Source of the DNA: a virus
Strand: one strand, 5' to 3'
DNA length: 62,915 bases
Virus record (IMG/VR): IMGVR_UViG_3300047480_000210
Span: 1 to 62,915 of that record
Notes under the pieces: model-generated
Databases searched by the model: none
Seen by the model: the letters and a program-made list of their open reading frames with translations, nothing else
Told to the model about the DNA's origin: nothing
Program-made: the position numbers and the translations under genes
In this document: piece after piece, positions 1 to 62,915 of the stretch
Layout: every line of letters starts with the position of its first letter
Position numbering within the stretch: the first letter of the stretch is position 1

Positions 1-114
1 GGTATGCCAACCAGTAACATCTTGAAGGGATGGATCGTAAGAATTGTCTTTTACGTGCCATCCAGGACCATACGGGGGTCTAGGATGACACTACAGTTTA
101 CCTGTACGTTTCAT
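1..114 (-). CDS. 5' part of an unknown gene with an in-frame amber codon
   Basis: A short minus-strand frame begins at ATG 114-112 behind a good AGAGGT ribosome site and a strong sigma70 promoter. It reads MKRTGKL, then TAG at 93-91, then about 30 open codons (CHPRPPYGPGWHVKDN and on) to the window edge. The part after the TAG looks coding (P, G, W and Y rich) but has no start codon of its own. Either the amber codon is read through (a CUA-anticodon tRNA lies at 32142-32216), or this is a 7-residue leader peptide, or the gene is broken. Family not recognised. Confidence 0.4.
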
Positions 115-141
115 GTCATTACCTCTTTTGTTTAAGTCTTA

Positions 142-170
142 ATTATACAGTCATTCTTGACTGTTGTCAA
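142..170 (-). promoter_or_regulatory. sigma70-type promoter
   Basis: Minus strand TTGACA (170-165), 17 bp, TATAAT (147-142): a consensus match, reading toward the amber-interrupted frame at 114. Confidence 0.85.
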
Positions 171-196
171 CCACTTTCTGGCACATAAGTACCAGT

Positions 197-745
197 ATGA
201 TTTACTTCGTCTTCATCGATCAAAACACCGGCACCTTTAATGTCAAGGGGCACGAATTGGATCAAATGAAAAGTTCATTTCTTGCTCAAGTTAAATTTTT
301 CAAAGAACTCAACTTGCTGTTGGGTGCAGTCAAAAAGACAAGACACTATAGATTTGTATGGGCATACAATCATGCAAATGTTTACCAGCCTGACATTGAT
401 TACTACCGCGAGATGGTAACTGTTAGGACCGGTCTCGGATCCTTTTACAACATGCAACACAACGAAACGTTAGATGATGTTGTCCAAGGTTATCCTGCTC
501 CTACAAAAATTTACTTGCTAGGTGGCAATGTAACTGGCTGCATAGTCAATACCCACTTGCCGTTTAACTACACTGCATTTTCAACAGGACCTGTCAAGCC
601 CGAACTGATACTGGATCTTTGCTACGATTATATCGTACCTTACACGTCAGATAAAGAACTGTACTCCAGGCTGGCAACTTACTGCAACAAACACAACATG
701 TCTTTTACTGACAGTTCTTCTTTGAAATTTGAACTGATACAATAG
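197..745 (+). CDS. hypothetical protein (182 aa)
   Basis: Plus-strand gene against the local direction. The ATG at 197 (MIYFVFIDQNTG) is chosen over the upstream TTG at 164 because 164 lies inside the opposing promoter. The protein is soluble, of mixed composition, without a recognised motif; the C-terminal half has several Tyr, Cys and Asn. It ends in TAG three bases before a tRNA-Cys gene on the other strand. No clear ribosome site is visible. Function unknown. Confidence 0.55.
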   Translation: MIYFVFIDQNTGTFNVKGHELDQMKSSFLAQVKFFKELNLLLGAVKKTRHYRFVWAYNHANVYQPDIDYYREMVTVRTGLGSFYNMQHNETLDDVVQGYPAPTKIYLLGGNVTGCIVNTHLPFNYTAFSTGPVKPELILDLCYDYIVPYTSDKELYSRLATYCNKHNMSFTDSSSLKFELIQ

Positions 746-823
746 TGGAATACGGGGTCGGATTTGAACCGACGGTTTTACTGGTTTGCAATCAGTTGCC
801 TTGGACCACTCGGCCACCCGTAC
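746..823 (-). tRNA. tRNA-Cys(GCA)
   Basis: Seven-bp acceptor stem (750-756 with 817-823, G-U at the end), T arm 757-773, encoded CCA. Anticodon loop TTGCAAA gives GCA. Position 31-39 of the anticodon stem is an A-C mismatch, also found in the second tRNA-Cys at 18681. Confidence 0.85.
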
Positions 824-908
824 ATATGAAGTTGATGCTACTGCAAAAGTTGTAGCTGACCTTGGCAGTTTCATTTTAAGTAATTGTGTCATAACAAGGA
901 GACACAAT

Positions 909-1262
909 ATGTCATATTACAAATCACGTCAATCAATGGTAAGAAGCCGCAATGGCTTACTTTACCGTCAAAATGAAACCAATGGAACCGAAACTGTACC
1001 AGAAGTAGAAACTGATGACGACTCCGCAGAAAGCACACAACCATGTGTGTCATTTAACATTCCAACACTGATTCGCGTACTTGAACTAATTCGCGAAGAT
1101 GTTGTCAGTGATGATATTCTACATTTTGTTGTAGAGAAAATCATTGAAGTTGGTGCAGATCAAGACGCTATTGACATGGACGACTACGAAGAAATTGCTA
1201 GTGTAGTTCCCAAGCGAGTGATGATGGCACAACGTCGATTAAAGGACGGTCGTCGTATCTAA
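909..1262 (+). CDS. hypothetical protein (117 aa)
   Basis: Plus-strand frame with start ATG 909 chosen for its AAGGAGAC ribosome site; the open frame extends upstream only through a tRNA. The N-terminus is basic and Arg/Ser rich (MSYYKSRQSMVRSR), the middle is acidic, the C-terminus has helical character (IPTLIRVLELIREDV) and ends basic. It sits between tRNA genes of the opposite strand. A small regulatory or nucleic-acid-binding protein is possible; family not recognised. Confidence 0.65.
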   Translation: MSYYKSRQSMVRSRNGLLYRQNETNGTETVPEVETDDDSAESTQPCVSFNIPTLIRVLELIREDVVSDDILHFVVEKIIEVGADQDAIDMDDYEEIASVVPKRVMMAQRRLKDGRRI

Positions 1263-1264
1263 AT

Positions 1265-1338
1265 TGGTGCTCTTGGAAAGAATCGAACTTTCGTTACCTC
1301 CATACCAAGAAGGCGTTCTGCCATTTAACTACAAGAGC
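1265..1338 (-). tRNA. tRNA-Thr(GGT)
   Basis: Perfect acceptor GCTCTTG/CAAGAGC, T arm GAAAG/CTTTC, anticodon loop TTGGTAT, encoded CCA. Confidence 0.85.
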
Positions 1339-1340
1339 AG

Positions 1341-1418
1341 TGGTACCCCGAGTCGGATTCGAACCGACACGATTCTCCTTTTGAGAGAGACGCCTCATAC
1401 CAATTGGGCTATCGGGGC
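1341..1418 (-). tRNA. tRNA with CAA anticodon but a short variable loop
   Basis: Acceptor GCCCCGA/TCGGGGT, canonical T arm and CCA. The anticodon loop reads CTCAAAA, giving CAA (Leu UUG), but the variable loop is only 5 nt, unlike normal bacterial tRNA-Leu. Charging identity is uncertain. Confidence 0.7.
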
Positions 1419-1420
1419 AT

Positions 1421-1512
1421 TGGTACCAGCGGAGGGGATCGAACCCTCTCAAGAACGCTAATCTGGCGCTAAAAGGTGTATAAAACCTCTCTGACTACCA
1501 AGTCTCGCTGGC
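1421..1512 (-). tRNA. class II tRNA, identity unclear (loop TTTATAC)
   Basis: Acceptor GCCAGCG, T arm and encoded CCA are good. It has a long variable arm (stem AGCGC/GCGTT) and a very short D arm. The anticodon loop TTTATAC reads TAT by position, odd for a class II tRNA; it could be a drifted Leu or Tyr tRNA. Confidence 0.6.
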
Positions 1513-1518
1513 ATATAC

Positions 1519-1593
1519 TGGCAGAGGGTATAGGAATCGAACCAAGATTAGCGAGTTCAAAGCCCGCTGTGATAACCATTACACTACACCCCA
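1519..1593 (-). tRNA. degenerate tRNA-Gln(TTG)
   Basis: The D arm and anticodon arm are good (loop CTTTGAA), but the acceptor and T stems each carry mismatches. It resembles the cleaner tRNA-Gln at 4337, including the U1 start and G73. Possibly a decaying copy. Confidence 0.55.
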
Positions 1594-1601
1594 ACAAAAA
1601 T

Positions 1602-1679
1602 TGGTCTCCATGGTAGGATTTGAACCTACAGCCTCCTCGTTCCAAACAAGGCCGTCTACCAGATTGACATTACACAGAG
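1602..1679 (-). tRNA. tRNA-Pro(TGG)-like
   Basis: Acceptor CTCTGTG with CATGGAG (two G-U), T arm GTAGG/CCTAC, anticodon loop TTTGGAA. A37 is unusual for tRNA-Pro, which normally has G37. Confidence 0.65.
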
Positions 1680-1686
1680 ATTAAAG

Positions 1687-1760
1687 TGGTACCTTGTTGG
1701 AGAATCGAACTCCCGTCAGCGGTATGTAACACCGCAGTTCTACCATTAAACTACCAAGGC
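1687..1760 (-). tRNA. tRNA-Val(TAC)
   Basis: Anticodon loop GTTACAT with stem GCGGT/ACCGC; acceptor GCCTTGG has a terminal mismatch; CCA encoded. Confidence 0.8.
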
Positions 1761-1768
1761 ATAAAAAT

Positions 1769-1844
1769 TGGTCTCGCATGTAGGACTCGAACCTACGATG
1801 TCTCCGCCCCAAACGGAGTGGTATAGCCACTAACCGAATGCGAG
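1769..1844 (-). tRNA. tRNA-Pro(TGG)
   Basis: Perfect acceptor CTCGCAT/ATGCGAG, loop TTTGGGG with the G37 typical of tRNA-Pro, CCA encoded. Confidence 0.85.
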
Positions 1845-1850
1845 ATAAAC

Positions 1851-1925
1851 TGGCCCTTGAGGTGTACGTCGAAATACACATTCCCATCTATTGGCTAGGG
1901 TGTATACGGCCCCGCTTAACTCAAG
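1851..1925 (-). tRNA. tRNA-like element without a normal anticodon arm
   Basis: Perfect 7-bp acceptor CCTTGAG/CTCAAGG, T arm GTGTA/TACAC with an 8-nt loop, G73 and CCA. The middle (about 40 nt) does not fold into a recognisable anticodon arm with U33. Either a decayed tRNA or a tRNA-like processing signal. Confidence 0.4.
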
Positions 1926-1952
1926 GATAAAAATTGGTGCGTCTGTATGGAA

Positions 1953-2609
1953 TCACTTATTCCACAGACTTTTTACATATTCTTTTATAGTATCAACTTC
2001 GCCATAAACTAAATTGATTTTGCATTGTACATAATCTAGTTTTTCTTGTTGTGATGCAATGCAAAATTTATTCTTAGGATCCAAAAACAAGTCAAATTTT
2101 GGCAGATAAAAATCTGGAAAATATTTACGGCACTTGCCCAATGAATCAATCCAAGGGATATGAGTTTTTGGTCGCTGATACTCAATTTTGTTTTCGTCCA
2201 TCCAAACTGCTAATTCTACTTCCCATTTAGAATCATATGATTCATTATTATAAATGGTTTTACTACCTGCTCTATTTTTACGTTTAACTGCAAGAAAGCA
2301 CTCGTCTGAACATGTTGTGTTATATTCTTTTGTATTTAGATTGTTGCTCCAAAACTGATTTTTGCAATAAGAACAGTTTGCTAGTTTAATTTTAGTATAT
2401 GGCCCACATGCTATATTTGGATTGGCGTTTAGCATTGAACTTGCCCTTGCTTTTTTGGCCAAATCAGTCAGTGCAGAAAAATAGTGTGTAGCTGATTCGC
2501 TTTTCTTTTTATTAGAAGCATCGCTAAACACTCTAGAATTTGCACATTGCCGAGAACAAAATTTCCCTGGTTTACTGTGTTGCTTATTACATTTTGGACA
2601 TGTTTTCAT
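1953..2609 (-). CDS. probable homing endonuclease, zinc finger plus PD-(D/E)XK-like domain
   Basis: The 218-aa protein starts with a treble-clef zinc motif (CPKCNKQH, then FCSRQCANSR) shared almost word for word with the HNH protein at 3020-3484. A second Cys cluster (CSYCKNQF, CSDEC) follows near residues 75-105. The C-terminal half has YDSKWEVELAVWMDENKIEY and FPDFYLP, the layout of a PD-(D/E)XK or Vsr-like nuclease fold. Its AT-rich codons and position in a tRNA spacer fit a free-standing homing endonuclease. The nuclease class is an inference from spacing of acidic residues. Confidence 0.65.
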   Translation of the reverse strand: MKTCPKCNKQHSKPGKFCSRQCANSRVFSDASNKKKSESATHYFSALTDLAKKARASSMLNANPNIACGPYTKIKLANCSYCKNQFWSNNLNTKEYNTTCSDECFLAVKRKNRAGSKTIYNNESYDSKWEVELAVWMDENKIEYQRPKTHIPWIDSLGKCRKYFPDFYLPKFDLFLDPKNKFCIASQQEKLDYVQCKINLVYGEVDTIKEYVKSLWNK

Positions 2610-2641
2610 AATCGAACCTTATGAATGTATTTAGCATTATG

Positions 2642-2718
2642 TGGTATCTCTGGAGCGATTCGAACGCCCAACCCCTTCATTCGTAGTGAAGTACTCTATC
2701 CAACTGAGCTACAGAGAT
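2642..2718 (-). tRNA. tRNA-Arg(ACG)
   Basis: Acceptor ATCTCTG/CAGAGAT, loop CTACGAA. A34 would need deamination to inosine, presumably by host TadA. Confidence 0.88.
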
Positions 2719-2963
2719 CCATTATACTACAGACGCAGATTGAATTTGTAAGTTGTGCCACCATCGTTATTGGCACCATTCACCTATTTGCATAAAGCCC
2801 GGGCTAGGACTCGGTACGTTACTTGGGATACTTGTCCAGATGATACTCCAACTGTATTCCGATCTTCCGATCAGACGGGGATCGAACCCGCTACCTTCTA
2901 CCGTTTCGGTCCTTCGAAGAAACCTAGACGGCGTGACTTTCTCTTGCTAACACTTACAAAACT
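2719..2963. other. tRNA spacer with a hairpin and an orphan T-arm-like motif
   Basis: 245 bp without a credible gene. A short hairpin GTGCCA/TGGCAC is near 2756-2777. A T-arm-like motif (GGGGATCGAACCCG) near 2877-2890 lacks matching acceptor strands, so it may be a tRNA relic. Confidence 0.4.
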
Positions 2964-3037
2964 TGGTAGCCTGTCCAGGTAACGCTCCTGGGTCGCTCGA
3001 TTATCAGTCGAGTGCTCTACTATTGAGCTAACGGGCT
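2964..3037 (-). tRNA. tRNA-Ile(GAT)
   Basis: Loop CTGATAA with perfect stem CTCGA/TCGAG; acceptor AGCCCGT with one mismatch; T loop AGCGTTA is atypical. Confidence 0.82.
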
Positions 3038-3484
3038 AATTTTTCTGTTTCTGCCACGCCACGTTGGCGTTTGTGCGTGGCAATTTGGACAAAGGCATTC
3101 TAAATTAGATCTGCTATTGTTTTTATTATTCCCATCAATGTGGTCAAGTTCTAAGCTGATAGGCTTTCCCTGCCAACTATCTATACCACACTTATTGCAT
3201 TTACCATCTTGTTCTAATAGAACTCGCTTTCTGCGACCATCGTGTCCTAGCTGTTCAATATCACTTGATAATAATCGTTCTTTACAAGATTCTGCTCTTG
3301 ATACGGCGCCTTTACGCGACCGATTCTTTAATTCTTCGGGGCTAAAGGTAGAGAACACATCCTTTAGTTGTTTTGATCTTTTTTCTTTTTGGGTAGCTGT
3401 CCATACTCTACTATTGGCACATTTTCTACTACAGAAGGTGCCTGGTTTAGTATGTTCAACTCCGCATTTGGGGCATATTTTCAT
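3020..3484 (-). CDS. HNH homing endonuclease
   Basis: 154 aa. The N-terminal zinc motif (CPKCGVEH, FCSRKCANSR) matches the neighbouring endonuclease at 1953. The C-terminal HNH core is clear: CNKCGIDSWQG, LELDHIDGNNKNN, LECLCPNCHAQT (about residues 98-140). The start at 3484 has an AAGGATAT ribosome site. The stop overlaps the 5' end of tRNA-Ile(GAT) by about 18 bases, a position often seen for free-standing homing endonucleases near tRNA targets. Confidence 0.88.
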   Translation of the reverse strand: MKICPKCGVEHTKPGTFCSRKCANSRVWTATQKEKRSKQLKDVFSTFSPEELKNRSRKGAVSRAESCKERLLSSDIEQLGHDGRRKRVLLEQDGKCNKCGIDSWQGKPISLELDHIDGNNKNNSRSNLECLCPNCHAQTPTWRGRNRKISPLAQ

Positions 3485-3554
3485 AATCGCATATCCTTAT
3501 AACAAATTTATTTATACGTTATGCGATTAAATGCCCCTTTATGAAGGAATATAT

Positions 3555-3630
3555 TGGTGCCGCTGACAGGGATCGAACCTGTTTCCCCGGATTTTCAGTC
3601 CGTCGCTATGACCACATCAGCTACAGCGGC
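3555..3630 (-). tRNA. tRNA-Phe(GAA)
   Basis: Perfect acceptor GCCGCTG/CAGCGGC, T arm ACAGG/CCTGT, loop CTGAAAA, CCA encoded. Confidence 0.88.
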
Positions 3631-3644
3631 ATAAACTTATTAGG

Positions 3645-3715
3645 GGTGACCAACGGGGCTCGAACCCGTACTACCAGAGTCACAGTCTAGGTTGCTACCA
3701 TTACAACATGGCCAC
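3645..3715 (-). tRNA. tRNA-His(GTG), CCA not encoded
   Basis: Acceptor GTGGCCA/TGGTCAC, C73 as in bacterial tRNA-His, loop CTGTGAC. The base at -1 is U rather than the usual G, and the 3' end is followed by CCT, so CCA must be added. Confidence 0.82.
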
Positions 3716-3739
3716 ACCTAATAAGTCTAAAATAATAAT

Positions 3740-3832
3740 TGGCAGTGAGCAAGGGATTCGAACCCTTGTGCCCCTTTACGGGACGCACTCCTTAGCAGGG
3801 AGGCACGATTAGCCGGACTCTGTCAGCTCACT
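3740..3832 (-). tRNA. tRNA-Ser(GCT)
   Basis: Class II tRNA with long variable arm; loop CTGCTAA; perfect acceptor AGTGAGC/GCTCACT; G73. Confidence 0.87.
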
Positions 3833-3985
3833 ATAAATTGAATTTGTTTATCGTCACACACTATCCAAGGCATGCGCTGAACCTGATTCTAAGTACAGGT
3901 TTGCTACGGGCATCAAGTACAGTAACAAGCGGCTTGGTTGACTCGCTACTCACATATGGGTAACCGTACACACATAAACAAAACT

Positions 3986-4061
3986 TGGTGGGCCCACTTG
4001 GATTTGAACCAAGGACCAATGGATTATGAGTCCACTGCTCTTACCACTGAGCTATAGGCCC
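3986..4061 (-). tRNA. tRNA-Met(CAT), elongator type
   Basis: Loop CTCATAA; acceptor GGGCCTA starts with a normal G1-C72 pair, so not an initiator. A tRNA-Ile2 with modified CAT cannot be excluded. Confidence 0.8.
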
Positions 4062-4067
4062 TAATCT

Positions 4068-4155
4068 TGGCGGAAGCGGTGAGATTCGAACTCACGGACC
4101 CTTTCGAGTCTCTAGTTTTCAAGACTAGCGCCATAGGCCACTCGGCCACGCTTCC
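4068..4155 (-). tRNA. tRNA-Ser(TGA)
   Basis: Class II; perfect acceptor GGAAGCG, anticodon stem CTAGT/ACTAG, loop CTTGAAA. Confidence 0.88.
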
Positions 4156-4163
4156 TTATTGAC

Positions 4164-4237
4164 TGGCATCCCCCGAGGGACTCGAACCCCCACGAACGGT
4201 TTTGGAGACCGACATGCTGCCATTACATCAGAGAGAC
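4164..4237 (-). tRNA. tRNA-Trp(CCA)
   Basis: Loop CTCCAAA; acceptor GTCTCTC pairs through several G-U pairs; G73 as in tRNA-Trp. Confidence 0.83.
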
Positions 4238-4246
4238 ATTAAATTT

Positions 4247-4331
4247 TGGTGGAGTATCCTGGGATCGAACCAGGCGTGCCCGAAGGCGGCGGATTTACAG
4301 TCCACTGCATCACCATTGATGCTTCTACTCC
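4247..4331 (-). tRNA. tRNA-Tyr(GTA)
   Basis: Class II variable arm (CCTTCGGG loop), anticodon loop CTGTAAA, acceptor GGAGTAG. Confidence 0.85.
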
Positions 4332-4336
4332 ATTGT

Positions 4337-4413
4337 TGGCAGAGGCGTCCGGATTTGAACCGAACCTAACTGAGTCAAAGTCAGTTGTGCTAACCAGGCT
4401 ACACTACGCCCCA
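4337..4413 (-). tRNA. tRNA-Gln(TTG)
   Basis: U1 start and G73 as in E. coli tRNA-Gln, loop CTTTGAC, anticodon stem ACTGA/TCAGT, CCA encoded. Confidence 0.85.
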
Positions 4414-4421
4414 ACAATTTT

Positions 4422-4509
4422 TGGTGGATGTGGTAAGATTCGAACTTACTAAGCCTTGCGGCAACCGGGTTACAGCCGGCAGTGACACTCCAACGTCAAC
4501 CGCACATCC
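4422..4509 (-). tRNA. second tRNA-Tyr(GTA)
   Basis: Class II with long variable arm, loop CTGTAAC, perfect acceptor GGATGTG/CACATCC. Confidence 0.82.
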
Positions 4510-4518
4510 ATTATTATT

Positions 4519-4568
4519 AAACACACTGTCTGCGACATTTCAGTCCTGACCAGCTCAATGTGTGTATT
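4519..4568 (-). repeat. spacer stem-loop, family A copy 1
   Basis: AACACACT at 4519-4527 faces CAATGTGTGT at 4556-4565, forming a closing stem. The same pair of end sequences closes two other tRNA spacers (18604-18677 and 18987-19049). Confidence 0.5.
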
Positions 4569-4708
4569 AAAACATACTCATTGAATATGCTTTAATACGA
4601 ACCGATTTTTCCTCCCACAAAAGGGATTTCATCCTGGTCGCCGCCCGTTTGTGGCATGTTTAGAGTGCGCCACCCAGTCCTCGTTACTGGTATCTTCACA
4701 CTTTGAAG

Positions 4709-4864
4709 TTAAGCAAATTCTTTGCTTGACTTCCTTTCCTGAATCTTAGCGTACAATCTAGCACGTTCCATCTTCTCTTGAATCAATCTCTTGAAGTCCA
4801 AGTCAGACATTGTGTACCGTTTTGTAAATGCCAATTCTAATTCTTTCTTTTTATCTGTCATCAT
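4709..4864 (-). CDS. small hypothetical protein (51 aa)
   Basis: A short frame starting at a double ATG (4864/4861) behind AGGAAA. The product MMTDKKKELELAFTKRY... is highly charged, with the amphipathic helix DLDFKRLIQEKMERARLY and a basic end. It lies just downstream of the terminator at 4876-4908, so it must be read from a promoter not clearly visible or by read-through. Possibly a small helical DNA- or RNA-associated protein. Confidence 0.6.
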   Translation of the reverse strand: MMTDKKKELELAFTKRYTMSDLDFKRLIQEKMERARLYAKIQERKSSKEFA

Positions 4865-4875
4865 TTCCTATAAAG

Positions 4876-4908
4876 AAAAACCCTAGGGTTTTTAGTCCTA
4901 GGGTCCTT
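4876..4908 (-). terminator. rho-independent terminator
   Basis: Minus strand ACCCTAGG / CCCTAGGGT stem followed by TTTTTC. It ends transcription from the promoter at 5171-5199, giving a roughly 280-nt RNA. Confidence 0.75.
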
Positions 4909-4927
4909 GGAGTTTGGTGATTACACT

Positions 4928-5074
4928 TTATGCGTAACCACTTCCTTCTTGGACCCTGATTCTAATATGACTGCGATAGCTCACTTTAAAGGAAGGGCAG
5001 AATGGCATGCTCGGGTTTGAGCGCCACTGTTGCTGTTTCGATAAAGATGATATGTTTGTCATATTAGTTTGCAT
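4928..5074 (-). CDS. possible small protein (48 aa) in a short transcript
   Basis: Open frame MQTNMTNISSLSKQQQ... ending in SGYA, Ser, Gln and Arg rich, with no clear ribosome site. It fills most of the RNA between the promoter at 5171 and the terminator at 4876. The RNA itself could equally be the functional product. Confidence 0.35.
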   Translation of the reverse strand: MQTNMTNISSLSKQQQWRSNPSMPFCPSFKVSYRSHIRIRVQEGSGYA

Positions 5075-5170
5075 TGTACTTTTACTTAGTCTCTTAGATT
5101 GCTACTGTTAGCTCTTAGCCGTTAAAACTTGCGTTTTTGGACAAATTGCTTTTTGTTGCATCATGTATCT

Positions 5171-5199
5171 ATTGTAACGTACTTTCCTAGTGTTGTCAA
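5171..5199 (-). promoter_or_regulatory. sigma70-type promoter
   Basis: TTGACA (5199-5194), 17 bp, TACAAT (5176-5171); start of the short 4.9-5.15 kb RNA. Confidence 0.8.
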
Positions 5200-5235
5200 G
5201 TCTTTTCTGACTTATTTTTAAAATTTCTTTTTAGT

Positions 5236-5258
5236 AAGAAAGTAGCATCTCTGCTACT
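5236..5258 (-). terminator. terminator after the HD-hydrolase gene
   Basis: AAGTAGCA GAGA TGCTACTT stem then TCTT on the minus strand, about 45 bases after the stop of the gene at 5302. Confidence 0.65.
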
Positions 5259-5276
5259 TCCTTCTTGCTTGCATTT

Positions 5277-5305
5277 ATTGTAACATCGACTTCACAGTCT
5301 GTCAA
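5277..5305 (-). promoter_or_regulatory. sigma70-type promoter over the stop codon of the HD gene
   Basis: TTGACA, 17 bp, TACAAT. Its start point lies just before the hairpin at 5236-5258, so its transcript would be very short unless read-through occurs. Confidence 0.6.
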
Positions 5306-5745
5306 GCTAATTTTGCTTTGATTTCCATGTAGAACTGATGATACTTTGCCATACGTGCAAGATCCTTTTCAGTTACACCTTTGAGACGTCGAACGTCTGT
5401 GTTGTGTCGCAGATCAGCCATCTTGACTCGCATCGCATCTTCACTAGCAAACACGCCGTCCTTGTACTCATCGTAAGTTTGGCCTGGTTGCTTGGTTAGG
5501 CAACGGATACCAGCAATAACTCTTTCAGAGATGCCTGCTTCACGTAGGTCCTTGTAAGTAACACTAGTGTCTTCGATGACGTCATGTCCGAGTGCCATGC
5601 ACATCAGCTCTTCGTCGTCTGACTTGAGATAGTGCATAACCTTCAGTGGGTGCAGAATGTAAGGGTTTCCGCCTTTGTCAAACTGCCCATGATGTGCATT
5701 AGTTGCAATCATCAACATCTTGTCAAGCATTTCGCCTTTTCTCAT
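5302..5745 (-). CDS. SpoT/MESH1-like HD hydrolase (possible alarmone hydrolase)
   Basis: 147 aa with the metal site of the RelA/SpoT hydrolase family: GNPYILHP (His32), the HDVIEDT block (His54-Asp55, Glu58-Asp59) and VKMADLRHN (Asp111, Asn115). In this family these residues bind Mn2+ and remove the 3' pyrophosphate of (p)ppGpp. The length matches single-domain hydrolases without a synthetase domain. It has its own sigma70 promoter (5771-5799) and an AAAGGAG ribosome site, suggesting early expression. Inference: lowers ppGpp or a related nucleotide during infection. Other HD phosphohydrolase substrates are possible. Confidence 0.8.
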   Translation of the reverse strand: MRKGEMLDKMLMIATNAHHGQFDKGGNPYILHPLKVMHYLKSDDEELMCMALGHDVIEDTSVTYKDLREAGISERVIAGIRCLTKQPGQTYDEYKDGVFASEDAMRVKMADLRHNTDVRRLKGVTEKDLARMAKYHQFYMEIKAKLA

Positions 5746-5770
5746 CTTGCACTCCTTTCTACTTAATTAC

Positions 5771-5799
5771 AGTATATGACAATAGTATCATCTTGTCAA
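5771..5799 (-). promoter_or_regulatory. sigma70-type promoter
   Basis: TTGACA, 17 bp, TATACT, upstream of the HD hydrolase gene. Confidence 0.8.
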
Positions 5800-5823
5800 T
5801 CACTGTTGCAAAAATACAACAGA

Positions 5824-6246
5824 TTATTTCTTGCTTTGCTCTGCTAGCTCTTTGTACCCTGCCCAACTTGGGTGGATAGCATCTGCTTGTAAGCGTTTAG
5901 TACTAATAATTGTATCACCAAAGTTTTTAGCAATAATTTCCACAATTTCATTGACGCTTGGCTTGCAAAACTTGTCATTGCATGGGGGCAAGATCCAATA
6001 TACGCGACCGGCTGTTACGTTTCGTCGCATAAACATTAGCTCGTCAAACGTCTTTACACCTTTGTGATCATTTGTGCCCAAACTGATAATGACGTTTTGG
6101 GCAGTAAGGTCCTTCTTTTCTTTGACGATGTAATGCTTGTTCCATTGCCAAGAGTTCCATCCACCTTTACTGTAGCTAACACATTCTTGTCGAACATTTG
6201 CTGTTCCAACTGCAATGCTGTCACCAATAATTAAACACTCTAACAT
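5824..6246 (-). CDS. SGNH/GDSL-family hydrolase
   Basis: Start 6246 chosen for its GGAGA ribosome site. The 140-aa product shows the SGNH blocks: IGDSIAVG (nucleophile Ser at about residue 9), ISLGTND (about residue 69) and DAIHPSWAGY (Asp-x-x-His near residue 125). Such enzymes deacylate or de-esterify lipids, sugars or peptidoglycan substituents; no signal peptide is seen, so it probably acts in the cytoplasm or in the virion. A dyad overlaps its promoter. Confidence 0.8.
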   Translation of the reverse strand: MLECLIIGDSIAVGTANVRQECVSYSKGGWNSWQWNKHYIVKEKKDLTAQNVIISLGTNDHKGVKTFDELMFMRRNVTAGRVYWILPPCNDKFCKPSVNEIVEIIAKNFGDTIISTKRLQADAIHPSWAGYKELAEQSKK

Positions 6247-6260
6247 AGTATCTCCAAAAG

Positions 6261-6294
6261 AAAAGCGATTACTGCTATTATACAATAATCGCTT
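6261..6294. promoter_or_regulatory. inverted repeat over the promoter -10 region
   Basis: AAAGCGATTA (6261-6270) and TAATCGCTTT (6285-6294) flank the TATAAT box of the SGNH promoter: a candidate repressor operator. Confidence 0.5.
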
Positions 6295-6305
6295 TGTGTT
6301 GTCAA
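6277..6305 (-). promoter_or_regulatory. sigma70-type promoter
   Basis: TTGACA, 17 bp, TATAAT; reads into the SGNH hydrolase gene. Confidence 0.85.
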
Positions 6306-6310
6306 CCTGT

Positions 6311-6427
6311 TTAACTGTTTAGGACCTTAGCAACCGAATTCATAACACTGGCAATACGTCCAATGTCGCGAAGGTTCTCTACTGTGTAGCCTTCAGTCTT
6401 CAATGTGTCATAGTGCGCCTTACTCAT
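6311..6427 (-). pseudogene. orphan 3' end of a second ahpD copy
   Basis: A 38-codon frame, MSKAHYDTLKTEGYTV... ending AKVLNS, matches the last 36 residues of the intact AhpD at 9133-9639 in 32 of 36 positions but differs at 36 of 108 nucleotides, mostly silent. It lacks the Cys pair, so it cannot be an active AhpD. Its ATG overlaps the stop of the ATPase gene (ATGA), so it may still be translated. It reads as the displaced end of ahpD after insertion of the HNH-ATPase cassette. Confidence 0.75.
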
Positions 6428-8352
6428 AAAACTTTGTATGTATAGGCACCCTTGTCGTGGCCTGTGTAAAAACGACTATTCTTAAAAACAGGACGACCTG
6501 TATTATCAATAGCGTGAATAACATGTTCTACACGGGGGAACGCATTCATATTGTTTTTAATATAAAGGAGCCATCCTTTAGATTTTTTAACCCAGTGTGC
6601 CTTTACTAACTTACCAACAGTATGGTTCTTAAAAGCATGGCGGGCATAGTTATCTGTAGTATATGATCTATCCTGACGAATCTCCCAATCCTTACTGTCT
6701 GTGCTAAAAGGCGTAAAGCCTTGTGTAATAACAAAATTACAGATTTCTTCTTGATTATCGTGGATTTTCTTATATACTGAGGTAGGAACATTAATAAGCA
6801 TGTCTGCTTCAGTGCTGATATAACGCTCGCTATCGTCAATTACTTCACTAGCACTTCGAGTACTAGTGCCGTTAAGTATCCCAAGTTTCTTTTGGATTGC
6901 CGCTTTAGTAATTGGGCGACTACCCATTACCCAATCTACAATTTGTGTAGAGGTCATTGAGCCCACTGTATTCAAGTGAGATATAAACATTCCAATTTGA
7001 TCCTTGTAGTTCTCAATGTCTTGTTTTATATCATCAGTGGTCCACATTACATTTTTCTTCAAGGCAGGTCGGATACCAGTACAACGCATAGCCTGGATTG
7101 CCGTTGTAATGTTTTCCCGTCCAGGGCCATAGTATGCTGTAAAATTACAATAGAATCCAAATTCTAGACTAGTTTGATCGTACCAGTGTTCGCACTCTAC
7201 AGTAATACTCTTACCTGTCATTAGTTTGCTAATAATAACAATGGCTTTTAATTCATCGCGATCCCATCCGTGGGCAATGGCGGTAAGTTTTTCTGAGATA
7301 GTTAGATCTTTGGCGTGTCCGTTATGGACGATAATAATAACCTCTGAGGAATGATTTAATTGATTAAAATCTTCGTCATCCCATAGAGATACTGTCCTGT
7401 TTTTATTTTGGAATGCTCTAGTAAGCATTTCAGCAACTTTAAGATGTCCAGAACGCATACGCCCAAACACCACATTGCCAATTTGTACCAAAGACTTGGT
7501 CTGCGAATCATCACCAATAGATTTTTGATTATTGATCAAAGATTCTACTTGGTCCACAACAATCTTGATGTTGGTAGTATTTCGTAAATTGGCTTTCTTT
7601 GTATAGCAATCTCCGCTAAAATTATTTTCTATAGCAAGTACAGGTTCAATAAAATTAGGGATATTCAAACCTTTATAATCTGGATGATTTGGGATTTGAT
7701 AAATTTGCTCTTTTGTTAGGTAGCCCAGATCTGAACTGTACTTACCGTGAATAAGGATGTGGCTCAGCAAGGTAGCACTAACTGAGACCTTACTAATGTT
7801 ATGTTTATTATGTACCAATAGATTACCTAAAGCGGTATCGCACTGGCTTGTTTCTGTTAGTTCGTGGAACTCTTCACCTTCGTCCATGATTATAAGAATT
7901 CGTGGAGAGGGTTTATTAAATTTTTTGGCTGTTTTTTCTGCGTCAGCAACGATCGCATCAATGCGATTGGTACGATTAGCATTAGTCATATTGATAAAAA
8001 TATCACCTTTTACCATATAAGCAGACTTATCTGTCGTGCTTTTAACTTGACGACCAATTTCTTTACCCCAGTCAATAGCACGATCCAAAATTTGGGTCAT
8101 CGCTCCTGTAAGATTTGTAGTACTAATAATTACATTATCAACTAGATTATCATCTAGAGCCTGGTCTGCTAGCCAGAATTTGAAGAAAGTTTTACCAGAT
8201 TGAGTATCTGCCAAAGCGTAAATTGGTAATTTATTTTGAATACAATACTTGAAATTTGGCCAATTATTAATGACCCTATTTCTTTGTAGATTGATCAAAT
8301 CGCCAGCAGGGGTATTACGGCGTTTTTGGAAATCTTTAAGAATTTTGGACAT
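6424..8352 (-). CDS. SF2-like helicase/ATPase of a probable mobile cassette
   Basis: 642 aa. Walker A ADTQSGKT at about residues 48-55, Walker B ILIIMDEGEEFHE near 155, an SAT motif (SVSATL) near 194 and a late QAMRCTGI block resembling motif VI place it with superfamily 2 or Z1-type ATPases. The C-terminal about 170 residues match no family I recognise. It has its own sigma70 promoter (8385-8413). It lies between the HNH gene and an orphan ahpD 3' end, so it is probably part of the same inserted unit. It could act in recombination, restriction or defence. Confidence 0.7.
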   Translation of the reverse strand: MSKILKDFQKRRNTPAGDLINLQRNRVINNWPNFKYCIQNKLPIYALADTQSGKTFFKFWLADQALDDNLVDNVIISTTNLTGAMTQILDRAIDWGKEIGRQVKSTTDKSAYMVKGDIFINMTNANRTNRIDAIVADAEKTAKKFNKPSPRILIIMDEGEEFHELTETSQCDTALGNLLVHNKHNISKVSVSATLLSHILIHGKYSSDLGYLTKEQIYQIPNHPDYKGLNIPNFIEPVLAIENNFSGDCYTKKANLRNTTNIKIVVDQVESLINNQKSIGDDSQTKSLVQIGNVVFGRMRSGHLKVAEMLTRAFQNKNRTVSLWDDEDFNQLNHSSEVIIIVHNGHAKDLTISEKLTAIAHGWDRDELKAIVIISKLMTGKSITVECEHWYDQTSLEFGFYCNFTAYYGPGRENITTAIQAMRCTGIRPALKKNVMWTTDDIKQDIENYKDQIGMFISHLNTVGSMTSTQIVDWVMGSRPITKAAIQKKLGILNGTSTRSASEVIDDSERYISTEADMLINVPTSVYKKIHDNQEEICNFVITQGFTPFSTDSKDWEIRQDRSYTTDNYARHAFKNHTVGKLVKAHWVKKSKGWLLYIKNNMNAFPRVEHVIHAIDNTGRPVFKNSRFYTGHDKGAYTYKVL

Positions 8353-8384
8353 AACTCAACTTTCTGTGTGTTTGTATAAGTTAT

Positions 8385-8413
8385 ATTATACAACCATTTT
8401 ATCAGAAAGTCAA
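8385..8413 (-). promoter_or_regulatory. sigma70-type promoter
   Basis: TTGACT, 17 bp, TATAAT; drives the cassette ATPase. Confidence 0.85.
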
Positions 8414-8431
8414 GATTTATTTTACCAAAAG

Positions 8432-9121
8432 TTATTCTTTGGATTTACAGTTGTTTCCGTGCCAACGATTGAACATTCCAGAACTAACTGTCTTGCTACA
8501 ATGCGGGCAAGATTTTTTGATTTGGCTTGGGTGTGTCCCGTTTGCCAGTTGATTCTTTACGGACTGTCCGCCCAAAAAGTTATGACTGCCTTCTGCTACT
8601 CGTTTTTGGTTAGTTTTACGAGATACTTCTCCGCCCAAAAACGGATGAGTTCCATTCTTGACTTTTACCAACTCTTTTTCACGAGCCCAATCTTTGTCCA
8701 AAAAGGTATGGTTGCCTTCTGCTATTCGTTTTAGATTTCGCTGTGATGCTTTGTCACTATCTTGCCAGTGATGCTCGCCTGCTTCTACCAAACGCTGTTG
8801 TGTTCGCTTTTGTATCTTACCGCCCAAGAAGTTATGTGTGCCGTTCTCAACTGCTTCTAATGCCGCCATTCTTGACAGATTAGATTTTTCTTCCGGGCTT
8901 ATTTCTAATGCTCCAGAAATCAACAAACAAGCATACCAGTCTCCTTGACTGTAGTGTATGTCGTAGTGTTCCTGGATAGTGACCGCTTTTAAGTTTGACG
9001 GATCATTGTTAGTATGATCCCCGTCAATGTGATGGATTTCGTAAGATCGTCCATCAGCATCAACGGGAATTTTACCGTAGTGCTTTTGATATATGTTTCT
9101 ATAAGATCTATCTCGTCTCAT
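8432..9121 (-). CDS. HNH homing endonuclease with repeated DNA-binding modules
   Basis: Start taken at ATG 9121 (MRRDRSYRN), exactly 5 bases after a late promoter. The N-terminal HNH region has YEIHHIDGDHTNNDPSNL (about residues 27-45). Then several NUMOD3-like repeats (NGTHNFLGG, EGNHTFLD, NGTHPFLGG, EGSHNFLGG) and a C-terminal zinc motif CPHCSKTV...C that is also present in the GIY-YIG protein at 10214. The gene abuts the intact ahpD stop. About 229 aa. Confidence 0.88.
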   Translation of the reverse strand: MRRDRSYRNIYQKHYGKIPVDADGRSYEIHHIDGDHTNNDPSNLKAVTIQEHYDIHYSQGDWYACLLISGALEISPEEKSNLSRMAALEAVENGTHNFLGGKIQKRTQQRLVEAGEHHWQDSDKASQRNLKRIAEGNHTFLDKDWAREKELVKVKNGTHPFLGGEVSRKTNQKRVAEGSHNFLGGQSVKNQLANGTHPSQIKKSCPHCSKTVSSGMFNRWHGNNCKSKE

Positions 9122-9126
9122 AGAAA

Positions 9127-9134
9127 TATTTATC
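9127..9134 (-). promoter_or_regulatory. late promoter GATAAATA, 5 bp before an ATG
   Basis: By T4 rules the start site falls on the A of the HNH start codon, giving a leaderless mRNA. Confidence 0.7.
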
Positions 9135-9639
9135 AACTATTCAGCACCTTCGCTACACTATTCATTACTGCCGCGATTCTACCTATGTCTCGTAGTTGCT
9201 CTACAGTATAGCCCAATGTCTTCAAACCATCGTAATGGGCTTTCACGCAGAACTCGCATTTTCCCACAATACTAGCGGCAAGACTGAACGCTTCAAAGTT
9301 GGCCTTAGTAGTTCCGCCATGACTTGCAATTGCATTCATACGTAACTGTGCTGGCAACCCTTTTAGCTGTTCATCATTAGCCATTTCAACGAATGGGTAC
9401 CACACATTGTTAGTCGCCATTATTGACGCGGCCGTCATCGCAGGTTCGGCATATACTGGATTGTCCGAAAGCATAATGCCCAACAACTTACCATTTCCAG
9501 TTGCCGCCAGTGCCGCCACGGCACACCCCATTGCTACATCAGCATCAAGAGTGCTACGCAATAACACCGAATCAATGTTTAACCTTGTATCTTTGGCATA
9601 ATCTGGTAATGCCGGTTTAACTACTTCAATAAAACTCAT
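9133..9639 (-). CDS. ahpD: AhpD-like carboxymuconolactone-decarboxylase-family protein
   Basis: 168 aa. The redox motif CEFC...H (Cys128, Cys131, His135) matches the active site of AhpD (Cys-x-x-Cys plus His), which in mycobacteria reduces AhpC. The rest is the all-helical CMD fold with Ala-rich helices, of normal length for AhpD. It is in the same direction as, and near, ahpC (10922-11461), so the pair could form a peroxide-detoxifying system. The last 36 codons have a recoded second copy at 6311-6427. Another CMD-family activity is possible. Confidence 0.82.
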   Translation of the reverse strand: MSFIEVVKPALPDYAKDTRLNIDSVLLRSTLDADVAMGCAVAALAATGNGKLLGIMLSDNPVYAEPAMTAASIMATNNVWYPFVEMANDEQLKGLPAQLRMNAIASHGGTTKANFEAFSLAASIVGKCEFCVKAHYDGLKTLGYTVEQLRDIGRIAAVMNSVAKVLNS

Positions 9640-9651
9640 TTTGTTTCTCCT

Positions 9652-9993
9652 TTATACATTTCCTAATCCAATTCTACTATAACCCAACTTTGATTTAATC
9701 TCTTTACGGCTTTCTTTATCTACTGGGCGAATCTCTGGATACTTGCGTGGCTTGTTGGGCCATCCTCTTGGATCTACTGTTTCACCAGTTAGCACATACC
9801 GAAAGTCTGGATCATAAACCATATTGCCAGAACTCTTGGGCACAACCTTACCATCCTTATGAACAAAGATGACGCCTCGTTGCATACACCAACTCCAGCC
9901 TTTGTCTGTCATTACATTGCCGTTGACTGTGCCAACATACTTGACTACATTGCCTTTGTGCATTTCTCTAACGGCTTCGTGATAGTCAATCAT
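9652..9993 (-). CDS. hypothetical protein (113 aa)
   Basis: Begins MIDYHEAVREMHKGNVVKYV and then has WSWCMQRGVIFVHKDGKV, recalling small phage proteins built around a short beta-rich domain. The start overlaps the stop of the upstream gene by ATGA, indicating translational coupling in the ahpC-ahpD region. No catalytic motif seen. Confidence 0.7.
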   Translation of the reverse strand: MIDYHEAVREMHKGNVVKYVGTVNGNVMTDKGWSWCMQRGVIFVHKDGKVVPKSSGNMVYDPDFRYVLTGETVDPRGWPNKPRKYPEIRPVDKESRKEIKSKLGYSRIGLGNV

Positions 9994-10217
9994 TCTTCTA
10001 CTCCGAAATGTTGTTTAATCTCGTCAATACATTGCGACCCACCATTCAACCAAGTATCAACACTTTCAGGAACAGGATCGCTGATAACTTGCTCACAACA
10101 ACCAATACATTCTTTCACAATCAACTCGGCGAACTTTTCTAACTTAGTTGGAATACCTTCTGGATTGTATGTAGGCAATCCAGCCTCGTGAGCAAGTTCT
10201 CTAATTCGTTCGTTCAT
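9990..10217 (-). CDS. small conserved phage-type protein (75 aa)
   Basis: MNERIRELAHEAGLPTY... with KFAELIVKECIGCCE and the end IKQHFGVE, a pattern met in many phage small proteins of unknown role. Coupled by ATGA overlaps to genes on both sides. Cys-Cys near the middle could be a metal or redox site; no function known to me. Confidence 0.75.
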   Translation of the reverse strand: MNERIRELAHEAGLPTYNPEGIPTKLEKFAELIVKECIGCCEQVISDPVPESVDTWLNGGSQCIDEIKQHFGVEE

Positions 10218-10885
10218 TTCGTTTCCTTACAGTTATCAAAGTGCCACCTTGTCATAGAACCGCCACTACCTACTTTACCGCAATGAGGACAAGTAAAAGT
10301 TTCCTTCTTACCCTGATTAGCCTGGCGTAGTTTTTCTTTAGTTTCCTCGCTTGGTGTTTTACCATAACTTGGATTATTACTACCTAACTTTGCATGCCTA
10401 ATCTTGTCTCTTGTCTGCTCTGTGAATGGTTTGCGTTTCTTCCCTAACTTTGCTTCACTTTGCTTCTTACGAGTTTCCTCTGATGCTACTTTGCCTCTAT
10501 TAGGACTTGGCTTGCCTCTATTAGGATGAACCTTTTTGATAGACTCGCTTTGTTTCTTACGAGTGTCCTCTGATACTTTTACACCTGTTCTGGTAAACTT
10601 ACCATCGCCGTTATGTTGGTTAAAACTCATTGGATTGTGTTTAGCATCTAATGACTCCAACAAAGTAGTTTCCAGTTTAATCATCTCTTCTGGGCTACCA
10701 GTTTTGATGACTTCTCGTTTCCACTCTGTTGGATTTTGTTTTATCAACGGTTTAATAAGTTGGCTTGAACTAATGTAGCCATCTTGGGGATGACATCCTT
10801 TAGCGGTTCTACAACCAATGTACCACTTGCCCGTAGGCAAGTGTGTCCATTTATAAACGAATGATGTATGAGTGATAGTTTCCAT
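10214..10885 (-). CDS. GIY-YIG homing endonuclease
   Basis: Start at ATG 10885, 5 bases after a late promoter. The N-terminal catalytic module has FVYKWTHLPTGKWYIGC (GIY-YIG signature as VYK...WYIG). Repeated modules SEDTRKKQSE, SEETRKKQSE, SEETKEKLRQ follow (NUMOD3-like), then a C-terminal zinc motif TCPHCGKVGSGG...C. About 223 aa. Inserted between ahpC and the ahpD-side genes. Confidence 0.88.
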   Translation of the reverse strand: METITHTSFVYKWTHLPTGKWYIGCRTAKGCHPQDGYISSSQLIKPLIKQNPTEWKREVIKTGSPEEMIKLETTLLESLDAKHNPMSFNQHNGDGKFTRTGVKVSEDTRKKQSESIKKVHPNRGKPSPNRGKVASEETRKKQSEAKLGKKRKPFTEQTRDKIRHAKLGSNNPSYGKTPSEETKEKLRQANQGKKETFTCPHCGKVGSGGSMTRWHFDNCKETK

Positions 10886-10890
10886 ACAAG

Positions 10891-10898
10891 TATTTATC
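10891..10898 (-). promoter_or_regulatory. late promoter GATAAATA, 5 bp before an ATG
   Basis: Predicted leaderless transcript for the GIY-YIG endonuclease. Confidence 0.7.
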
Positions 10899-10921
10899 AC
10901 TCATTACATTATTCTGTGCCA

Positions 10922-11461
10922 TTATAGTGTCTCCCCACCCACAGTACGGTTACAAGCACACAGTTCACCTGTTTGCAATGCGTCCAATACACGAAGTGTT
11001 TCTTCTGGGCTACGACCAACATTCAAGTTGTTGACTGTAACGTGCTGGATAACGTTTTCCGGGTCAATAATAAATGTTGCACGAAGTGCGGCGCCTGCAG
11101 GTGCGTAGAATACACCCAATTGCTCAATCAAGCTCAACTCGCCACGTTGTGTGTCGGCGAACTGGTGGTGTGTAATCTTGCGTAGGTCATCATGGCTCTT
11201 TTGCCATGCTACCTTGCAGAACTCGTTGTCTGTGCTACCTGTTAGCAATACTGCATCACGGTCAGCAAAGTCTTGTGCCAACTTATCATAAGCCACAATT
11301 TCTGTAGGGCATACAAATGTAAAGTCTTTTGGATAGTAAACGATTATTTTCCACTTGCCTTCGAAGCTGTTTTCTGTGATTGTATAGAACGCATCCTCTG
11401 GCTGTCCTGGCTTCACTCCTGTGACTGCGAACGGTGCTAATTTATCTCCAACTGTTTTCAT
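10922..11461 (-). CDS. ahpC: AhpC-type 2-Cys peroxiredoxin
   Basis: 179 aa, standard length. The peroxidatic Cys51 is in FTFVCPTEI; resolving Cys168 is in ELCACNRTVGGETL; the DPxxVIQH region (IIDPENVIQHVTV) and the GRSPEETLRVLDALQTG helix are typical. It reduces H2O2 and organic peroxides in the cytoplasm, regenerated by AhpF or, with AhpD, by a thioredoxin-like route. It has a sigma70 promoter at 11539-11567, so it is probably early. A cellular-type gene that is uncommon in phages. Confidence 0.93.
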   Translation of the reverse strand: MKTVGDKLAPFAVTGVKPGQPEDAFYTITENSFEGKWKIIVYYPKDFTFVCPTEIVAYDKLAQDFADRDAVLLTGSTDNEFCKVAWQKSHDDLRKITHHQFADTQRGELSLIEQLGVFYAPAGAALRATFIIDPENVIQHVTVNNLNVGRSPEETLRVLDALQTGELCACNRTVGGETL

Positions 11462-11538
11462 GCTTATTTCTCCTTGTTAAGCGAGTGCGCTCTGATCTTT
11501 CATAAGCATCAGAGCTCAGTGTTTATACTGATAGTTCA

Positions 11539-11567
11539 AGTATAACAGTATATATCATAGAAATCAA
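11539..11567 (-). promoter_or_regulatory. sigma70-type promoter
   Basis: TTGATT, 17 bp, TATACT; drives ahpC. Confidence 0.7.
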
Positions 11568-11619
11568 CTATTATTTCATGGTTTTCCATAATATCTTTTT
11601 ATGATGATTATAGGAGAAA

Positions 11620-12258
11620 TCAATGGTAGCCAAGGGCGGCCAGTCGTGACACTAACTCGTCCCATGGGATTTGTTCGGCTATTTCGGTTGTGATGATGAT
11701 GCGGTTTTCGTTACAGTCGGGTGCTTGCATGCGATGGGCTATTTCGGTGCGGTTCCATCCTGCACCCGGATTGATTACCTTACACACGGAATCGGTTCCC
11801 CAATCCACAATAGTAGACTTGTAACTGTATGCAGTATGTTCGCGGCCATTGCGTAATTCAGTAAAGGCACGTTCTTCGATCTTGTCGCTGTCAACACCAT
11901 CGTCCCACCATTCTAATTGTGTAGGGCTACATCCAAAGTAGGGTATGTTAAAACGTGCCACCATTGGAGTCCCGCGCACAAAGGCATCAATGTGAGCGTT
12001 CAATGGACATTGGTTCTTGTGGCCAATAAATCCAGCAAAGCGACGGATCTTTAACCCAAGGTCGGCAAAGTGTTGTTCTACTGCGGATCGTTGTGGCCAA
12101 TCAGCAAAAGCAGTCTGTGGCAAATCAACACGATCAAAAGCGCCTTTGATAATGTTTAATGCAGGTGTTAAACGTGGTACTATGTTTTGCTGGACCCATT
12201 CTCGATCTGATTCTGTAGGTTCAAAGTCAGGTGTTGGCACATTGTAGATTTTGCTCAT
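11620..12258 (-). CDS. aspartyl/asparaginyl-hydroxylase-like 2OG oxygenase
   Basis: The start at 12258 (MSKIYNVP) follows a late promoter by 4 bases; the longer open frame upstream is not used. The HxD iron motif is in NAHIDAF (His89, Asp91) followed by RFNIPYFGC, a layout shared with the protein at 24185. A distal His and Arg near the C-terminus (NRTEIAHRM) would complete the site. About 212 aa. The substrate is unknown; such proteins are common in T4-like marine phages. Confidence 0.6.
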   Translation of the reverse strand: MSKIYNVPTPDFEPTESDREWVQQNIVPRLTPALNIIKGAFDRVDLPQTAFADWPQRSAVEQHFADLGLKIRRFAGFIGHKNQCPLNAHIDAFVRGTPMVARFNIPYFGCSPTQLEWWDDGVDSDKIEERAFTELRNGREHTAYSYKSTIVDWGTDSVCKVINPGAGWNRTEIAHRMQAPDCNENRIIITTEIAEQIPWDELVSRLAALGYH

Positions 12259-12262
12259 GTTG

Positions 12263-12270
12263 TATTTAAT
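12263..12270 (-). promoter_or_regulatory. late promoter ATTAAATA, 4 bp before an ATG
   Basis: Weaker match (TTAAATA), but with the same spacing to the start codon as the other leaderless cases. Confidence 0.55.
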
Positions 12271-12334
12271 GGTAAATTCACAGTAACATGCTCTAATAAG
12301 TAAGGAGAGTAGAATACTACACATAGGAGAATTT

Positions 12335-13243
12335 ATGAAATTATTAAAAACATTGGCAGCATCAGCGGCTTTGTTTGGTTCAGTGGCGTATGCACAAAAC
12401 ATTGAGTTTACAGTGCATGCGGCACCCGGTGGCCCAAGCGACACGGTGACTCGAATCATTGCAAAATCAATGGATGATAAAAACATTGTAGTTGCCAATC
12501 GGCCAGGGGCTGGCGGTCGCATTGCAATGAAGCAAGTTATGAACGGCAACTCATTGATCTTGACTACCATGAGTCAGATCTTTGTTACCAATCCCATTTT
12601 AGCAGGTGACAAGTTAGAGTATAATCCAGAGAAGGATTTGGAGCTAATTGGACTTGTTGCATCAATGCCAAACGTTTTGGTTTGTAACAAGACAAAAAAT
12701 ATCAATAGCATTGCTGATCTTGATCGTACAAGCGACTTAACATTTGGCTTTGCTGGTTATGGTAGTTCAGAACATTTAGCAACTGAAGTACTATTCAAGA
12801 AGCTGAAAACTACACATCGCTTAATCCCATACAGCAGGGGTGGTAGTGCGGCAGTGCAAGATATGGTTGGTGGATCCATTGACTGTATGTTTGCCAACTT
12901 CCCAACTGTTCGTGGTTGGACAGGTGACAAGCATTTGACTTTTGTAATGTCAAGTCATGAGTTGGGATTAGGTATTCCAACATGGCGCGAAGTATACAAA
13001 GAAGACTTTCCATTCCAAAGCTATTTGGGTGTAGTTGTAAGCAAGCAAATGGATCCTGCTACTCGTCAAGCATTGGTTAAAAATCTAACCACTACATTTA
13101 AGAGTCCCGAATTCATTGCCGACTTAAAGAACGCTGGTGTGTTTCCAACTGTTGGAACTGATGCAAAAAGCATTGAACGTGGTTTGAAAAACAATCGTGC
13201 GTTACATGACTTTATCGTTAAAAATAACATCAAGCTAAACTAA
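12335..13243 (+). CDS. Bug/TctC-type periplasmic substrate-binding protein
   Basis: 302 aa. A Sec signal peptide (KLLKTLAASAALFGSVAYA, cut after AYA) is followed by the Bug signature: IEFTVHAAPGGPSDTVTRII, VVANRPGAGGRIAM, FGFAGYGSSEHLATEVLF, PYSRGGSAAVQDMVGGSIDCMFA. Bug proteins are extracytoplasmic receptors, often for carboxylates, that are greatly expanded in Burkholderiales. Plus strand, isolated by a terminator, AGGAGA ribosome site: a gene acquired from a bacterium. No transporter subunits are visible, so it probably serves a host transporter or has another periplasmic role. Confidence 0.88.
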   Translation: MKLLKTLAASAALFGSVAYAQNIEFTVHAAPGGPSDTVTRIIAKSMDDKNIVVANRPGAGGRIAMKQVMNGNSLILTTMSQIFVTNPILAGDKLEYNPEKDLELIGLVASMPNVLVCNKTKNINSIADLDRTSDLTFGFAGYGSSEHLATEVLFKKLKTTHRLIPYSRGGSAAVQDMVGGSIDCMFANFPTVRGWTGDKHLTFVMSSHELGLGIPTWREVYKEDFPFQSYLGVVVSKQMDPATRQALVKNLTTTFKSPEFIADLKNAGVFPTVGTDAKSIERGLKNNRALHDFIVKNNIKLN

Positions 13244-13249
13244 TAGCAC

Positions 13250-13284
13250 CCAAGAAAAAGCCCAGCTTAGCTGGGCTTTTTTTA
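13250..13284. terminator. bidirectional terminator
   Basis: AAAAAGCCCAGC / GCTGGGCTTTTTTT hairpin between the convergent genes ending at 13243 and 13293. Confidence 0.9.
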
Positions 13285-13292
13285 CGACTTGA

Positions 13293-14492
13293 TTATCGTA
13301 TCCAAACAGATTCAGGAGTAAGTGTTTTTAGTGGGCCAAGATTGTAAGTATGTGTTACAACAATCAGACCATCAACTCTATCATCTGGTAATTTTTTAGT
13401 AAACGGGACCAGTTTATTTTGAACGTAGTCAAGGCCTTCACGCCATACATTATGCGCCTTAGTTCCTGTGTATAAGTCAGTAAACCAAGAGTCAAATTCA
13501 CTGTACCAATCGTAAATGGCCTTTTTACTTTGGAACCAATTGTTATCCCAAGTAGTGTATAACAGTCCACGTAACAGCGGATCATGCACCAGACGATATA
13601 CGTCTGGTGTAACTGTTTTTGTTTGCCACATGGCCTGATGCTGTGGATTAGCTTCAAGCCACTTCTTGATTACATGTCCTTGTTTAATCATAATCTCAAC
13701 ACAGTCTGGTGTCCAATAAAAGAACTCTACCGTACTGTTAGGATACTCTTTCAAGTGTTCGGCAACTGTAATCATATTTGTAGTACGATCACTAAAGGCC
13801 ATCATAAGCTCGCCGCGATGAATCATGGTGCGTGGCTTTTCAATACCAACCACAACACCAATCTTTTTGTCCTTGTCAAAGTTCTTGCGAATCTCGGTAA
13901 AGTGCAGGTAGTTGAAGCGTGTCATACCTACAGGGTTTAGACCTTCACGCTTGTTCAACACCCAACTTGCATCGCCTGCTGTTTCTAATTCATCAAACAG
14001 TGCATCACTACAATCAGTAACAGTGATTTTTGTACCAGGCATGGTCTTATGAATGTCTTTGAGACGCTCAACAGTGTTCAAATGATGTTCTGCCTCTGGC
14101 GCATTGTATGCTTCTCGATTGTTAATATCAACTGTCATAGCCTTGGCAGAAGCCTTGGTCATTGTGTTTGTGATAATCTCGTCAATGTGCAGACCTTGAC
14201 GTTGAAACGCCGTAAGAATATTATGACTATCAGCACCGCCAGAATAGCTTAAAATGAGATAGTCATATTGTTCACGCAACTGACGAGCTCGACGATCATA
14301 CAGCTGATCCAATGACAATTCAGGCTCTTTGGTCCAGTCATACTTGTTAAACTCATCGTTGTTAAAGACCCAGGTAACTGGTTTAGCATGTTCAACTGCA
14401 TGAACACATGCACGAATCTTAGAATCAAATTCTAAGTTGTCACAAATGTAGTAGCCAAGTTTCTTGTTAATATATGGATTGTGTATTCTCAT
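13293..14492 (-). CDS. PP-loop ATPase (N-type), asparagine-synthetase-like
   Basis: 399 aa. The pyrophosphatase loop SYSGGADS lies at about residues 82-89, after LILS; a downstream D-rich block (ITVTDCSDALFDEL) follows. Proteins with this fold adenylate a carboxylate or carbonyl oxygen for amide, thio or lysidine formation. Last gene of a three-gene operon with another PP-loop protein and a radical-SAM protein (overlaps at 14492 and 15424-15427), so the three probably act in one modification pathway. The substrate cannot be read. Confidence 0.78.
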   Translation of the reverse strand: MRIHNPYINKKLGYYICDNLEFDSKIRACVHAVEHAKPVTWVFNNDEFNKYDWTKEPELSLDQLYDRRARQLREQYDYLILSYSGGADSHNILTAFQRQGLHIDEIITNTMTKASAKAMTVDINNREAYNAPEAEHHLNTVERLKDIHKTMPGTKITVTDCSDALFDELETAGDASWVLNKREGLNPVGMTRFNYLHFTEIRKNFDKDKKIGVVVGIEKPRTMIHRGELMMAFSDRTTNMITVAEHLKEYPNSTVEFFYWTPDCVEIMIKQGHVIKKWLEANPQHQAMWQTKTVTPDVYRLVHDPLLRGLLYTTWDNNWFQSKKAIYDWYSEFDSWFTDLYTGTKAHNVWREGLDYVQNKLVPFTKKLPDDRVDGLIVVTHTYNLGPLKTLTPESVWIR

Positions 14493-15427
14493 TAGTCTGC
14501 TTGCGTATATCTTATAGTTTTACCCGAACCCCAATCGCTTAGGTGGGCAATAAGTTCATCTCTTGGAATGAACACTGCTTTATTTTTGTAGTTATGACGT
14601 AGTCGAGTGTCGCTTGGATTCATAATGAAGTCAACCTGCTCGGAACTAACGTATTTTGGAAATATTTCAAGTTCCTTGCCCCAGTACATGCCGTAAATGA
14701 TTGGTTTGACATAATACTCCCAAGAGAAGATCAGCGGCGGAGGATTGCCAGTGTCTTTGTCAACCAGGCCATTGCCCTTAATATATTCCAATCCATTGAT
14801 GTAGCCGGTAACTACCGGATCAGACAAGTAAGCAAGTGCAAACTCATTAAACGGCGCACGCCGATCAATACATACAATCTTACCTGAACGTTCAACTTGC
14901 TTTAATGCTCGTTGGCTAGCTACTTCAATTGCGGTCCATGATTCCATGCAGTATGCTTTGTTATTTGGACCGCGATAGATAAAGTCAAAACTTTCAATGC
15001 CCTGGCAAAAATCTCTATCCTCAGGCAATTGAGCTAGAAACTTTTTCATCATGTGATGTTCGGCTGGGATGCCAGTTTCAAACGCACATGCTTCTATTTC
15101 TTCACGTATGGCAAATGGATCTATTTCAATGATGATACATTTAAAGCCGTACTTCTTTTCTAGTATCTTTATGTTGTTGTATTCGTAATCATTGTACCCT
15201 GGATGGTACATAAACGCACACTCATATGGTAATCCAAGCGTGTGAAATGTGTGAAGCAATACTTGACTATCCAATCCACTGGTCAAACTAATGAGTACCT
15301 TGGTATTGGCTTCTCGAGCCAATCGAATACAACACTGCTCCATCTCCTGGCGTACATTGCCAATAGGACGTTCACAGCTAGTGTATTCTACGTAGAATTT
15401 TTCGTTATCGTCTAATCCGTATATCAT
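14492..15427 (-). CDS. second PP-loop ATPase
   Basis: 311 aa. SLTSGLDSQ at about residues 47-55 is the PP-loop (SxGxDS). The following ECAFMYHPGYNDYEY region resembles the fold of asparagine-synthetase C domains. Start ATG overlaps the radical-SAM stop (ATGA) and its stop overlaps the next start, so the three products are co-translated. Only distantly like its neighbour at 13293. Confidence 0.75.
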   Translation of the reverse strand: MIYGLDDNEKFYVEYTSCERPIGNVRQEMEQCCIRLAREANTKVLISLTSGLDSQVLLHTFHTLGLPYECAFMYHPGYNDYEYNNIKILEKKYGFKCIIIEIDPFAIREEIEACAFETGIPAEHHMMKKFLAQLPEDRDFCQGIESFDFIYRGPNNKAYCMESWTAIEVASQRALKQVERSGKIVCIDRRAPFNEFALAYLSDPVVTGYINGLEYIKGNGLVDKDTGNPPPLIFSWEYYVKPIIYGMYWGKELEIFPKYVSSEQVDFIMNPSDTRLRHNYKNKAVFIPRDELIAHLSDWGSGKTIRYTQAD

Positions 15428-16920
15428 AAGTTTAAAAGTTTATCAATGTATTGGTTTACTTGAACTTGAATTAGTCCTTGCAGTTCTTTAAGATTCCATA
15501 TCTCCCTGTTCTCCCACTTAAATTGCTCTTCTGGAATACCAAGCTGTAGTAGTTGCATAATTTGCCACGACCCATGTTTGGCATTATAAGGCTTTACCTT
15601 AGGAATTATAATATCTTCAACTAGTGCATCAACTTCATACTGATTCCAGTAATCATTTTTCCAATAGCCAAATCTGCCAAAGCCTGGACCTTTAGGGTGA
15701 GGTATTTTGTTTTCAAATGTGTAACCGTATTTGGTTGCATTGCGTTCAAACTCGCTTGCATGTTTTACATGCGGATTTGGTGTTAAGCCCAGAGAATGAA
15801 TTGTCATATTGTACATTTGATTATCAATAAACCAGTCGGCAATTTCTACGATGTCTTCTTGCTTGTCGCCAGGTAAGCCTGCAATAAAACTTAGCGTTTG
15901 ATGTACTTTGTTACCCCAGATGTTGTGATATAGTTCTGGCAAAAACTCTTTACCACTTTTAGCACTCCATCCCTTGCCAATGGTCACTGCTGAATGTTCG
16001 TTGAAAGTTTCAATGCCATGAAATGCGCTGAATAGTCCAGTTTCTTGAAGCATTAGCGGAACGTCAGGGAATCTGTGCAACAGGTCTGCACGTAGATAAC
16101 AAGTGTACTTGATTTTGAATGGTAAAGAACTTACCATTTTATGCCAGGCCTGCATTTTAAACTCAGTGTCATTGAACGTGTCGCATATGACATAGTAGTT
16201 GGTTGTACCCCACTTGGCATAGTTGTGAAGCATTTCTTCTTTGACTAGTTCAAAGTCCCGCAGGTAATCTAGCTTGCCACGACCCAGCATTAGATGATTG
16301 CAAAATTTGCATTTGAAGATACATCCGCGGCTGATCTCAATTGGTAACGTTTCGCCAGGTAAGATGCAATCTTGGTCAGTGAATCTAAATGCATCCTGTT
16401 CAATGTCAAACTTTACATTCAACGGCGTTGAGTATTGCTTATACGTTTTTCGTTGCGAAGATTTAAGTACAATACCTAAAGTAAACTTTGGTTCGGGACC
16501 TCGACCTGCAATATGATCAAGTACTTCAACAAATATATCTTCGCCGTACTCGGCAATGGTAGCGTAGGTTTTTATTCCAGACTCTAAGCGGGCAGTGTTT
16601 AGTCCATAGCCGCCGATGATTAATTTTAAGTTGGGGTATTGACTTTGTATTTTGACAATGGCATTGACTACATGCTCTGGAAATTCAGAGTTGCCTATTG
16701 CTAAGAACGTTGAACTTATAGCCAGCACAAGAGTTGTGTGGTCTATAAATTTAAGTAAGGATTGTGTTAACTGATCTTCGGTAAAGTAAATTACTTGATC
16801 AATGACTTGAGTGCTGTATCCGGCGTTTCTGCAACTGTGTGCAATTTTGTAAGCGCCAATTGTGCGGTAACTTGATATACCGCTTACGTTTGGGCCACTA
16901 TTTAATATTACTACGTCCAT
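15424..16920 (-). CDS. radical-SAM protein with N-terminal cobalamin-binding-like domain
   Basis: Start at ATG 16920 (MDVVILNSGPN), 5 bases after a late promoter; 498 aa. The N-terminal about 130 residues look like a B12-binding Rossmann domain (LIIGGYGLNTA). The radical-SAM cluster is CIFKCKFC (Cys200, 204, 207). Then come GLFSAFHGIETFNE and FIAGLPGDKQEDI, usual for B12-radical-SAM enzymes. Reactions of this class include C-methylation and ring or sulfur chemistry. First gene of the operon with two PP-loop ATPases. Confidence 0.82.
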   Translation of the reverse strand: MDVVILNSGPNVSGISSYRTIGAYKIAHSCRNAGYSTQVIDQVIYFTEDQLTQSLLKFIDHTTLVLAISSTFLAIGNSEFPEHVVNAIVKIQSQYPNLKLIIGGYGLNTARLESGIKTYATIAEYGEDIFVEVLDHIAGRGPEPKFTLGIVLKSSQRKTYKQYSTPLNVKFDIEQDAFRFTDQDCILPGETLPIEISRGCIFKCKFCNHLMLGRGKLDYLRDFELVKEEMLHNYAKWGTTNYYVICDTFNDTEFKMQAWHKMVSSLPFKIKYTCYLRADLLHRFPDVPLMLQETGLFSAFHGIETFNEHSAVTIGKGWSAKSGKEFLPELYHNIWGNKVHQTLSFIAGLPGDKQEDIVEIADWFIDNQMYNMTIHSLGLTPNPHVKHASEFERNATKYGYTFENKIPHPKGPGFGRFGYWKNDYWNQYEVDALVEDIIIPKVKPYNAKHGSWQIMQLLQLGIPEEQFKWENREIWNLKELQGLIQVQVNQYIDKLLNL

Positions 16921-16925
16921 GCTGG

Positions 16926-16933
16926 TACTTAGC
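16926..16933 (-). promoter_or_regulatory. late promoter GCTAAGTA, 5 bp before an ATG
   Basis: Drives the radical-SAM/PP-loop operon as a predicted leaderless mRNA. Confidence 0.6.
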
Positions 16934-16973
16934 GTGTGTAGTAAAAGGCTTGTTGCCAACTTGGTAGCATTAT

Positions 16974-17052
16974 TGGTTGCGGGGGGAGGATTCGCACCTC
17001 CGATCTCCAGCTTATGAGACTGGCGGGGACGACTAGACTCCCCTACCCCGCG
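16974..17052 (-). tRNA. initiator-like tRNA-Met(CAT) with C1-A72 mismatch
   Basis: The acceptor CGCGGGG/CCCCGCA ACCA matches the E. coli tRNA-fMet acceptor, including the unpaired C1-A72 that marks initiators. The loop is CTCATAA. The anticodon stem CCAGT/GCTGG lacks three consecutive G-C pairs, so initiator function is not certain. Confidence 0.8.
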
Positions 17053-17392
17053 GTAACTTTATAAAAACACTTTCAATTTCAGTTCAATGCTGGCACAAAG
17101 AACCTTTCGCCACTGCCAGGTGACCGAGGAGATCGCCCGCTCCAATTGCGGGATCTGCCCGTCAAAAATGTTTATATAAAGTGTCTAGCTACCTACACCA
17201 CATAGGCCCTAAACTGAGCGGAACTACTCTGTCTACGTATTTTTATCTTCTGGAAATAGGTTAGCGTTCCTCACCTACGATTGTTTCCGTACCCCAAAAC
17301 GAGGTCGTGTAGTCAAGTCCGTATGTACTAAGTTGCGAATTATGGAAATCAACCAATACCCACTTTCTTACGTAAAAGTGTAAACGGGGTTT
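17053..17392. other. non-coding tRNA spacer
   Basis: 340 bp with no supported gene. Local GC-rich segments (near 17120-17165) could form RNA structure; nothing is assignable. Confidence 0.4.
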
Positions 17393-17468
17393 TGGTGGAG
17401 GATAACGGGTTCGAACCGATGACCCCCTGCTTGCAAAGCAGATGCTCTCCCAGCTGAGCTAATCCCCC
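17393..17468 (-). tRNA. tRNA-Ala(TGC)
   Basis: Loop TTTGCAA with stem TCTGC/GCAGG, acceptor GGGGGAT, CCA encoded. Confidence 0.88.
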
Positions 17469-17473
17469 AAACT

Positions 17474-17550
<77 letters not shown>

Positions 17551-17556
17551 AATATC

Positions 17557-18129
17557 TTAACGCCACTTGGGTCCATCGACCCAAATTGCTAAACTGTTTC
17601 TAACACCACGTGTGACTGGCAACGCGGCATGGTCAATGAATGATGGGAACACAATCATTGAACCTTGATTTCTAAACGCTTGTGTTGGGATAGCACTATC
17701 AATCCCATACATTTCAAAATCTCCACCATCGTATTCTGCAGGGTCAGTGAGTTGAATCACTGCACTCAGCTTACGATGATAGAATGGATCACCATTCATG
17801 TAAAACACATCATTGTGACGTTTGTATTCACCTTGAATATCACTATTGTACTCAGCAAACTGAATGTAATCAAACTTGCTGATATGAAAGTTAAACCAAT
17901 CGTTGTTGGCTTGACATACAAACTTCCAAATGTCATCAAATAGTTGACCCCACTGCGGCATGTCACGTTGGATAAATGCGATTTGACTTCGGCGCCATTC
18001 GTTGTTTTCTGCCGCGCCATCTACACCAAGTGTAGCAGTTTGCCTTGGAATCTTATTTGCTTCTGCTACAATAGCTTCGCAATAATCCTTGCTAAACTTG
18101 CTATCAAATACACACCATTCACCGTTCAT
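17557..18129 (-). CDS. PKHD-type 2-oxoglutarate/Fe(II) dioxygenase
   Basis: 190 aa. A complete iron and 2OG site is visible: His105-x-Asp107 (YKRHNDVFY), distal His167 (FIDHAALPV) and Arg177 (VRNSLAIWV), as in prolyl-4-hydroxylase-like PKHD proteins. It hydroxylates a protein, nucleic-acid or small substrate, unknown here. It stands alone between tRNA genes. The start at 18129 has AAGGA at good spacing. Confidence 0.85.
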   Translation of the reverse strand: MNGEWCVFDSKFSKDYCEAIVAEANKIPRQTATLGVDGAAENNEWRRSQIAFIQRDMPQWGQLFDDIWKFVCQANNDWFNFHISKFDYIQFAEYNSDIQGEYKRHNDVFYMNGDPFYHRKLSAVIQLTDPAEYDGGDFEMYGIDSAIPTQAFRNQGSMIVFPSFIDHAALPVTRGVRNSLAIWVDGPKWR

Positions 18130-18143
18130 GCTAGTCCTTAATT

Positions 18144-18217
18144 TGGTGCCCCTAGAGAGAATCGAACTCCCGTCCTCGGATTACAAAACCGATGTTCTAC
18201 CATTTAACTACAGGGGC
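18144..18217 (-). tRNA. tRNA-Thr(TGT)
   Basis: Loop TTTGTAA; acceptor GCCCCTG/TAGGGGC; CCA encoded. Confidence 0.85.
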
Positions 18218-18241
18218 TAATCTGTACACTACTTATAATAT

Positions 18242-18317
18242 TGGTACCTGGTGACGGTCTCGAACCGCCGACATCAACCGTGTAAGGATCGCGCTCTACC
18301 AACTGAGCTAACCAGGC
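18242..18317 (-). tRNA. second tRNA-Val(TAC)
   Basis: Loop CTTACAC, acceptor GCCTGGT/ACCAGGT, CCA encoded. Confidence 0.84.
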
Positions 18318-18328
18318 ATTGTCTTTAC

Positions 18329-18502
18329 TTATCCACCTTGCTCAGAGTCTTTGACTTCTGTTGACTCTTCTTGCTCAGGCGGAACATATACATAAGGAAC
18401 CTTTGGCGGCTTCTTGCCAAAAATTGCTTCATGTCTATTCTGATATTCTTCGGGGGAAACACTAAATGGGCGAGGTGTATCGCCCTTACCACCATGACTC
18501 AT
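18329..18502 (-). CDS. small conserved phage-type protein (57 aa)
   Basis: Start at ATG 18502 with AGGAGA; MSHGGKGDTPRPFSV then EEYQNRHEAIFGKK. This GGKGD...AIFGKK pattern is a frequent small phage protein of unknown function. Pro and Glu rich tail. It lies between two tRNA genes, transcribed with them. Confidence 0.8.
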   Translation of the reverse strand: MSHGGKGDTPRPFSVSPEEYQNRHEAIFGKKPPKVPYVYVPPEQEESTEVKDSEQGG

Positions 18503-18521
18503 AAGTTCTCCTGTTATAATT

Positions 18522-18595
18522 TGGAGCGGGTAGGGAGAGTCGAACTCCACTCAGCGCGGCTTGGAAGGCCGGCGTCTCACCTTGAGCTTACCCGC
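18522..18595 (-). tRNA. tRNA-Gly(TCC)
   Basis: Perfect acceptor GCGGGTA/TACCCGC, U73 as in tRNA-Gly, loop CTTCCAA. Confidence 0.82.
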
Positions 18596-18603
18596 ATATA
18601 TTG

Positions 18604-18677
18604 AAACACACTAATGTCCTACAGCTTTAGTAGGCCTCTCACTGTTGCCAATGACGCAGTCACACGTCAATGTGTTT
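18604..18677 (-). repeat. spacer stem-loop, family A copy 2
   Basis: AAACACACT and TCAATGTGTTT close the whole spacer between tRNA-Gly and tRNA-Cys. Confidence 0.5.
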
Positions 18678-18680
18678 TAC

Positions 18681-18757
18681 TGGAGGTCCGAGTAGGATTT
18701 TAACCTACGAATCAACCGGTTTGCAATCGGTGCCATTAAACACTCTGGTACCGGACC
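18681..18757 (-). tRNA. second tRNA-Cys(GCA)
   Basis: Loop TTGCAAA, acceptor GGTCCGG, U73; same A-C mismatch at 31-39 as the first tRNA-Cys. Confidence 0.82.
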
Positions 18758-18764
18758 ATATAAC

Positions 18765-18962
18765 TTATTCATGACCTTGTGCAATCAATGTATTAACTGC
18801 ATTAAGATCAAAGTTTAGATTTGAAATTTTCTCTTTCAAGTCTTGATATTCTTTGCTACGTACATCTCCGCCGCCTACTGCAATGCTGAGATACATGTTA
18901 GCTGCCTCACTGTGGGCCCGTTTAATTTCTTGCTCTAAAAGAGCCTTGCGATCACGTAACAT
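18765..18962 (-). CDS. small coiled-coil protein (65 aa)
   Basis: Start at ATG 18962 with AAAGGAG. MLRDRKALLEQEIKRAHSEA and KEKISNLNFDLNAVNTLI give two amphipathic helices with a GGGD turn between them. No family recognised. Confidence 0.72.
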   Translation of the reverse strand: MLRDRKALLEQEIKRAHSEAANMYLSIAVGGGDVRSKEYQDLKEKISNLNFDLNAVNTLIAQGHE

Positions 18963-18986
18963 ACTGACTCCTTTAAAACTATTATG

Positions 18987-19049
18987 AAACACACTACGAA
19001 GTGTCACTTAAACGGTTATTCCGAATTATATAAGTCAAGCAATGTGTTT
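18987..19049 (-). repeat. spacer stem-loop, family A copy 3
   Basis: AAACACACT and GCAATGTGTTT again close a spacer of about 60 nt, just upstream of the small coiled-coil gene. Confidence 0.45.
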
Positions 19050-19390
19050 TATAATAGTGCCTAAGGTTGAGACGTACACCTTAAGCCAACAGCACCTCTA
19101 GCATTATACAGCACCTTGCGAGCACCGCTTCTCTAGCCATCCACAGAGACCCTTTCGGTATCACTGTTTGCTGTCAGCATCGCCGTTTTTAAAGACAGGC
19201 AGTAGTCTTGTCGCCATATGCTATTCTACGCTTTCTATCCCGTTGACCTTGCGAGCCATTCAAGTGCGCTAACACCTTACGAAACTTCTTGCATAAACCA
19301 ATTTCACCTTGCGAGCTACGTTGGACTTGATTCACTTGCGTGTCAAGTATTAGATGCTTTTCACATATGACCGAGTCAGTCTTTGCGTTT
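19050..19390. repeat. non-coding spacer with three CCTTGCGAGC repeats
   Basis: CCTTGCGAGC occurs at 19114-19123, 19247-19256 and 19307-19316; related CTTGCGG/CTTGCG words follow. No credible frame. Probably a structured RNA or tRNA-array spacer. Confidence 0.45.
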
Positions 19391-19463
19391 TGTTGATAGT
19401 TGGAGTTGAACCAACAGCATATTTCTTAAAAGGAAATCACTCTACCATTGAGTTATATCTAAC
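19391..19463 (-). tRNA. tRNA-Lys(TTT), CCA not encoded
   Basis: Anticodon stem ATTTC/GAAAT, loop CTTTTAA, T arm GTTGG/CCAAC. The acceptor GTTGATA/TATCAAC pairs fully only if one A is bulged, so it may be impaired. Confidence 0.7.
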
Positions 19464-19967
19464 CTACTGCGATGTGCTGACTCAGTTGCTTCATACTCTT
19501 TTGGAATACAAAATACAACACACCACGTACCTTTTGTCTTGCGGACTACTCAGTCGTCTTTTGCGATATGTGTCGGGTCTCGGCTTTCGCGTACCTCCAC
19601 TTACCACTCAAACTGCATACGAGCCCTTGGGTGCAACCCCTCGGACAAATACACTACCCTTTCTCATACCAATTAACTGGACTGGTTTTGTTGTGAGGTC
19701 AGCACCACCTGTTACTCTCTAATGACTTGCGTTACCCTTGCAGGCGCTTGAGCCACTAATTCTTTCCACAACATCCAGCGTCATTGTTACAACCACCGGT
19801 CTTATCAGTGATCGCTACCTCGCGGTAGTGAGCAGGCTTGTCTAAACGAACTATTGCTAGCGGAGTTATGTAGGCATACCTCCTTTGGCTGTGTCACCAC
19901 AGTTATTCTTCACTAGACAGCAAGCCGCCTAGTAGGATGTTAAACCACCCTTAAATTCTTATACAAC
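19464..19967. other. 500-bp non-coding region in the tRNA array
   Basis: No supported gene. A long-range stem (GCTTGTCTA near 19836-19844 with TAGACAGCAAGC near 19913-19924) and a local hairpin (GCTACCTCGCGGTAGT near 19813) suggest a structured RNA. RNase P RNA signature words were looked for and not seen. Confidence 0.4.
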
Positions 19968-20046
19968 TGCACACTATACAGGATTCGAACCTGCCTCACA
20001 CTGCCAATAGGCAGTGCTGACTACCACATATCATCAGCGTGTACGG
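19968..20046 (-). tRNA. degenerate tRNA-like sequence
   Basis: Good T arm (ACAGG/CCTGC-like) and a strong anticodon-like stem (CACTG/CAGTG) with an 8-nt loop CCTATTGG, but a poor acceptor and no CCA. Identity cannot be assigned. Confidence 0.4.
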
Positions 20047-20124
20047 CGCTTTCATGTGCATGTGTATAAGAACTTCTTATACTTGAATTTTTAAAGAACA
20101 ACGTTAATTTCTTAACATGTATCT

Positions 20125-20153
20125 ATTGTAGCAAACTTTCGTCTGCTTGTCAA
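20125..20153 (-). promoter_or_regulatory. sigma70-type promoter
   Basis: TTGACA, 17 bp, TACAAT inside the tRNA array. Confidence 0.8.
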
Positions 20154-20226
20154 CGACTTTTTAAAAATAATTAAGAGCTTGTAGACCAAACTACAATTTA
20201 CCGGTTTCTAGACGAACTCTTAAACT

Positions 20227-20285
20227 TGGTGTAGAGATTGGGATTCGAACCCAACTGGTCTACCATTTTACAATGGGTAACGTTA
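20227..20285 (-). tRNA. 3' half of a tRNA
   Basis: CCA, acceptor strand TCTCTAC and a perfect T arm TTGGG/CCCAA are present, but no matching 5' acceptor strand was found within 100 bases. A relic, or a gene broken by insertion. Confidence 0.4.
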
Positions 20286-20366
20286 CCTCCCATCGCTGTA
20301 TGCCCCTTGGATAATTACTTCCTACTCACATACAGGCATAGACTTGTCCCTAGACTCGCCACGAAT

Positions 20367-20436
20367 TGGTTGCGGTGGAAGTATTTGAAACTTCTAATCC
20401 GGCTTATGAGGCCTTCATCTACCCTGACTCACCGCG
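20367..20436 (-). tRNA. initiator-like tRNA-fMet(CAT)
   Basis: Acceptor CGCGGTG/CACCGCA ACCA with the C1-A72 mismatch; anticodon arm GGC-CTCATAA-GCC has three consecutive G-C pairs; T loop TTCAAAT as in E. coli fMet. Short D arm. The best initiator candidate in the window. Confidence 0.82.
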
Positions 20437-20442
20437 ATAACT

Positions 20443-20519
20443 TGGTGCCCTCACACGGATTTGAACCGCGGACCTCCCGCTTACAAGGCGGATGCTCTGG
20501 CCAGCTGAGCTATAAGGGC
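20443..20519 (-). tRNA. second tRNA-Thr(TGT)
   Basis: Loop CTTGTAA, stem TCCGC/GCGGG, acceptor GCCCTTA, CCA encoded. Confidence 0.87.
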
Positions 20520-20526
20520 TAAAACT

Positions 20527-20610
20527 TGGTGCGTCAGGAGAGACTCGAACTCTCAATCCTCTCGGCAGTGGCTTCTAAGACCACCGTGTATACCATTCCA
20601 CCACTAACGC
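20527..20610 (-). tRNA. tRNA-Leu(TAG)
   Basis: Class II, loop CTTAGAA, stem GTGGT/GCCAC, acceptor GCGTTAG, A73, CCA encoded. Confidence 0.87.
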
Positions 20611-20696
20611 ATGTAAAAAGAGAAAGTTCGTTACTTGCCAAGGATAGGTTCTACCTGTCACTTCCTTATAGCTTTTTCGCAGACAACTTTCAAAAT

Positions 20697-20772
20697 TGGC
20701 TCCCTAGGATGGGTTCGAACCACCGACATCCTGATTAACAGTCAGGCGCAACTACCACTGTGCTACTAGGGA
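20697..20772 (-). tRNA. tRNA-Asn(GTT)
   Basis: Perfect acceptor TCCCTAG/CTAGGGA, loop CTGTTAA, G73, CCA encoded. Confidence 0.9.
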
Positions 20773-20779
20773 ATAAACT

Positions 20780-20854
20780 TGGTACTCACTACGGGAATCG
20801 AACCCGTCTTTCCGCCTTGAAAGGGCAGCGTCCTAACCGATAGACGAAATGAGC
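20780..20854 (-). tRNA. tRNA-Glu(TTC)
   Basis: Loop CTTTCAA, acceptor GCTCATT/AGTGAGT, CCA encoded. Confidence 0.85.
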
Positions 20855-20861
20855 ATTAACT

Positions 20862-20936
20862 TGGCGACTCGTGGGAGAATCGAACTCCCGTCTACGGATA
20901 GACAATCCGCGATAATAACCACTATATGAACGAGCC
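20862..20936 (-). tRNA. tRNA-Asp(GTC)
   Basis: Loop TTGTCTA, stem GCGGA/TCCGT, acceptor GGCTCGT/ACGAGTC, G73. Confidence 0.85.
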
Positions 20937-20943
20937 TAAATTT

Positions 20944-20997
20944 CTTATGCCGACAGGACTTTCACCTGTAATATGCTAGGTACGTGTTACGCATAAG
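20944..20997 (-). ncRNA. miniature tRNA-like element 1 (acceptor plus T arm only)
   Basis: Perfect 7-bp stem CTTATGC/GCATAAG, a T-arm-like hairpin ACAGG TGAAAGT CCTGT, and only about 21 nt where D and anticodon arms should be. 54 nt, no CCA. Confidence 0.45.
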
Positions 20998-21051
20998 CAA
21001 CCTAGCCTTCCTAATGATTTACACTTTCTTCATGTAACTGACGACACACTC

Positions 21052-21104
21052 TGGCGCTCCTAAGTGGAATCTAACCACTCTGTGACAGGCTTCCAATCAA
21101 GAGC
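21052..21104 (-). ncRNA. miniature tRNA-like element 2, with CCA
   Basis: Acceptor GCTCTTG/TAGGAGC, T arm AGTGG TTAGATT CCACT, G73 and CCA, but only 18 nt joining acceptor and T arm, so no anticodon. 53 nt. Possibly a processing signal or tRNA mimic. Confidence 0.5.
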
Positions 21105-21109
21105 ATAAC

Positions 21110-21186
21110 TGGCGCACCGTAGGGGACTCGAACCCCTGGCCTCCTGCGTGACAGGCAGGCGATCTAACCAACTGAGCTAACGGTGC
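21110..21186 (-). tRNA. second tRNA-Asp(GTC)
   Basis: Perfect acceptor GCACCGT/ACGGTGC, stem CCTGC/GCAGG, loop CTGTCAC, G73. Confidence 0.88.
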
Positions 21187-21192
21187 ATATCT

Positions 21193-21273
21193 TGGTGGAC
21201 TTCGTTGGAATCGAACCAACGCCTGCGAAGGACTAGGTCCCACGCCGTACTTCCCAGCTAATACCAGAAGTCC
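21193..21273 (-). tRNA. tRNA-like gene with abnormal anticodon arm
   Basis: Perfect acceptor GGACTTC/GAAGTCC, T arm GTTGG/CCAAC and CCA. The centre has a palindrome GGACCTAGTCC, so no standard 7-nt loop with U33 can be drawn; identity open. Confidence 0.5.
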
Positions 21274-21372
21274 AAAATTTCTGAGTCGCATTTTGTACAC
21301 GGTTGACACGCCCGTCCGTGATGTTACGGTTGTGCCCTTACCTGCAGGACGCGAACACAACTATCTAGCATT

Positions 21373-21448
21373 TGGTGCCGCCACCTGGACTCGAACCAGG
21401 GACCTACGCCTTATCAAGGCGGTGCTCTACCAACTGAGCTATAGAGGC
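21373..21448 (-). tRNA. second tRNA-Ile(GAT)
   Basis: Loop TTGATAA, T arm CCTGG/CCAGG, CCA encoded; acceptor GCCTCTA has one mismatch. Confidence 0.83.
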
Positions 21449-21457
21449 TATTGTATT

Positions 21458-21755
21458 TGGTGCTCCGAGCCGGAATCGAACCGGCATGCCTCTCGGCGAG
21501 AGATTTTCTTACCACTATAGCTTTCGCTACCTTTGCAGTTTTGTGGTCTGGACTATACCTTCATCATAGCATTGCTGCCTTAGATGCTCGCCGTCTAGTC
21601 TCTACACGTTCAAAGTAATTTCTTACTAAGCTTCGCTCGGTATTAGCAGTTTAAAGCCTTCACCGAATTTGACGAGTTCTACTCCTGGCATTTCCACCAG
21701 GGCACTCAAATTTTACTCTCAAGTCTCTTGTGTCTACCTATTTCACCATCGGAGC
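21458..21755 (-). tRNA. tRNA-Leu(TAA) interrupted by a group I intron
   Basis: Exons 21721-21755 and 21458-21507 join to a full class II tRNA: acceptor GCTCCGA/TCGGAGC, D arm GTG...CAC, anticodon stem AGAGA/TCTCT with loop CTT+AAAA (TAA), a variable arm, T arm GCCGG/CCGGC, CCA. The intron sits between U34 and A35, the same site as the well-known cyanobacterial and plastid tRNA-Leu(UAA) intron. Confidence 0.88.
21508..21720 (-). ncRNA. group I self-splicing intron (213 nt) in tRNA-Leu(TAA)
   Basis: The 5' exon ends ACTT and pairs with GAGT inside the intron (P1) with a U-G at the splice site. The catalytic core has GAGACTAGACGG and GGTATAGTCCAGAC (P7 strands) and GTAGCGAAAGCT near the 3' end, as in tRNA-Leu IC3 introns. 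The last intron base is G before AAAA. No frame inside; the HNH gene at 21738 lies just upstream and overlaps the 5' exon. Confidence 0.85.
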
Positions 21756-22334
21756 AATCAATCTCTTCATTCTTTCGTAGTTGCCGCCCTTTGCGGCTAA
21801 TCCTACTTCTAACAATGCTTGACGTATGTTACTACATTTTGCATAAGCTGTCAATAGCTCTTGGTCAGTTATTTTAACTTTCCCGCTATTCTTATTCCTA
21901 CCTTTATAAGTATCAGTTTGACTGTGGCAGTTAGGACAAAGATATCTTAAATTTGTTAATCTGTTATCACGATTGTTGCCGTTGATATGATCTAAATCTA
22001 ATACTAATGTCTCACCTTGCCAACTATCAATTCTACACTTAACACATTTATATTCTAACAAATTATCTTTTACGATTCTTTGTTTTACCATTTCATTTGC
22101 GTAGGTGCTATCTTCTACAAAGATAACATCATTACTTGTTAGTGTTTTGCCCTTACTCCAGGCGCTGGCGGCATTGTACGTATAACCGTGTCTGCCGTCG
22201 GCGTGCGCCTGTTTCGTCTTCTCTGCATTAATTTGCTTTAGTGTCGCGCAACCAGCTGGGCGTTTGCTACAGCAATTTTTGCCATTTTTAAGAGTAAAGT
22301 TTGATTCTTTACCGCAACCATAATCACATAACAT
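21738..22334 (-). CDS. HNH endonuclease next to the intron-containing tRNA-Leu
   Basis: 198 aa. N-terminal Cys cluster (CDYGCGKE, NCCSKRPAGC); HNH core YKCVKCRIDSWQG, LVLDLDHINGNNRDN, LRYLCPNCHSQT at about residues 94-140, closely like the HNH at 3020; C-terminal helix-turn-helix-like tail (ELLTAYAKCSNIRQALLEVG). Its stop TAG overlaps the tRNA 5' exon by 18 bases. Likely mobiliser of the adjacent intron (separate endonuclease and intron). Confidence 0.87.
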   Translation of the reverse strand: MLCDYGCGKESNFTLKNGKNCCSKRPAGCATLKQINAEKTKQAHADGRHGYTYNAASAWSKGKTLTSNDVIFVEDSTYANEMVKQRIVKDNLLEYKCVKCRIDSWQGETLVLDLDHINGNNRDNRLTNLRYLCPNCHSQTDTYKGRNKNSGKVKITDQELLTAYAKCSNIRQALLEVGLAAKGGNYERMKRLIAPMVK

Positions 22335-22402
22335 AATGTTCTCCTATTATGTTTATTTATCAGGTAAGCGCAAAAATGCTTAACTTAACGTACCATTATC
22401 TT

Positions 22403-22477
22403 GGTGGAGGCCGAGGGAATCGAACCCTTCTAGTCAGCATGCTTGCAAAGCAAACCCGTAGCCCACTACTGCCCCCC
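22403..22477 (-). tRNA. second tRNA-Ala(TGC)
   Basis: Loop TTTGCAA, acceptor GGGGG.. with CCTCC, CCA encoded; several stem mismatches make it weaker than the Ala gene at 17393. Confidence 0.72.
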
Positions 22478-22483
22478 AAATTT

Positions 22484-22579
22484 CCATAATTGAAGTATAC
22501 TACTTGCTATGCCGGCCACTATCACTTACCGCGGAGTTGTGCGCCTTCCAGCTCCTTATGCAATACACTTCAATTATGG
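22484..22579 (-). repeat. spacer closed by a 13-bp stem
   Basis: CCATAATTGAAGT (22484-22496) is perfectly complementary to ACTTCAATTATGG (22567-22579). The whole spacer between tRNA-Ala and tRNA-Glu is thus one stem-loop with a 70-nt loop that includes the CCA end of tRNA-Glu. Confidence 0.6.
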
Positions 22580-22651
22580 TACTCGATAGGGGAGTCGAAC
22601 CCCTCTTCTCAGGTTGAAAACCTGATGTCCTAACCGATAGACGAATCGAGT
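22577..22651 (-). tRNA. second tRNA-Glu(TTC)
   Basis: Perfect acceptor ACTCGAT/ATCGAGT, T arm AGGGG/CCCCT, stem TCAGG/CCTGA, loop TTTTCAA. Confidence 0.88.
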
Positions 22652-22769
22652 ATAGTAAACACAGAAGCAATACTAACCAGCAAAGCCAGACGTTCTAACT
22701 AATGTGCTTACACAAAAAATGCTACCAAATTGTTAAGGAACAATGTTGAACTTGTCAACGTATGCATGT

Positions 22770-22798
22770 ATTATACATGCATTCGCCAAACTTGTCAA
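22770..22798 (-). promoter_or_regulatory. sigma70-type promoter
   Basis: TTGACA, 17 bp, TATAAT, upstream of tRNA-Glu and the rest of the array. Confidence 0.85.
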
Positions 22799-22836
22799 CA
22801 AGTTTTGTAATGTAGTTTAGGCTGATGTCTTGTTAA

Positions 22837-22905
22837 ACTATAGCAGGATTCGAACCTGCCCACCCGGCCGGTAAAGACCAGTATGCTTTCCGCTACATCA
22901 TATGG
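22837..22905 (-). tRNA. degenerate tRNA-like sequence
   Basis: Good T arm GCAGG/CCTGC and D-arm-like block, anticodon-like stem CTGG/CCGG with loop TCTTTA, but no acceptor pairing and no CCA. Confidence 0.4.
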
Positions 22906-23047
22906 ACTCCTCTGCGGTACGCTCGGCAAAGCGGTGCGCTGAGGGACAAGATACAGACTTCTGACGATTGCCGTCACCAGCCTGAACTACACTACAAAAT
23001 TTTAAAGAACTCTGCAACTACTCGATCATTTGTTGCTGTCTAAGTAT

Positions 23048-23086
23048 CAATTATACGGTACTTTTGGTACCTTGTCAACACTTTTT
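23048..23086 (-). promoter_or_regulatory. sigma70-type promoter, first of two identical copies
   Basis: TTGACA, 17 bp, TATAAT (23078-23050). About 38 bases around it are repeated exactly at 23154-23192. Confidence 0.85.
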
Positions 23087-23153
23087 TGAAACTACTTTGT
23101 TGTATTTCTACAACACTGTCTGCTTCTCTTGCTGTATTGCTACAGTATGTTGT

Positions 23154-23192
23154 CAATTATACGGTACTTTTGGTACCTTGTCAACACTTTTT
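23154..23192 (-). promoter_or_regulatory. sigma70-type promoter, second identical copy
   Basis: Same 38-base block 106 bp upstream. Both feed the tRNA array. Confidence 0.85.
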
Positions 23193-23202
23193 AAAGTATT
23201 TT

Positions 23203-23276
23203 TGGTGCGGGGTAAGAGAATCGAACTCTTGTCTTAACGTTGGCAACGTTAGGTCCTACCATTAAACGAACCACGC
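23203..23276 (-). tRNA. tRNA-Gly(GCC)
   Basis: Stem TAACG/CGTTA, loop TTGCCAA, T arm AAGAG/CTCTT, CCA encoded; one acceptor mismatch. Confidence 0.83.
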
Positions 23277-23305
23277 ATCAAAAATATTCTAATACTAAAC
23301 TACTA

Positions 23306-23345
23306 AAAACAAAAACCCCGGAGTGTTTAGGTCCGGGGCTTAATC
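23306..23345 (-). terminator. rho-independent terminator
   Basis: CCCCGGA/TCCGGGG stem followed by TTTTTGTTTTT on the minus strand; about 100 nt downstream of the promoter at 23438. Confidence 0.88.
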
Positions 23346-23430
23346 TTACAAGACATGTAGAATCAAACCCCGGGAGTATCCTCCGCGGCGTTTCCTGTTG
23401 TGCCTAGTAAGTTTAAGTTTGTGTTTATCA
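23310..23430 (-). ncRNA. short independent transcript (about 120 nt)
   Basis: Bounded by the promoter at 23438-23466 and the terminator at 23306-23345. It holds a 22-codon frame (MINTNLNLLGTTGNAAEDT...) without a good ribosome site. Small RNA or leader peptide. Confidence 0.5.
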
Positions 23431-23437
23431 TTGTACT

Positions 23438-23466
23438 ATTATATATCCATTGAAAGAAAAAGTCAA
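23438..23466 (-). promoter_or_regulatory. sigma70-type promoter
   Basis: TTGACT, 17 bp, TATAAT. Confidence 0.8.
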
Positions 23467-23503
23467 CGGTTATGGTGGAAAAATTTAACTTTTTAAAAAG
23501 TAA

Positions 23504-24157
23504 CTAGTTCTTACTAGTAATGTATGTTCTGTTCAACATGGTGTGGTTCTGGTCTGTTGGACCCCAGTCACCGTCGGGGTGGAATGCAATAACAGTAAGT
23601 GTCTGTCCTTCTTCTGTACGGAAGCGATGGTATTCGCGTTCTTCAATACAAAACAAATCGCCCGCTTCCAAGTCAATTGTTTCATTGGTCAGTGTTGACT
23701 TGCCTGAGCCTTTGACTACAACACCAAGTCGTACACTTGGATGAATGTGGAATGTTTGATCAATGCCCGGTGGGAAGAATAACATGTTTAAGCTAGGATC
23801 ACCAGAACGTGGCGGATACACCAATAAGCTATCACTGCATCCATCAATGTAGCATAAGCGACCAGATTCTTCAAGCGGACCACCTAATACGTTTTGCCCC
23901 AGAAAGCCTAAACGTTCAATGAATACCGCTGTGCCATTCGTAACAAACACGTCAGCATCTTTTGCCGCATAGCAAAAGTATTGTTGAGGTTTAGCAGTCC
24001 ACCCGTTTGGTAAGATTACTTCGCCTTCGAGTACGAAGCCATAGACAGTACTGTAAGGTGTTGCAGTATAACTCGAGTAGCATAACTTGGTACCCGTGCA
24101 TGGATACATTGTGTTTCTTAAATCGATAAAGCCAGTTTGTTCTTTGATTAGTTTCAT
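23504..24157 (-). CDS. cupin-domain protein
   Basis: 217 aa, two beta-rich halves. The second carries the cupin motif HIHPSVRLGVVVKGSG (about residues 138-153) followed by LEAGDLFCIEEREYHRF with a further Glu and His, so a metal site is likely. Enzymatic or sugar-binding role unknown. Start codon 5 bases after a perfect TATAAATA late promoter. It ends in TAG. Confidence 0.72.
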   Translation of the reverse strand: MKLIKEQTGFIDLRNTMYPCTGTKLCYSSYTATPYSTVYGFVLEGEVILPNGWTAKPQQYFCYAAKDADVFVTNGTAVFIERLGFLGQNVLGGPLEESGRLCYIDGCSDSLLVYPPRSGDPSLNMLFFPPGIDQTFHIHPSVRLGVVVKGSGKSTLTNETIDLEAGDLFCIEEREYHRFRTEEGQTLTVIAFHPDGDWGPTDQNHTMLNRTYITSKN

Positions 24158-24162
24158 TGTGA

Positions 24163-24170
24163 TATTTATA
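24163..24170 (-). promoter_or_regulatory. late promoter TATAAATA, 5 bp before an ATG
   Basis: Exact T4 late consensus. Predicted start point is the A of the cupin start codon. Confidence 0.8.
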
Positions 24171-24184
24171 TAAAGGTTAAGCCT

Positions 24185-24730
24185 TCATTTGCTCATAAGC
24201 TGTTGTACTAACATACTACGACACTCTTCAAATGTCCCGCTAACTCCCCAACTTGCAATGATCCTAGTGCCAGTAGCGTTAAACCTTTTTACGTCATGCG
24301 CTACATCGTTGCGAATTAGTGCTGGACGTGTCAATGCAAAGCGGTAAACTTCTCGAACTTCTCCGTTAATCCTGTAGTGGCGCTCATCTTCTTTGTAAAC
24401 TTTTTCCAGCGGCGCATCAGTTGCACTTTCATAGTAAATGGTCTGGCTAGTTTCATCACAACCTTCGATTGGGATGTTGAATGCGGCTAGCCTGTGCCCG
24501 TCAATGTGCAAGGGGATGTGGCCCACCGGGCGTGTATGATAGATGTTAAGCCATTCGCCTAGGAATGGAAAACGGTCTTGCACTGACTTTAGGTAAGGAT
24601 CTGATTCTACATTGATTCGTACGTATCCTTGTTTGACAAAATCCGTTTCCAATTTCTTCATAACTAAGTTATGAATGTAGGGAAGGTCTAGGAAATCAGG
24701 AGTTTCGTAGACATAGTAATTGTTAAGCAT
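24185..24730 (-). CDS. aspartyl/asparaginyl-hydroxylase-like oxygenase
   Basis: 181 aa. PLHIDGHRLAAFNIPIEGCD holds the HxD pair (His75, Asp77) followed by the FNIP-x-x-GC block shared with the protein at 11620. ALIRNDVAHDVKRF with a distal His and TRIIASW near the C-terminus complete the family layout. Substrate unknown. Late promoter 4 bases before the start codon. Confidence 0.65.
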   Translation of the reverse strand: MLNNYYVYETPDFLDLPYIHNLVMKKLETDFVKQGYVRINVESDPYLKSVQDRFPFLGEWLNIYHTRPVGHIPLHIDGHRLAAFNIPIEGCDETSQTIYYESATDAPLEKVYKEDERHYRINGEVREVYRFALTRPALIRNDVAHDVKRFNATGTRIIASWGVSGTFEECRSMLVQQLMSK

Positions 24731-24734
24731 ACGA

Positions 24735-24742
24735 TATTTATC
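24735..24742 (-). promoter_or_regulatory. late promoter GATAAATA, 4 bp before an ATG
   Basis: Lies between divergent genes; predicted leaderless start for the oxygenase at 24185-24730. Confidence 0.7.
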
Positions 24743-25549
24743 ATGGATTATTCATACAAAAACGTCAGGGGAATTTACGAGCATGTTCTCAAATTGGGCA
24801 TGTTGAGCCCACCCGAAGATATCATTGCGGCTTGGATGGTGTTTAAAAACATTGATCAAGTTGATAGTATGTTAGAGCTAGGTTCTTACCTGGGTGGTGG
24901 ACTTGGTCTGTTCAATCAGCTACTAACTGCAACTGGGCATCCTGGTGTGAAATTTACAGGAGTTGATAGCTTAGAGTTCATTGGTGCCGGTGCTCGCCAA
25001 AGTCGCGGCGCTTGGTACACTGACCACTTTAATCGTTGCCTAAGCGAACATGAGCGCGGCAGTTTAGCAAGCCTAAACACCCCACAAGAAGCAACAAAAT
25101 GGATACAACAACGTACCTTACGACTAACCAACACACCTATTGACTTGAAGTGTGTATTAGATGAAAAAGATCTTGACGATCGGCAGTACGACATCATCCA
25201 TCATGACTACGGTGATAGTGTAGAGGAAAACTTAACAACCATACGCCACTGCATACCCAAGCTAAAAGACACTGGCATTTACATTGTCGATGACTGGTGC
25301 ACTGGCGCCCCACTGCGTACTGTGGCCACTGTGATTGCACAACAGGAAGGTTTATTGTTCCCAATCTTGTGGGGCAAGAACAAAGTGTTTTATGCCAAGA
25401 ACCCAGAACGGGCACAACAGGTTGTATTGGCTATGCTTCGTGATCCAGAAAACAATCCCAAACTGTTCAAGGGTATGCCAGGGTCAGACTACTTTGGCAC
25501 AGGCTATAAAAGCATTAGGATGCACTGGCAGGCGATACAGTGGAGTTGA
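24743..25549 (+). CDS. class I SAM-methyltransferase-like protein
   Basis: 268 aa on the plus strand. Motif I MLELGSYLGGGLGLF (about residues 37-51), an acidic strand end (FTGVDSLE) and IIHHDYGDS/YIVDDW resemble the cephalosporin-hydroxylase or Methyltransf_24 group. No ribosome site is visible. Its 3' end overlaps the convergent oxygenase gene by 35 bp. Possible sugar or small-molecule methylation; target unknown. Confidence 0.65.
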   Translation: MDYSYKNVRGIYEHVLKLGMLSPPEDIIAAWMVFKNIDQVDSMLELGSYLGGGLGLFNQLLTATGHPGVKFTGVDSLEFIGAGARQSRGAWYTDHFNRCLSEHERGSLASLNTPQEATKWIQQRTLRLTNTPIDLKCVLDEKDLDDRQYDIIHHDYGDSVEENLTTIRHCIPKLKDTGIYIVDDWCTGAPLRTVATVIAQQEGLLFPILWGKNKVFYAKNPERAQQVVLAMLRDPENNPKLFKGMPGSDYFGTGYKSIRMHWQAIQWS

Positions 25550-26174
25550 AATAGCTTCGTACTTTTGCCCAAGTATGCTCCACTGAACCAGTCTCGGCGT
25601 CAACAACTTGACAACTGACTGTGATTCTAAAACCTGGCCCTTGTACAACATTGTGAGGTAGTGCTGTCATTATCAATGCACTTGGTACATTAGTCGTCAC
25701 ACTGTAAACAGGTTCGGGACATTGTGCCCAGGTTCGTTTACCTGCTTGTAGCTCATCCACCCAAGGATAGCGATAGTCTAGAATAGGCCTACCACCTAAA
25801 TAACTTGGGCGCCAATCTTCGTAGCCAGTACCGTCATCTGCGTACCAGTTGATGCTTCCAGGTGTTTCGGCTAGTTCGTAAAAACTCAAGCGTGTGTTTA
25901 GACGCATGGCATCTACGTGTATGTTGTTGTCCTCGACCAATGGGTTCAAGGCAAAGGCACCAAATGCACCAGACTGTAGTCCAAGCGGCAATAGAAAATT
26001 ATCTACTAACGTCTTTAATTCAATTGCTTCATTTGAATCTGGCAAAGGAAACAGCCCAAGTTGTTGACGCTTGGACTGTTTTCCTTTTAGTTCATCTACA
26101 TAAACTTCTTGAAAGAAACTTTTAACAGAAGCAGGTAATGCTAAGTTTAGTGGAACAAAGAAGTCTGGATGCAT
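25515..26174 (-). CDS. aspartyl/asparaginyl-hydroxylase-like oxygenase
   Basis: 219 aa. DNNIHVDAMRLNTRLSFYELAETPG gives an HxD pair (His86, Asp88). A distal His may be in LPHNVVQGPGFRITVSCQV, which also carries an Arg. Third member of this family in the window. Start codon 4 bases after AATAAATA. Substrate unknown. Confidence 0.58.
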   Translation of the reverse strand: MHPDFFVPLNLALPASVKSFFQEVYVDELKGKQSKRQQLGLFPLPDSNEAIELKTLVDNFLLPLGLQSGAFGAFALNPLVEDNNIHVDAMRLNTRLSFYELAETPGSINWYADDGTGYEDWRPSYLGGRPILDYRYPWVDELQAGKRTWAQCPEPVYSVTTNVPSALIMTALPHNVVQGPGFRITVSCQVVDAETGSVEHTWAKVRSYFNSTVSPASAS

Positions 26175-26177
26175 CCG

Positions 26178-26636
26178 TTATTTATTTTGATCCAACACTA
26201 ACTTGCAGGTAGCCATAAACTCATCGTATGCTTGTCTAACCATTGGGTGCTCGAGCAACTTATTAGCTTCCTCTTCCATGGCTTTTAGGCCTGCTTCGGT
26301 AACTTCTCGAGCACTAGGCAATTCGACATAGTAACGCTCGCTGTCGAACAATTTGGCAAGATGATCCCAGGCAGCTTTTTGTTCTTCTGTGATAGGCTTG
26401 TTGTGCGGACGCATTTCACTTGCTCGTTGCACAGCCTTGCTCATTGCATCTTCGGCATAACGAGCCGCGGCAATCATAGGAGCAAGTGCGGGTTCAATGT
26501 TAAAGCGACGGCTTTGTCCGCCGGGGTAGCACATGACAAGATGATTGCCTTTGGGAAAACTATCCATGAGTTCGTTGTCGTACTCTTGTACCGGGACGTA
26601 CTTACGGCCAACTCGTTCGTAAAAAATCTTTTTCAC
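26178..26636 (-). CDS. hypothetical protein (152 aa)
   Basis: MKKIFYERVGRKYVPVQEYD, then a helical, charged C-terminal two thirds (AIQRASE, ITEEQKAAWDHLAKLF, ALEEEANKLLEHPMVRQAYDEF-like). No motif. Tightly packed with the kinase-like gene 8 bp upstream, so probably co-transcribed from the promoter at 27791. Confidence 0.72.
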   Translation of the reverse strand: MKKIFYERVGRKYVPVQEYDNELMDSFPKGNHLVMCYPGGQSRRFNIEPALAPMIAAARYAEDAMSKAVQRASEMRPHNKPITEEQKAAWDHLAKLFDSERYYVELPSAREVTEAGLKAMEEEANKLLEHPMVRQAYDEFMATCKLVLDQNK

Positions 26637-26644
26637 GGGAAACC

Positions 26645-27112
26645 TTAGTTTGCGTTAATAATGCGATCAAAGCCCTCAGCTTCAGTAGGATACTCAAAGC
26701 GATTGATCATGTCTTGCACAATTTCATCGGGAATGTTCTTACCCGGACGGTCTAACATTTTTGCATGTTGCTCGGGTGCAGGAGTTTTAAACACCACTGC
26801 TACCTTGGTGTAGTGCTTGGGTGCCATGCGTAATTTACGAGCACGAGTCTTTGCTGTTGTACTGGTCTGATCCCAAATTACAACCCGGTTGTTCTTAAAT
26901 GCATCAACTGCTGTCTTTGTCATAAGGTCAAGTGCTGTTGGCATGTAGTCTTTAAACACTTCGGAATAGGTCTTGCCCACACTCCGTGCATACTGTTCAA
27001 CGTGGTTGTCTGTGCTAACAATCACAGTGTTGGTCCAGTCAAACATTTGTTGACCTATCCAAGTTGTTTTGCCGGAGCCAGGAACTCCTACTAATACATA
27101 TAATGTGCTCAT
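26645..27112 (-). CDS. P-loop kinase, polynucleotide-5'-kinase-like
   Basis: 155 aa. Walker A GVPGSGKTTW (residues 9-18), then VSTDNHVEQYA (Asp of the acceptor site), WDQTSTTAKTRARKL (Arg-rich lid) and AVVFKTPAPEQHAKM. This is the layout of the kinase half of T4 PseT and related AAA_33 proteins. With the RNA ligase at 56030 it could repair nicked tRNAs. A metabolite kinase is an alternative. Coupled by ATGA to the gene upstream. Confidence 0.72.
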   Translation of the reverse strand: MSTLYVLVGVPGSGKTTWIGQQMFDWTNTVIVSTDNHVEQYARSVGKTYSEVFKDYMPTALDLMTKTAVDAFKNNRVVIWDQTSTTAKTRARKLRMAPKHYTKVAVVFKTPAPEQHAKMLDRPGKNIPDEIVQDMINRFEYPTEAEGFDRIINAN

Positions 27113-27336
27113 CGCTGTGCAAGTTTTAAATTAAGAACAAAGTTTTCTACAGTCAGTTTGGTAAGAACAGCTTGGATCGTAATGCTTTCATCTGGGAATG
27201 TTTCTAAAATAGAAATAGCCATCATACGATACGCTTCTTCCTCATCAATGGCCAGCATGCCCCAATCAATTGGATCTGTTACTTCTACTTCTTGTGCCAG
27301 GGCAACAATAAGATCAACAATATCACTATTACTCAT
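27109..27336 (-). CDS. hypothetical protein (75 aa)
   Basis: Start at ATG 27336 (MSNSDIVDLIVALAQEVEV) inside the end of the upstream gene. Acidic N-terminal half and a C-terminal VLTKLTVENFVLNLKLAQ helix. No family recognised. Overlaps at both ends indicate translational coupling. Confidence 0.65.
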   Translation of the reverse strand: MSNSDIVDLIVALAQEVEVTDPIDWGMLAIDEEEAYRMMAISILETFPDESITIQAVLTKLTVENFVLNLKLAQR

Positions 27337-27784
27337 CGTTTCTTTCCTTGAGACGTTCTTGACGTTCTGCTTCGTGTACATCACACAAGGTGCGAATCCA
27401 GCCGCCCGATCTGCGTGTGCCAATTGCACCACATTCTTCGCATGCTGTACTGGCCCAGGCTTCGGCCATTCGTACCATACCGTGAATTTGGTCGTCCCCG
27501 CCTTGGTAGTAGAAACGTAGGCCACCAAACTTTTCTTTGATCTGTTCTACAACAACTTGTGGGCATTCATCCGGGATAGCGTTGTCGTATTCATTTTTCA
27601 CCGACAACCGTTCTCTAGTAGAATTTACCCACTCAGTATGCTGTTGTATGTTGGCGCATAACTTTTCAAGAATGGGCCACCATCCTTGACTGACTGCAAA
27701 GCCGCCGTATGGCTCGGCAAACATTTTGGGATATGTTTCTTCCATGCGTTTAGTAAACGCTTCGTATTGTTCTTCTGTGTACAT
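27329..27784 (-). CDS. hypothetical protein with Cys-rich C-terminus (151 aa)
   Basis: Begins MYTEEQYEAFTKRMEETYPKM. Contains VEQIKEKFGGLRFYYQGGDD and then ACEECGAIGTRRSGGWIRTLC, a likely zinc-binding treble clef. First gene of the operon read from the sigma70 promoter at 27791-27819. Confidence 0.72.
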   Translation of the reverse strand: MYTEEQYEAFTKRMEETYPKMFAEPYGGFAVSQGWWPILEKLCANIQQHTEWVNSTRERLSVKNEYDNAIPDECPQVVVEQIKEKFGGLRFYYQGGDDQIHGMVRMAEAWASTACEECGAIGTRRSGGWIRTLCDVHEAERQERLKERNDE

Positions 27785-27790
27785 GGCTTA

Positions 27791-27819
27791 ATTATAACAC
27801 CTTTGTTGTGTGTTGTCAA
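27791..27819 (-). promoter_or_regulatory. sigma70-type promoter
   Basis: TTGACA, 17 bp, TATAAT; operon 27784 to 26178. Confidence 0.85.
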
Positions 27820-27821
27820 TA

Positions 27822-27846
27822 GAAAAGGCTCCTAGGAGCCTTTTCA
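27822..27846. terminator. hairpin terminator
   Basis: AAAAGGCTCC/GGAGCCTTTT, symmetric; ends the gene at 27862 on the minus strand. Confidence 0.8.
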
Positions 27847-27861
27847 AATCAGCAATCCAAA

Positions 27862-28140
27862 TTAGATTGCAATACCCAGACTCTGGGCCTTGTATGCCAA
27901 AGCAACCATCTTGCGGCTTGCTTGACCATGTTGGTATTCAGTAACCTTGACACCGTTACCAGCAACACGTTGCTTGGCATAAACTGCGTAACCACGCTGA
28001 CGAATCTGGGAGATTGTAGCTGTTGGGTTAGCAATACCAAAACGCTTGGCAATTGCGGCTTCGCTCAATGTCTCACCGTTCAATACGAGAGCTTGGAACA
28101 GTTTGTACTGCTTGGTAGTTTCATCAAATTTCTTCAACAT
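27862..28140 (-). CDS. helix-turn-helix DNA-binding protein (92 aa)
   Basis: Start at ATG 28140 with AAGGAA upstream. GETLSEAAIAKRFGIANPTATISQIRQRG (about residues 22-50) is a winged-HTH with a recognition helix; the basic C-terminal part YAVYAKQRV forms the wing. It has its own sigma70 promoter (28193-28221), so it is likely an early transcription regulator. Confidence 0.78.
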   Translation of the reverse strand: MLKKFDETTKQYKLFQALVLNGETLSEAAIAKRFGIANPTATISQIRQRGYAVYAKQRVAGNGVKVTEYQHGQASRKMVALAYKAQSLGIAI

Positions 28141-28192
28141 TTTAAGTTTCCTTGTATAATACACCTTGCATCAATGCTGTGGTGGTATATTG

Positions 28193-28221
28193 ATTATAGC
28201 AACATTAAAGCAGAAAGTCTA
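28193..28221 (-). promoter_or_regulatory. sigma70-type promoter
   Basis: TAGACT, 17 bp, TATAAT; the -35 lies in the arm of the hairpin 28217-28243. Confidence 0.75.
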
Positions 28222-28243
28222 TATGGTTCTTAGCCATATAGAC
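28217..28243 (-). terminator. 10-bp hairpin, possible terminator
   Basis: GTCTATATGG/CCATATAGAC, followed by TTTC on the minus strand; about 25 bases after the stop of the 28268 gene. Confidence 0.5.
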
Positions 28244-28267
28244 TTCTTTTGGTTAAACTAGTTTAAG

Positions 28268-28549
28268 TTATTTGGTATTGATAAACTCGTTTAGGACCTT
28301 GGCCTTCTTGATAATTTCTTCTTCTGTAGGGAAGGCTTTGAAGGTCGGTGTTGGTGGTAAGGTGGTATTTTGGAAACCTGCGGCTTGTGCTTGTGCATGT
28401 GCAAAACTAACTTTGTTATTGTAGTCTGACATAACTGCATCGCGTTGGGCATGCCAATCTTGCTCTAGCATTTCTTTTGCCATCTTCAGTAAGTCAAGAC
28501 GGATCATGTAGCCATTGGTTCCAATAGGCTGTGGCTTAGGTATACTCAT
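28268..28549 (-). CDS. hypothetical protein (93 aa)
   Basis: Start at ATG 28549 with AGGAGA. MSIPKPQPIGTNGYMIRLD, then helices LLKMAKEMLEQDWHAQRDAV and a C-terminal EEEIIKKAKVLNEFI. A pattern seen in small T4-like phage proteins, function unknown. Confidence 0.72.
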   Translation of the reverse strand: MSIPKPQPIGTNGYMIRLDLLKMAKEMLEQDWHAQRDAVMSDYNNKVSFAHAQAQAAGFQNTTLPPTPTFKAFPTEEEIIKKAKVLNEFINTK

Positions 28550-28614
28550 AAAATTCTCCTGTGTTTGAGTGTGTGTGCAAACTGTTGTCTGCAAAGTAAT
28601 TATAACACACTTGT

Positions 28615-28644
28615 CATAAGAAAGCCGCCAATTACGGCGGCTTT
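28615..28644 (-). terminator. rho-independent terminator
   Basis: AAAGCCGCC/GGCGGCTTT then CTT, after the porin-like gene. Confidence 0.75.
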
Positions 28645-28665
28645 GATAGACTAGTTTACTCTAAA

Positions 28666-29226
28666 TTAGAATGAACGTGTGTAGCTAAGTGATGTTGCTT
28701 TTTCTGCTCCATCTTTCTTGACGACATCATAACCTACACCAATAGTGTCCTTCTTTGTCAATGCATAAGAAACACCAACTCGGGTCGTGTCACTGCGGTC
28801 AGCAACACTTGACGAAAATGCATCACGGAAACGATACGCTACACGAGCAGTCAATGCATCAGTGACCTTGTAGCTGATACCTGGCTCAATTGAGTAGTAG
28901 GCAGTTGCGCTAGAACCAGACACTGCCTTTTGACCAATACCACCACGTACTGTTGCGCTCAAGGGACCGGCTGCAAACACTGTACCTGATACACCAACTT
29001 CTTGACGAACTGATGTTGCATTGGTTGAGTCATTTTGACTATTGATAACACCTACGTCACCTGTCAAGCCATAAGCAAGTCCGGTACGAACTGTTAGACC
29101 TTGGCGGTGAGTTTGTTGACCATTTACATCTGAATCAACGACAGAGCCGCTGAGTGTAACAGATGTTTGGGCGCTTGCCAAACCAGCGGCTGCTGCCAAA
29201 ATAGATGCTAAGATAATTTTCTTCAT
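28666..29226 (-). CDS. small outer-membrane porin-like beta-barrel protein
   Basis: 186 aa. Signal peptide KKIILASILAAAAGLASA, cut after ASA; then alternating strands (SVTLSGSVV, LTVRTGLAY, LSATVRGGIG, LTARVAYRF) and a C-terminal Phe (SLSYTRSF), the signal for outer-membrane assembly. Length suits an 8-stranded barrel. A late promoter TATAAGTA lies about 55 bases upstream. Probable host-derived gene; it may change phage adsorption or permeability of the infected cell. Confidence 0.82.
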   Translation of the reverse strand: MKKIILASILAAAAGLASAQTSVTLSGSVVDSDVNGQQTHRQGLTVRTGLAYGLTGDVGVINSQNDSTNATSVRQEVGVSGTVFAAGPLSATVRGGIGQKAVSGSSATAYYSIEPGISYKVTDALTARVAYRFRDAFSSSVADRSDTTRVGVSYALTKKDTIGVGYDVVKKDGAEKATSLSYTRSF

Positions 29227-29279
29227 TTGAGTTTCCTTGTAAAATAAGATAATTAGCTGGGTAAATTTTCCAGCTAAGA

Positions 29280-29287
29280 TACTTATA
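29280..29287 (-). promoter_or_regulatory. late promoter TATAAGTA
   Basis: About 53 bases before the porin start, with a normal leader. Confidence 0.6.
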
Positions 29288-29299
29288 GTAGCATCGACA

Positions 29300-30337
29300 C
29301 TATTGCGTATCGTTTAACGTTGTTTTGGGCGTTTGCATAGTAGAAACAATGACTCGTTTACATGAGATGAGTTGTGCCCGTAGCTGAGTAAACATCGGGT
29401 CTGTTAAAATATTCAACGCTTGATCAATACTATCTATCGTAGCCAATCTTTTATTTTTAGGAATATGTGCAACTGCCATATGCACAGGAGCCCTAACTGT
29501 GTGTGCTAAAAATTTACAATTTGGATATTTTTTAAAAATGTCAACGAAGTATTGGGCCAATGAATGTATATCTTCTAGAGCCGAGCCTGTGATTGTGGTA
29601 TGAAAGATTACTTTCAAAGGCAGCTGAAGGAACTTGTTAATATTCTCATCGACTACCTTCCAATTGGTTCCTACTCTTAAATTTTCTGCGGTGTTACCTA
29701 CTGCGTCGATACTGAGATGCAGATACGTGTTGAATTTTAAAATCTTCTCAACAAACACTGGATTATAAACACTAGCGTTGGTATAAATTTTTAAAGTCAG
29801 GTCTGATTTGTCCAGACTAACCAAGTGATCTAACAATTCATAGTAGTGCTTGATAAGCATTGGCTCTCCACCAGTTAGCGTCAAATGTTTTAAGTTTTCG
29901 GCTAACTTCAGAATTGTTTGAAAGTTGTCCTCGCTAATGTTGGTAACTGATCCGGCTATCAATGAGCTGTTTTGTGCATTACACATTTTACACTGAAAGT
30001 TGCAAAGATTGCTGGTACGTAATTCCATGTAATCTAACTCAGTTTCAATGTTGTCGGGTGTAGCAGTATCGCCGTATAATGCCACCATATGTTCTCTTAT
30101 GCTTTGTAAGCCAGCATCTTCTAATTTTTTGCAAGCAGAACATGTATCGTCGTATTCACCATCTAAAAACTTTTGTCTTAGATTTTTCAAGTACTCGCTG
30201 TTTTGAAATTCTGTAGGAGACATATCAAACTGCTTAGAGCTGATACAACAAACCGATACCTTGTTAACATGATAAAACATTGAGCGCCAAGGCGCTGGGC
30301 AGAAGAAATTATTCATATTGTACTTATAGTCACTCAT
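29300..30337 (-). CDS. radical-SAM protein (twitch/SPASM-like)
   Basis: Starting at MSDYKYN (30337) it has 345 aa. FFCPAPW near the N-terminus, an auxiliary Cys cluster (CSACKKLEDAG, with CC near residue 30), the radical-SAM motif CNFQCKMC (Cys112, 116, 119), LTLTGGEPML and LHLSIDAVG. The family modifies peptides or proteins. A late promoter TATAAGTA sits inside the first codons, 4 bases before ATG 30316 (MNNFFCPAPW), so late translation may begin there. Ends in TAG. Confidence 0.85.
   Translation of the reverse strand: MSDYKYNMNNFFCPAPWRSMFYHVNKVSVCCISSKQFDMSPTEFQNSEYLKNLRQKFLDGEYDDTCSACKKLEDAGLQSIREHMVALYGDTATPDNIETELDYMELRTSNLCNFQCKMCNAQNSSLIAGSVTNISEDNFQTILKLAENLKHLTLTGGEPMLIKHYYELLDHLVSLDKSDLTLKIYTNASVYNPVFVEKILKFNTYLHLSIDAVGNTAENLRVGTNWKVVDENINKFLQLPLKVIFHTTITGSALEDIHSLAQYFVDIFKKYPNCKFLAHTVRAPVHMAVAHIPKNKRLATIDSIDQALNILTDPMFTQLRAQLISCKRVIVSTMQTPKTTLNDTQ
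30321..30328 (-). promoter_or_regulatory. late promoter TATAAGTA, 4 bp before an internal ATG
   Basis: Within the 5' end of the radical-SAM gene; predicted leaderless start at MNNFFCPAPW. Confidence 0.6.
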
Positions 30338-30890
30338 CGTCATCATCCCATCCCTCCGCATCCAAATCGATGTCGGAGATTCCTTGAAACTTTGGGTCGT
30401 CGTAATACTTGTAGTAGCCCTCATTTGGTTTGAGGATTCGAATATCAGTATCACTTAGCAATAAGTGCAACATCGCTACATCTTCCTTATCAAAAATATC
30501 AGCCATGTAAAATGTAGTGCTACATGCGCCGCCGATGCTTTTGATAGGCCCGTGCTTGATGTTGTTCTCTTTTAATGCGTCCTTGAGTTTCTTTGCACCC
30601 CAATTGTTTTCACTTACGATGATTCGTGTGATGCCCAACTTCTGATTTCGCAGACGGACTTTATCGATGATGGTAAGTTTGGAAACTGTAGCTTCGTTGG
30701 CGTCATTGATTGTTAGCAAACAATCCTTTACCTTGATACTACCTTTGGTGTGCGGGTTATTACTAGTCTCCTTGGTGCTCCAAGGTACAGTACAATCCAC
30801 ATGATTGACATATAACGTTTCGCCATGAAATTTTAAGACCCACATGGGAATGGTCTGGTCCGTTAAGTGTGCTTTGTTAAAGTGGAACAC
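30330..30890 (-). CDS. hypothetical protein (186 aa), GTG start
   Basis: GTG start at 30890 with AAGGA seven bases upstream. MFHFNKAHLTDQTIPMWVLKFHG, then SIKVKDCLLTIND, and a very acidic tail (LDAEGWDDDDE). It overlaps the radical-SAM start, so translation is coupled. Possible partner or substrate of that enzyme; nothing recognised. Confidence 0.68.
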   Translation of the reverse strand: MFHFNKAHLTDQTIPMWVLKFHGETLYVNHVDCTVPWSTKETSNNPHTKGSIKVKDCLLTINDANEATVSKLTIIDKVRLRNQKLGITRIIVSENNWGAKKLKDALKENNIKHGPIKSIGGACSTTFYMADIFDKEDVAMLHLLLSDTDIRILKPNEGYYKYYDDPKFQGISDIDLDAEGWDDDDE

Positions 30891-30909
30891 TACGTCCTTG
30901 CATGCGTAC

Positions 30910-31077
30910 TCAATCTATTTTGTCATTTTTAAAATCCTTTATTTCTTGTTCGGCTTCTTTTACACGTTCTTTGTGTTTGGGGTTAAAAAGCATACAGCAC
31001 TTACAGCTTAATAAATGCGTTGTCTTGCCGTTTAGTTTGGCATTGGCAGCGGCTGTTCCGTGATATATGCTTTTCAT
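30910..31077 (-). CDS. small Cys/Lys-rich protein (55 aa)
   Basis: ATG at 31077 is 4 bases after CATAAATA. MKSIYHGTAAANAKLNGKT, then HLLSCKCCMLFNPKH, then a charged helix ERVKEAEQEIKDF. The CKCC with flanking His may bind zinc. Confidence 0.65.
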   Translation of the reverse strand: MKSIYHGTAAANAKLNGKTTHLLSCKCCMLFNPKHKERVKEAEQEIKDFKNDKID

Positions 31078-31081
31078 GCGT

Positions 31082-31089
31082 TATTTATG
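31082..31089 (-). promoter_or_regulatory. late promoter CATAAATA, 4 bp before an ATG
   Basis: Predicted leaderless start for the 55-aa protein; overlaps the stop of the gene at 31085. Confidence 0.68.
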
Positions 31090-31936
31090 CAAAGATTTCC
31101 AATGCCGTGCCACATTCGGTGCAAAACTTAGCGTTAGCTTTGTTCTGTTTACCGCATGTCACACACTTTGGTTTCATCTTAACATTTACTGGTTTCAATA
31201 CTGGTCGGTTGTCAGGTGTTTCGCCAAGCAACTTTAGTACGATGGTGTGCTTTTCAGCTTCCATTGCACCCATAAAAGTTGTTTGGAACTTTTGTGTACT
31301 CTTGCTACCAGGAACAGTAATGCCTACGTCATTAACTGTTTGGTTCATATCCATCCAATCCATCGTAGCCATGCCATCGTGAACTTCACTCTTGTTCACA
31401 ATGCCATTATCAGCACAGTACTTGTCTACTGCGGCGGATGCGGCTTGTGCCATCACTTGTCCGTTTTGGCTAAAGTCAACTGATCGCAATGTACCATTGA
31501 CATTGAAGCTGGCTGGGTAGATGCTATTTTGATTGGTGCCACCACTTGCAGTAATCCAGCCGCGACTAACAGGTGGAACGTATGGCTTTTCAAATTGGAA
31601 CTCAATACGAACTAAACCATCTTCAAGTTTGGCACCACGAGGACCATCTTCAATGGCTTGTGTGCGTTCAATGAACTTGAATCGGTTACCGGCATTGAGA
31701 TTACCATTTTTGACATAACGCTCAAGGTCAACTTCTTGTCCCGCGTTAAGAACCAAGCCACCTTCGATGACATTGTCGCCATCAATGAAGATGTTTACAA
31801 GTGCTCGAGTTGTGTTGAGGTTTTTGATTAGAAAGCTATATTCGCTACCAAATGGAATATAGACTGTGTCCTTGAATTCACGGAGGATCTTGCCGTTTGC
31901 TTTTAGACTCGCAACGAGTTTTTGATTGTACATCAT
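31085..31936 (-). CDS. zinc-ribbon protein, possible virion component (283 aa)
   Basis: Start at ATG 31936 with AAGGAAG. N-terminal beta-rich region (DTVYIPFGSEYSFLIKNLN, ALVNIFIDGDNVIEGGLVL), central Gly/Ser/Asn-rich segment, and C-terminal zinc ribbon CVTCGKQNKANAKFCTECG (about residues 256-274). Similar proteins occur in large phages without known function. Confidence 0.7.
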   Translation of the reverse strand: MMYNQKLVASLKANGKILREFKDTVYIPFGSEYSFLIKNLNTTRALVNIFIDGDNVIEGGLVLNAGQEVDLERYVKNGNLNAGNRFKFIERTQAIEDGPRGAKLEDGLVRIEFQFEKPYVPPVSRGWITASGGTNQNSIYPASFNVNGTLRSVDFSQNGQVMAQAASAAVDKYCADNGIVNKSEVHDGMATMDWMDMNQTVNDVGITVPGSKSTQKFQTTFMGAMEAEKHTIVLKLLGETPDNRPVLKPVNVKMKPKCVTCGKQNKANAKFCTECGTALEIFA

Positions 31937-32141
31937 TTTTCTTCCTTTTACTGTGTACTGACTAAACACATAGTAATCTTAAAGTCAGTTGGTTGTAGCT
32001 AATGCTACAAAACTATTTAGTAGTGCCGGTCTGTTCCCGACTGCCACTAAGTTACATTTTGGTACTCTTGCTTGCCCACGGATTTATCTAGCTTACCGTG
32101 CAACTCATACTGGACTCAACTTAGAGAAGATACCGCTGCCT

Positions 32142-32216
32142 TGGTGCGATAGACGGGACTCGAACCCGCAATCTTGAGTTTTAGAGGCTCTTGCTATGCC
32201 ATTCAGCTTCTATCGC
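32142..32216 (-). tRNA. suppressor-type tRNA with CTA (amber-reading) anticodon
   Basis: Perfect acceptor GCGATAG/CTATCGC, D arm GCT...AGC, T arm GCGGG/CCCGT, A73, CCA. Position counting gives loop CTCTAAA, that is C32 U33 CUA A37 A38. Anticodon-stem pairs 27-43 and 31-39 are mismatched. It stands alone behind its own promoter. The amino acid cannot be read. Confidence 0.8.
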
Positions 32217-32225
32217 TATGTAATT

Positions 32226-32254
32226 ATTGTAAGACAAAACAATCTAATAGTCAA
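32226..32254 (-). promoter_or_regulatory. sigma70-type promoter of the CTA tRNA
   Basis: TTGACT, 17 bp, TACAAT, ending 10 bases before the tRNA. Confidence 0.82.
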
Positions 32255-32264
32255 TGATTAAGTT

Positions 32265-32295
32265 GTCCAAAAGAAACCCGCCGAAGCGGGTCTTG
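32265..32295 (-). terminator. rho-independent terminator with UUCG loop
   Basis: ACCCGC TTCG GCGGGT then TTTCTTTT; ends minus-strand transcription coming from the tmRNA side. Confidence 0.82.
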
Positions 32296-32368
32296 AGTTT
32301 CTGTTACGAGGTATGTCTTACCCTAAGCGGAGTTTAGGCCACTAATGCAAACTTTTTAGTTTGCATTT

Positions 32369-32376
32369 ACTAAATA
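32369..32376 (+). promoter_or_regulatory. late promoter ACTAAATA (plus strand)
   Basis: Precedes the GIY-YIG gene at 32391 with GGAGG between. A 9-bp hairpin (ATGCAAACT/AGTTTGCAT) lies just upstream. Confidence 0.6.
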
Positions 32377-32390
32377 ACACTGGAGGAACT

Positions 32391-32783
32391 ATGCAATATT
32401 TTACCTACTTATGGATTGACAAGTCTAGAAAAATGTTTTACATTGGCATGCACGAAGGCTACGTTAATGACAATTATATATCATCTAGTAGATGGTTCAA
32501 TGGCGAGTATCAGTATCGACCTAACGATTTTAAAAGAAAAGTACTTAAACTGTTTGACAATAGATCGTTAGCAAGAAAAGAAGAAGCAAGATTGCTTATG
32601 TTAGTTAAAGAGAATGAGTACGGTACTAGATACTATAACCTTAAAACAGGCAGGCCTAAGGGCACACCTGCATCAAACAAAGGGCAACCAATGACATTAG
32701 AACAGCGAGAAAAACTTAGTGCTGCCAAATTGGGGAAACCGTCTGCCAGAAAGGGTATTCCCAATAAAACAAAAGCTAGTTGA
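32391..32783 (+). CDS. GIY-YIG endonuclease next to the tmRNA
   Basis: 130 aa from ATG 32391 with a GGAGG site. QYFTYLWIDKSRKMFYIGMHEG is the GIY-YIG core (YLW...FYIG), with catalytic-type Arg and Glu following. The tail has NUMOD3-like PMTLEQREKLSAAKLGK. It converges on the 3' end of the tmRNA coding piece, suggesting that the tmRNA locus is or was its homing target. Confidence 0.82.
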   Translation: MQYFTYLWIDKSRKMFYIGMHEGYVNDNYISSSRWFNGEYQYRPNDFKRKVLKLFDNRSLARKEEARLLMLVKENEYGTRYYNLKTGRPKGTPASNKGQPMTLEQREKLSAAKLGKPSARKGIPNKTKAS

Positions 32784-32826
32784 TTCTGTTTCCAAGTTCA
32801 ACTAGCAAAACTCAGATGGGCCTAAA

Positions 32827-32859
32827 TTAGGCGGCCATCAAAAATGCGTTATCATTTGC
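32827..32859 (-). other. tmRNA tag reading frame
   Basis: GCA AAT GAT AAC then six codons to TAA: ANDNAFLMAA. It starts with the usual ANDN/ANDE and ends with the small hydrophobic AA read by ClpXP-type proteases. Confidence 0.9.
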
Positions 32860-32966
32860 ATTTAAAGGTTTTGCTTCTACGACCGGGAAACCCCAATCCT
32901 ACGGCTTCTGCTTTGCCGAGCTGTCCACTTTGTTACTCTTTGCCCAATCGATCCTGTGTCAGGCCC

Positions 32967-33054
32967 ATCAAAAGAAAACTAAAATTCAGGCTCTATGTCC
33001 TGGTCCCGAGTTCACACTCTTAAGGCACGTTGTACACCGTGTCTAATTTTCTTT
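32967..33054 (-). other. tmRNA intervening segment, removed in processing
   Basis: Its ends are complementary (AAAAGAAAA near the acceptor piece with TTTTCTTTT near the coding piece), so they can form a stem that brings the two cleavage sites together. Confidence 0.7.
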
Positions 33055-33125
33055 TGGTGGACCTGGCGGGCACTGCCCCCGCGTCTTGAACTTATTTCTC
33101 ATCGCTTCATACAGCAATAACTTAT

Positions 33126-33154
33126 ATTATATACTTATTTGGCCAGCTTGTCAA
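33126..33154 (-). promoter_or_regulatory. sigma70-type promoter of the tmRNA
   Basis: TTGACA, 17 bp, TATAAT; predicted start about 33120, just before the acceptor piece. Confidence 0.85.
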
Positions 33155-33158
33155 GCCA

Positions 33159-34865
33159 TTAGATCAGTTTAAATAATCCAAAAACACTGCCATCCCGGTT
33201 GCTATACGCAAGGTAGTTGGCGTGTGGTGCACCAAAGTCATTTGACGAGCCAAACCATTTTGCGGCACGATCTTCGCTGGATACCTCTACCCAAGTACCT
33301 GTGCCATCTGTGTTGCCGTCAACATCTCTGTTTAGTACAAAACGCTTTGTATCACAGGAAACAAGATTATACCACCATACTTCTTCGTTTGGCGAAGTTG
33401 GTTCTGTTTCGCCAGAATACACACGTTGTTCTGCCGCAAAGTAAAGAGTAGTGCCAAACTCGTTTGATTGTTTACGGAGTTTAGCATATTCACTATCAAA
33501 CGAACCATTGGCATCTTCCAACAACTCGTATGTTTCTAAACGTGCAAGGCCAAGATTGAAAGGTACAATATTGCCATTATCTTTACGTGGTTGTAAATTT
33601 TCATCAACGTAGCAGATAAAAAATTCTTCTGCCATGTTTGGCCAACCACTGATATCCGACGAAGGAATACTAAATGTGTGAGCATAACCTCTGTGTAATT
33701 CTATAGTTGGGTTTGCATTCAAGTATACATCCTTGCGGCCATTGATAACCTGCTCGCTTGCATTGCCAGTTACTGCCCAGCAGTTGCGATCACCAATCCA
33801 AACAAAATCAAATGTTGTCTTTGGTGGTTCAATTGTTGCTCCAGTCAATGGATTACCGCCTAAGTCAGACACATCACCTGATACTACTGTAGATGTATAT
33901 CCAACTAACTTGCCGCAATAATCGTACACAGGTTCTTCTTGTGCGTAGTAAGGATCTTGTGGTGTTAGTGCATTGACTGCTAAACTGTACACTTCGGGAC
34001 CTAATATTGGCAACCAGGGGTTGGCATTTGTTATACCATCTGCCTTGACAGGGTAGCTGCCAGTTTGCTTAATACTGGCCACCAATGACTGTGCTGTTGC
34101 TGTTGCACTTTTTAAATTTGGTGCATCTGGTGGGGGATAAGGTGGATTCCATTGTACTGCTGGTGGTCCTGCAAGTGTTGGCCCACCACCGGGTACATAT
34201 GGCTTGCCAGTTGTTAGATCGTGCTTATGACGAAAGTCTGGGAACAGTTGACGGTTGATTGATTTATCAAGTGCAGTCTTAACCTTTTTTAAACGCTTAA
34301 CAACATTGTCTGGTACGTTGTATAGTATATTACCTAAATTATCCACTCGTTTCTCTATACTACCTAAAATACTTTCTGGGTTGTATCCATTGCCGGCACC
34401 AAAACCGCCGTTGGCATCTAAACATACTGACGGTTTGGCCAGGCGGCCTAGGTCGTTTAAGATTGCATTCATCTCGCGGAACTCGGCATCAATTACTTGA
34501 CTAACAACATCAGGGATCTGTGGAGCTCTTAGCGGGATAGCACACATACCATCTAGTGCTAGTAAACTTTGCACTTCGGCAATAGCGGCATTGACACGAG
34601 CAAGTGTTTCAGGAATACCAGACATTGCTTCGGCTGCTTTGAGCTGATCTCGCACTTCGGATAATGCGTCTTTGAGCTCGCCTGCAATGCCGCCTTTTTC
34701 TCCACTAAGCATTTCGTCAAGGTCTACTGTTACGCACAATAGCGGACCTTTGAGCATGTTGTTGATACCGCCAAACAAGATAGCACAAATAATGTCCTTG
34801 ATTGGCTTGTTTAGAATGCCTTTGGTTGCAACGCTTACGCCGGGGATAACTGGGATATTTGCCAT
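33159..34865 (-). CDS. probable virion/baseplate structural protein (568 aa)
   Basis: N-terminal hydrophobic segment (GVSVATKGILNKPIKDIICAILFGGINNML), helical region to about residue 150, a Pro-rich linker (PPYPPPDAP) near 240, and a beta-rich C-terminal half. It lies in line with the PAAR spike tip and the M15 peptidase, so a hub or spike-associated role is likely. The late promoter TATAAGTA is 7 bases before the ATG. Confidence 0.65.
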   Translation of the reverse strand: MANIPVIPGVSVATKGILNKPIKDIICAILFGGINNMLKGPLLCVTVDLDEMLSGEKGGIAGELKDALSEVRDQLKAAEAMSGIPETLARVNAAIAEVQSLLALDGMCAIPLRAPQIPDVVSQVIDAEFREMNAILNDLGRLAKPSVCLDANGGFGAGNGYNPESILGSIEKRVDNLGNILYNVPDNVVKRLKKVKTALDKSINRQLFPDFRHKHDLTTGKPYVPGGGPTLAGPPAVQWNPPYPPPDAPNLKSATATAQSLVASIKQTGSYPVKADGITNANPWLPILGPEVYSLAVNALTPQDPYYAQEEPVYDYCGKLVGYTSTVVSGDVSDLGGNPLTGATIEPPKTTFDFVWIGDRNCWAVTGNASEQVINGRKDVYLNANPTIELHRGYAHTFSIPSSDISGWPNMAEEFFICYVDENLQPRKDNGNIVPFNLGLARLETYELLEDANGSFDSEYAKLRKQSNEFGTTLYFAAEQRVYSGETEPTSPNEEVWWYNLVSCDTKRFVLNRDVDGNTDGTGTWVEVSSEDRAAKWFGSSNDFGAPHANYLAYSNRDGSVFGLFKLI

Positions 34866-34872
34866 AGTCGTA

Positions 34873-34880
34873 TACTTATA
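34873..34880 (-). promoter_or_regulatory. late promoter TATAAGTA
   Basis: 7 bases before the start of the 568-aa virion protein; nearly leaderless. Confidence 0.65.
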
Positions 34881-35052
34881 CTTCCTCGATGCGCTTTTTT
34901 AATTCACACTTTAGATCAATGTCACCTTTGGTGCGTCTTGCAAGTATTCCAGCTAGTATGCCTGCTGTTTTTAATGTGCCATACTTTCGTATCATTGCAA
35001 CTGTAAGATCGAACCACAGCTTTTCAATGGTAGCATGCGGATCGTACTTCAT
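34876..35052 (-). CDS. small hypothetical protein (58 aa)
   Basis: TAATG overlap with the peptidase gene sets the start at 35052 (MKYDPHATIEKLWF). A hydrophobic central stretch (TAGILAGILA) and basic C-terminus; could be membrane-associated, but too short to call a holin. Confidence 0.6.
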   Translation of the reverse strand: MKYDPHATIEKLWFDLTVAMIRKYGTLKTAGILAGILARRTKGDIDLKCELKKRIEEV

Positions 35053-35738
35053 TAGGCCCACTTTAGATCTGGTGGCAATGACGCACCGCTTCTGCCGCCG
35101 CCATTTTGATAAGGTGCTTTGCCGTTACGAGTCGCCAATACCGCCACGCTTGAAGGACTACGGCCACCATAAGAAACGTGTACCCAACGTCCTTCAAAAA
35201 TTACCTGGCTATAAGGCAAGCCTGCTTTGCCAATCCACTTGAACAGCTTCTTTGCATTTTCTACTGCATCACCATTAAGCAACTGAATGTCGGCTGCACA
35301 AGCATAAACGTGATCACTTGTATTGCTACCGCCAATGCTGGCATTAAAAGACGGTGATCTGTAGCCCGAGGAAATACTAATAGGGAAACCAGCGTCACGT
35401 ATAGGGTCTAATATGTTTTTGCACAATTTTTGCCAATTACATGCAATTTGGGTAGCCGAATGTCCGCCATGTGCCTGTGGCTTGTATTTCATGTGGGAAT
35501 ATTTGTAGTATTTGCTACAGGCTGTGTCCCACATTGCATCTGTGTACGCTGAACAATCAGTATTATCCGCAGGAGGTGGCTCACCTGGGGGCTGACTATC
35601 TTCTCCTGCACCCGGGCCCATTGTTGCCGCTACGTCAGCTCGTGCGGCTTCGTCACCTTCGGGCGTGTTTGGGTAGTATATAACCCCGCTTTCAGTTGTT
35701 AGTCTTGCACCTCTGCCAGGCGCTTTTGCATCGCACAT
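35052..35738 (-). CDS. M15-type zinc peptidase (probable lysin or spike-associated)
   Basis: 228 aa. N-terminal Pro/Ala/Gly-rich region (about 70 residues), then the peptidase: SSGYRSPSFNASIGGSNTSDHVYACAADIQ (His and Asp zinc ligands) and GRWVHVSYGG (last His), the M15_3/VanY layout that cleaves peptidoglycan peptides. Its ribosome site is locked in a hairpin whose loop contains a late promoter, the same logic as T4 lysozyme gene e. Confidence 0.84.
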   Translation of the reverse strand: MCDAKAPGRGARLTTESGVIYYPNTPEGDEAARADVAATMGPGAGEDSQPPGEPPPADNTDCSAYTDAMWDTACSKYYKYSHMKYKPQAHGGHSATQIACNWQKLCKNILDPIRDAGFPISISSGYRSPSFNASIGGSNTSDHVYACAADIQLLNGDAVENAKKLFKWIGKAGLPYSQVIFEGRWVHVSYGGRSPSSVAVLATRNGKAPYQNGGGRSGASLPPDLKWA

Positions 35739-35742
35739 AATG

Positions 35743-35775
35743 AAATCTCCCAGCTATTTATGGGAGATTTCATTT
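35743..35775 (-). promoter_or_regulatory. hairpin sequestering the ribosome site, with late promoter in its loop
   Basis: Minus strand GAAATCTCCC / GGGAGATTTC; the 3' arm holds the GGGAGA ribosome site. CATAAATA (35755-35762) is in the loop. Transcripts started upstream are silenced; those from the late promoter lack the 5' arm and are translatable. Confidence 0.75.
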
Positions 35776-36039
35776 TTAACCAATATGTACGTCTGGGCTA
35801 CCTTCTGCCCTCGAGTGCCCACATTCGTCTTCGTCACCTGCTCGATTTACAGGAATTCCTCCTATAAACACAGTAGGACTGCCATTTGCTGTCGCAGTAG
35901 GTAAGTGCAAATCGTGCCCAGATACAGTACTACCATCAATGCTGGCCAATTGCCCATTGACATATACTGTACCTTGGGCAACATCTTCGATAACTCCACC
36001 GCCATCGTTTTGATCGCCTTGACGATGTACTGCTGGCAT
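35776..36039 (-). CDS. PAAR-domain spike tip protein
   Basis: 87 aa. MPAVHRQGDQNDGG, the repeated Gly/His/Asp turns (GSTVSGHDLHLP, TVFIGGIPVNRAGDEDECGH) and the end GSPDVHIG form a single PAAR fold, which caps the central spike (T4 gp5.4) and binds a metal through His and Cys. Sits with the peptidase and the 568-aa virion protein. Confidence 0.9.
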   Translation of the reverse strand: MPAVHRQGDQNDGGGVIEDVAQGTVYVNGQLASIDGSTVSGHDLHLPTATANGSPTVFIGGIPVNRAGDEDECGHSRAEGSPDVHIG

Positions 36040-36353
36040 TAGAACTTCATACCAGCTGGTGCAACTTGGATACCGCTCATTGCAGAACTGTATTGATCAG
36101 CAAGTTCTTTGTCGGTGTTTGCTACACACACTACTAGAGCTTTGTTGATCTTTAGATTGCGTGTGTTGGCAGGATTAACTGTCATCAAGTAAGGAGTAAG
36201 TGCTGGGCCACCTTTGGGACCTACACTTAGCGTCACTGGACGATCGATAGTGTAAGTTGCACTATCATCTTCTTTGTAAGTACCAATAAGTTCTTCACCT
36301 GAACTCATCTTAAGAGTTACTACATCACCATCTCGTTTTACGTCGATTAACAT
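36039..36353 (-). CDS. hypothetical protein (104 aa), Sm-like N-terminus possible
   Basis: MLIDVKRDGDVVTLKMSSGEELIGTYKEDDSATYTIDRPVTL resembles an SH3/Sm-type small barrel (GEELIGTY), then a Met/Pro-containing tail. TAATG-type coupling to the PAAR gene. Function unknown. Confidence 0.65.
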   Translation of the reverse strand: MLIDVKRDGDVVTLKMSSGEELIGTYKEDDSATYTIDRPVTLSVGPKGGPALTPYLMTVNPANTRNLKINKALVVCVANTDKELADQYSSAMSGIQVAPAGMKF

Positions 36354-36361
36354 TTTTTTCC

Positions 36362-37459
36362 TTATAGTTTAAATCCAGCAAAGGTATCTTTGCTTACGTC
36401 TTGTTTAATACCACCGATAACATAACTTTCGATTTCTGTTTCCTGTGGTGCCACTTGCAGTCCTTTACTGCTTGTCCAATGATCAGTCCAAGGTAAAGGA
36501 TTGTCATTTGCGCTACGTTCGTAACGTGTTTCTACGCCAAGGCCTTTGAGTCGCTTGTTGGCAATGTGTTCGACATACTGATGCAATAGCTTTGCGTTAA
36601 GACCAACAATAGCGCCACGGCTAAACAAATAGTCCGCCCATTCTTTTTCTTCAGCTACAACCAAGTCATAGATGGCACCAATCTCGCCAATTAACTCATT
36701 GGCAATTTCTTGCATCTCTGGATCGTCACCTTTGAACCAGTTCTTGATAATGTGTGTTGTAATACTTAGATGTTGGCTTTCGTCTCGAGCAATAAGACTA
36801 ATAATCTTTGCCGAGCCTTCCATCTTCTTTAGTTCGCCAAACGCAAAGGAGCAAGCAAACGATACATAGAATCGAAGTGCTTCAAGTGCATTGACATTGA
36901 CCATTGCCAAGAACAACTTCTTCTTGACTGCTCGCAAGGTGCCTTTGCCAGCATAGAAATACTGTGACGCTGTTTCGATAAAGTCGTCGTATGCTTTGGT
37001 CACTGATTTGGCGCGAGCAATGATCTTAGCATCGTCAAGCATGGTGTCAAACACTTCGCTTGGATTTGAGTAGATGTTCTTGATAATGTGCGTGTAGCTA
37101 CGACTGTGAATGTTTTCAAAAAACTGCCAGGTGTTCATGCAGCCTTCAAGTTCGGGTAACGAACAGAATGGCATAAACGCCATTGCTGGACCACGACCTT
37201 GTACGCTGTCAAGTAGAATTTGATACTTTAGGTTGGCAGTAAAGATAAACTTTTGTTCATCACGAAAGTCAAGATAATCACTGCGATCTTTTTGCAATGA
37301 CACTTCTTCTGGGCGCCAGAAGTATCCAAGTTGAGTTTGCGTTAGCTTATCAAACACTGGATACTTGAAAGTGTCAAATCGTTGGGCATTGAGTGCTTCG
37401 CCAAAAAACATAGGTTGTTTGGTAAAGTCTACTTTGTCCTTATTAAAAACTGTTGCCAC
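36362..37459 (-). CDS. nrdB: class I ribonucleotide reductase, beta subunit
   Basis: 365 aa. Iron ligands in PEEVSLQKDRSDY, LEGCMNTWQFFENIHSRSY and ARDESQHLSITTHII; the radical-site Tyr region (SYTHII) is in place. It provides the diferric-tyrosyl radical for NrdA. Twelve bases downstream of nrdA and clearly in its operon. Supplies dNTPs for replication. Confidence 0.95.
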   Translation of the reverse strand: MATVFNKDKVDFTKQPMFFGEALNAQRFDTFKYPVFDKLTQTQLGYFWRPEEVSLQKDRSDYLDFRDEQKFIFTANLKYQILLDSVQGRGPAMAFMPFCSLPELEGCMNTWQFFENIHSRSYTHIIKNIYSNPSEVFDTMLDDAKIIARAKSVTKAYDDFIETASQYFYAGKGTLRAVKKKLFLAMVNVNALEALRFYVSFACSFAFGELKKMEGSAKIISLIARDESQHLSITTHIIKNWFKGDDPEMQEIANELIGEIGAIYDLVVAEEKEWADYLFSRGAIVGLNAKLLHQYVEHIANKRLKGLGVETRYERSANDNPLPWTDHWTSSKGLQVAPQETEIESYVIGGIKQDVSKDTFAGFKL

Positions 37460-37471
37460 TTTCTTGTTTCC

Positions 37472-39778
37472 TTAAATTGTACAGGCTTCGCAAGCCTCTG
37501 AGTCGTCATCATTTACTTGTTGTAATTGTAACATAGGTGCGGCTGTAGTGTCAAGTGTATCTTCGTCCTCACCTTTCATATCGTATGTGTTATGGTAGTA
37601 CGAAGTCTTCCAACCCAACTTGTAAGTTGTCAACAAGTCACGGAACATGATACTCATTGGCACTTCGTTGTTTGGATAGTGCTTGGGATTGTAACTCCAG
37701 TTACCCGAAATAGCTTGGTCAAAGTATTTTTGCATCGCGGCTACAATCTTGACATAACCATCTTGAACACCATCTTCATACAAGTAAGAGTAGTTGTTCT
37801 TTAAGCTACCGTACTGTGGAACGATTTGTTTCAACGGACCTTTCTTGGACTTCTTAGTGCTCATTGCCGCACGTGGTGGCTCAATACCATTTGTTTCGTT
37901 ACTAGCAACTGAACTTGATTCGCTTGGCATTTGTGCGCTTAGTGTACTGTGACGCATGCCATGTTCGGCAACTTCGCGACGCAACAATTCCCAATCGTAG
38001 TGCAAGTCTGTTCCTAGGAACTCGTCAACATCACGCTTGTATGTGTCAATAGGCAAGATACCTTGTGCATACTTTGTACGGTCAAAGTATTCGCAACGAC
38101 CTTTTTCTTTTGCAAGTTCAACGCTGGCTTTGATCAAGTAATATTGGAACGCTTCAGTTAAACGGTTAACTGATTGAGCGGCTTCAACATCAGAGTACTT
38201 CAAACCCTTCTTGGCAAGATAGTGTGCAAGGCCAATATACCCAATACCAAGACTACGACGAGCCTTAGTAGAAATCTCTGCGGCAATAACTGGGTAGCGT
38301 TGGTAGTCAATGATTTGATCCAATGCACGAACAGCAAGTTCAGTCAAGTTCTTTAAGTCATCTAACTCGCGTACATTACCAACGTTGATAGCACTTAAAA
38401 TGCAAAGAGCAATTTCGCCTTCCTTATCATCTAGTGTTTGGATAGGGTCTGTTGGCAATGTAATCTCTTGGCACAAGTTGCTCATACGCACCATGTCTGT
38501 AAAACTGCTGTGACTGTTGCAGTGGTCAATGTTCATGATATAGATGCGACCTGTTTCGGCACGTTCCTTTAGCAATTCTCCAAACAAGGCCATGGCCTTG
38601 ACAGTCTTCTTAGAGATTGAAGGATCCTTTTCGTACTTGACATACAACTCGTCAAACACTTCATTGTTACCAAATGCTTCGTACAAGCCTGGAACGTCAT
38701 GCGGTGAGAATAGTGTAATGTCGCCGTCGGCAAGTAAACGTTCGTAGAAAATCTTGCTCAATTGAATTGAGTAGTCTAACTTGCGCACACGATTGTCTTC
38801 GGTGCCTTTGTTGTTCTTTAAAACAATAACGTCACCAATCTCTTTGTGCCAGATTGGAAAGTGAACTGTAGCACTGCCGCCACGGACACCGTTTTGTGTG
38901 CATGAACGCACAACACTTTCATACACTTTCAAGAATGGAATAACACCAGTGTGTGCAACTTCGCCGCCACGAATCTTAGAGTTGATGGCACGAATACGGC
39001 CAACGTTCAAACCAATACCAGCACGTTGGGCAATGTAATAACCAACGGCAGAAGCACTGTTAAAGATGCTTGGAAGTGTATCGTCAACGTCAACTAATAC
39101 GCAAGATGCAAACTGACGAATAGGAGTACGTACACCTGACATTACAGGTGTAGGAATGTTAATCTTGAATGTAGAGATCGCATCGTAGTAACGACGAATG
39201 TAGCTTAGTCTCTTGTCAGCTGGGTATGTTGCAAACAATGTAGCGGCAATCATCATGTACATGTATTGCGGTGTTTCGTAGATGTGTCCATTGCTACGAT
39301 CTTGTACAAGATACTTGTCTACTACTTGACGCATGCCTGCGTATGTAAAGTCCAAGTCACGTTGGTGGTTGATATAAACATCAAGTTGGCGCCATTCTGC
39401 TTCAGTGTATTGCTCAAGCAATTCGGCATCGTACACACCTGCGGCTACGTTTTTCTTTACTAGGTCATACAATGGAATGTAATCAAATTGCCCGAATACG
39501 ATTTTACGAAGACCGTATAGCAATAAACGTGCGGCTGCAAATTGATAGTTTGGCTTTTCTAAACTAACTAAGTCACTTGCACTACGTACAAGAATCTCCT
39601 GGATGTCGCCAGTAGTGATGCCATCGTTGAACTGCAAGTCTGCGTTCATTTCGATTTGGCTTACACTAACTCCGGCAAGACCTTCACATGCTTCTTCTAC
39701 CATCAAGTGGATTTTGTTAATGTCCAACGGCTCTTTGCGCCCGTCTCTTTTAATTACGTTAATTGTTGATTTGCTCAT
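37472..39778 (-). CDS. nrdA: class I ribonucleotide reductase, alpha subunit
   Basis: 768 aa. ATP-cone N-terminus (INVIKRDGRKEPLDINKI), active-site Cys in FASCVLVDVDDT, NxCxE-type MSNLCQEI, and the C-terminal reducing pair CEACTI. AGGAAAATATG start. Reduces ribonucleotides; allosteric ATP cone present. Uninterrupted (no intron or intein seen). Confidence 0.96.
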   Translation of the reverse strand: MSKSTINVIKRDGRKEPLDINKIHLMVEEACEGLAGVSVSQIEMNADLQFNDGITTGDIQEILVRSASDLVSLEKPNYQFAAARLLLYGLRKIVFGQFDYIPLYDLVKKNVAAGVYDAELLEQYTEAEWRQLDVYINHQRDLDFTYAGMRQVVDKYLVQDRSNGHIYETPQYMYMMIAATLFATYPADKRLSYIRRYYDAISTFKINIPTPVMSGVRTPIRQFASCVLVDVDDTLPSIFNSASAVGYYIAQRAGIGLNVGRIRAINSKIRGGEVAHTGVIPFLKVYESVVRSCTQNGVRGGSATVHFPIWHKEIGDVIVLKNNKGTEDNRVRKLDYSIQLSKIFYERLLADGDITLFSPHDVPGLYEAFGNNEVFDELYVKYEKDPSISKKTVKAMALFGELLKERAETGRIYIMNIDHCNSHSSFTDMVRMSNLCQEITLPTDPIQTLDDKEGEIALCILSAINVGNVRELDDLKNLTELAVRALDQIIDYQRYPVIAAEISTKARRSLGIGYIGLAHYLAKKGLKYSDVEAAQSVNRLTEAFQYYLIKASVELAKEKGRCEYFDRTKYAQGILPIDTYKRDVDEFLGTDLHYDWELLRREVAEHGMRHSTLSAQMPSESSSVASNETNGIEPPRAAMSTKKSKKGPLKQIVPQYGSLKNNYSYLYEDGVQDGYVKIVAAMQKYFDQAISGNWSYNPKHYPNNEVPMSIMFRDLLTTYKLGWKTSYYHNTYDMKGEDEDTLDTTAAPMLQLQQVNDDDSEACEACTI

Positions 39779-39859
39779 ATTTTCCTTTAATCCAATTTTT
39801 GTGTGCGCTGTCTTGGTGCAGTAAGTTCATACTTAACCAGGAACCATGGCGCAATATCT

Positions 39860-40306
39860 TTATACTTTAACTAGGTTAGCGAGGTCGCTAGGGCCCCATG
39901 TTTGTAGAATTTGCATTTTTGCTTCGTCGATGTCGAGTACTTCACCGTCATAATAATTTAACAGTTTTTTGTTAGGAAGTATTACCAACAAGCGGGGTGT
40001 TTCGTCGATTATGGCTAACATAAGCTCACAATCAATTTTGGCTAGCACCATGCTGTAAAACATACCAAGTCCTTGTGCGCTGGGACAGAATGAACCCGAC
40101 CCAATTAATGCCCATGGGTCTGGCCAAGTTTCTTGTCTCCAGGGATCGAATGTTTTAGTAACCATTGGGACAAATTTCCACCAGGTTGCTACTTCTTGAT
40201 ATGCAGAGTTAGTATCAAGATTTGAAAGACTTAGTCTCCAGTCTCTCCATGCTGCCAGTCTACCTTGTTTGTCAGTAAACCAATGTTCTAAGTTTCTATG
40301 TTCCAC
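39860..40306 (-). CDS. hypothetical protein (148 aa), GTG start
   Basis: GTG at 40306 four bases after the late promoter CATAAGTA. Trp-rich N-terminal half (EHWFTDKQGRLAAWRDW, WWKFVPMV, ETWPDPWALIGSG). No motif recognised. Confidence 0.65.
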   Translation of the reverse strand: MEHRNLEHWFTDKQGRLAAWRDWRLSLSNLDTNSAYQEVATWWKFVPMVTKTFDPWRQETWPDPWALIGSGSFCPSAQGLGMFYSMVLAKIDCELMLAIIDETPRLLVILPNKKLLNYYDGEVLDIDEAKMQILQTWGPSDLANLVKV

Positions 40307-40310
40307 GCGA

Positions 40311-40318
40311 TACTTATG
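40311..40318 (-). promoter_or_regulatory. late promoter CATAAGTA, 4 bp before a GTG start
   Basis: Predicted leaderless transcript with GTG initiation for the 148-aa protein. Confidence 0.6.
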
Positions 40319-40997
40319 CTAGTTTATAGTACTGTTCTACTCGACGAAGCCATAGATCTGTATAGCGATCAAAGTCTGCACCTTCTACGATAAATTCCTG
40401 ATAGATGTTGTCTGCCGAGCACATAAAGATTACACCTTTGCGAATCCGAGTGCCCCATACTTCGTTGTGTGCTAGTGCGTATGCCGTGGTTTGAATAAAG
40501 TAATCGTCAATCCATTCACGCTTCTTGGGCTTGTTGGTTTGCTTATGGTCCATGATGGCATCTTCGCCACTGTGGACTCCAACCAAGTCAGTTGTACCTG
40601 CATACAAGCCCGGGCAGTACAGTTGGACTTCGGTGCCCCATACTTCGTTGCAATTCACTAGGCCTTCGCTAATAATGGTCTGTGCCATTTTGTGACTTTG
40701 GATGGAGTATGGATTTGTGCCAGGTGTGCCAGCATCTCCAGTTAGCACATAGTTCTCAAGCCACTTGTGCATACGAGTGCCACGGCTAGCGGCTTCGGTT
40801 GTAATCTCTCGGGCTTTTTGTTCCCCGACGCTCTTACGCCAATTTGCAAGAGCTTGTTTAGATTCTTCGGATTTAGTTTTGTCTAGAATTGTAGTAACGC
40901 TAGGTACTCGTGATCCATCTGGAGTTTCGTATAGACGACTTGCGCCGTCTATTCGATTTAATGGTTGGTAGTTGTATTTGGGGTTAAAATTTATCAT
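40314..40997 (-). CDS. PD-(D/E)XK exonuclease (RecB/Cas4-like)
   Basis: Start taken at ATG 40997 (MINFNPKYNYQP); the ATG at 41003 is also possible. GTRMHKWLENYV (His), GTTDLVGVHSGEDAIMDHKQTNK (the D...DxK core near residues 128-150) and a C-terminal QTTAYALAH helix fit the RecB-family nuclease fold. Probably processes DNA ends in recombination. The sigma70 start point (-10 at 41006) lies within a few bases of the ATG. Confidence 0.83.
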   Translation of the reverse strand: MINFNPKYNYQPLNRIDGASRLYETPDGSRVPSVTTILDKTKSEESKQALANWRKSVGEQKAREITTEAASRGTRMHKWLENYVLTGDAGTPGTNPYSIQSHKMAQTIISEGLVNCNEVWGTEVQLYCPGLYAGTTDLVGVHSGEDAIMDHKQTNKPKKREWIDDYFIQTTAYALAHNEVWGTRIRKGVIFMCSADNIYQEFIVEGADFDRYTDLWLRRVEQYYKLA

Positions 40998-41005
40998 TGT
41001 CATTT

Positions 41006-41034
41006 ATTATACACAAGCGTATATAATAAGTCAA
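41006..41034 (-). promoter_or_regulatory. sigma70-type promoter
   Basis: TTGACT, 17 bp, TATAAT, 8 bases before the exonuclease start; the mRNA is nearly leaderless. Confidence 0.8.
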
Positions 41035-41037
41035 TGA

Positions 41038-41385
41038 TTACCAGGCGATTACCCACTGGAAAGTGGTTTGGCTAGTTGGGTTAATTTGGCGTTCGATTGT
41101 GTATCCAAGATCTGTAAAATACTGGATCACTTTAGCCATTTGAAGTCTTAATTGGCGGCTATCATTGACACCGGTCCAAGTATTGTAGTACTCGGTTGCT
41201 AATGCATAACCAGTGTCAGTTGGATTCTTTGCCATTGTGCTTGTAGTTGATACTGTTACTTCAACTGCGCCATCTGCCGCCGCCAAAATAACTTCTTCTT
41301 CTAAGTCACGGATTTCTCTTAAAACAAAAATATCTTGTAGTGATTTTAAACGTGCTTCTGATGCAGTTAACATTACGCGGCTCAT
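41038..41385 (-). CDS. hypothetical protein (115 aa), structural block
   Basis: Helical N-terminus (SRVMLTASEARLKSLQDIFVLREIRDLEEEVI), Thr/Ser-rich middle and C-terminal FTDLGYTIERQINPTSQTTFQW. Coupled by ATGA to 41382. Runs with 41382-46898 in a block of conserved T4-like virion-type genes; specific role unknown. Confidence 0.68.
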   Translation of the reverse strand: MSRVMLTASEARLKSLQDIFVLREIRDLEEEVILAAADGAVEVTVSTTSTMAKNPTDTGYALATEYYNTWTGVNDSRQLRLQMAKVIQYFTDLGYTIERQINPTSQTTFQWVIAW

Positions 41386-41723
41386 AGTCCTAAATCCTTT
41401 TTAGCTTGTGCAATTGCATCCTTGCCTACAATTTCTTTGTTCTGTTCTGCTTGATCAACTGTGTCTGCATTAGGAACTGTGGTCATCATAATTTTATCAT
41501 TGCTAACATCGGCGACCAAGTCGTTGTTTTTTGCTTTGAATGTTGCGATTAGACCACGGATAGCATCAATTTGATTTGATGCGCTAAATCCCATCTTATT
41601 AAGACGTTGTACTAACTCTTGCATAGGCAAGGTTGCTACGCCATCGTTTTGACTCTTAATTAAGAGCATCTTGACAGCGTTGGCAAAACTTTGATCTACA
41701 CTAGATAGTTCAAGCAATATCAC
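41382..41723 (-). CDS. hypothetical protein (113 aa), structural block
   Basis: VDQSFANAVKMLLIKSQNDGV and MQELVQRLNKMGFSASNQIDAIRGLIATF suggest a small HTH-like helical domain; acidic and Ala-rich tail. Overlaps genes on both sides. Confidence 0.65.
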   Translation of the reverse strand: MILLELSSVDQSFANAVKMLLIKSQNDGVATLPMQELVQRLNKMGFSASNQIDAIRGLIATFKAKNNDLVADVSNDKIMMTTVPNADTVDQAEQNKEIVGKDAIAQAKKDLGL

Positions 41724-42339
41724 TCTTCATCTCCCTGCCAGTTGGTTCTTCTTCTGGGCCTGCACTACTTGGGAAAATTGGAGCTTCGCCGCCAGCTTCT
41801 TCACCTGGCAAAGAGGCTGGTAAAGCATCGCCTGGGCTTGTTAAGCTAGTGATAGCTGAATCAAGCGTGTCTTTAGTTTGCATTAACATGTTAATGGCTT
41901 CTTCTAATGCGCCCTTAACTGTTTGTACGTATTGCTCGCCTGTTGCATCGCCGAAACGAGCTTTGATTTGATCAACCAATGTGATCATGTCTTTACCTAG
42001 CATGTCTGCTACGTCTTCGATCATACCTTGGAAGTCTTTGTTCATTGAACGTGCGGCAATAATAACTTCTGCTTGATCTAAATCAGCATCGTCTAATTCG
42101 CCTTCAAATAAAACTGGATCTACGTTGGCCATTTCTTCGTATACTTCACGTTGCAAAATTGCACGAGTATACTCTGCACCACCACGGCTTGCTAAAGTAT
42201 CGATTTCTGATTGAACACGCTCTAGTTGTTCACGTAACATGCGTCCGCCTAGTGGCTTAACGTCAATGCTTTCCTTACGCAACGCACGACGAGCTGCCTG
42301 TGCTGGCGTAGTTGTTGTTGTAATATCATTAAATTTCAT
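41710..42339 (-). CDS. hypothetical protein (209 aa), structural block
   Basis: Ala- and Thr-rich start, long acidic helical body (LDDADLDQAEVIIAARSMN, MITLVDQIKARFG) and Pro/Glu-rich tail. Scaffold- or core-like composition. GGAGA ribosome site; late promoter ACTAAATA 18 bases upstream. Confidence 0.66.
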   Translation of the reverse strand: MKFNDITTTTTPAQAARRALRKESIDVKPLGGRMLREQLERVQSEIDTLASRGGAEYTRAILQREVYEEMANVDPVLFEGELDDADLDQAEVIIAARSMNKDFQGMIEDVADMLGKDMITLVDQIKARFGDATGEQYVQTVKGALEEAINMLMQTKDTLDSAITSLTSPGDALPASLPGEEAGGEAPIFPSSAGPEEEPTGREMKSDIA

Positions 42340-42356
42340 AATGGTCTCCGATACTT

Positions 42357-42364
42357 TATTTAGT
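42357..42364 (-). promoter_or_regulatory. late promoter ACTAAATA
   Basis: Normal spacing to the 42339 start with a GGAGA site between. Confidence 0.6.
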
Positions 42365-42635
42365 GTTTTGGCTTGCTCATTTTGTTCATTCTAGCCACAC
42401 GTCTGCTGACTTGATTGAACTTTTTAGTTCTGCGGCTTCGCATTTTGAATCTGGTTTTGAATTTAGCTTTTAAGCGTTTAAATCTGATACGCTTTTTGAT
42501 GTCAATACGTTTGCTACATGTACTTGCCGCGCTAACGACTCGCCCTTTTTTAACTCCGGTTGTGCAACGAACTTTACGTTTAATTCGTTTACCAGAACGG
42601 GCCCATACTATTTTAGCTTCGACAACGATTTGCAT
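42360..42635 (-). CDS. very basic small protein (91 aa)
   Basis: About one third Lys plus Arg (RIKRKVRCTTGVKKGRVV, KRIRFKRLKAKFKTRFKMR), with Cys in the first half. Probably binds DNA or RNA, or is an internal head protein. No catalytic motif. Confidence 0.7.
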   Translation of the reverse strand: MQIVVEAKIVWARSGKRIKRKVRCTTGVKKGRVVSAASTCSKRIDIKKRIRFKRLKAKFKTRFKMRSRRTKKFNQVSRRVARMNKMSKPKH

Positions 42636-42636
42636 G

Positions 42637-42933
42637 TTATTTTGGAAGGTGTGTAATCACATACCCTAGCATTGCCAACAGGCCCACAACAACTGTTGCA
42701 GTAGATGTGACCATAATTTTAAACTTTTCATCTTTAGCGTTACTTAATAAAGTCTTAATTTCGCTAAGATTTTTTTGATTATCCGTCTTAAATGACGCAA
42801 AATCTGTATGGATCTGATCTAATCGATCTTCAACGAATCCAATCTTTTCTTCTAAACGCTTATAACGCTCAGCACACAATTCTACGTGTAGCTCTAAGCT
42901 AGTCTGCTCTGTAATCGGTCTATCGGCTGCCAT
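42637..42933 (-). CDS. coiled coil plus C-terminal membrane anchor (98 aa)
   Basis: Helical coiled coil (ERYKRLEEKIGFVEDRLDQI) and one transmembrane segment at the end (MVTSTATVVVGLLAMLGYVI), then a short basic end. The tail-anchored layout is compatible with a holin or spanin-like lysis factor, or a membrane-bound accessory protein. Not assignable. Confidence 0.66.
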   Translation of the reverse strand: MAADRPITEQTSLELHVELCAERYKRLEEKIGFVEDRLDQIHTDFASFKTDNQKNLSEIKTLLSNAKDEKFKIMVTSTATVVVGLLAMLGYVITHLPK

Positions 42934-43039
42934 TTTAGCTATCCCGTAAAAAAACTACTCACATGACTCGAGTCTGTAAGTAAAGTTGTGAGTAAAAATG
43001 AGCCTAGGTGAGTGATTACAACGATTGTTTATATAGTTA

Positions 43040-43047
43040 TATTTAGC
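43040..43047 (-). promoter_or_regulatory. late promoter GCTAAATA
   Basis: About 105 bases upstream of the gene starting at 42933. Confidence 0.6.
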
Positions 43048-43051
43048 ACGA

Positions 43052-43480
43052 TTAGAAAGAATCGTGTCGGATGTAAAACGTATTTTTGTCGGGACCAGAT
43101 GTAATGAGCTTGCCATCTAATGCGGCTGTTTCAGTTAGGCCTGTAATTGCGGTATTACCAACTGAATCAGCTGTTAATGTTTCTTCTGTCATTTGGCCAA
43201 CACGTTCAGCGATCCACTTTAGGCACCATACGCGATGTATGCCTTTGATGTTTTCTCCAAATAAGCTATCGCTAACGTCCTGTTGATCGATACACTCAAC
43301 TCCAGCAAGCAATGGCTGGCCACGACTTGCAATAATATTCATCAATGTAGCCAAATTGCTACGACTGCTGTTGCTACTTGGCCCAATGTCATACAGTGTC
43401 CAGGCTGTAAAGAACTCTGGATCAGCACCCATGTGCGCACCGGGAATCATCCAGGATTTCTTATCTTCTCTTTTTTGCAT
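43052..43480 (-). CDS. hypothetical virion-type protein (142 aa)
   Basis: MQKREDKKSWMIPGAHMGADPEFFTAW; aromatic and Asp-rich first half, Thr/Gly-rich second half ending DKNTFYIRHDSF. Stop overlaps nothing; start directly follows the stop region of the gene at 43480. In the structural block; function unknown. Confidence 0.65.
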   Translation of the reverse strand: MQKREDKKSWMIPGAHMGADPEFFTAWTLYDIGPSSNSSRSNLATLMNIIASRGQPLLAGVECIDQQDVSDSLFGENIKGIHRVWCLKWIAERVGQMTEETLTADSVGNTAITGLTETAALDGKLITSGPDKNTFYIRHDSF

Positions 43481-44256
43481 TATTTTATTGTAGCAATGGC
43501 CCGACCAATTGCGTATCCTGTCAATCCGGCAGCACCTACTTTGGCTACGCTCTTTAAAAAGCCGTCGCCTGAACGAGAACCAGCAATAGCTCCAGCGCCT
43601 AGCGCCGCAAGCTCTGCGTTACCTGCGTCTGTAATTTCGTAACCTTTGTTTCTTGACAACACATCTAATACTGGTAATAGCTCACTGCGTTTACCTCTTA
43701 TGCGATAGTATTGTAATAATCTTGTCACGCATAGTTCTCGCTGATGAGTTGTAAGGTTTTCCCAGTCTGTGATTAATCTACGCAAACTTTTGTAATTGCT
43801 TACATCAATACCCATTTGGCCTTCCAATCTATACATTAGTCGTACTGCTGTAATTCGATCTAATGTGCCATTGGCGATTCCATGTAGGAACTGCTTTACT
43901 AATTTAGTGTTGGCACGAAGCTGTTTGGCTAGTACTAAGTTCTGATCATGTGCTTTTAGCTGTTGGGCAGTGCCACCTGTTGGGTTAAACAAGATGTGCA
44001 AGCCTTGGTATAAGTCTGTGCCGCTGATTCTTGGTGCAGTGAAGTTGCCAAATGCCAAAGTACGTTGTGCATAGTCTTTGGCAAAAGGTGCTGTTTCAAA
44101 CTCCTTGCTTAACATGTAAAGAGTTAGCATGTTTAGAAACACGCTGTCTACTGTGTCACGCAATGTTAGCTGGCCAAGGTGCGTATTACGAAACATCTTG
44201 CTTTCGTTACAGTTTTCAAGAATAAAACTAAAACTGTTGTCTTGATTGTCTTCCAT
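43480..44256 (-). CDS. hypothetical virion-type protein (258 aa)
   Basis: Helical N-terminal 200 residues (TVDSVFLNMLTLYMLSKEF, AVRLMYRLEGQMGID) and a Gly/Ala-rich C-terminus (LGAGAIAGSRSGDG, GAAGLTGYAIG) that may be membrane-interacting. SD AAGGACAAG. Two bases from the ligase-like gene. Confidence 0.66.
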   Translation of the reverse strand: MEDNQDNSFSFILENCNESKMFRNTHLGQLTLRDTVDSVFLNMLTLYMLSKEFETAPFAKDYAQRTLAFGNFTAPRISGTDLYQGLHILFNPTGGTAQQLKAHDQNLVLAKQLRANTKLVKQFLHGIANGTLDRITAVRLMYRLEGQMGIDVSNYKSLRRLITDWENLTTHQRELCVTRLLQYYRIRGKRSELLPVLDVLSRNKGYEITDAGNAELAALGAGAIAGSRSGDGFLKSVAKVGAAGLTGYAIGRAIATIK

Positions 44257-44257
44257 A

Positions 44258-45448
44258 TTACTTGTCCTTGTCTTTCATGAACACAGGGCGGTTGACTAAT
44301 TTAATCTTGCCGTGTGGCGTAGCTGAAACAAAGCCTTCGTGCCCTGCGCCTGTTTGTACACTGCTAGTATCAGCACCAACGTGCTTGTCTAGTTGATCTT
44401 TAATTTTGTGCTTGATAACTGTAATGCCAGCAACGATATCCCACGCTGTCTGGAATGGAGCCTTAAATTGGTTGATGTGTGCTTCGACGTTGGCTTGCTT
44501 GTTAGCCGACAAGCCGCTTGGACCTTTTAGCCAAGCCATAAACTCGTTTGCAACTGCTTTACCGTTTGTGATTTCCTGACCGCTTCGTGCTTTAAAGTTA
44601 ACAAAGCTCTTGAAGATGTCTGGTAAGTTAGAAATCTTTAATGCACCAATGGCAAACGGATCTAACATGTCGTCAATCTTAGCGGCTGCTGGACTGTTAA
44701 TAAGTGCTTGCACTTTCTTAATGTCTGCGGCAGGTAATTTAACAGTGTGTTCTTGCGTTAAGTTAGTTGATGGGCCAAATACTACTAGGCCAGGAACAGA
44801 TTTAATACCAACTGCATCTGGAGATGTTGGCGTTGGTTCGGCTGTAGCAGAAGCGGCTTCATCAGCAGAGTCGTACATACCATGTACTGCAATGCCAGCA
44901 CGGCTACGAACAATCTTCTTACCAACTTCACTGGTCTTGTCAATGTGATATTCAACCTTGTTTGGTTTAAAATTTACTCGCGCATCGTCAATAGTTAAGT
45001 CTTGTGCTTTCATCCAAAGCATATCACCTTGGAACATCTTGCCTGCTGTCTTAACAGGAGTAGCACGTTTTAACAAGTCATACATACCACCAAAGTGTGC
45101 GGCATATTCTGCACGACCCGGGCTGTCTGGCTTACGATTATAAATCATTGCAGACACTTCTTCTGCGCTTGTTGGGCGACCATCATACTTCTTGGCACCA
45201 ATGCCTGCTTTGTCTGTTACGATGAATGTGTTCTTATCTAGCCAGCCAAAGATAACTGCCGGGCTACCGTCCCACTTGATCGTTGTTGTGTCATGATGTG
45301 ACTGAGCCGCATGTGTTAGTGCAGTTAGCGCACGTTGAGCACCTTCAATACCGTTTTCATCAAACATGATATCTTCTGGGTGATCGATTCGAGCTTTTGC
45401 TTCGGTGAGCTTACGCTTATGATTTTGTGTTACTTCGAATATTTTCAT
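44258..45448 (-). CDS. nucleotidyltransferase (DNA/RNA-ligase-like fold) in the structural block
   Basis: 396 aa. TTIKWDGSPAVIFGW (about residues 56-70) is motif I of the ligase/capping superfamily (KxDG). HEGFVS (motif IV) and IKLVNRP (motif V) lie near the C-terminus, around residues 370-390. The spacing is longer than in standard ligases. Active enzyme or a structural protein that re-used the fold is uncertain. Coupled by ATGA to the gene upstream. Confidence 0.7.
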   Translation of the reverse strand: MKIFEVTQNHKRKLTEAKARIDHPEDIMFDENGIEGAQRALTALTHAAQSHHDTTTIKWDGSPAVIFGWLDKNTFIVTDKAGIGAKKYDGRPTSAEEVSAMIYNRKPDSPGRAEYAAHFGGMYDLLKRATPVKTAGKMFQGDMLWMKAQDLTIDDARVNFKPNKVEYHIDKTSEVGKKIVRSRAGIAVHGMYDSADEAASATAEPTPTSPDAVGIKSVPGLVVFGPSTNLTQEHTVKLPAADIKKVQALINSPAAAKIDDMLDPFAIGALKISNLPDIFKSFVNFKARSGQEITNGKAVANEFMAWLKGPSGLSANKQANVEAHINQFKAPFQTAWDIVAGITVIKHKIKDQLDKHVGADTSSVQTGAGHEGFVSATPHGKIKLVNRPVFMKDKDK

Positions 45449-46650
45449 GGTAATGGATTCGCTCTCAAATACTCGTCATGAGCCTTTGTATATTCTGCGT
45501 TTTGTCTTGCAACAAATGCGGCATCACTTTCTGCTGGCGTCTTTGTAACTGCTCGTCTTGCTCTCTCGCCTTCATCGTGTGCCTTGTCAAATAACTCGTC
45601 TGTGTTTACAGTTGTACCTGGAGTTGTAGGGGCCGTTGCTTGCTGTTCAAAATTCATACTTTTAATTTTGGCATGTACAGCTCGTGCCCACTCTTTGTAA
45701 ATCTCAAATGCTTTTGCTCTTGGCGGCTGTTCTGCTACCGCAATCTGCAACCACGCTTTAAATTGTTCTTCAATTAGCTCCTCGGCTTTATTAACTACTG
45801 AATTAACTGCCGCAGGGTCAACATCAGAACTATGTCCAGATAGCAATCTTGTTAGTGTTTGATTGCTTACCAACAACGGTGGGCTTGCTAGCATCGCTTG
45901 CATTTGTTCTGTAGACAAATTCAAATACTTTTTCTGAATACCAGTTTGTCCTGTAATCATGCTAATCAACACAAGTTCTTCTAAGTTGTCTCTTAGATCA
46001 ACGTTTGGATTCAATGATCTTAAATCAGGACTTTGTTGTGAGAATAAAACTTTGTCAAGTTGTGCGCTTGCAGTCTTAAAATTTTCTAATGCGTCTGGAT
46101 CAACTTCTGCTGTTTCAGCGTCCTCTTGTTGGGTTTGGATAAAAATAACTGTAGCGGCTACAATCATTGATATAGCATTTAGTGCAGGCTCAACTTCCAT
46201 GCCAATAGAAGCACTACCAGTACCACCAAGAATAGCATCAAACAATAATTTAATTTCGTTGTTAGCACCAACATTACTTGACAATACTAAGCGTTCAATG
46301 TCAGCACGATTGGATTTAATAGTAGGGCCAACTTGTGCAATATCAACTTGAAGTTGATCAGTAGCCGCAACTTTATCAGCTGCCGCCAGTGTCTGCTGAT
46401 ACATCATTTTTACTGGTAGAGGTACAGAACCAGAATCGATTTGGGCTAGCTGATTACCTAAACGTTGCATAACACGCGGTCTTGTGGTATTTGTAATAGC
46501 ATCTGCAAACTTACGCAAAGCCGCATTGCTACCACGCAAGGCACGAATGATACCAGTTGGGCCATCGCCGCCGGCCATACTAGTTACTTTAGAAACTAAA
46601 TTATCTAAGAACCCTTCATCTAATTGACGCTGTAGGTCATTAACTTTCAT
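45445..46650 (-). CDS. hypothetical protein (401 aa), structural block
   Basis: Mostly helical, Ala/Gln/Asn rich (LRKFADAITNTTRPRVMQRL, QTLAAADKVAATDQLQV), with a hydrophobic stretch AISMIVAATVIFIQ near residue 155 and a highly charged tail. ATGA overlaps on both sides. Probably a virion component; not identified. Confidence 0.66.
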   Translation of the reverse strand: MKVNDLQRQLDEGFLDNLVSKVTSMAGGDGPTGIIRALRGSNAALRKFADAITNTTRPRVMQRLGNQLAQIDSGSVPLPVKMMYQQTLAAADKVAATDQLQVDIAQVGPTIKSNRADIERLVLSSNVGANNEIKLLFDAILGGTGSASIGMEVEPALNAISMIVAATVIFIQTQQEDAETAEVDPDALENFKTASAQLDKVLFSQQSPDLRSLNPNVDLRDNLEELVLISMITGQTGIQKKYLNLSTEQMQAMLASPPLLVSNQTLTRLLSGHSSDVDPAAVNSVVNKAEELIEEQFKAWLQIAVAEQPPRAKAFEIYKEWARAVHAKIKSMNFEQQATAPTTPGTTVNTDELFDKAHDEGERARRAVTKTPAESDAAFVARQNAEYTKAHDEYLRANPLP

Positions 46651-46898
46651 TGCTCGTTTTCCTTAATTGCTCTTACACCTCGAGCAAACTTAGCAGGGTC
46701 GCCATTTTTAATGGCTAGTTGCAATCTTCGTACTAGCTCTTCGGCCTGGTGCGGTGGATAGTTAGTTTGTATAATTTCGACTAGATTGATAACACGGGCA
46801 ATGGCCTGCGTTGCTAGTCCCTCAACAAGCAAATGCTTGTCTTGCTGTGGTACTAGACCTGTTATTTCTTCTAGGATGCTACGAGTTTGTTTACGCAT
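46647..46898 (-). CDS. small hypothetical protein (83 aa)
   Basis: Helical: RSILEEITGLVPQQDKHLLVEGLATQAIARVINLVEIIQ. Starts 8 bases after one arm of the palindromic late promoter. First gene of the 46898-43052 late operon. Confidence 0.7.
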   Translation of the reverse strand: MRKQTRSILEEITGLVPQQDKHLLVEGLATQAIARVINLVEIIQTNYPPHQAEELVRRLQLAIKNGDPAKFARGVRAIKENEQ

Positions 46899-46906
46899 GA
46901 TTAATA

Positions 46907-46920
46907 TATTTAGCTAAATA
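46907..46920. promoter_or_regulatory. palindromic, divergent late promoter
   Basis: TATTTAGCTAAATA is a perfect 14-bp palindrome holding GCTAAATA on each strand, between divergent genes 46647-46898 (minus) and 46943-47389 (plus). Confidence 0.78.
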
Positions 46921-46942
46921 AAGTTAATAGGAGACCCTGAAA

Positions 46943-47389
46943 ATGCAACTTTCACCAAGCGCACAGGATTTGAGAGATTTGGCTAATAAGCTACAAAGGC
47001 TCAGCGAATACGATACAAGTGCCGATACGCACGAACCAAACCATGAAATTACTGACAGCGAATTAAGCCGCTTAAAAATTGCACTACGCCCATTGGTTAG
47101 TAGCGACATGCAAAGCCGTTTTATGCAAGTTTTAAACAAAATGGTTAGCGGACAGCCTGTAACCTTTGCAGAATCAAAACTTATTACGGCTGCTTTCATT
47201 AGCATGGCAGACATTGTTGCAAGCGATAGTTCATTGATTTCTCGTTTACGTGCTGACATTAAAGATTACAATGCGGCTGCTGGTGGTGATAATACCGAAG
47301 GCGACGAATACAGTCCAAAATTGAGTACTAGTGATTTTGAAGAACCGGAAGCAGAAGAGCTTCCAGTTAACAATCGCGATTTGAAATAA
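46943..47389 (+). CDS. hypothetical protein (148 aa), divergent late gene
   Basis: Plus strand, AGGAGA then ATG. Helical with Ser/Asp-rich composition (LSPSAQDLRDLANKLQRLSEYD), a middle MQVLNKMVSGQPVTFAESKLI and acidic tail. The stop abuts the stop of the gp41 helicase gene. Likely virion or internal protein. Confidence 0.7.
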   Translation: MQLSPSAQDLRDLANKLQRLSEYDTSADTHEPNHEITDSELSRLKIALRPLVSSDMQSRFMQVLNKMVSGQPVTFAESKLITAAFISMADIVASDSSLISRLRADIKDYNAAAGGDNTEGDEYSPKLSTSDFEEPEAEELPVNNRDLK

Positions 47390-48916
47390 TTAAATTTCAC
47401 GACTCACAATAGCCCTTAGTGCATCCCTGTTAGAGTTACTAGCAACTGGTGCAGTTAAGGGCTTTTTTGCGACTGCGACACTGTTGTCTCCTTGGTCAGC
47501 CCAAGGTGCAGACAGCACATCCAATGGTCCAGCGGGCTTTCCTAATTCAAATCCTTCCCTAGCCTGCGGCTTTTCCCATTTAGTAGATGTAGGAGCACTT
47601 GTGTTAATTGGTGTTCCCATTGTGTTGCGCTTGAGCTTGTCATACACATCACCTGGCTTAGTAGTACCACTGCCTTGATCGCCATCCATGTCACTAATAC
47701 GCAACGTATCGGGATTGAAACTTAGATCAATCTTTTGTCCAACTGCACCAGAACTACGTGTCTTCATAAACTGCAACTGTACCATACAACGTTCACGCAT
47801 TGTAGGAGTAGAGAAGATACCAAATACGTTATCAGCAGTTTGAATCTTAGACAAACCACCAGCAATCATTGAGTGGTCAAACTCAACGCTTTCAACAGCA
47901 CTACGGTTCAACTGACTAGCTGTTGCTAATAGCAACTGTTCAGACACAACCAAGTTACGCAATTCTTCTGCTACCAACTTGTCCTTAACGAACATGTCGC
48001 TAACGCTAATCTTTTGACTTGCTGGCATCATCAAGTCTAAGTAGTCAACTAAGATAGCATCTACTTTGATCTTACGTTGTGTTTGGAATTCACGCACCCA
48101 AGATAAAATGTCGTTTGCAGTAATGCCGTTTGTTAGCTGTACAATTTGCAGTACGCCGGCTTTCTTGCCATTCATACGAACTTTAAGATCAACATCCTCA
48201 AGTCGCTTAAACACTTCTCGAGTAGGTGTATCTGTTAGCATAGCATCCATACGCATAGCACACAAGCCCTCACTTAGTTCAAGAGAGAAGTAAACGGTAT
48301 TCAATCCTGCCATTGACCAGTTTAGTGCTAAGTTTTGCAAGAACAAACTCTTACCTGCACCTGATGCTCCAGCAAAGATGTTTAGTTCTCCGCGGTTAAA
48401 GCCGCCATACAACTTATCGTCAAGTGCCTTCCAACCTGTTGTCAACTGTCCGTTATTATTCTTTAATGCGTTTAGTCGAGCAGATGGATCAGCAAAGTAG
48501 TCTGTACCAAATGTCTTTGGCAAGCCAACCTGCACTGCATCCTTGATTAGCTTTTCAACTGCGCCATACTGACTCTTATCCAACATATCAGCACTTTGAA
48601 GGATAGCCTTCTCTAATGCTTTATGTCTTGCAAAGCCTTCAAACTCTGCCAAGAACCAAGAGCTGTGTTCAACTGCTTGTGTTTCTAAATGAGAAAGTTC
48701 AGTGTTGGTTGTTGCCTTGACTTGTGTAACGTCTGGAATGTTTCCGTGTTCATTTACATAAGTCTTGATAAATTCTGCCGCACTTCGCAGTCTGCGGTCA
48801 AAGTGATCGGGATCTAACACGTTTTGGCAACGTGCTGCCAGATCCCTGTTACTGACCAAGAAGTCCAAAAATAGTTTTTGTAACTCATAGCCGTATTCTT
48901 TTACATCATCTGCCAT
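47390..48916 (-). CDS. 41: replicative DNA helicase, T4 gp41/DnaB type
   Basis: 508 aa. RecA-like core: Walker A FAGASGAGKS (about residues 175-184), Walker B AILVDYLDLMMP, and a catalytic-Gln region ATASQLNRSAV. The N-terminal 150 residues form the helical collar domain; the C-terminal 90 are low complexity, Pro/Ala rich. Unwinds the lagging-strand template at the fork with the gp61 primase encoded next door. Confidence 0.92.
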   Translation of the reverse strand: MADDVKEYGYELQKLFLDFLVSNRDLAARCQNVLDPDHFDRRLRSAAEFIKTYVNEHGNIPDVTQVKATTNTELSHLETQAVEHSSWFLAEFEGFARHKALEKAILQSADMLDKSQYGAVEKLIKDAVQVGLPKTFGTDYFADPSARLNALKNNNGQLTTGWKALDDKLYGGFNRGELNIFAGASGAGKSLFLQNLALNWSMAGLNTVYFSLELSEGLCAMRMDAMLTDTPTREVFKRLEDVDLKVRMNGKKAGVLQIVQLTNGITANDILSWVREFQTQRKIKVDAILVDYLDLMMPASQKISVSDMFVKDKLVAEELRNLVVSEQLLLATASQLNRSAVESVEFDHSMIAGGLSKIQTADNVFGIFSTPTMRERCMVQLQFMKTRSSGAVGQKIDLSFNPDTLRISDMDGDQGSGTTKPGDVYDKLKRNTMGTPINTSAPTSTKWEKPQAREGFELGKPAGPLDVLSAPWADQGDNSVAVAKKPLTAPVASNSNRDALRAIVSREI

Positions 48917-48931
48917 TATTATCGTTTTCCT

Positions 48932-49900
48932 TTATGCACACCAGCGGCGTGCTATTAATTTAATCTTCAAGGGGCTGGTCTCAATCGCCGATATCACACT
49001 TTGTAGCGTAGCGACTCGCCCAAAGTGTTGTACTGCTTCATTGGCATCCTTGATACCGTCTGGCCAGTCTGGGAACGATACACTCCAACCTAGCTCGGCC
49101 GCTTGCATTGCCAACTGTAAGCCAGCCCGATCTCTATCTGGTAACACAACTGGCTCGTTATCAATGTCTTCAATGATCTTTGCTTGTTCAGGACTAATAC
49201 TGTTAGTCATAATAGCAACACCATCTAAACTTAGCGCATCGTATTCGCCTTCGACTACTAGCGTATATTTTCTTGCTTGGCTTTGCTTGTCTAGGTTAAA
49301 CACAAAGCTAGCTGGGCGGCTTGCAATAATCTTTGCAGTGCCTTTGGGTACTTCGCCAATCCAACGTGCATTGTAGCCTACTAACTTACCTTCATCAAAG
49401 AAAGGTAGGATGGCACGATTGTTCATGCCTTGTATGCTACTGGGACTAGACAACCAATCAGTTAGTTCAAGTACTTTTCTACTGTCTAAGTACTCGGCTG
49501 CTTCCAATGTTATGTCTTGTATTTCCCACGGGAATTCAATCTCGGGCCAGTCTGGCTTTTTAAAAGGTTCGTGTACTGTGTTCTCATCGTCGTCGACTAC
49601 TTGATCCCACAGCTGGATCTTAAGGCGTTGGATTTCACCTTCGTCAATGCCAATGGCCCGCATAAACTTAATCAGCTTAATGCCGAGCCGTTGGCCAGGT
49701 CTCCAACCTGTAGTGTAGCCGCAGTTAAAGCAATGGTAGCCCACACGGTCTTCTTCAAACTTAATGCCACCACGATGTTTGGTGTCTGGTCGTGCCTGTC
49801 CATTTTGGACACACACTGGGCAGTTCATAGTTAACCAGCCGTTGGTGTTGCGCTTTAACGCAGGTAGGTGGGCTTGTAATGTAGATTCAACTATGCTCAT
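48932..49900 (-). CDS. 61: DNA primase, T4 gp61/DnaG type
   Basis: 322 aa. N-terminal zinc ribbon CPVCVQNG...CFNCGY (about residues 25-60) and TOPRIM core VVEGEYDALSLDG (Glu at about 217) and PDRDRAGLQLA. Makes RNA primers with the gp41 helicase. Directly upstream of the helicase gene, as in related phages. Confidence 0.93.
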   Translation of the reverse strand: MSIVESTLQAHLPALKRNTNGWLTMNCPVCVQNGQARPDTKHRGGIKFEEDRVGYHCFNCGYTTGWRPGQRLGIKLIKFMRAIGIDEGEIQRLKIQLWDQVVDDDENTVHEPFKKPDWPEIEFPWEIQDITLEAAEYLDSRKVLELTDWLSSPSSIQGMNNRAILPFFDEGKLVGYNARWIGEVPKGTAKIIASRPASFVFNLDKQSQARKYTLVVEGEYDALSLDGVAIMTNSISPEQAKIIEDIDNEPVVLPDRDRAGLQLAMQAAELGWSVSFPDWPDGIKDANEAVQHFGRVATLQSVISAIETSPLKIKLIARRWCA

Positions 49901-49911
49901 ATAGAGCTAGT

Positions 49912-50709
49912 TTACACTCTTACCAGAACTTTGTCAAGGGTGCCTGCGTTCGAAAGACTATCTTGCTTTACAATACGCAACCAACGAACACCAGCGTAGA
50001 AGTTGTAAGGATCGATGCCGGTGTAACCATTTAAGTCTAAATTATGAGTTTCATAGTCTTGTGGCTTTAGGTTGCCCCATAGTGTAGATCCAGTGACTGC
50101 TTCGTCTAGTGTGCCTTGAACGACAACGCGGCCTGTCCAGTTGCTGCCGTACAATGCCACTGTGAAAAGACTGGTATCTTTTCTGTAGAACTGTGGGCCG
50201 TTAAACGCACTAGATACTATCAATCCACCAACGTCTGTCCAAGTTGTAACTTCTTGGGTAACACGGCTTGTTGGTACAACTGCATCCTTAACTTCAACAT
50301 CAAACGCACCTTGTTGGGCACGATTCCAAGTTAGGGCGGTTTCTAAGCCATTGGCATCAACAAAGGTAGCACCCAAAGAATAAATGCCAACCGGTAGTGT
50401 CATTAGGTCACGTGCGAAAACGGTCAAACGAGCTTGCCCATTTTCTTCTACTGTTGCCATAGCACGGCGACGGAAAATAGTAGTGCCAGTGGTTCTGTCC
50501 CACATTGTAACAGTAAGCTCGCGGCGTAGTAAACTAACAGGGCGACGATCTGTACCTGTAATTGTAAGATCTAAGATGTTATCAACACCTTTAAACCATA
50601 CAATACGTTGGTCGGTATAGCTTGGTGCGTGACGAGTAGCACTTGGGCCAGTGCCGGCGCCAGAGTAGTTTAATGATGCTGTTGGAATACTTGAGTTTAA
50701 TGTGGCCAT
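49912..50709 (-). CDS. beta-rich virion protein (265 aa)
   Basis: Thr/Val-rich beta protein (VSLLRRELTVTMWDRTTGTTIF, VGIYSLGATFVDANG, VVVQGTLDEAVTG). Composition like phage tail fibre or decoration proteins. Start codon 5 bases after GCTAAATA, so a leaderless late gene. Confidence 0.68.
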   Translation of the reverse strand: MATLNSSIPTASLNYSGAGTGPSATRHAPSYTDQRIVWFKGVDNILDLTITGTDRRPVSLLRRELTVTMWDRTTGTTIFRRRAMATVEENGQARLTVFARDLMTLPVGIYSLGATFVDANGLETALTWNRAQQGAFDVEVKDAVVPTSRVTQEVTTWTDVGGLIVSSAFNGPQFYRKDTSLFTVALYGSNWTGRVVVQGTLDEAVTGSTLWGNLKPQDYETHNLDLNGYTGIDPYNFYAGVRWLRIVKQDSLSNAGTLDKVLVRV

Positions 50710-50714
50710 GCTCT

Positions 50715-50722
50715 TATTTAGC
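50715..50722 (-). promoter_or_regulatory. late promoter GCTAAATA, 5 bp before an ATG
   Basis: Predicted leaderless start of the virion protein at 49912-50709. Confidence 0.7.
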
Positions 50723-50760
50723 GATTAGACTACCAATTTCTAAAATGCTAAGTAAAGCTG

Positions 50761-51135
50761 ATGGACAACAAAGTTAAAGAATTTCTAGAGCGTTTCCCGT
50801 TTATGAGCTTGGTTCGTTACGGTGAAAACGAGTTAGTTGGTATTATACAAAACAGTGACAACGTGGTTGTTACAATGTACGTCTACAACCTACTAAAAGA
50901 TGATGCTGATAAAGTTGCTTTCATCGAACAAGGGGAAGAATGGTGGTGGGGTTCTAACCGCTTGATCCCTATTAACATTGTTCTCAAAGAACAAATGCGC
51001 CAATTTACATACGCCCTAAAAACTTATAGCACAAAGGATTTTGAAGTGCTATATGGCCACCAAACCAGTCTTGCTAACGTGATAACAAAACGCACCAAAC
51101 GACGTCAAATCAGTTTGGTGCGTAAAATGCGTTAA
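50761..51135 (+). CDS. hypothetical protein with Sm/SH3-like N-terminus (124 aa)
   Basis: Plus strand. FPFMSLVRYGENELVGIIQNSDNVVVTMYVYNLL looks like a small beta barrel (Sm/Hfq- or SH3-like), followed by a basic helical tail (TKRTKRRQISLVRKMR) that may bind RNA or DNA. Convergent with the oxygenase-like gene at 51132, overlapping its stop by 4 bases. No clear ribosome site. Confidence 0.65.
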   Translation: MDNKVKEFLERFPFMSLVRYGENELVGIIQNSDNVVVTMYVYNLLKDDADKVAFIEQGEEWWWGSNRLIPINIVLKEQMRQFTYALKTYSTKDFEVLYGHQTSLANVITKRTKRRQISLVRKMR

Positions 51136-51989
51136 TCTAGATTAATGTAATCTGTAGCTAGATTACTATCAATCCAAAGTTTATCTGTGCCTTGATATTT
51201 TGCAATACTTCTATCAAGCAAGTCAACGTATTGATTCACTTGTTGCGCTGTTGTGAGTTTATCTCGCCATATAAACAAAATTTTTCTAGCTGTTGGTCTC
51301 CAAGTACTTGCATGTTTTGTTCTTAGATTGTTCCATGCATAGGAATTTGTGTCCTCTAATTTTGGTAACGGCACATATCCATTGCTGTGTTGTTTAATAG
51401 GATCAGTAAGTAGACTTAGCGTTTCTGATATATTAGAGTCAAACAATTTTATACGCATTGCCAATGGCATATCTATCATGCTTGTATGATCCCTATGTGC
51501 TGGGACTCTATTTGCGCTCGACCACATGTTCCATCGAAAATTTTTTTGCCCAACCCAAGGCATCAGGTCGTGTATTTGCTCAAAAATTTCAGGAAACTCT
51601 GTATAGATAGATTCTACAATGTTTCGTGTCCAAACCGGTGACCACGAATTTACATTGCTGTCAATTGACAAGTAAGTAGATTTTGTTGCATTAAATGTAC
51701 CCGAACTCAAATCTTCAACTTGCTTACCAGCATGCTTTCCATTCTGGAAAAAGAAAACAACAAACTTTTGCAAATCGTGTATCTGTATCTTTGGGATATC
51801 GTATGGTACGAACAGATATTTGCCGTATGTTTTTTCGAGCTCAGTATAAAGAGTTTTAACTTCAGGAAGTTTACTTAACTCGTGATTTCGTAGTTCAGTT
51901 AAATTTTCTTTGGTTTCAACAATGACGCCACCTTCTTTGCGCTCGACATTTTGTGCAGTGTATGTTGCTTGATTAATTTCAGTGCTCAT
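51132..51989 (-). CDS. 2OG-oxygenase-like protein (285 aa)
   Basis: The HxD pair is in RVPAHRDHTSMID (His165, Asp167) after WNMWSSAN; a basic patch (WRPTARKILFIWRD) may hold the 2OG-binding Arg. N-terminal 100 residues are a separate helical region. Start codon 5 bases after CATAAATA. Substrate unknown; confidence in catalysis is moderate. Confidence 0.55.
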   Translation of the reverse strand: MSTEINQATYTAQNVERKEGGVIVETKENLTELRNHELSKLPEVKTLYTELEKTYGKYLFVPYDIPKIQIHDLQKFVVFFFQNGKHAGKQVEDLSSGTFNATKSTYLSIDSNVNSWSPVWTRNIVESIYTEFPEIFEQIHDLMPWVGQKNFRWNMWSSANRVPAHRDHTSMIDMPLAMRIKLFDSNISETLSLLTDPIKQHSNGYVPLPKLEDTNSYAWNNLRTKHASTWRPTARKILFIWRDKLTTAQQVNQYVDLLDRSIAKYQGTDKLWIDSNLATDYINLD

Positions 51990-51994
51990 GCAAA

Positions 51995-52002
51995 TATTTA
52001 TG
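51995..52002 (-). promoter_or_regulatory. late promoter CATAAATA, 5 bp before an ATG
   Basis: Predicted leaderless start of the gene at 51132-51989. Confidence 0.72.
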
Positions 52003-52007
52003 AGCAG

Positions 52008-52586
52008 TTATGACCCAAGTTGCTCGCAAATTAAATTCATTTGAGCAACAATGGCAACTGCATAAGCAATTGCATGTGCCTTCTTAAAGTAGTACTCACC
52101 GTTCTCGGGCTTGGTCCAAACTTCCTTCAGAATCATATTCCATGATTTCCCAATCAGATAACGTTTGGCCGGGCGTATCATGGCAAGGACGGCAGCTAAT
52201 TGTTCCACGGAAGTAGGGCAAGTCTTCTTCAGAACATCCCCATGCCCGTTCAAATGAAATAACAGATTTACAAAGTCTTCTTGCTGTAGTAGATCCCATA
52301 ATGGCTCCTGGTTGGCTAGTTGATCTAAATGCTCTTTGCTTTTAACGCCTTGGTACAAACTTACATTCAGTAAGTCTACTTTAAAAAATCCCAGTTCTTC
52401 TGCTTGTTGATAATCAAGGTCGCACCATCCTGTAAAAGGATTTGTAGGTACAGGGTGAAAATACACACCAGTTTTGTGCTTTTGTCTATTGCCGTTTGGC
52501 AACCGAATCATTGCCGGAACGTGGTCTAGTAGTTTTAGTACTTGTTCTCGATCTGCAAAGTCAATGTCTACGTCAGGTAAGTTCAT
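52008..52586 (-). CDS. miniature DnaE-like protein (192 aa)
   Basis: NLPDVDIDFADREQVL matches the palm motif of bacterial DNA polymerase III alpha (PDxDxDFxDRxR). GFFKVDLLNVS matches the next block (FDxLG), and TCPTSVEQLAAVLAMIRPAKR and FKKAHAIAYA match later DnaE blocks (RPGP and the HA-Y region). At 192 aa it lacks PHP, thumb and most fingers, so it cannot be a full polymerase. Possibly a degenerate paralogue with an accessory replication role. Confidence 0.7.
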   Translation of the reverse strand: MNLPDVDIDFADREQVLKLLDHVPAMIRLPNGNRQKHKTGVYFHPVPTNPFTGWCDLDYQQAEELGFFKVDLLNVSLYQGVKSKEHLDQLANQEPLWDLLQQEDFVNLLFHLNGHGDVLKKTCPTSVEQLAAVLAMIRPAKRYLIGKSWNMILKEVWTKPENGEYYFKKAHAIAYAVAIVAQMNLICEQLGS

Positions 52587-52792
52587 TATTTCTTTTTAAG
52601 ATTTGTTTTAACAATGTTTAGTAGATCTTCTTGCTGTTGTTTAATAGCAAGTACTTCGTGTGTCATTTCTTCTAGTCTAGACAATACAATTTCAAGTCGC
52701 GCTTCTAGCTTTGCGTAGCGAGCGCCTGCGTCATCAGCGTGTTGATCCACAATGCCTGATTTTCGTTTTGTTTTATTTTGTTTATCCACCAT
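52586..52792 (-). CDS. small coiled-coil protein (68 aa)
   Basis: MVDKQNKTKRKSGIVDQHADD then a coiled coil (YAKLEARLEIVLSRLEEMTHEVLAIKQQQEDLL). It overlaps the 3' end of the zinc-finger gene by 88 bp in another frame and is coupled to the DnaE-like gene by TAATG. Confidence 0.68.
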   Translation of the reverse strand: MVDKQNKTKRKSGIVDQHADDAGARYAKLEARLEIVLSRLEEMTHEVLAIKQQQEDLLNIVKTNLKKK

Positions 52793-53397
52793 TTAGTATC
52801 CACATGCTTGGTAATTGTATCAATTTGTCCCGGTTCCATTTTATCCAACAACTGTTGTGCGGCTTCAGCTGAGTATATGATCCAAGGACTAATACGTCCC
52901 ATTGTTATCATATTCATTGCTGTTGCTGGTGCAACTTTGTTAAAAAAATCTTGCCATCTATTGTTTGTACGCTCTCCCCAGTCGACCATTGCTAGGATAG
53001 TGCGTTCTAATGCACGTTCTGAAGTTTCCTTCTTGGCAGCTTCTTGTACATATAGTTGGTAAGTTCCTGGCTTTGTCCAATCACTTAATCGAACGCTCAT
53101 TTTAAAAAGCCAGTTTGTAAACTTTTCGCTTTCTAAAGGACGCAACTCAATCAAGTAGTTAGCAAATTTTACAAATCCAATATAGTCTGCGCTCCTTATG
53201 AAATCGTCAATTGTCTTTTCTTTCTTTGTATTGGGGCTTACATATTTCATAAAGTCCAACCATACGCTAAAAGCAATACGACTTTCAGGTTCATCCTTGT
53301 TCATCCATCTGCGTTTGCGTTCACACATGTGGCTACTTAAGGTGCGCTCACGTGTAAATGCCTTTCCGCAGAAGCGACATTGGTAATCCTGTACCAT
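52705..53397 (-). CDS. C2H2 zinc-finger protein (230 aa)
   Basis: N-terminal YQCRFCGKAFTRERTLSSHMCERKRR is a C2H2/C2HC finger (Cys7, Cys10, His, Cys). The remaining 200 residues are helical and Trp-rich without a known domain (LDFMKYVSPNTKKE, RWQDFFNKVAPATAMN). It ends in TAG. Sits in the replication region; DNA binding is likely, exact role unknown. Confidence 0.72.
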   Translation of the reverse strand: MVQDYQCRFCGKAFTRERTLSSHMCERKRRWMNKDEPESRIAFSVWLDFMKYVSPNTKKEKTIDDFIRSADYIGFVKFANYLIELRPLESEKFTNWLFKMSVRLSDWTKPGTYQLYVQEAAKKETSERALERTILAMVDWGERTNNRWQDFFNKVAPATAMNMITMGRISPWIIYSAEAAQQLLDKMEPGQIDTITKHVDTKWWINKIKQNENQALWINTLMTQALATQS

Positions 53398-53888
53398 TAT
53401 TTAAACAAATCCTTAAGATCTTTATTACCCATGTTTTTGGCAACTGCTATATCCTCTAACACATCATTGCCGTTTAGAGTACGGAACAACTCAATCTCAT
53501 CATCGTCCATTGAAGGGAACTGTTCGATCAACCAAGCTGTCAGCTTGTCCTTCTTGGCACCTTTGGGTGGGATGAACTCGTGGCGCATCTTATGGCCAAT
53601 GCCACATAGTGCAAGAGTACGCCAACGCATCTCATCGTGACTGCTGCCTACTGCAATGTAATCTAGATTGCTTAGATCATTGACTGTTGTCAGGTAATAC
53701 TCTTGCAAGTCCTGTGTGCCTTGAACTTGACTGCCCCAACGTTGTGCCATGTATGTACTAAGCGACTTCAACTCGTCTGGTTCCAGCTTGCTGTAATAGT
53801 CGCCGCGGCGCAGATCAACTGCTGCCATAACTTGGTCAATGGGCAGTTGATATTTTGCTGTTGCAGGAGCTTTCTTTTTAGTAGCCAT
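53397..53888 (-). CDS. possible clamp-loader small subunit (gp62-like)
   Basis: 163 aa. Basic Ala/Lys start, LSTYMAQRWGSQVQ, QEYYLTTVNDLSN, MRHEFIPPKGAKKDKLTAWLIEQFPSMDDDEIELF. The order (small basic helix, KKxK, acidic DDEIE end) recalls T4-like gp62 proteins; this is an inference from layout only. The start is 5 bases after TTAAAATA. Confidence 0.45.
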   Translation of the reverse strand: MATKKKAPATAKYQLPIDQVMAAVDLRRGDYYSKLEPDELKSLSTYMAQRWGSQVQGTQDLQEYYLTTVNDLSNLDYIAVGSSHDEMRWRTLALCGIGHKMRHEFIPPKGAKKDKLTAWLIEQFPSMDDDEIELFRTLNGNDVLEDIAVAKNMGNKDLKDLFK

Positions 53889-53897
53889 GCTAGTATT

Positions 53898-54404
53898 TTA
53901 AAACCAAATTTTGTTTAAGTCAAGCACTTCTGGAATTTTGTTTGTTTCTTTGACAAAGAACGCACACATGGGTTCGTTGCCTTTTTCAAGTGGCACTGCT
54001 AACAAGTGACCAAACTTTAACTTGGGCACATACCACTTTACTTCTTGGTAAATGTTAACTACTTCAACTCGTTGCCATTCTGGTTTGTATCCATTGATAG
54101 GATTAAACACAAACGTAGAGAAGCCACGATCGTTAATACTCATTACATTAACAACTTCTGGCTCGCCATGATCTGGTTCGCCAATAACCAATGACCAATC
54201 CAATGGTACTTTTACTTCTGTCTTACCAATACGTAGTACTGCGGCTGGGCAAGAGAAACTTTCTAAGAATACCAATGGTACAAAAATATAATCTACTTCG
54301 TTTGGATTTGAATAATCCAATACTCCATAACGCAAGTCTTCATCAATCTCTTCGGGTAGACGATCTAAGTCGTATGACCGATTGTCGACTGTTAAAATGT
54401 TCAT
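53898..54404 (-). CDS. hypothetical protein (168 aa) next to uvsW
   Basis: Start at ATG 54404 overlapping the uvsW stop (ATGA). Beta-rich, acidic: TVDNRSYDLDRLPEEIDED, VDYIFVPLVFLESF, LVIGEPDHGEPEVVN. No motif recognised. Co-translated with UvsW. Confidence 0.7.
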   Translation of the reverse strand: MNILTVDNRSYDLDRLPEEIDEDLRYGVLDYSNPNEVDYIFVPLVFLESFSCPAAVLRIGKTEVKVPLDWSLVIGEPDHGEPEVVNVMSINDRGFSTFVFNPINGYKPEWQRVEVVNIYQEVKWYVPKLKFGHLLAVPLEKGNEPMCAFFVKETNKIPEVLDLNKIWF

Positions 54405-55858
54405 TTGTAAGTAACCTTTTCTGTTTGGTATGGATAATTTGCTTCGGTGTAAAATTTCTTCCTCGTAGTGAGGTGACGCTTGGCAAACTTGGCTGTGGAT
54501 GTTATGTCCCAAATTTGCACAAAGTCTTTGTCTTGTGCTTTTCTTATACCCCGGCCAATGCTCTGGATAACTCTAACAAACGACTTGCCAGGTTCCACGA
54601 GAACCAAGTTAAAGATCCTAGGAATATTAATACCAACAGCCGCGACACCATATGTCGCAACGATAATTTTGTTATCGCTTGTAGTGATTTCGTCATACTC
54701 ATCTTTCCTGTCTTTTGATTTCATTGCACCCGATACAAATACACTGTCGGGTAATCTTTCTACCAGCATCTTGCCAGTAGCAATACGATCAACAAGAATA
54801 AGCGTGTTGCCGGCTAAACTGATCGTTTCAAGTGTTTTGGCCAGGTGATCTAATCGCTTTTCATTTGACGTTAGGTACGTCAATTCTTCTTGGTATGTTT
54901 TGTACTCTACCTTGTCATCAAACTGTAGTACCTTAACGTGGCAGTTAGATAACACACCCATATCTTGCAGTTCGCTTGCAGGTAGTCTGTGCAGTACTTC
55001 GCCCAATGATGCAATAAGGCTAACATACTCATGTTCTTCTTTGGGAACAGTTCCTGTCAATCCCCAACGAATTGGTATGTGTGCAAATGTGCTTGTTAGC
55101 AAGGTACGCAACACATCTGCTTTTGCCATGTGAACTTCGTCGACAATGACTGCAATCAAGTCGTCAGTGACAGCTTCAACTCCAATGGCACTTGTGCCTT
55201 CTTTGTTCTTTTTAATAAGACTGTTGATACTTTGCCATGTTGCAATGGTATGTGTGTGTCCAAGGTCTTTCTCATCACCAAAGTACACACCAACATCTAA
55301 TCCCATGTTAACATAGTCAGCATGTGTTTGACGTACCAGGTCCTTGTTGGGTACAATAACAAGTGTTCGACCAAACGGCTCGCATGTTAAACTCAGTGCC
55401 GCTGTCATTAGTGTCTTACCTGCACCTGTGGCAATCTCTTGTACGCCTTGCGGGTTGGCAAGATAACGATTGATACACGCTACTTGATAGTCACGAATCT
55501 TGATAGGCTGACCTTCTGCTGGGTGTCCTTTGGGCCAACAGATATGACTAAACGTATCTTCGGTAACTTCAGCAAACTTGATGTTCCAGTTGGGCCGTTT
55601 GTCATCGATCTCAATTTGCCAACCTTCCTCATCAAGGATAGGTAGTACTCTATCTAGCAAGTTTAGATAAGTGGCACCTGCTGTTGTAAAGAAACCAATC
55701 TTGCCATCCCACCTACCTAAGCGGAAAGCTGGTACGTGATATGCATGCGGTAGCATGTATTTTAATTTGGTTTCGCATTTGCGACGAGTGCTTGGATCAA
55801 GATCATGGAACTTGATATTGACTTCGTCTTTAATTTCTAATCTGGTTATTCCGGGCAT
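54401..55858 (-). CDS. uvsW: recombination helicase UvsW
   Basis: 485 aa. N-terminal domain of about 110 residues, then SF2 motifs: IATGAGKTLM (Walker A), VDEVHMAK (DEVH box), LTGTVPK (motif III) and QSIGRGIRK (motif VI). Acts on branched DNA and R-loops in T4-like recombination-dependent replication. A late promoter TATAAGTA is about 45 bases upstream. Confidence 0.93.
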   Translation of the reverse strand: MPGITRLEIKDEVNIKFHDLDPSTRRKCETKLKYMLPHAYHVPAFRLGRWDGKIGFFTTAGATYLNLLDRVLPILDEEGWQIEIDDKRPNWNIKFAEVTEDTFSHICWPKGHPAEGQPIKIRDYQVACINRYLANPQGVQEIATGAGKTLMTAALSLTCEPFGRTLVIVPNKDLVRQTHADYVNMGLDVGVYFGDEKDLGHTHTIATWQSINSLIKKNKEGTSAIGVEAVTDDLIAVIVDEVHMAKADVLRTLLTSTFAHIPIRWGLTGTVPKEEHEYVSLIASLGEVLHRLPASELQDMGVLSNCHVKVLQFDDKVEYKTYQEELTYLTSNEKRLDHLAKTLETISLAGNTLILVDRIATGKMLVERLPDSVFVSGAMKSKDRKDEYDEITTSDNKIIVATYGVAAVGINIPRIFNLVLVEPGKSFVRVIQSIGRGIRKAQDKDFVQIWDITSTAKFAKRHLTTRKKFYTEANYPYQTEKVTYK

Positions 55859-55902
55859 TTATTATTATAGCACTTTAGTAGGTTTATGTCTATTCATTAG
55901 CA

Positions 55903-55910
55903 AGATACTT
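55903..55910 (-). promoter_or_regulatory. late promoter TATAAGTA
   Basis: Upstream of uvsW with a normal leader. Confidence 0.6.
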
Positions 55911-55954
55911 ATAGTAAAAACCATGATTTTAGAAAGGCAATTTTGCCATAATGC

Positions 55955-55986
55955 AGAAAAAAGAACAGACTCCGAAGAGTCTGTTC
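55955..55986 (-). terminator. rho-independent terminator with UUCG loop
   Basis: GAACAGACTC TTCG GAGTCTGTTC then TTTTTT, after the RNA ligase gene. Confidence 0.92.
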
Positions 55987-56029
55987 CATCGACATCCATC
56001 CACGCAAATAGTCAGCTGTCGATAAACTA

Positions 56030-57097
56030 TTAACCTCCGTGTTTCAGGAGATATCGGTTAGAGATGGCCTTAAACGAAACAGGCCGTTCATGACACTTAA
56101 ACACCACGCCTTCGCGTTCGCAACCAATCATGCCCATTACACTCTTGCCTTCGGCAAACTTTAACACTTGATCCATGTTAGTGAGGCCAAGTGTATCAGT
56201 TAGGTTGGCAGAGTATGCAAGTACTGGACAGTGATTCAGGCCATGTTCTGCAACAAATGCCTTACGTTCAGCTGGAGTGAAGTAACAGCCTGCATCAATG
56301 TCGTAAATGTCGTACACAAGGAAATCTTGATCACGCATTTGGTAAATGTTGCCTTGAATGCCGTTGCCTACAATTTCACCTTGGATAGCAATGTTACGAC
56401 CGATGCCAATCAACTTAGCAGGCAGGTTGTACTTGTTTGCGGCACGCCATAGTGAGTTATCTGCGTTAGGCTTGAGGTCAAGGTTACGCGAACACACACC
56501 TACTTCACCATCACGCATGTACACTGTCATTGACGAGCCTTCTAGCTTTTCGGTAACTTCCCAATGTGAGCCATCGACCAGCCATTCTGCAAGTTCGACC
56601 TTTAAGTTTTGAACACGTTCTTGATCAGTCTTGGGAATAACTGATGGGAACATACCCTTAACTTCACCAGCCAACTCTGCAGGCACAGGTGCTTCGTACT
56701 TGACAATACCAAGCAGGTCAGACACATCATTACCTGGGAAGAAGAATTCACCCAATTCCTGCCCTTCATCAAACTTGCTATCTTCAAATTTCTCTAAGGC
56801 CACAGATATTGGAATTAACAGGCCTTGGCTCAATTGACCACGCAACTTCATAGTTCGCAAACGTTCGCCTTCAACACCTTCAAAAGTCTTTGCATAGTGG
56901 CCGGGCTTGGTCAAGAACGGAGCAACGGCTGTGGGAATGAAGCTATCAATTTCGCAATACACTGCAAGATCACCTGCTGAGTATTCGCCCTTCTTGACTA
57001 CCACTGTCCATCCACCTACAATGGCGCACTCAATTGCATCTGCACCTTCAATGGGTCGCAGTGCATCAATCTTTCTAATGGTTGCCATCTTTCTCAT
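56030..57097 (-). CDS. RNA ligase (Rnl2/DraRnl-type)
   Basis: Start at ATG 57097 (MRKMATIRK) with AAGGA; 355 aa. N-terminal OB-like domain (about 160 residues, EYSAGDLAVYCEIDSFIP), then motif I EKLEGSSMTVY (Lys-x-x-Gly), IQGEIVG (motif IIIa), EGVVFK (motif IV) and SFKAISNRYLLK (motif V). OB-first order is that of the DraRnl group. Seals RNA nicks; with the kinase at 26645 it may repair host-cut tRNAs. Confidence 0.85.
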   Translation of the reverse strand: MRKMATIRKIDALRPIEGADAIECAIVGGWTVVVKKGEYSAGDLAVYCEIDSFIPTAVAPFLTKPGHYAKTFEGVEGERLRTMKLRGQLSQGLLIPISVALEKFEDSKFDEGQELGEFFFPGNDVSDLLGIVKYEAPVPAELAGEVKGMFPSVIPKTDQERVQNLKVELAEWLVDGSHWEVTEKLEGSSMTVYMRDGEVGVCSRNLDLKPNADNSLWRAANKYNLPAKLIGIGRNIAIQGEIVGNGIQGNIYQMRDQDFLVYDIYDIDAGCYFTPAERKAFVAEHGLNHCPVLAYSANLTDTLGLTNMDQVLKFAEGKSVMGMIGCEREGVVFKCHERPVSFKAISNRYLLKHGG

Positions 57098-57107
57098 AAT
57101 ATATTCC

Positions 57108-57443
57108 TTAAGCAAAAAGTTGTTGTGGTACAGAGCCAAACAACGAATACAGTGTTCTACTCGGAGTAGAAGCAACTGCCAGTTTCATATTCTTCTTGGC
57201 CGCTTGCTTTTTATAATAGTCACGTGCAATCCTATTACGAACTGCACCGCGACTGTTGTTGCAAGCAAAGCATGCCGCTACTAAGTTTGAAGCCGCCTCA
57301 ATCTTTTTATTACGGGGGCTTGCCCACTTGTCAAGCAGATGTTCTAGTGTTGCATGTTGCGGTGACTTTCTATCTTGATTCATTTCACAACTGCAATAAT
57401 AACACCTGTTACCTTGCTTTTGAACTAATGCTAAAAGAGTCAT
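57108..57443 (-). CDS. HNH endonuclease (111 aa)
   Basis: Start at ATG 57443 (MTLLALVQKQGNRC) with AAGGAACC. CYYCSCEM, HATLEHLLDKWASPRN and NLVAACFACNNSRG are the HNH zinc and catalytic blocks. The basic tail follows. In the replication region between the ligase and AAA genes; homing or packaging-type role not decidable. Confidence 0.82.
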   Translation of the reverse strand: MTLLALVQKQGNRCYYCSCEMNQDRKSPQHATLEHLLDKWASPRNKKIEAASNLVAACFACNNSRGAVRNRIARDYYKKQAAKKNMKLAVASTPSRTLYSLFGSVPQQLFA

Positions 57444-57492
57444 AACGGTTCCTTGACAAGCAGGACTTATTGACATTGCCTGTTTTGGTAAC

Positions 57493-58545
57493 TTACTCGC
57501 CGCGCTTCATTACGGTAGTTTCTGCCAGGCGCTTCCACTTGTCATTGCCTGCACCGCACATCTTCTTCAAGTCTGCAATCTTAATAACAGTACGCAGGCT
57601 CAGTTCACGCAAACGGTCCTTGTTAGCATCCACGTACTCGTACAGTTCTTGCTTGGCGCCTTCTTCGAACTCGTAGTGGTCCAGCATACCGTCCATCATA
57701 ATTTGCTTGATACGCAACATCTTGTCACGAGTAGTGTCCAGTGTCAAGTCCAGGTAGTGACAACGGCTTTCCAATGCACCCAAGTGATCCTTGAGCTTTG
57801 CAGAACGCACGTTCTCAAACTTGATGTTGGTGATAAAGATTGCACTGCCTTTAAACTCAAAGCGATCCGGCACACCTTCTTGACGCAACATACGGCTATC
57901 TGTGTTCCAGCAAATTGTACGCTTCTTAGAACTGTCCAATGCGGCTTTCAGAATGTTTAGCGACAGTTCGTCAAGCAACACACTGTCACAGTCGTCAAAC
58001 ACCAGCACGTTACCTGCATCGCTATAATTGTAGAGCTTGCAGTACAGTCCAATGGCGCTCATTGCACCTTTAACAATCTCGTAACGAATACGAGTGCCAC
58101 CAATTTTGTCAAACATGGCGCTCTTGTCAAGCACCTTCTCAACACCAAAGCTCTTACCCACGCCAGGAGGGCCAACAACAATCATAGCACGAACTGAGCC
58201 ATCTACTGCGCCTTCTGTCATTTCTTCCAAAATGTCAAAACGCTCACGGATGCGTTCAATTGCTTGCTCGTCTGTTTCTTGCACTTTGGGTTCCTTGCGT
58301 TTGGGAGTATCAAAGTTACCTTCAACACTGGTTGCACAATCTGCGGCAGTAGCAGGAATAACATCTTGCATAGATGCTACTTTAATACGGACTTCATCAG
58401 GCATGTTGGGGAACTCGCCGTTATTTTTAACGGTCACGTATCCGCCTTTGGTGCCTTCTTTGAAGTCTGCTACGAGTTGGAAAGTACGGCCTGTAACGTC
58501 AAAGTTACGATAAGAGCCTTTTGCGATAGTAATGTATGCTGACAT
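57493..58545 (-). CDS. AAA+ ATPase (350 aa)
   Basis: Walker A VVGPPGVGKSFG (about residues 123-134), Walker B NVLVFDDCD, sensor-1 AIFITN and an arginine region at the end (LRELSLRTVIKIADLKKM). The N-terminal about 90 residues are beta-rich and Cys-free. Resembles ATPases seen in T4-like cyanophages and large phages; not gp44. Substrate unknown. Sigma70 promoter at 58587. Confidence 0.8.
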   Translation of the reverse strand: MSAYITIAKGSYRNFDVTGRTFQLVADFKEGTKGGYVTVKNNGEFPNMPDEVRIKVASMQDVIPATAADCATSVEGNFDTPKRKEPKVQETDEQAIERIRERFDILEEMTEGAVDGSVRAMIVVGPPGVGKSFGVEKVLDKSAMFDKIGGTRIRYEIVKGAMSAIGLYCKLYNYSDAGNVLVFDDCDSVLLDELSLNILKAALDSSKKRTICWNTDSRMLRQEGVPDRFEFKGSAIFITNIKFENVRSAKLKDHLGALESRCHYLDLTLDTTRDKMLRIKQIMMDGMLDHYEFEEGAKQELYEYVDANKDRLRELSLRTVIKIADLKKMCGAGNDKWKRLAETTVMKRGE

Positions 58546-58586
58546 TTGGGTTCCTTTGCGTGGATGTTTAACTTACTACAATATCT

Positions 58587-58615
58587 ATTATACTGTCAGT
58601 TGGCTCAAAGAGCAA
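58587..58615 (-). promoter_or_regulatory. sigma70-type promoter
   Basis: TTGCTC, 17 bp, TATAAT; drives the AAA+ gene. Confidence 0.72.
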
Positions 58616-58758
58616 CCGTTTTTTGCACTTTTTTCTTGGGTTTCCAGCACTTGTTGCGTAAAAACAACACCGCCCAAGCCCAGTTGGTACGTTTCTGCGA
58701 CAGCTTTGATGTAAAATTGCATGATTTTACCAGTTTTTGTAATCAATGTGTACTGCAT
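58588..58758 (-). CDS. small hypothetical protein (56 aa)
   Basis: ATG at 58758 with AAAAGGACATC. MQYTLITKTGKIMQFYIKAVAETYQLGLGG, basic with alternating hydrophobics. Own promoter at 58786 with tandem repeats upstream. Its 3' end overlaps the next promoter. Confidence 0.65.
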   Translation of the reverse strand: MQYTLITKTGKIMQFYIKAVAETYQLGLGGVVFTQQVLETQEKSAKNGCSLSQLTV

Positions 58759-58785
58759 GATGTCCTTTTTGCTGTCTATGCATGT

Positions 58786-58814
58786 ATTATACAACGATCT
58801 GGACCAGACGTCAA
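58786..58814 (-). promoter_or_regulatory. sigma70-type promoter
   Basis: TTGACG, 17 bp, TATAAT; directly downstream of two 21-bp direct repeats. Confidence 0.8.
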
Positions 58815-58823
58815 CCACTTTTT

Positions 58824-58867
58824 GGGAATACCAAAGTAAATTTTAGGGGAATACCAAAGTAAATTTT
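58824..58867 (-). repeat. two 21-bp direct repeats upstream of a promoter
   Basis: GGGAATACCAAAGTAAATTTT occurs at 58824-58844 and 58847-58867 (period 23 bp), starting 9 bp upstream of the -35. Candidate activator or regulator sites. Confidence 0.75.
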
Positions 58868-58882
58868 TGTTGTTTTTAAGCC

Positions 58883-58914
58883 ACAAAAAAAGGTAATACG
58901 AAAGTACTACCTTT
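58883..58914 (-). terminator. rho-independent terminator
   Basis: AAAGGTA/TACCTTT with long inner loop, then TTTT; ends the uvsY-region transcript. Confidence 0.75.
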
Positions 58915-58936
58915 GATTGCTTATTTTTTAAGCAGA

Positions 58937-59398
58937 TTAGCGAAGTTCTGCGTCTTCCATGCCAGCTACCCGCAATTTTACGACATTAGAAAGTTGCCAT
59001 TGCTTGATGTCAAGTGCTTTAGTAAGACCTAAAAACTTATTACGAACAAGTGCAAACTCATTCACGATAGCATCCATGTCACATACTTCTGGTTCACCGT
59101 CTACATATTTTTCTGCGTCGCGACTTGTTAAGGCACGATTGTAATGTTCTGTAAATTGACGGAACTTGGCACTGCGAATCTTGCGAAGTTGGATATTAAG
59201 TTGTTCCAGTATAGCTTCAATTTCTTGTAGCTGATTGAATCTGTATTCTACAATGCCTGGCATTTCGCGGCTGGCTTTTTCTAAACTACCAACTAGCTTT
59301 AATTCCATGCGGCCTTGAACGAGTTCGTTTTCAAACCACTCAATGCAATCAGGAAGGCAACTGAGGTCTGCAACAACCTTCCTATACCAAGTACTCAT
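58937..59398 (-). CDS. uvsY: UvsY-like recombination mediator
   Basis: 153 aa, helical. RKIRSAKFRQFTEHYNRALTSRDAEKYVDGEPE and the C-terminal LVRNKFLGLTKALDIKQWQLSNVVKLR match the layout of UvsY-type proteins (a short HYxRALxSRDAEKYVDG-like block, then a helix ending in WQ). Loads UvsX on gp32-coated ssDNA. Three genes from the uvsX side. Confidence 0.72.
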   Translation of the reverse strand: MSTWYRKVVADLSCLPDCIEWFENELVQGRMELKLVGSLEKASREMPGIVEYRFNQLQEIEAILEQLNIQLRKIRSAKFRQFTEHYNRALTSRDAEKYVDGEPEVCDMDAIVNEFALVRNKFLGLTKALDIKQWQLSNVVKLRVAGMEDAELR

Positions 59399-59637
59399 TA
59401 ATAGTCCTCGTCTTCGTTTTCTAGTTCTTCTTCTTCAATGTCACCAAGGATTTCTGCAAACGCACCGTCAAGTGCAGAGTCAGATCCTTTAGCATCTTCT
59501 TGTGCTTGTTCTAAGTTGACAAAGTCTTCTGATGCTCGCAAATATGCCAGTGCGGCATCTGGGCGTTCTTTCTTGTCAATGTATGGTTTAACTGCTAACC
59601 ACATCTCGACTAGCATTTCTCCCGATGTATCACTCAT
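59398..59637 (-). CDS. small acidic protein (79 aa)
   Basis: Start at ATG 59637 (MSDTSGEML) because GGAGA precedes it; the ATG at 59652 contains that site. Ends in a Glu/Asp run (EEEELENEDEDY-type). Overlaps uvsY by one base, so it is coupled. Function unknown. Confidence 0.7.
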   Translation of the reverse strand: MSDTSGEMLVEMWLAVKPYIDKKERPDAALAYLRASEDFVNLEQAQEDAKGSDSALDGAFAEILGDIEEEELENEDEDY

Positions 59638-59679
59638 TGTATTTTTCTCCATATATCCACCTTAGGTGGTCAGCGATAC

Positions 59680-60147
59680 TTAGCTGACTTTTGTTTGTTG
59701 TGTTGCCATTTTAGACAAATACTCTTCGCTTTCAATCCACTTGTTGTTGACAAGGAATCCCCACTTGCGTATTTGTTTGCCTGGCATGAATAATGTCCAA
59801 GGCGTTACGCCAGGAGCAAGCTCAATACGATGATAGCTGTTAGCGCCACATATACGAAAATGGCCGGGTCCTCTCCATTTACGTACTTCACACGATTTAC
59901 TACCATCTGCGTTAAATTGTGGAATCCATTCATAGTAGCCGCCTTTAAGGATTAAAGTAGCGTAAGGCCATGGATGATCATGCACGTCATCGGGATCTGA
60001 TTTAAGGAACTTGTGTAAAAACACATTAAATGGAAACCTTGTTCTGTCTTTAAGGAAAACATAATATCTTTCTAGTAGTGGTTCATCTGCACGACGATCC
60101 ATGATCACACGGTGTCGTCCTAATCGTTGCATAAGTTTTTTAATCAT
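59680..60147 (-). CDS. cupin-like protein (155 aa)
   Basis: TAATG start at 60147 (MIKKLMQRLGRHR). DPDDVHDHPWPYATLILKGGYYEW and a later GANSYHRIELAPG show a cupin-type HxH...E...H set, resembling cysteine-dioxygenase-like folds. Role unknown. Coupled to the SGNH-like gene. Confidence 0.68.
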   Translation of the reverse strand: MIKKLMQRLGRHRVIMDRRADEPLLERYYVFLKDRTRFPFNVFLHKFLKSDPDDVHDHPWPYATLILKGGYYEWIPQFNADGSKSCEVRKWRGPGHFRICGANSYHRIELAPGVTPWTLFMPGKQIRKWGFLVNNKWIESEEYLSKMATQQTKVS

Positions 60148-60974
60148 TAAAATCCCCATTGTTGACTCTTGGCCATAGTCAAAGGAAATTCTGTGTACCT
60201 TAATGGTTGCGGAGCTGTTTTAATTTTATGATCCCATGCCAACGTCCATTCTTCAACTTCTGGTCTAACAGTTGTTAGCCACGGGATACCAAGTTTGCAT
60301 ATTTCTTGCTTTACATAACGTAACATACAAACCGGGTGATGATGAGTATCAGTATATACTTCTTTTGGGTTGGAAGCAGACCAAGCCACTTGCAAAGTAA
60401 CCGGAGGCGGATAACCTAATACCTCTAAGATTGGCTTACAGTCAAATCTTGGATTAAATGTATCAATTGCTTTATTGACTCTATCTCTTACATTGCTCAG
60501 TAGAGGATCATCTTTTGTATCACCGGCAAATGGGTCGTTGCCAGAATAATATGGCTCTATCCAATGCATGTTGAAATTTGTTTGCGTGATACCTAAGTTT
60601 TTAAGTGCCAATTGTGTTGCATTGATTAATGCACAGTCTCTGAGAGTATAAAACTCAACGTCTGCATATTTTTCAACCCAATCTTGCGAATATGATTGTT
60701 GATTAAAAATATTACCCGGGAGTATCCAACGGCCATCAACTAATCTATCCTCTCTTGCAAACGTAGACCAGGAGATGAATGCATGGTCTCCTGTTTTTAG
60801 TAAGCCACTGGCTATTGCATGCTGTATCTGGATTGCAATAAACAAATTGCCCGAACCCGGCATACCCCAATTGTCAGTTTCAAATCCTTCTAGCTCGGCC
60901 TGTTCAAGTACAATGTCTGCCCAAGTAGGCCAATGATACTTGGTAAAGCTACAGCCAAATGTCATTATTTTCAT
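60147..60974 (-). CDS. SGNH/GDSL-like hydrolase (275 aa)
   Basis: Start at ATG 60974 (MKIMTFGCSFTKYHW). TFGCSFT provides the nucleophile Ser block, NWGMPGSGNLFI the Gly block, and a C-terminal DTHHHP the Asp-His pair. Such proteins are frequent in T4-like marine phages, without known substrate. Confidence 0.72.
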   Translation of the reverse strand: MKIMTFGCSFTKYHWPTWADIVLEQAELEGFETDNWGMPGSGNLFIAIQIQHAIASGLLKTGDHAFISWSTFAREDRLVDGRWILPGNIFNQQSYSQDWVEKYADVEFYTLRDCALINATQLALKNLGITQTNFNMHWIEPYYSGNDPFAGDTKDDPLLSNVRDRVNKAIDTFNPRFDCKPILEVLGYPPPVTLQVAWSASNPKEVYTDTHHHPVCMLRYVKQEICKLGIPWLTTVRPEVEEWTLAWDHKIKTAPQPLRYTEFPLTMAKSQQWGF

Positions 60975-60975
60975 A

Positions 60976-61191
60976 TTATTTTTCTTCAGCAAATGCGTTT
61001 AGGATGAGGTATACGCCATCATTACTTCGTTGTATGCTAACGTCTTTGCTAAAGCCAGCGTAGTGGAATACGCCTTGTTCAACTTTACGAAAGCAGTCGA
61101 TCATGATTTCTGGATCACCCATGACATCAGCATGGATCATTTCCGCTTCATACAACACTTGCAGTTGTTCGATTAGATCTTTAATAAGCAT
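60976..61191 (-). CDS. small hypothetical protein (71 aa)
   Basis: MLIKDLIEQLQVLYEAEMIHADV then VYLILNAFAEEK; acidic, helical. A weak promoter lies at 61197. Common small phage type (LxELL...GDxxV), function unknown. Confidence 0.68.
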   Translation of the reverse strand: MLIKDLIEQLQVLYEAEMIHADVMGDPEIMIDCFRKVEQGVFHYAGFSKDVSIQRSNDGVYLILNAFAEEK

Positions 61192-61196
61192 AACAC

Positions 61197-61225
61197 ATTA
61201 TAGCAGGATTTACTGTCAAGGCCAA
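61197..61225 (-). promoter_or_regulatory. weak sigma70-like promoter
   Basis: TTGGCC, 17 bp, TATAAT; the -10 is good, the -35 poor. Confidence 0.45.
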
Positions 61226-61647
61226 TGGGGAGTTTCGCCAAGTAAGACTCGAATGGATTGAAACTCTTTCCACGCATCTCGATACATTGGGTTTTCGTGT
61301 AGCAATTCTAGATGACGTTCTTTGTTGTCAATAAAGAATTGTGTTACATCGCTTGGGCCGCCTGTGTATCCGCTTGAGGTTCGAGCTGTATATTTGCGAT
61401 TGGCAAAATCTATTGCATGGTGTATGTCAGCTTCCATACGTTCCAATCTTTCAATTGTACGCTCGTCAAGCTCAACCTGATAAACTTGCTCTTCTCTTGC
61501 AACATAACGTTCAGACCAGTCGATCCGGCCGTCTTCTCGATCGCTGGACCAATTCATATAACCAGGATCTTCCCAACGGCGCAAGGTGTGCCGACCTGTG
61601 ATCTTTACACCTTGCCGTCTCAACCATTTTTCATGGTCAAGTGCCAT
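61216..61647 (-). CDS. hypothetical protein (143 aa)
   Basis: MALDHEKWLRRQGVKITGRH; Trp/Arg/Glu rich (RRWEDPGYMNWSSDREDG), a coiled helix (LERMEADIHHAIDFANR) and a C-terminal helix. No family recognised. Adjacent to uvsX. Confidence 0.68.
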   Translation of the reverse strand: MALDHEKWLRRQGVKITGRHTLRRWEDPGYMNWSSDREDGRIDWSERYVAREEQVYQVELDERTIERLERMEADIHHAIDFANRKYTARTSSGYTGGPSDVTQFFIDNKERHLELLHENPMYRDAWKEFQSIRVLLGETPHWP

Positions 61648-62721
61648 TTATTCCTCGACTACTTCAGGAGCTTCTGCAGGAACACTCTTGTCAAAGATGT
61701 GTGGGTTAGCAGTAATGTCAGCCATTACACGATCCAAACATCCATCATCGTTGCGTTCCCAACCTTTGCGGAACTTCTTGATAATCTCACCATCAGCTGT
61801 TGTGTAAAGCAAGCTATTGCCTTCCTTCTTCAACATACCTTTGCCTTCGATCAAGTCAGTCAAACCGCTGTATGGGTTCATACCTGTTTCATAAGGAATC
61901 TTAACTTGCACACTTTCAAAAGGTTTGGCATAACGTGTTTTCATGATTTTACATGCGGCACGAATACCTTTAACTTCTGAAACTTTGTTACCGTCTTCGT
62001 CTTCCTTCAACTTCAACTTACGCATAGCAACTACAATAGAAGATGCATAGATAAAGCCTTGACCACCGGAGATCTTGTCATCTGGATCAAACATGTCCTG
62101 GCTTGCGTATGTGTGGTTAGTTGCCACTAGACCCAAGTTCAAGTCACCAAACATGTTTACACAGTTACGAACAAGTGCTGTTAGTGCCTTAGGCTTACGA
62201 CCCATGTCACCTTTCATGTCACCTGCGTTAAACTGGTTAACGTCTGTTGGAGTCAACAGCATACCTAAAGAGTCAAGTACAAACAAGACCTTTGGACGGC
62301 TGTCTTCTGGCATGGCTTTGTATTGTGTAACGAATTCGCTAATCATCTTGGCAACGTCGTCAATCATGGCCATGTTGAGTTTTAGCAACTTGTCTTCGGC
62401 GGTATCAACGCCTAAGGCGTGCAACCACTTTTCATCCAATGCGTTTTCTGTGTCGATTAGAATTGGAAAGATGCCTTGCTTTTGTGCATTAGCAACCAAG
62501 TTGCCAGAACAAATAAAGGACTTACCAGCACCAGATTCGCCAGCGAACACAGTAACCTTGCCCATTGGAATACCACGAGTAAAGTCGCCACTGATCAAAT
62601 AGTTTAGTGCATAGTTGTTAGTAGAGACCCAATCAGTTGGGTCGTTAAAGCCTACAGATAGGCCTTCAATTGATTTCGTAATACTTTTACGAAACTTTGA
62701 TACGTCAAATGCTTTTGCCAT
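61648..62721 (-). CDS. uvsX: RecA-like recombinase UvsX
   Basis: 357 aa. Walker A FAGESGAGKSF (about residues 58-68), Walker B VLFVLDSLGMLL, the L1/L2-region DMGRKPKALTALVRN and KISGGQGFIYASSIV. Acidic C-terminus (APEVVEE). Catalyses strand exchange with UvsY and gp32. Confidence 0.95.
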   Translation of the reverse strand: MAKAFDVSKFRKSITKSIEGLSVGFNDPTDWVSTNNYALNYLISGDFTRGIPMGKVTVFAGESGAGKSFICSGNLVANAQKQGIFPILIDTENALDEKWLHALGVDTAEDKLLKLNMAMIDDVAKMISEFVTQYKAMPEDSRPKVLFVLDSLGMLLTPTDVNQFNAGDMKGDMGRKPKALTALVRNCVNMFGDLNLGLVATNHTYASQDMFDPDDKISGGQGFIYASSIVVAMRKLKLKEDEDGNKVSEVKGIRAACKIMKTRYAKPFESVQVKIPYETGMNPYSGLTDLIEGKGMLKKEGNSLLYTTADGEIIKKFRKGWERNDDGCLDRVMADITANPHIFDKSVPAEAPEVVEE

Positions 62722-62742
62722 TATATTCCTTGTAGATGAAGT

Positions 62743-62763
62743 GGGAGAGCATCATGCTCTCCC
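62743..62763. other. hairpin between gp32 and uvsX
   Basis: GGGAGAGC/GCTCTCCC, no T tract on the minus strand, so a processing or stability element rather than a terminator. Confidence 0.5.
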
Positions 62764-62772
62764 GTGTGTCAA

Positions 62773-62915
62773 TTAGGCTTGACGGCTACGAATCATCTTA
62801 AGGATGTCGTCAACACTTGGCTTTGCGCCAGCTTCGGCTGCTGGTGCTGCCGCTTGTGCAACTGGTGCTGGTGCTGCCGCTTGTGCAACTGGTGCAACTG
62901 GTGCTGGTGCTGCCG
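62773..62915 (-). CDS. 32: C-terminus of a gp32-like ssDNA-binding protein (partial)
   Basis: The open frame at the window edge reads Ala/Pro/Val/Gln repeats (AAPAPVAQAAAPAP...) then KPSVDDILKMIRSRQA. The linker followed by a short SVDDILxMIR end fits gp32 tails of T4-like marine phages, and gp32 commonly lies next to uvsX there. Only the last 46 codons are inside the window. Confidence 0.65.
   Translation of the reverse strand, partial: AAPAPVAPVAQAAAPAPVAQAAAPAAEAGAKPSVDDILKMIRSRQA

Follow-up and report, generated by a model that had tools for sequence, protein, structure and literature searches.

The ahpD locus analyzed here lies on a virus contig of 62,915 bases (IMG/VR record IMGVR_UViG_3300047480_000210), and the term window refers to this whole stretch. 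Re-reading of the open reading frames and their translations confirmed the four elements of the original prediction, namely an intact ahpD, an HNH gene, an ATPase gene and an orphan copy of the ahpD 3' end. The following features were assigned:

9133..9639, minus strand: full-length hybrid ahpD, with codons 1-80 native (DNA identical to the relative L003) and a foreign 3' part (CEFC type)
9133..9261, minus strand: replacement 3' end of ahpD, foreign in origin, running from codon 127 (KCEFC motif) through the stop codon
8432..9121, minus strand: HNH homing-type endonuclease gene, with HNH_3 domain, repeated G.H.FLGG motifs and C-terminal zinc finger
8413..8431, minus strand: probable start of the cargo slot, ACTTTTGG, placed by junction comparison
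8385..8413, minus strand: strong sigma70-type promoter of the ATPase passenger (TTGACT-17-TATAAT, 11/12)
6424..8352, minus strand: passenger DEAD/SF2-like ATPase of 642 aa, a rare family with a sub-threshold match to Pfam DEAD
6311..6427, minus strand: displaced native ahpD 3' end (orphan), 36 codons plus stop, assigned by sequence comparison and tail tree
6277..6305, minus strand: promoter of the downstream GDSL gene (12/12), directly 3' of the orphan, assigned by promoter scan and comparison

An ahpC gene is located upstream of ahpD at 11461-10922, so that the locus represents an ahpC-ahpD pair with insertions. The window ahpD matches TIGR00777 with an E-value of 1.8e-32, which is under the family cut-off but covers almost the full length, and its product matches the AhpD structure 1gu9 in the PDB (E 5.4e-23). 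The gene is not split into two coding parts as is nrdA of Aeh1 by mobE; the upstream gene is full length and contains the CxxC motif. Its cysteines and the following histidine align with the motif CSHCLVAH of Mycobacterium tuberculosis AhpD in the PDB comparison. Since these residues are retained, the hybrid AhpD should still function, in line with the prediction that the supplied 3' end keeps the gene whole.

The HNH gene starts 11 bases past the ahpD stop codon. Its product matches Pfam HNH_3 above the cut-off (E 6.3e-11), PHROG 12324 'intron-like DNA endonuclease' (E 4.3e-41) and the PADLOC homing endonuclease entry HEase (E 1.8e-40), and DNA-binding repeats and a zinc finger can be read from its sequence. 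An intron-borne HNH gene was ruled out at this locus, as Rfam cmscan of window positions 5500-11700 detected no intron family and thus no group I intron.

The orphan and the intact 3' end share 32/36 amino acids and 72/108 nucleotides (74/111 including the stop codon). Third positions are changed in 28/39 cases, first and second positions together in 15. An AhpD search of the whole window returned only two matching places, the intact gene and the orphan (E 3.5e-15 for the orphan), which indicates that the likeness of the orphan to ahpD is not due to chance. The orphan can be read as a 38-aa ORF whose ATG overlaps the ATPase stop codon (ATGA). The presence of an ATG ahead of the orphan in the window and in the related loci L086 and L089 suggests that a peptide may be translated.

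Uninterrupted relatives and the displaced native end

A scan of viral contigs with the AhpD query yielded 80 loci, the majority without insert, and further scans with the HNH protein and a diverged AhpD raised the number of distinct ahpD loci to 133. All relatives are metagenome contigs; tblastn searches of phage GenBank records with AhpD and with the ATPase gave no match. The HNH gene occurs in seven of the 133 loci, in one of them (L025) in decayed form, and hence shows a presence/absence pattern at one site. Six loci combine the HNH gene with an orphan tail. An eighth locus, L213, contains a fused tail and an orphan without HNH.

The uninterrupted relatives sought on the basis of the original prediction were found, and their flanks match those of the window. 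L003 represents an empty site, in which an upstream flank like that of the window is followed by ahpD with its native tail and then by the same GDSL gene. Codons 1-80 of ahpD are identical in DNA between L003 and the window (240/240), and so is, by and large, the stretch immediately upstream. Over 1,197 aligned bp the overall identity is 94.7%; the mismatches lie after codon 80, where identity falls to 63-90% per 30 bases. The upstream conversion boundary of the window ahpD is located between codons 81 and 126. The tail of L003 is closer to the window orphan (92/111) than to the fused end of the window (77/111). In L003, L052 and L074 the intact native ahpD is followed by an intergenic region, a promoter and a GDSL gene like those 3' of the window orphan. 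Because these three relatives continue alike past the native stop codon, the upstream part of the window and its orphan together correspond to the uninterrupted layout, and the region 3' of the orphan appears to be the right-hand junction of the empty site. The insertion into ahpD and the displacement of its native end were thus correctly anticipated.

L087 harbors the bare unit: the HNH stop codon TAA is followed by one base and then by the orphan TTCTGTGTTAAAGC, and 819 bp separate the FC codon of the fused end from that of the orphan. The insertion point lies within the catalytic CxxC codons, as the native sequence TGTCACTTCTGTGTTAA corresponds to the L087 junction AATAACTTCTGTGTTAA; the site in native CHFC ahpD genes reads AARTGYCAYTTCTGTGTTAARGC. 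Several loci have an orphan with the same starting codons. In the window, and likewise in L086 and L089, ACTTTTGG or a close variant of it comes directly after the HNH gene. It may be a remnant of the native half-site ACTTCTGTG, which lies immediately 3' of HNH in L087. The unit consists of the foreign tail and the HNH gene, and the ATPase does not belong to its core.

Origin of the fused 3' end and the HNH module

Native tails in this lineage have the form KCHFCVKAHYxTLKxEGY, and all fused tails KCEFC..AHYxGLKx(M/L)GY. In a tree of the last 36 codons (108 columns only), all fused tails and four CEFC tails without HNH are located on one side of a branch with support of 100/97, and 7/7 orphans are placed among the native tails. 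A single clade of fused and orphan tails was rejected by the AU test (p-AU 0.0003). In an expanded tail tree the fused tails are nearest to a lineage with native CHFC...GLKKMGY tails (L199, L214, L221 and L239); the placement of the L213 orphan, which has a branch length of 10 and is probably in the wrong register, was disregarded. The fused 3' end is therefore of foreign origin, an ahpD tail of GLKxMGY type that stems from a different lineage and has a His-to-Glu change in the motif. The orphans do not group with a distant ahpD lineage, an outcome that would have spoken against the original prediction, but with the native phage gene. That prediction had further proposed a synonymously recoded C-terminus. 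The supplied tail is borne out, but not the synonymous rewriting of the local gene: given the proximity of the fused tails to the GLKxMGY lineage and the change from CHFC to CEFC, the apparent recoding reflects natural divergence of a foreign homologue.

Identity profiles between the HNH loci point to a shared module. Per 60 bases, identity between the window and L098 rises from 45-76% across the 5' portion of ahpD to 81-100% in the tail and HNH, and that between L093 and L097 rises from 66-91% to 93-100%. Between L213 and L093 identity climbs to 100% in the tail and drops past the gene end. These jumps at the tail and HNH indicate that the module has been copied into differing ahpD backgrounds. 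Because a single clade of HNH loci was not rejected on the 5' tree (p-AU 0.36, with long branches), the claim of different recipients is based on the identity profiles and the identity between the window and L003.

The fused 3' end carries CEFC in 7/7 HNH loci, and neither HNH nor an orphan occurs in any of the 107 CHFC loci. The Fisher test of this association gives p 5e-6, but the loci are related to each other and CEFC served as the seed of the second scan. The strict link between HNH and CEFC is the one observation indicating that the new 3' end probably blocks re-cutting. CEFC is also present in 18 loci without HNH and orphan, seven of which have native-type TLKxEGY tails, and it may be ancestral in some HNH-less lineages. 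Thus CEFC may have arisen without selection for resistance. HNH-less CEFC loci are expected where HNH was lost or where partial co-conversion passes on a resistant site, and recombination alone could also have produced them. The ahpD region is recombinogenic, and L036 looks chimeric.

Variable cargo and a probable second target gene

The stretch between HNH and the orphan differs among the loci and is empty in L087. In the L029 group and L043 it is occupied by a small ORF containing the DNA word GGTGTGGCGGAAGGC, which is also found 3' of the decayed HNH gene in L025. L089 harbors a 373-aa ORF matching PHROG 2615, and L086 a remnant of this ORF with the same promoter. In L213 an ORF that by eye resembles a tail fibre is located where HNH would be. 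The kinds of cargo seen are hence the ATPase, the large PHROG 2615 ORF, a small GVAEG-repeat ORF and the tail-fibre-like ORF.

The cargo of the window is the ATPase gene with its own promoter, whose -10 region and leader are also present ahead of the related genes in L083 and L084. The motifs ADTQSGKT, MDEGE, SAT and QAMRCTGIR were recognized by eye. The match to Pfam DEAD (E 5.8e-5) is sub-threshold with 23.3 bits against a cut-off of 26, no match was obtained in PDB, PHROG or PADLOC, and an AlphaFold2 model built from three sequences was poor (pLDDT 44). Two distinct relatives were found in viral contigs, L083 (= L085) and L084, and none in a scan of bacterial genomes. No HNH gene is present in the fetched flanks of these relatives, and all HNH-bearing loci other than the window are without the ATPase. 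Since the two genes occur apart from each other, the unit does not include the ATPase, which is best regarded as a later passenger in the variable cargo slot. The ATPase had indeed been predicted to be a passenger, and it is one of several cargoes between HNH and the orphan. However, the distribution contradicts the proposal that an HNH-ATPase pair had entered as a 2.8-kb unit, and the same pair was not seen at the other ATPase copies within the flanks fetched for them.

A scan for repeated 3' ends covered 79 HNH loci. The sole clear case outside ahpD is L125, in which a 43% HNH relative follows a PHROG 16202 gene. The HNH reading frame continues without a break into another copy of the last 52 residues of that gene (61.5% identical, E 9e-19). 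In L327-L330 the same PHROG 16202 gene is uninterrupted and is followed by the same next gene as in L125. A distant HNH relative thus appears to have the same layout in a second, unrelated gene. Weak repeated-end matches in L130, L156 and L158 are of a kind that also occurs in shuffled pairs. In L084 the ATPase is located between a metallophosphoesterase gene and a copy of the last 13 codons of that gene (39 bp, 85%, E 1.6e-8); other relatives of the metallophosphoesterase gene were not followed by a copy of this kind in a motif scan. This single locus is suggestive of a link between the ATPase itself and replacement ends.

Proposed homing route and known systems

The arrangement is probably explained by homing, in which a free-standing HNH gene would target the active-site codons of ahpD and bring along a foreign, resistant 3' end. 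The HNH gene would invade ahpD at these codons (KC-H|FC-VKAHY), and the travelling block would comprise the foreign ahpD 3' end, its stop codon and the HNH ORF. The enzyme is predicted to cut the native CHFC site of a co-infecting phage genome, and repair off the donor would copy the block into the cut ahpD. This would turn the recipient gene into a hybrid in which Cys-x-x-Cys and the His after it are retained, and would strand its native 3' end as an orphan further downstream. The donor is proposed to be immune, because its native site is interrupted and because the CEFC site brought in departs from the native sequence where the insertion lies and would escape cutting. DNA between HNH and the orphan, flanked by homology on both sides, would be carried along, which would give rise to the cargo slot. 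Sequence comparison establishes the insertion with its empty site, the foreign source of the 3' end, the displaced native end, the sharing of the module among different ahpD backgrounds and the variability of the cargo, and from these the cutting, the immunity, the transfer by repair and the joint transfer of cargo are inferred.

As an alternative, recombination between diverged phage ahpD genes might have produced the hybrids passively, with the nuclease sitting at the boundary and not driving the exchange. This is consistent with the mosaic structure of ahpD and its neighborhood (L036 and the CEFC hybrids L037, L064 and L171), and boundaries of genetic exchange in phages are known to carry nuclease genes (PMC10448857). 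However, the same HNH and the same fused tail are found in several ahpD backgrounds and always at the same codons, simple exchange leaves no orphan 3' end such as the displaced native end of the undecayed loci, and the layout recurs in the unrelated gene of L125. Passive exchange is therefore improbable, though it is a more serious candidate than the other two alternatives. A functional mobile unit of nuclease plus motor would fit the adjacent, co-oriented HNH and ATPase genes of the window and the position of the ATPase in L084, but it was rejected as very unlikely on the distribution of the two genes, and the ATPase has a separate promoter. Least credible of all is a tandem duplication of ahpD in which the second copy was mostly lost and genes were inserted between the copies. 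The direct order of the two 3'-end copies would agree with it, but the copies come from different lineages, as the rejection of their common clade shows, and the tail tree rules out in-place duplication for these loci. In addition, the orphan starts at constant codons, HNH abuts it in L087, and L003 displays an undisturbed site.

The closest known elements to the proposed homing gene appear to be the mobile endonuclease ORFs (mORFs) with foreign C-termini in fungal mitochondria, which are described for atp6 of Allomyces (Paquin et al. 1994, as summarized in PMC3630166), for atp6, atp9, cox2 and nad3 of Glomus (PMC3630166) and for atp6 and cox2 of Phlebia (PMC4019555). As in these elements, the endonuclease ORF of the window comes directly after a hybrid gene whose 3' end is foreign and in frame. 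The displaced native 3' end likewise lies further downstream and is nearest to empty-site relatives, and the two 3' ends resemble each other in protein more than in DNA, where they have diverged. The window differs in that it derives from a double-stranded DNA phage, with an HNH enzyme and the catalytic codons of ahpD as target, and its loci have a variable cargo slot between the endonuclease and the displaced end.

In T4-like phages, free-standing homing endonuclease genes (mobE, mobA and seg) are inherited at high frequency in mixed infections (PMC2988022) and share with the window a free-standing HNH-type gene beside or within a conserved gene. Unlike in the window, the T4-type insertions are intergenic or divide a gene into two parts that both function (mobE in Aeh1 nrdA, mobA in gene 60), and the portion of the account that was covered describes no replacement 3' end. 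PMC2988022 and PMC10448857 report phage homing genes in intergenic positions, within introns or inteins, or as insertions that split a gene. Intron- and intein-borne endonucleases likewise invade conserved codons of a functional gene without destroying it, but here there is neither an intron (Rfam) nor an intein, as HNH is a separate ORF past the stop codon, and the gene is saved by a foreign 3' copy. PHROG 12324 and the PADLOC HEase entry, which the window HNH protein matches, describe the protein alone without the replacement-end layout. No phage case with a replacement end was found in the literature, coverage of which was incomplete.

In this virus of bacteria, the HNH gene appears to be a selfish gene that jumped into a working ahpD. 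Besides introns or inteins and split genes, this would constitute a third route by which a homing gene can reside inside a phage gene and keep it alive, namely by bringing a foreign, probably uncuttable, replacement end. It is conceivable, if somewhat less than evenly probable, that the foreign 3' end plus HNH on one side and the displaced native 3' end on the other form a mobile cargo cassette of phages, and that 3'-end replacement is general for this HNH family (ahpD and L125) and perhaps extends to the ATPase (L084). In that case any gene landing between the nuclease and the orphan could be spread by homing while the host gene stays unbroken, which bears on the movement of auxiliary genes among uncultured phages. 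A natural series is present, consisting of an empty site, a bare unit, a decayed unit, units with various cargo and nuclease-less alleles of the resistant type, and it would allow direct tests of the homing cycle, immunity and cargo transfer.

Repeated gene ends in other contigs

In the metagenomic viral contig L125 (3413-4897), an HNH relative (43%) lies behind a PHROG 16202 gene, and a second copy of the C-terminus of this gene is read in frame from the HNH relative. Judged from the sequence, this is the ahpD-HNH layout repeated, with the PHROG 16202 gene as a putative second target. In L084 (3039-5705), which harbors no HNH gene in its fetched flanks, a metallophosphoesterase gene is followed by an ATPase relative and then by a repeat of the last codons of the metallophosphoesterase gene (39 bp, 85%). 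The order in L213 (3197-4540) is the fused CEFC tail, a large tail-fibre-like ORF in the place of HNH, and the orphan native ahpD end.

The 15-base word GGTGTGGCGGAAGGC (peptide GVAEG) is repeatedly present in cargo ORFs 3' of HNH, but absent from the window.

Positions of the word or its cargo ORF
L025: 3942-4145
L043: 6457-6648
L029: 7264-7278

Recombination around ahpD

Because the genes between ahpC and ahpD in L036 (2723-5060) are identical to those of the window at the protein level, whereas its ahpD appears chimeric, this region probably recombines often.

Further nuclease-like and tRNA genes of the window

10214-10900 (-): second homing-type gene, GIY-YIG/NUMOD3, immediately 3' of ahpC
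1953-2609 and 3020-3484 (-): two nuclease-like ORFs within a dense tRNA cluster
32142-32216 (-): predicted tRNA, anticodon CTA (amber)
22834-22908: predicted tRNA, four-base anticodon TTAC

The C-terminal zinc finger of the GIY-YIG/NUMOD3 protein shares 57% identity with that of the HNH protein. The nuclease-like ORFs have similar Cys-rich N-termini, and the second contains an HNH match. Both listed tRNAs were predicted by ARAGORN; the 63 kb harbor 37 tRNA genes.
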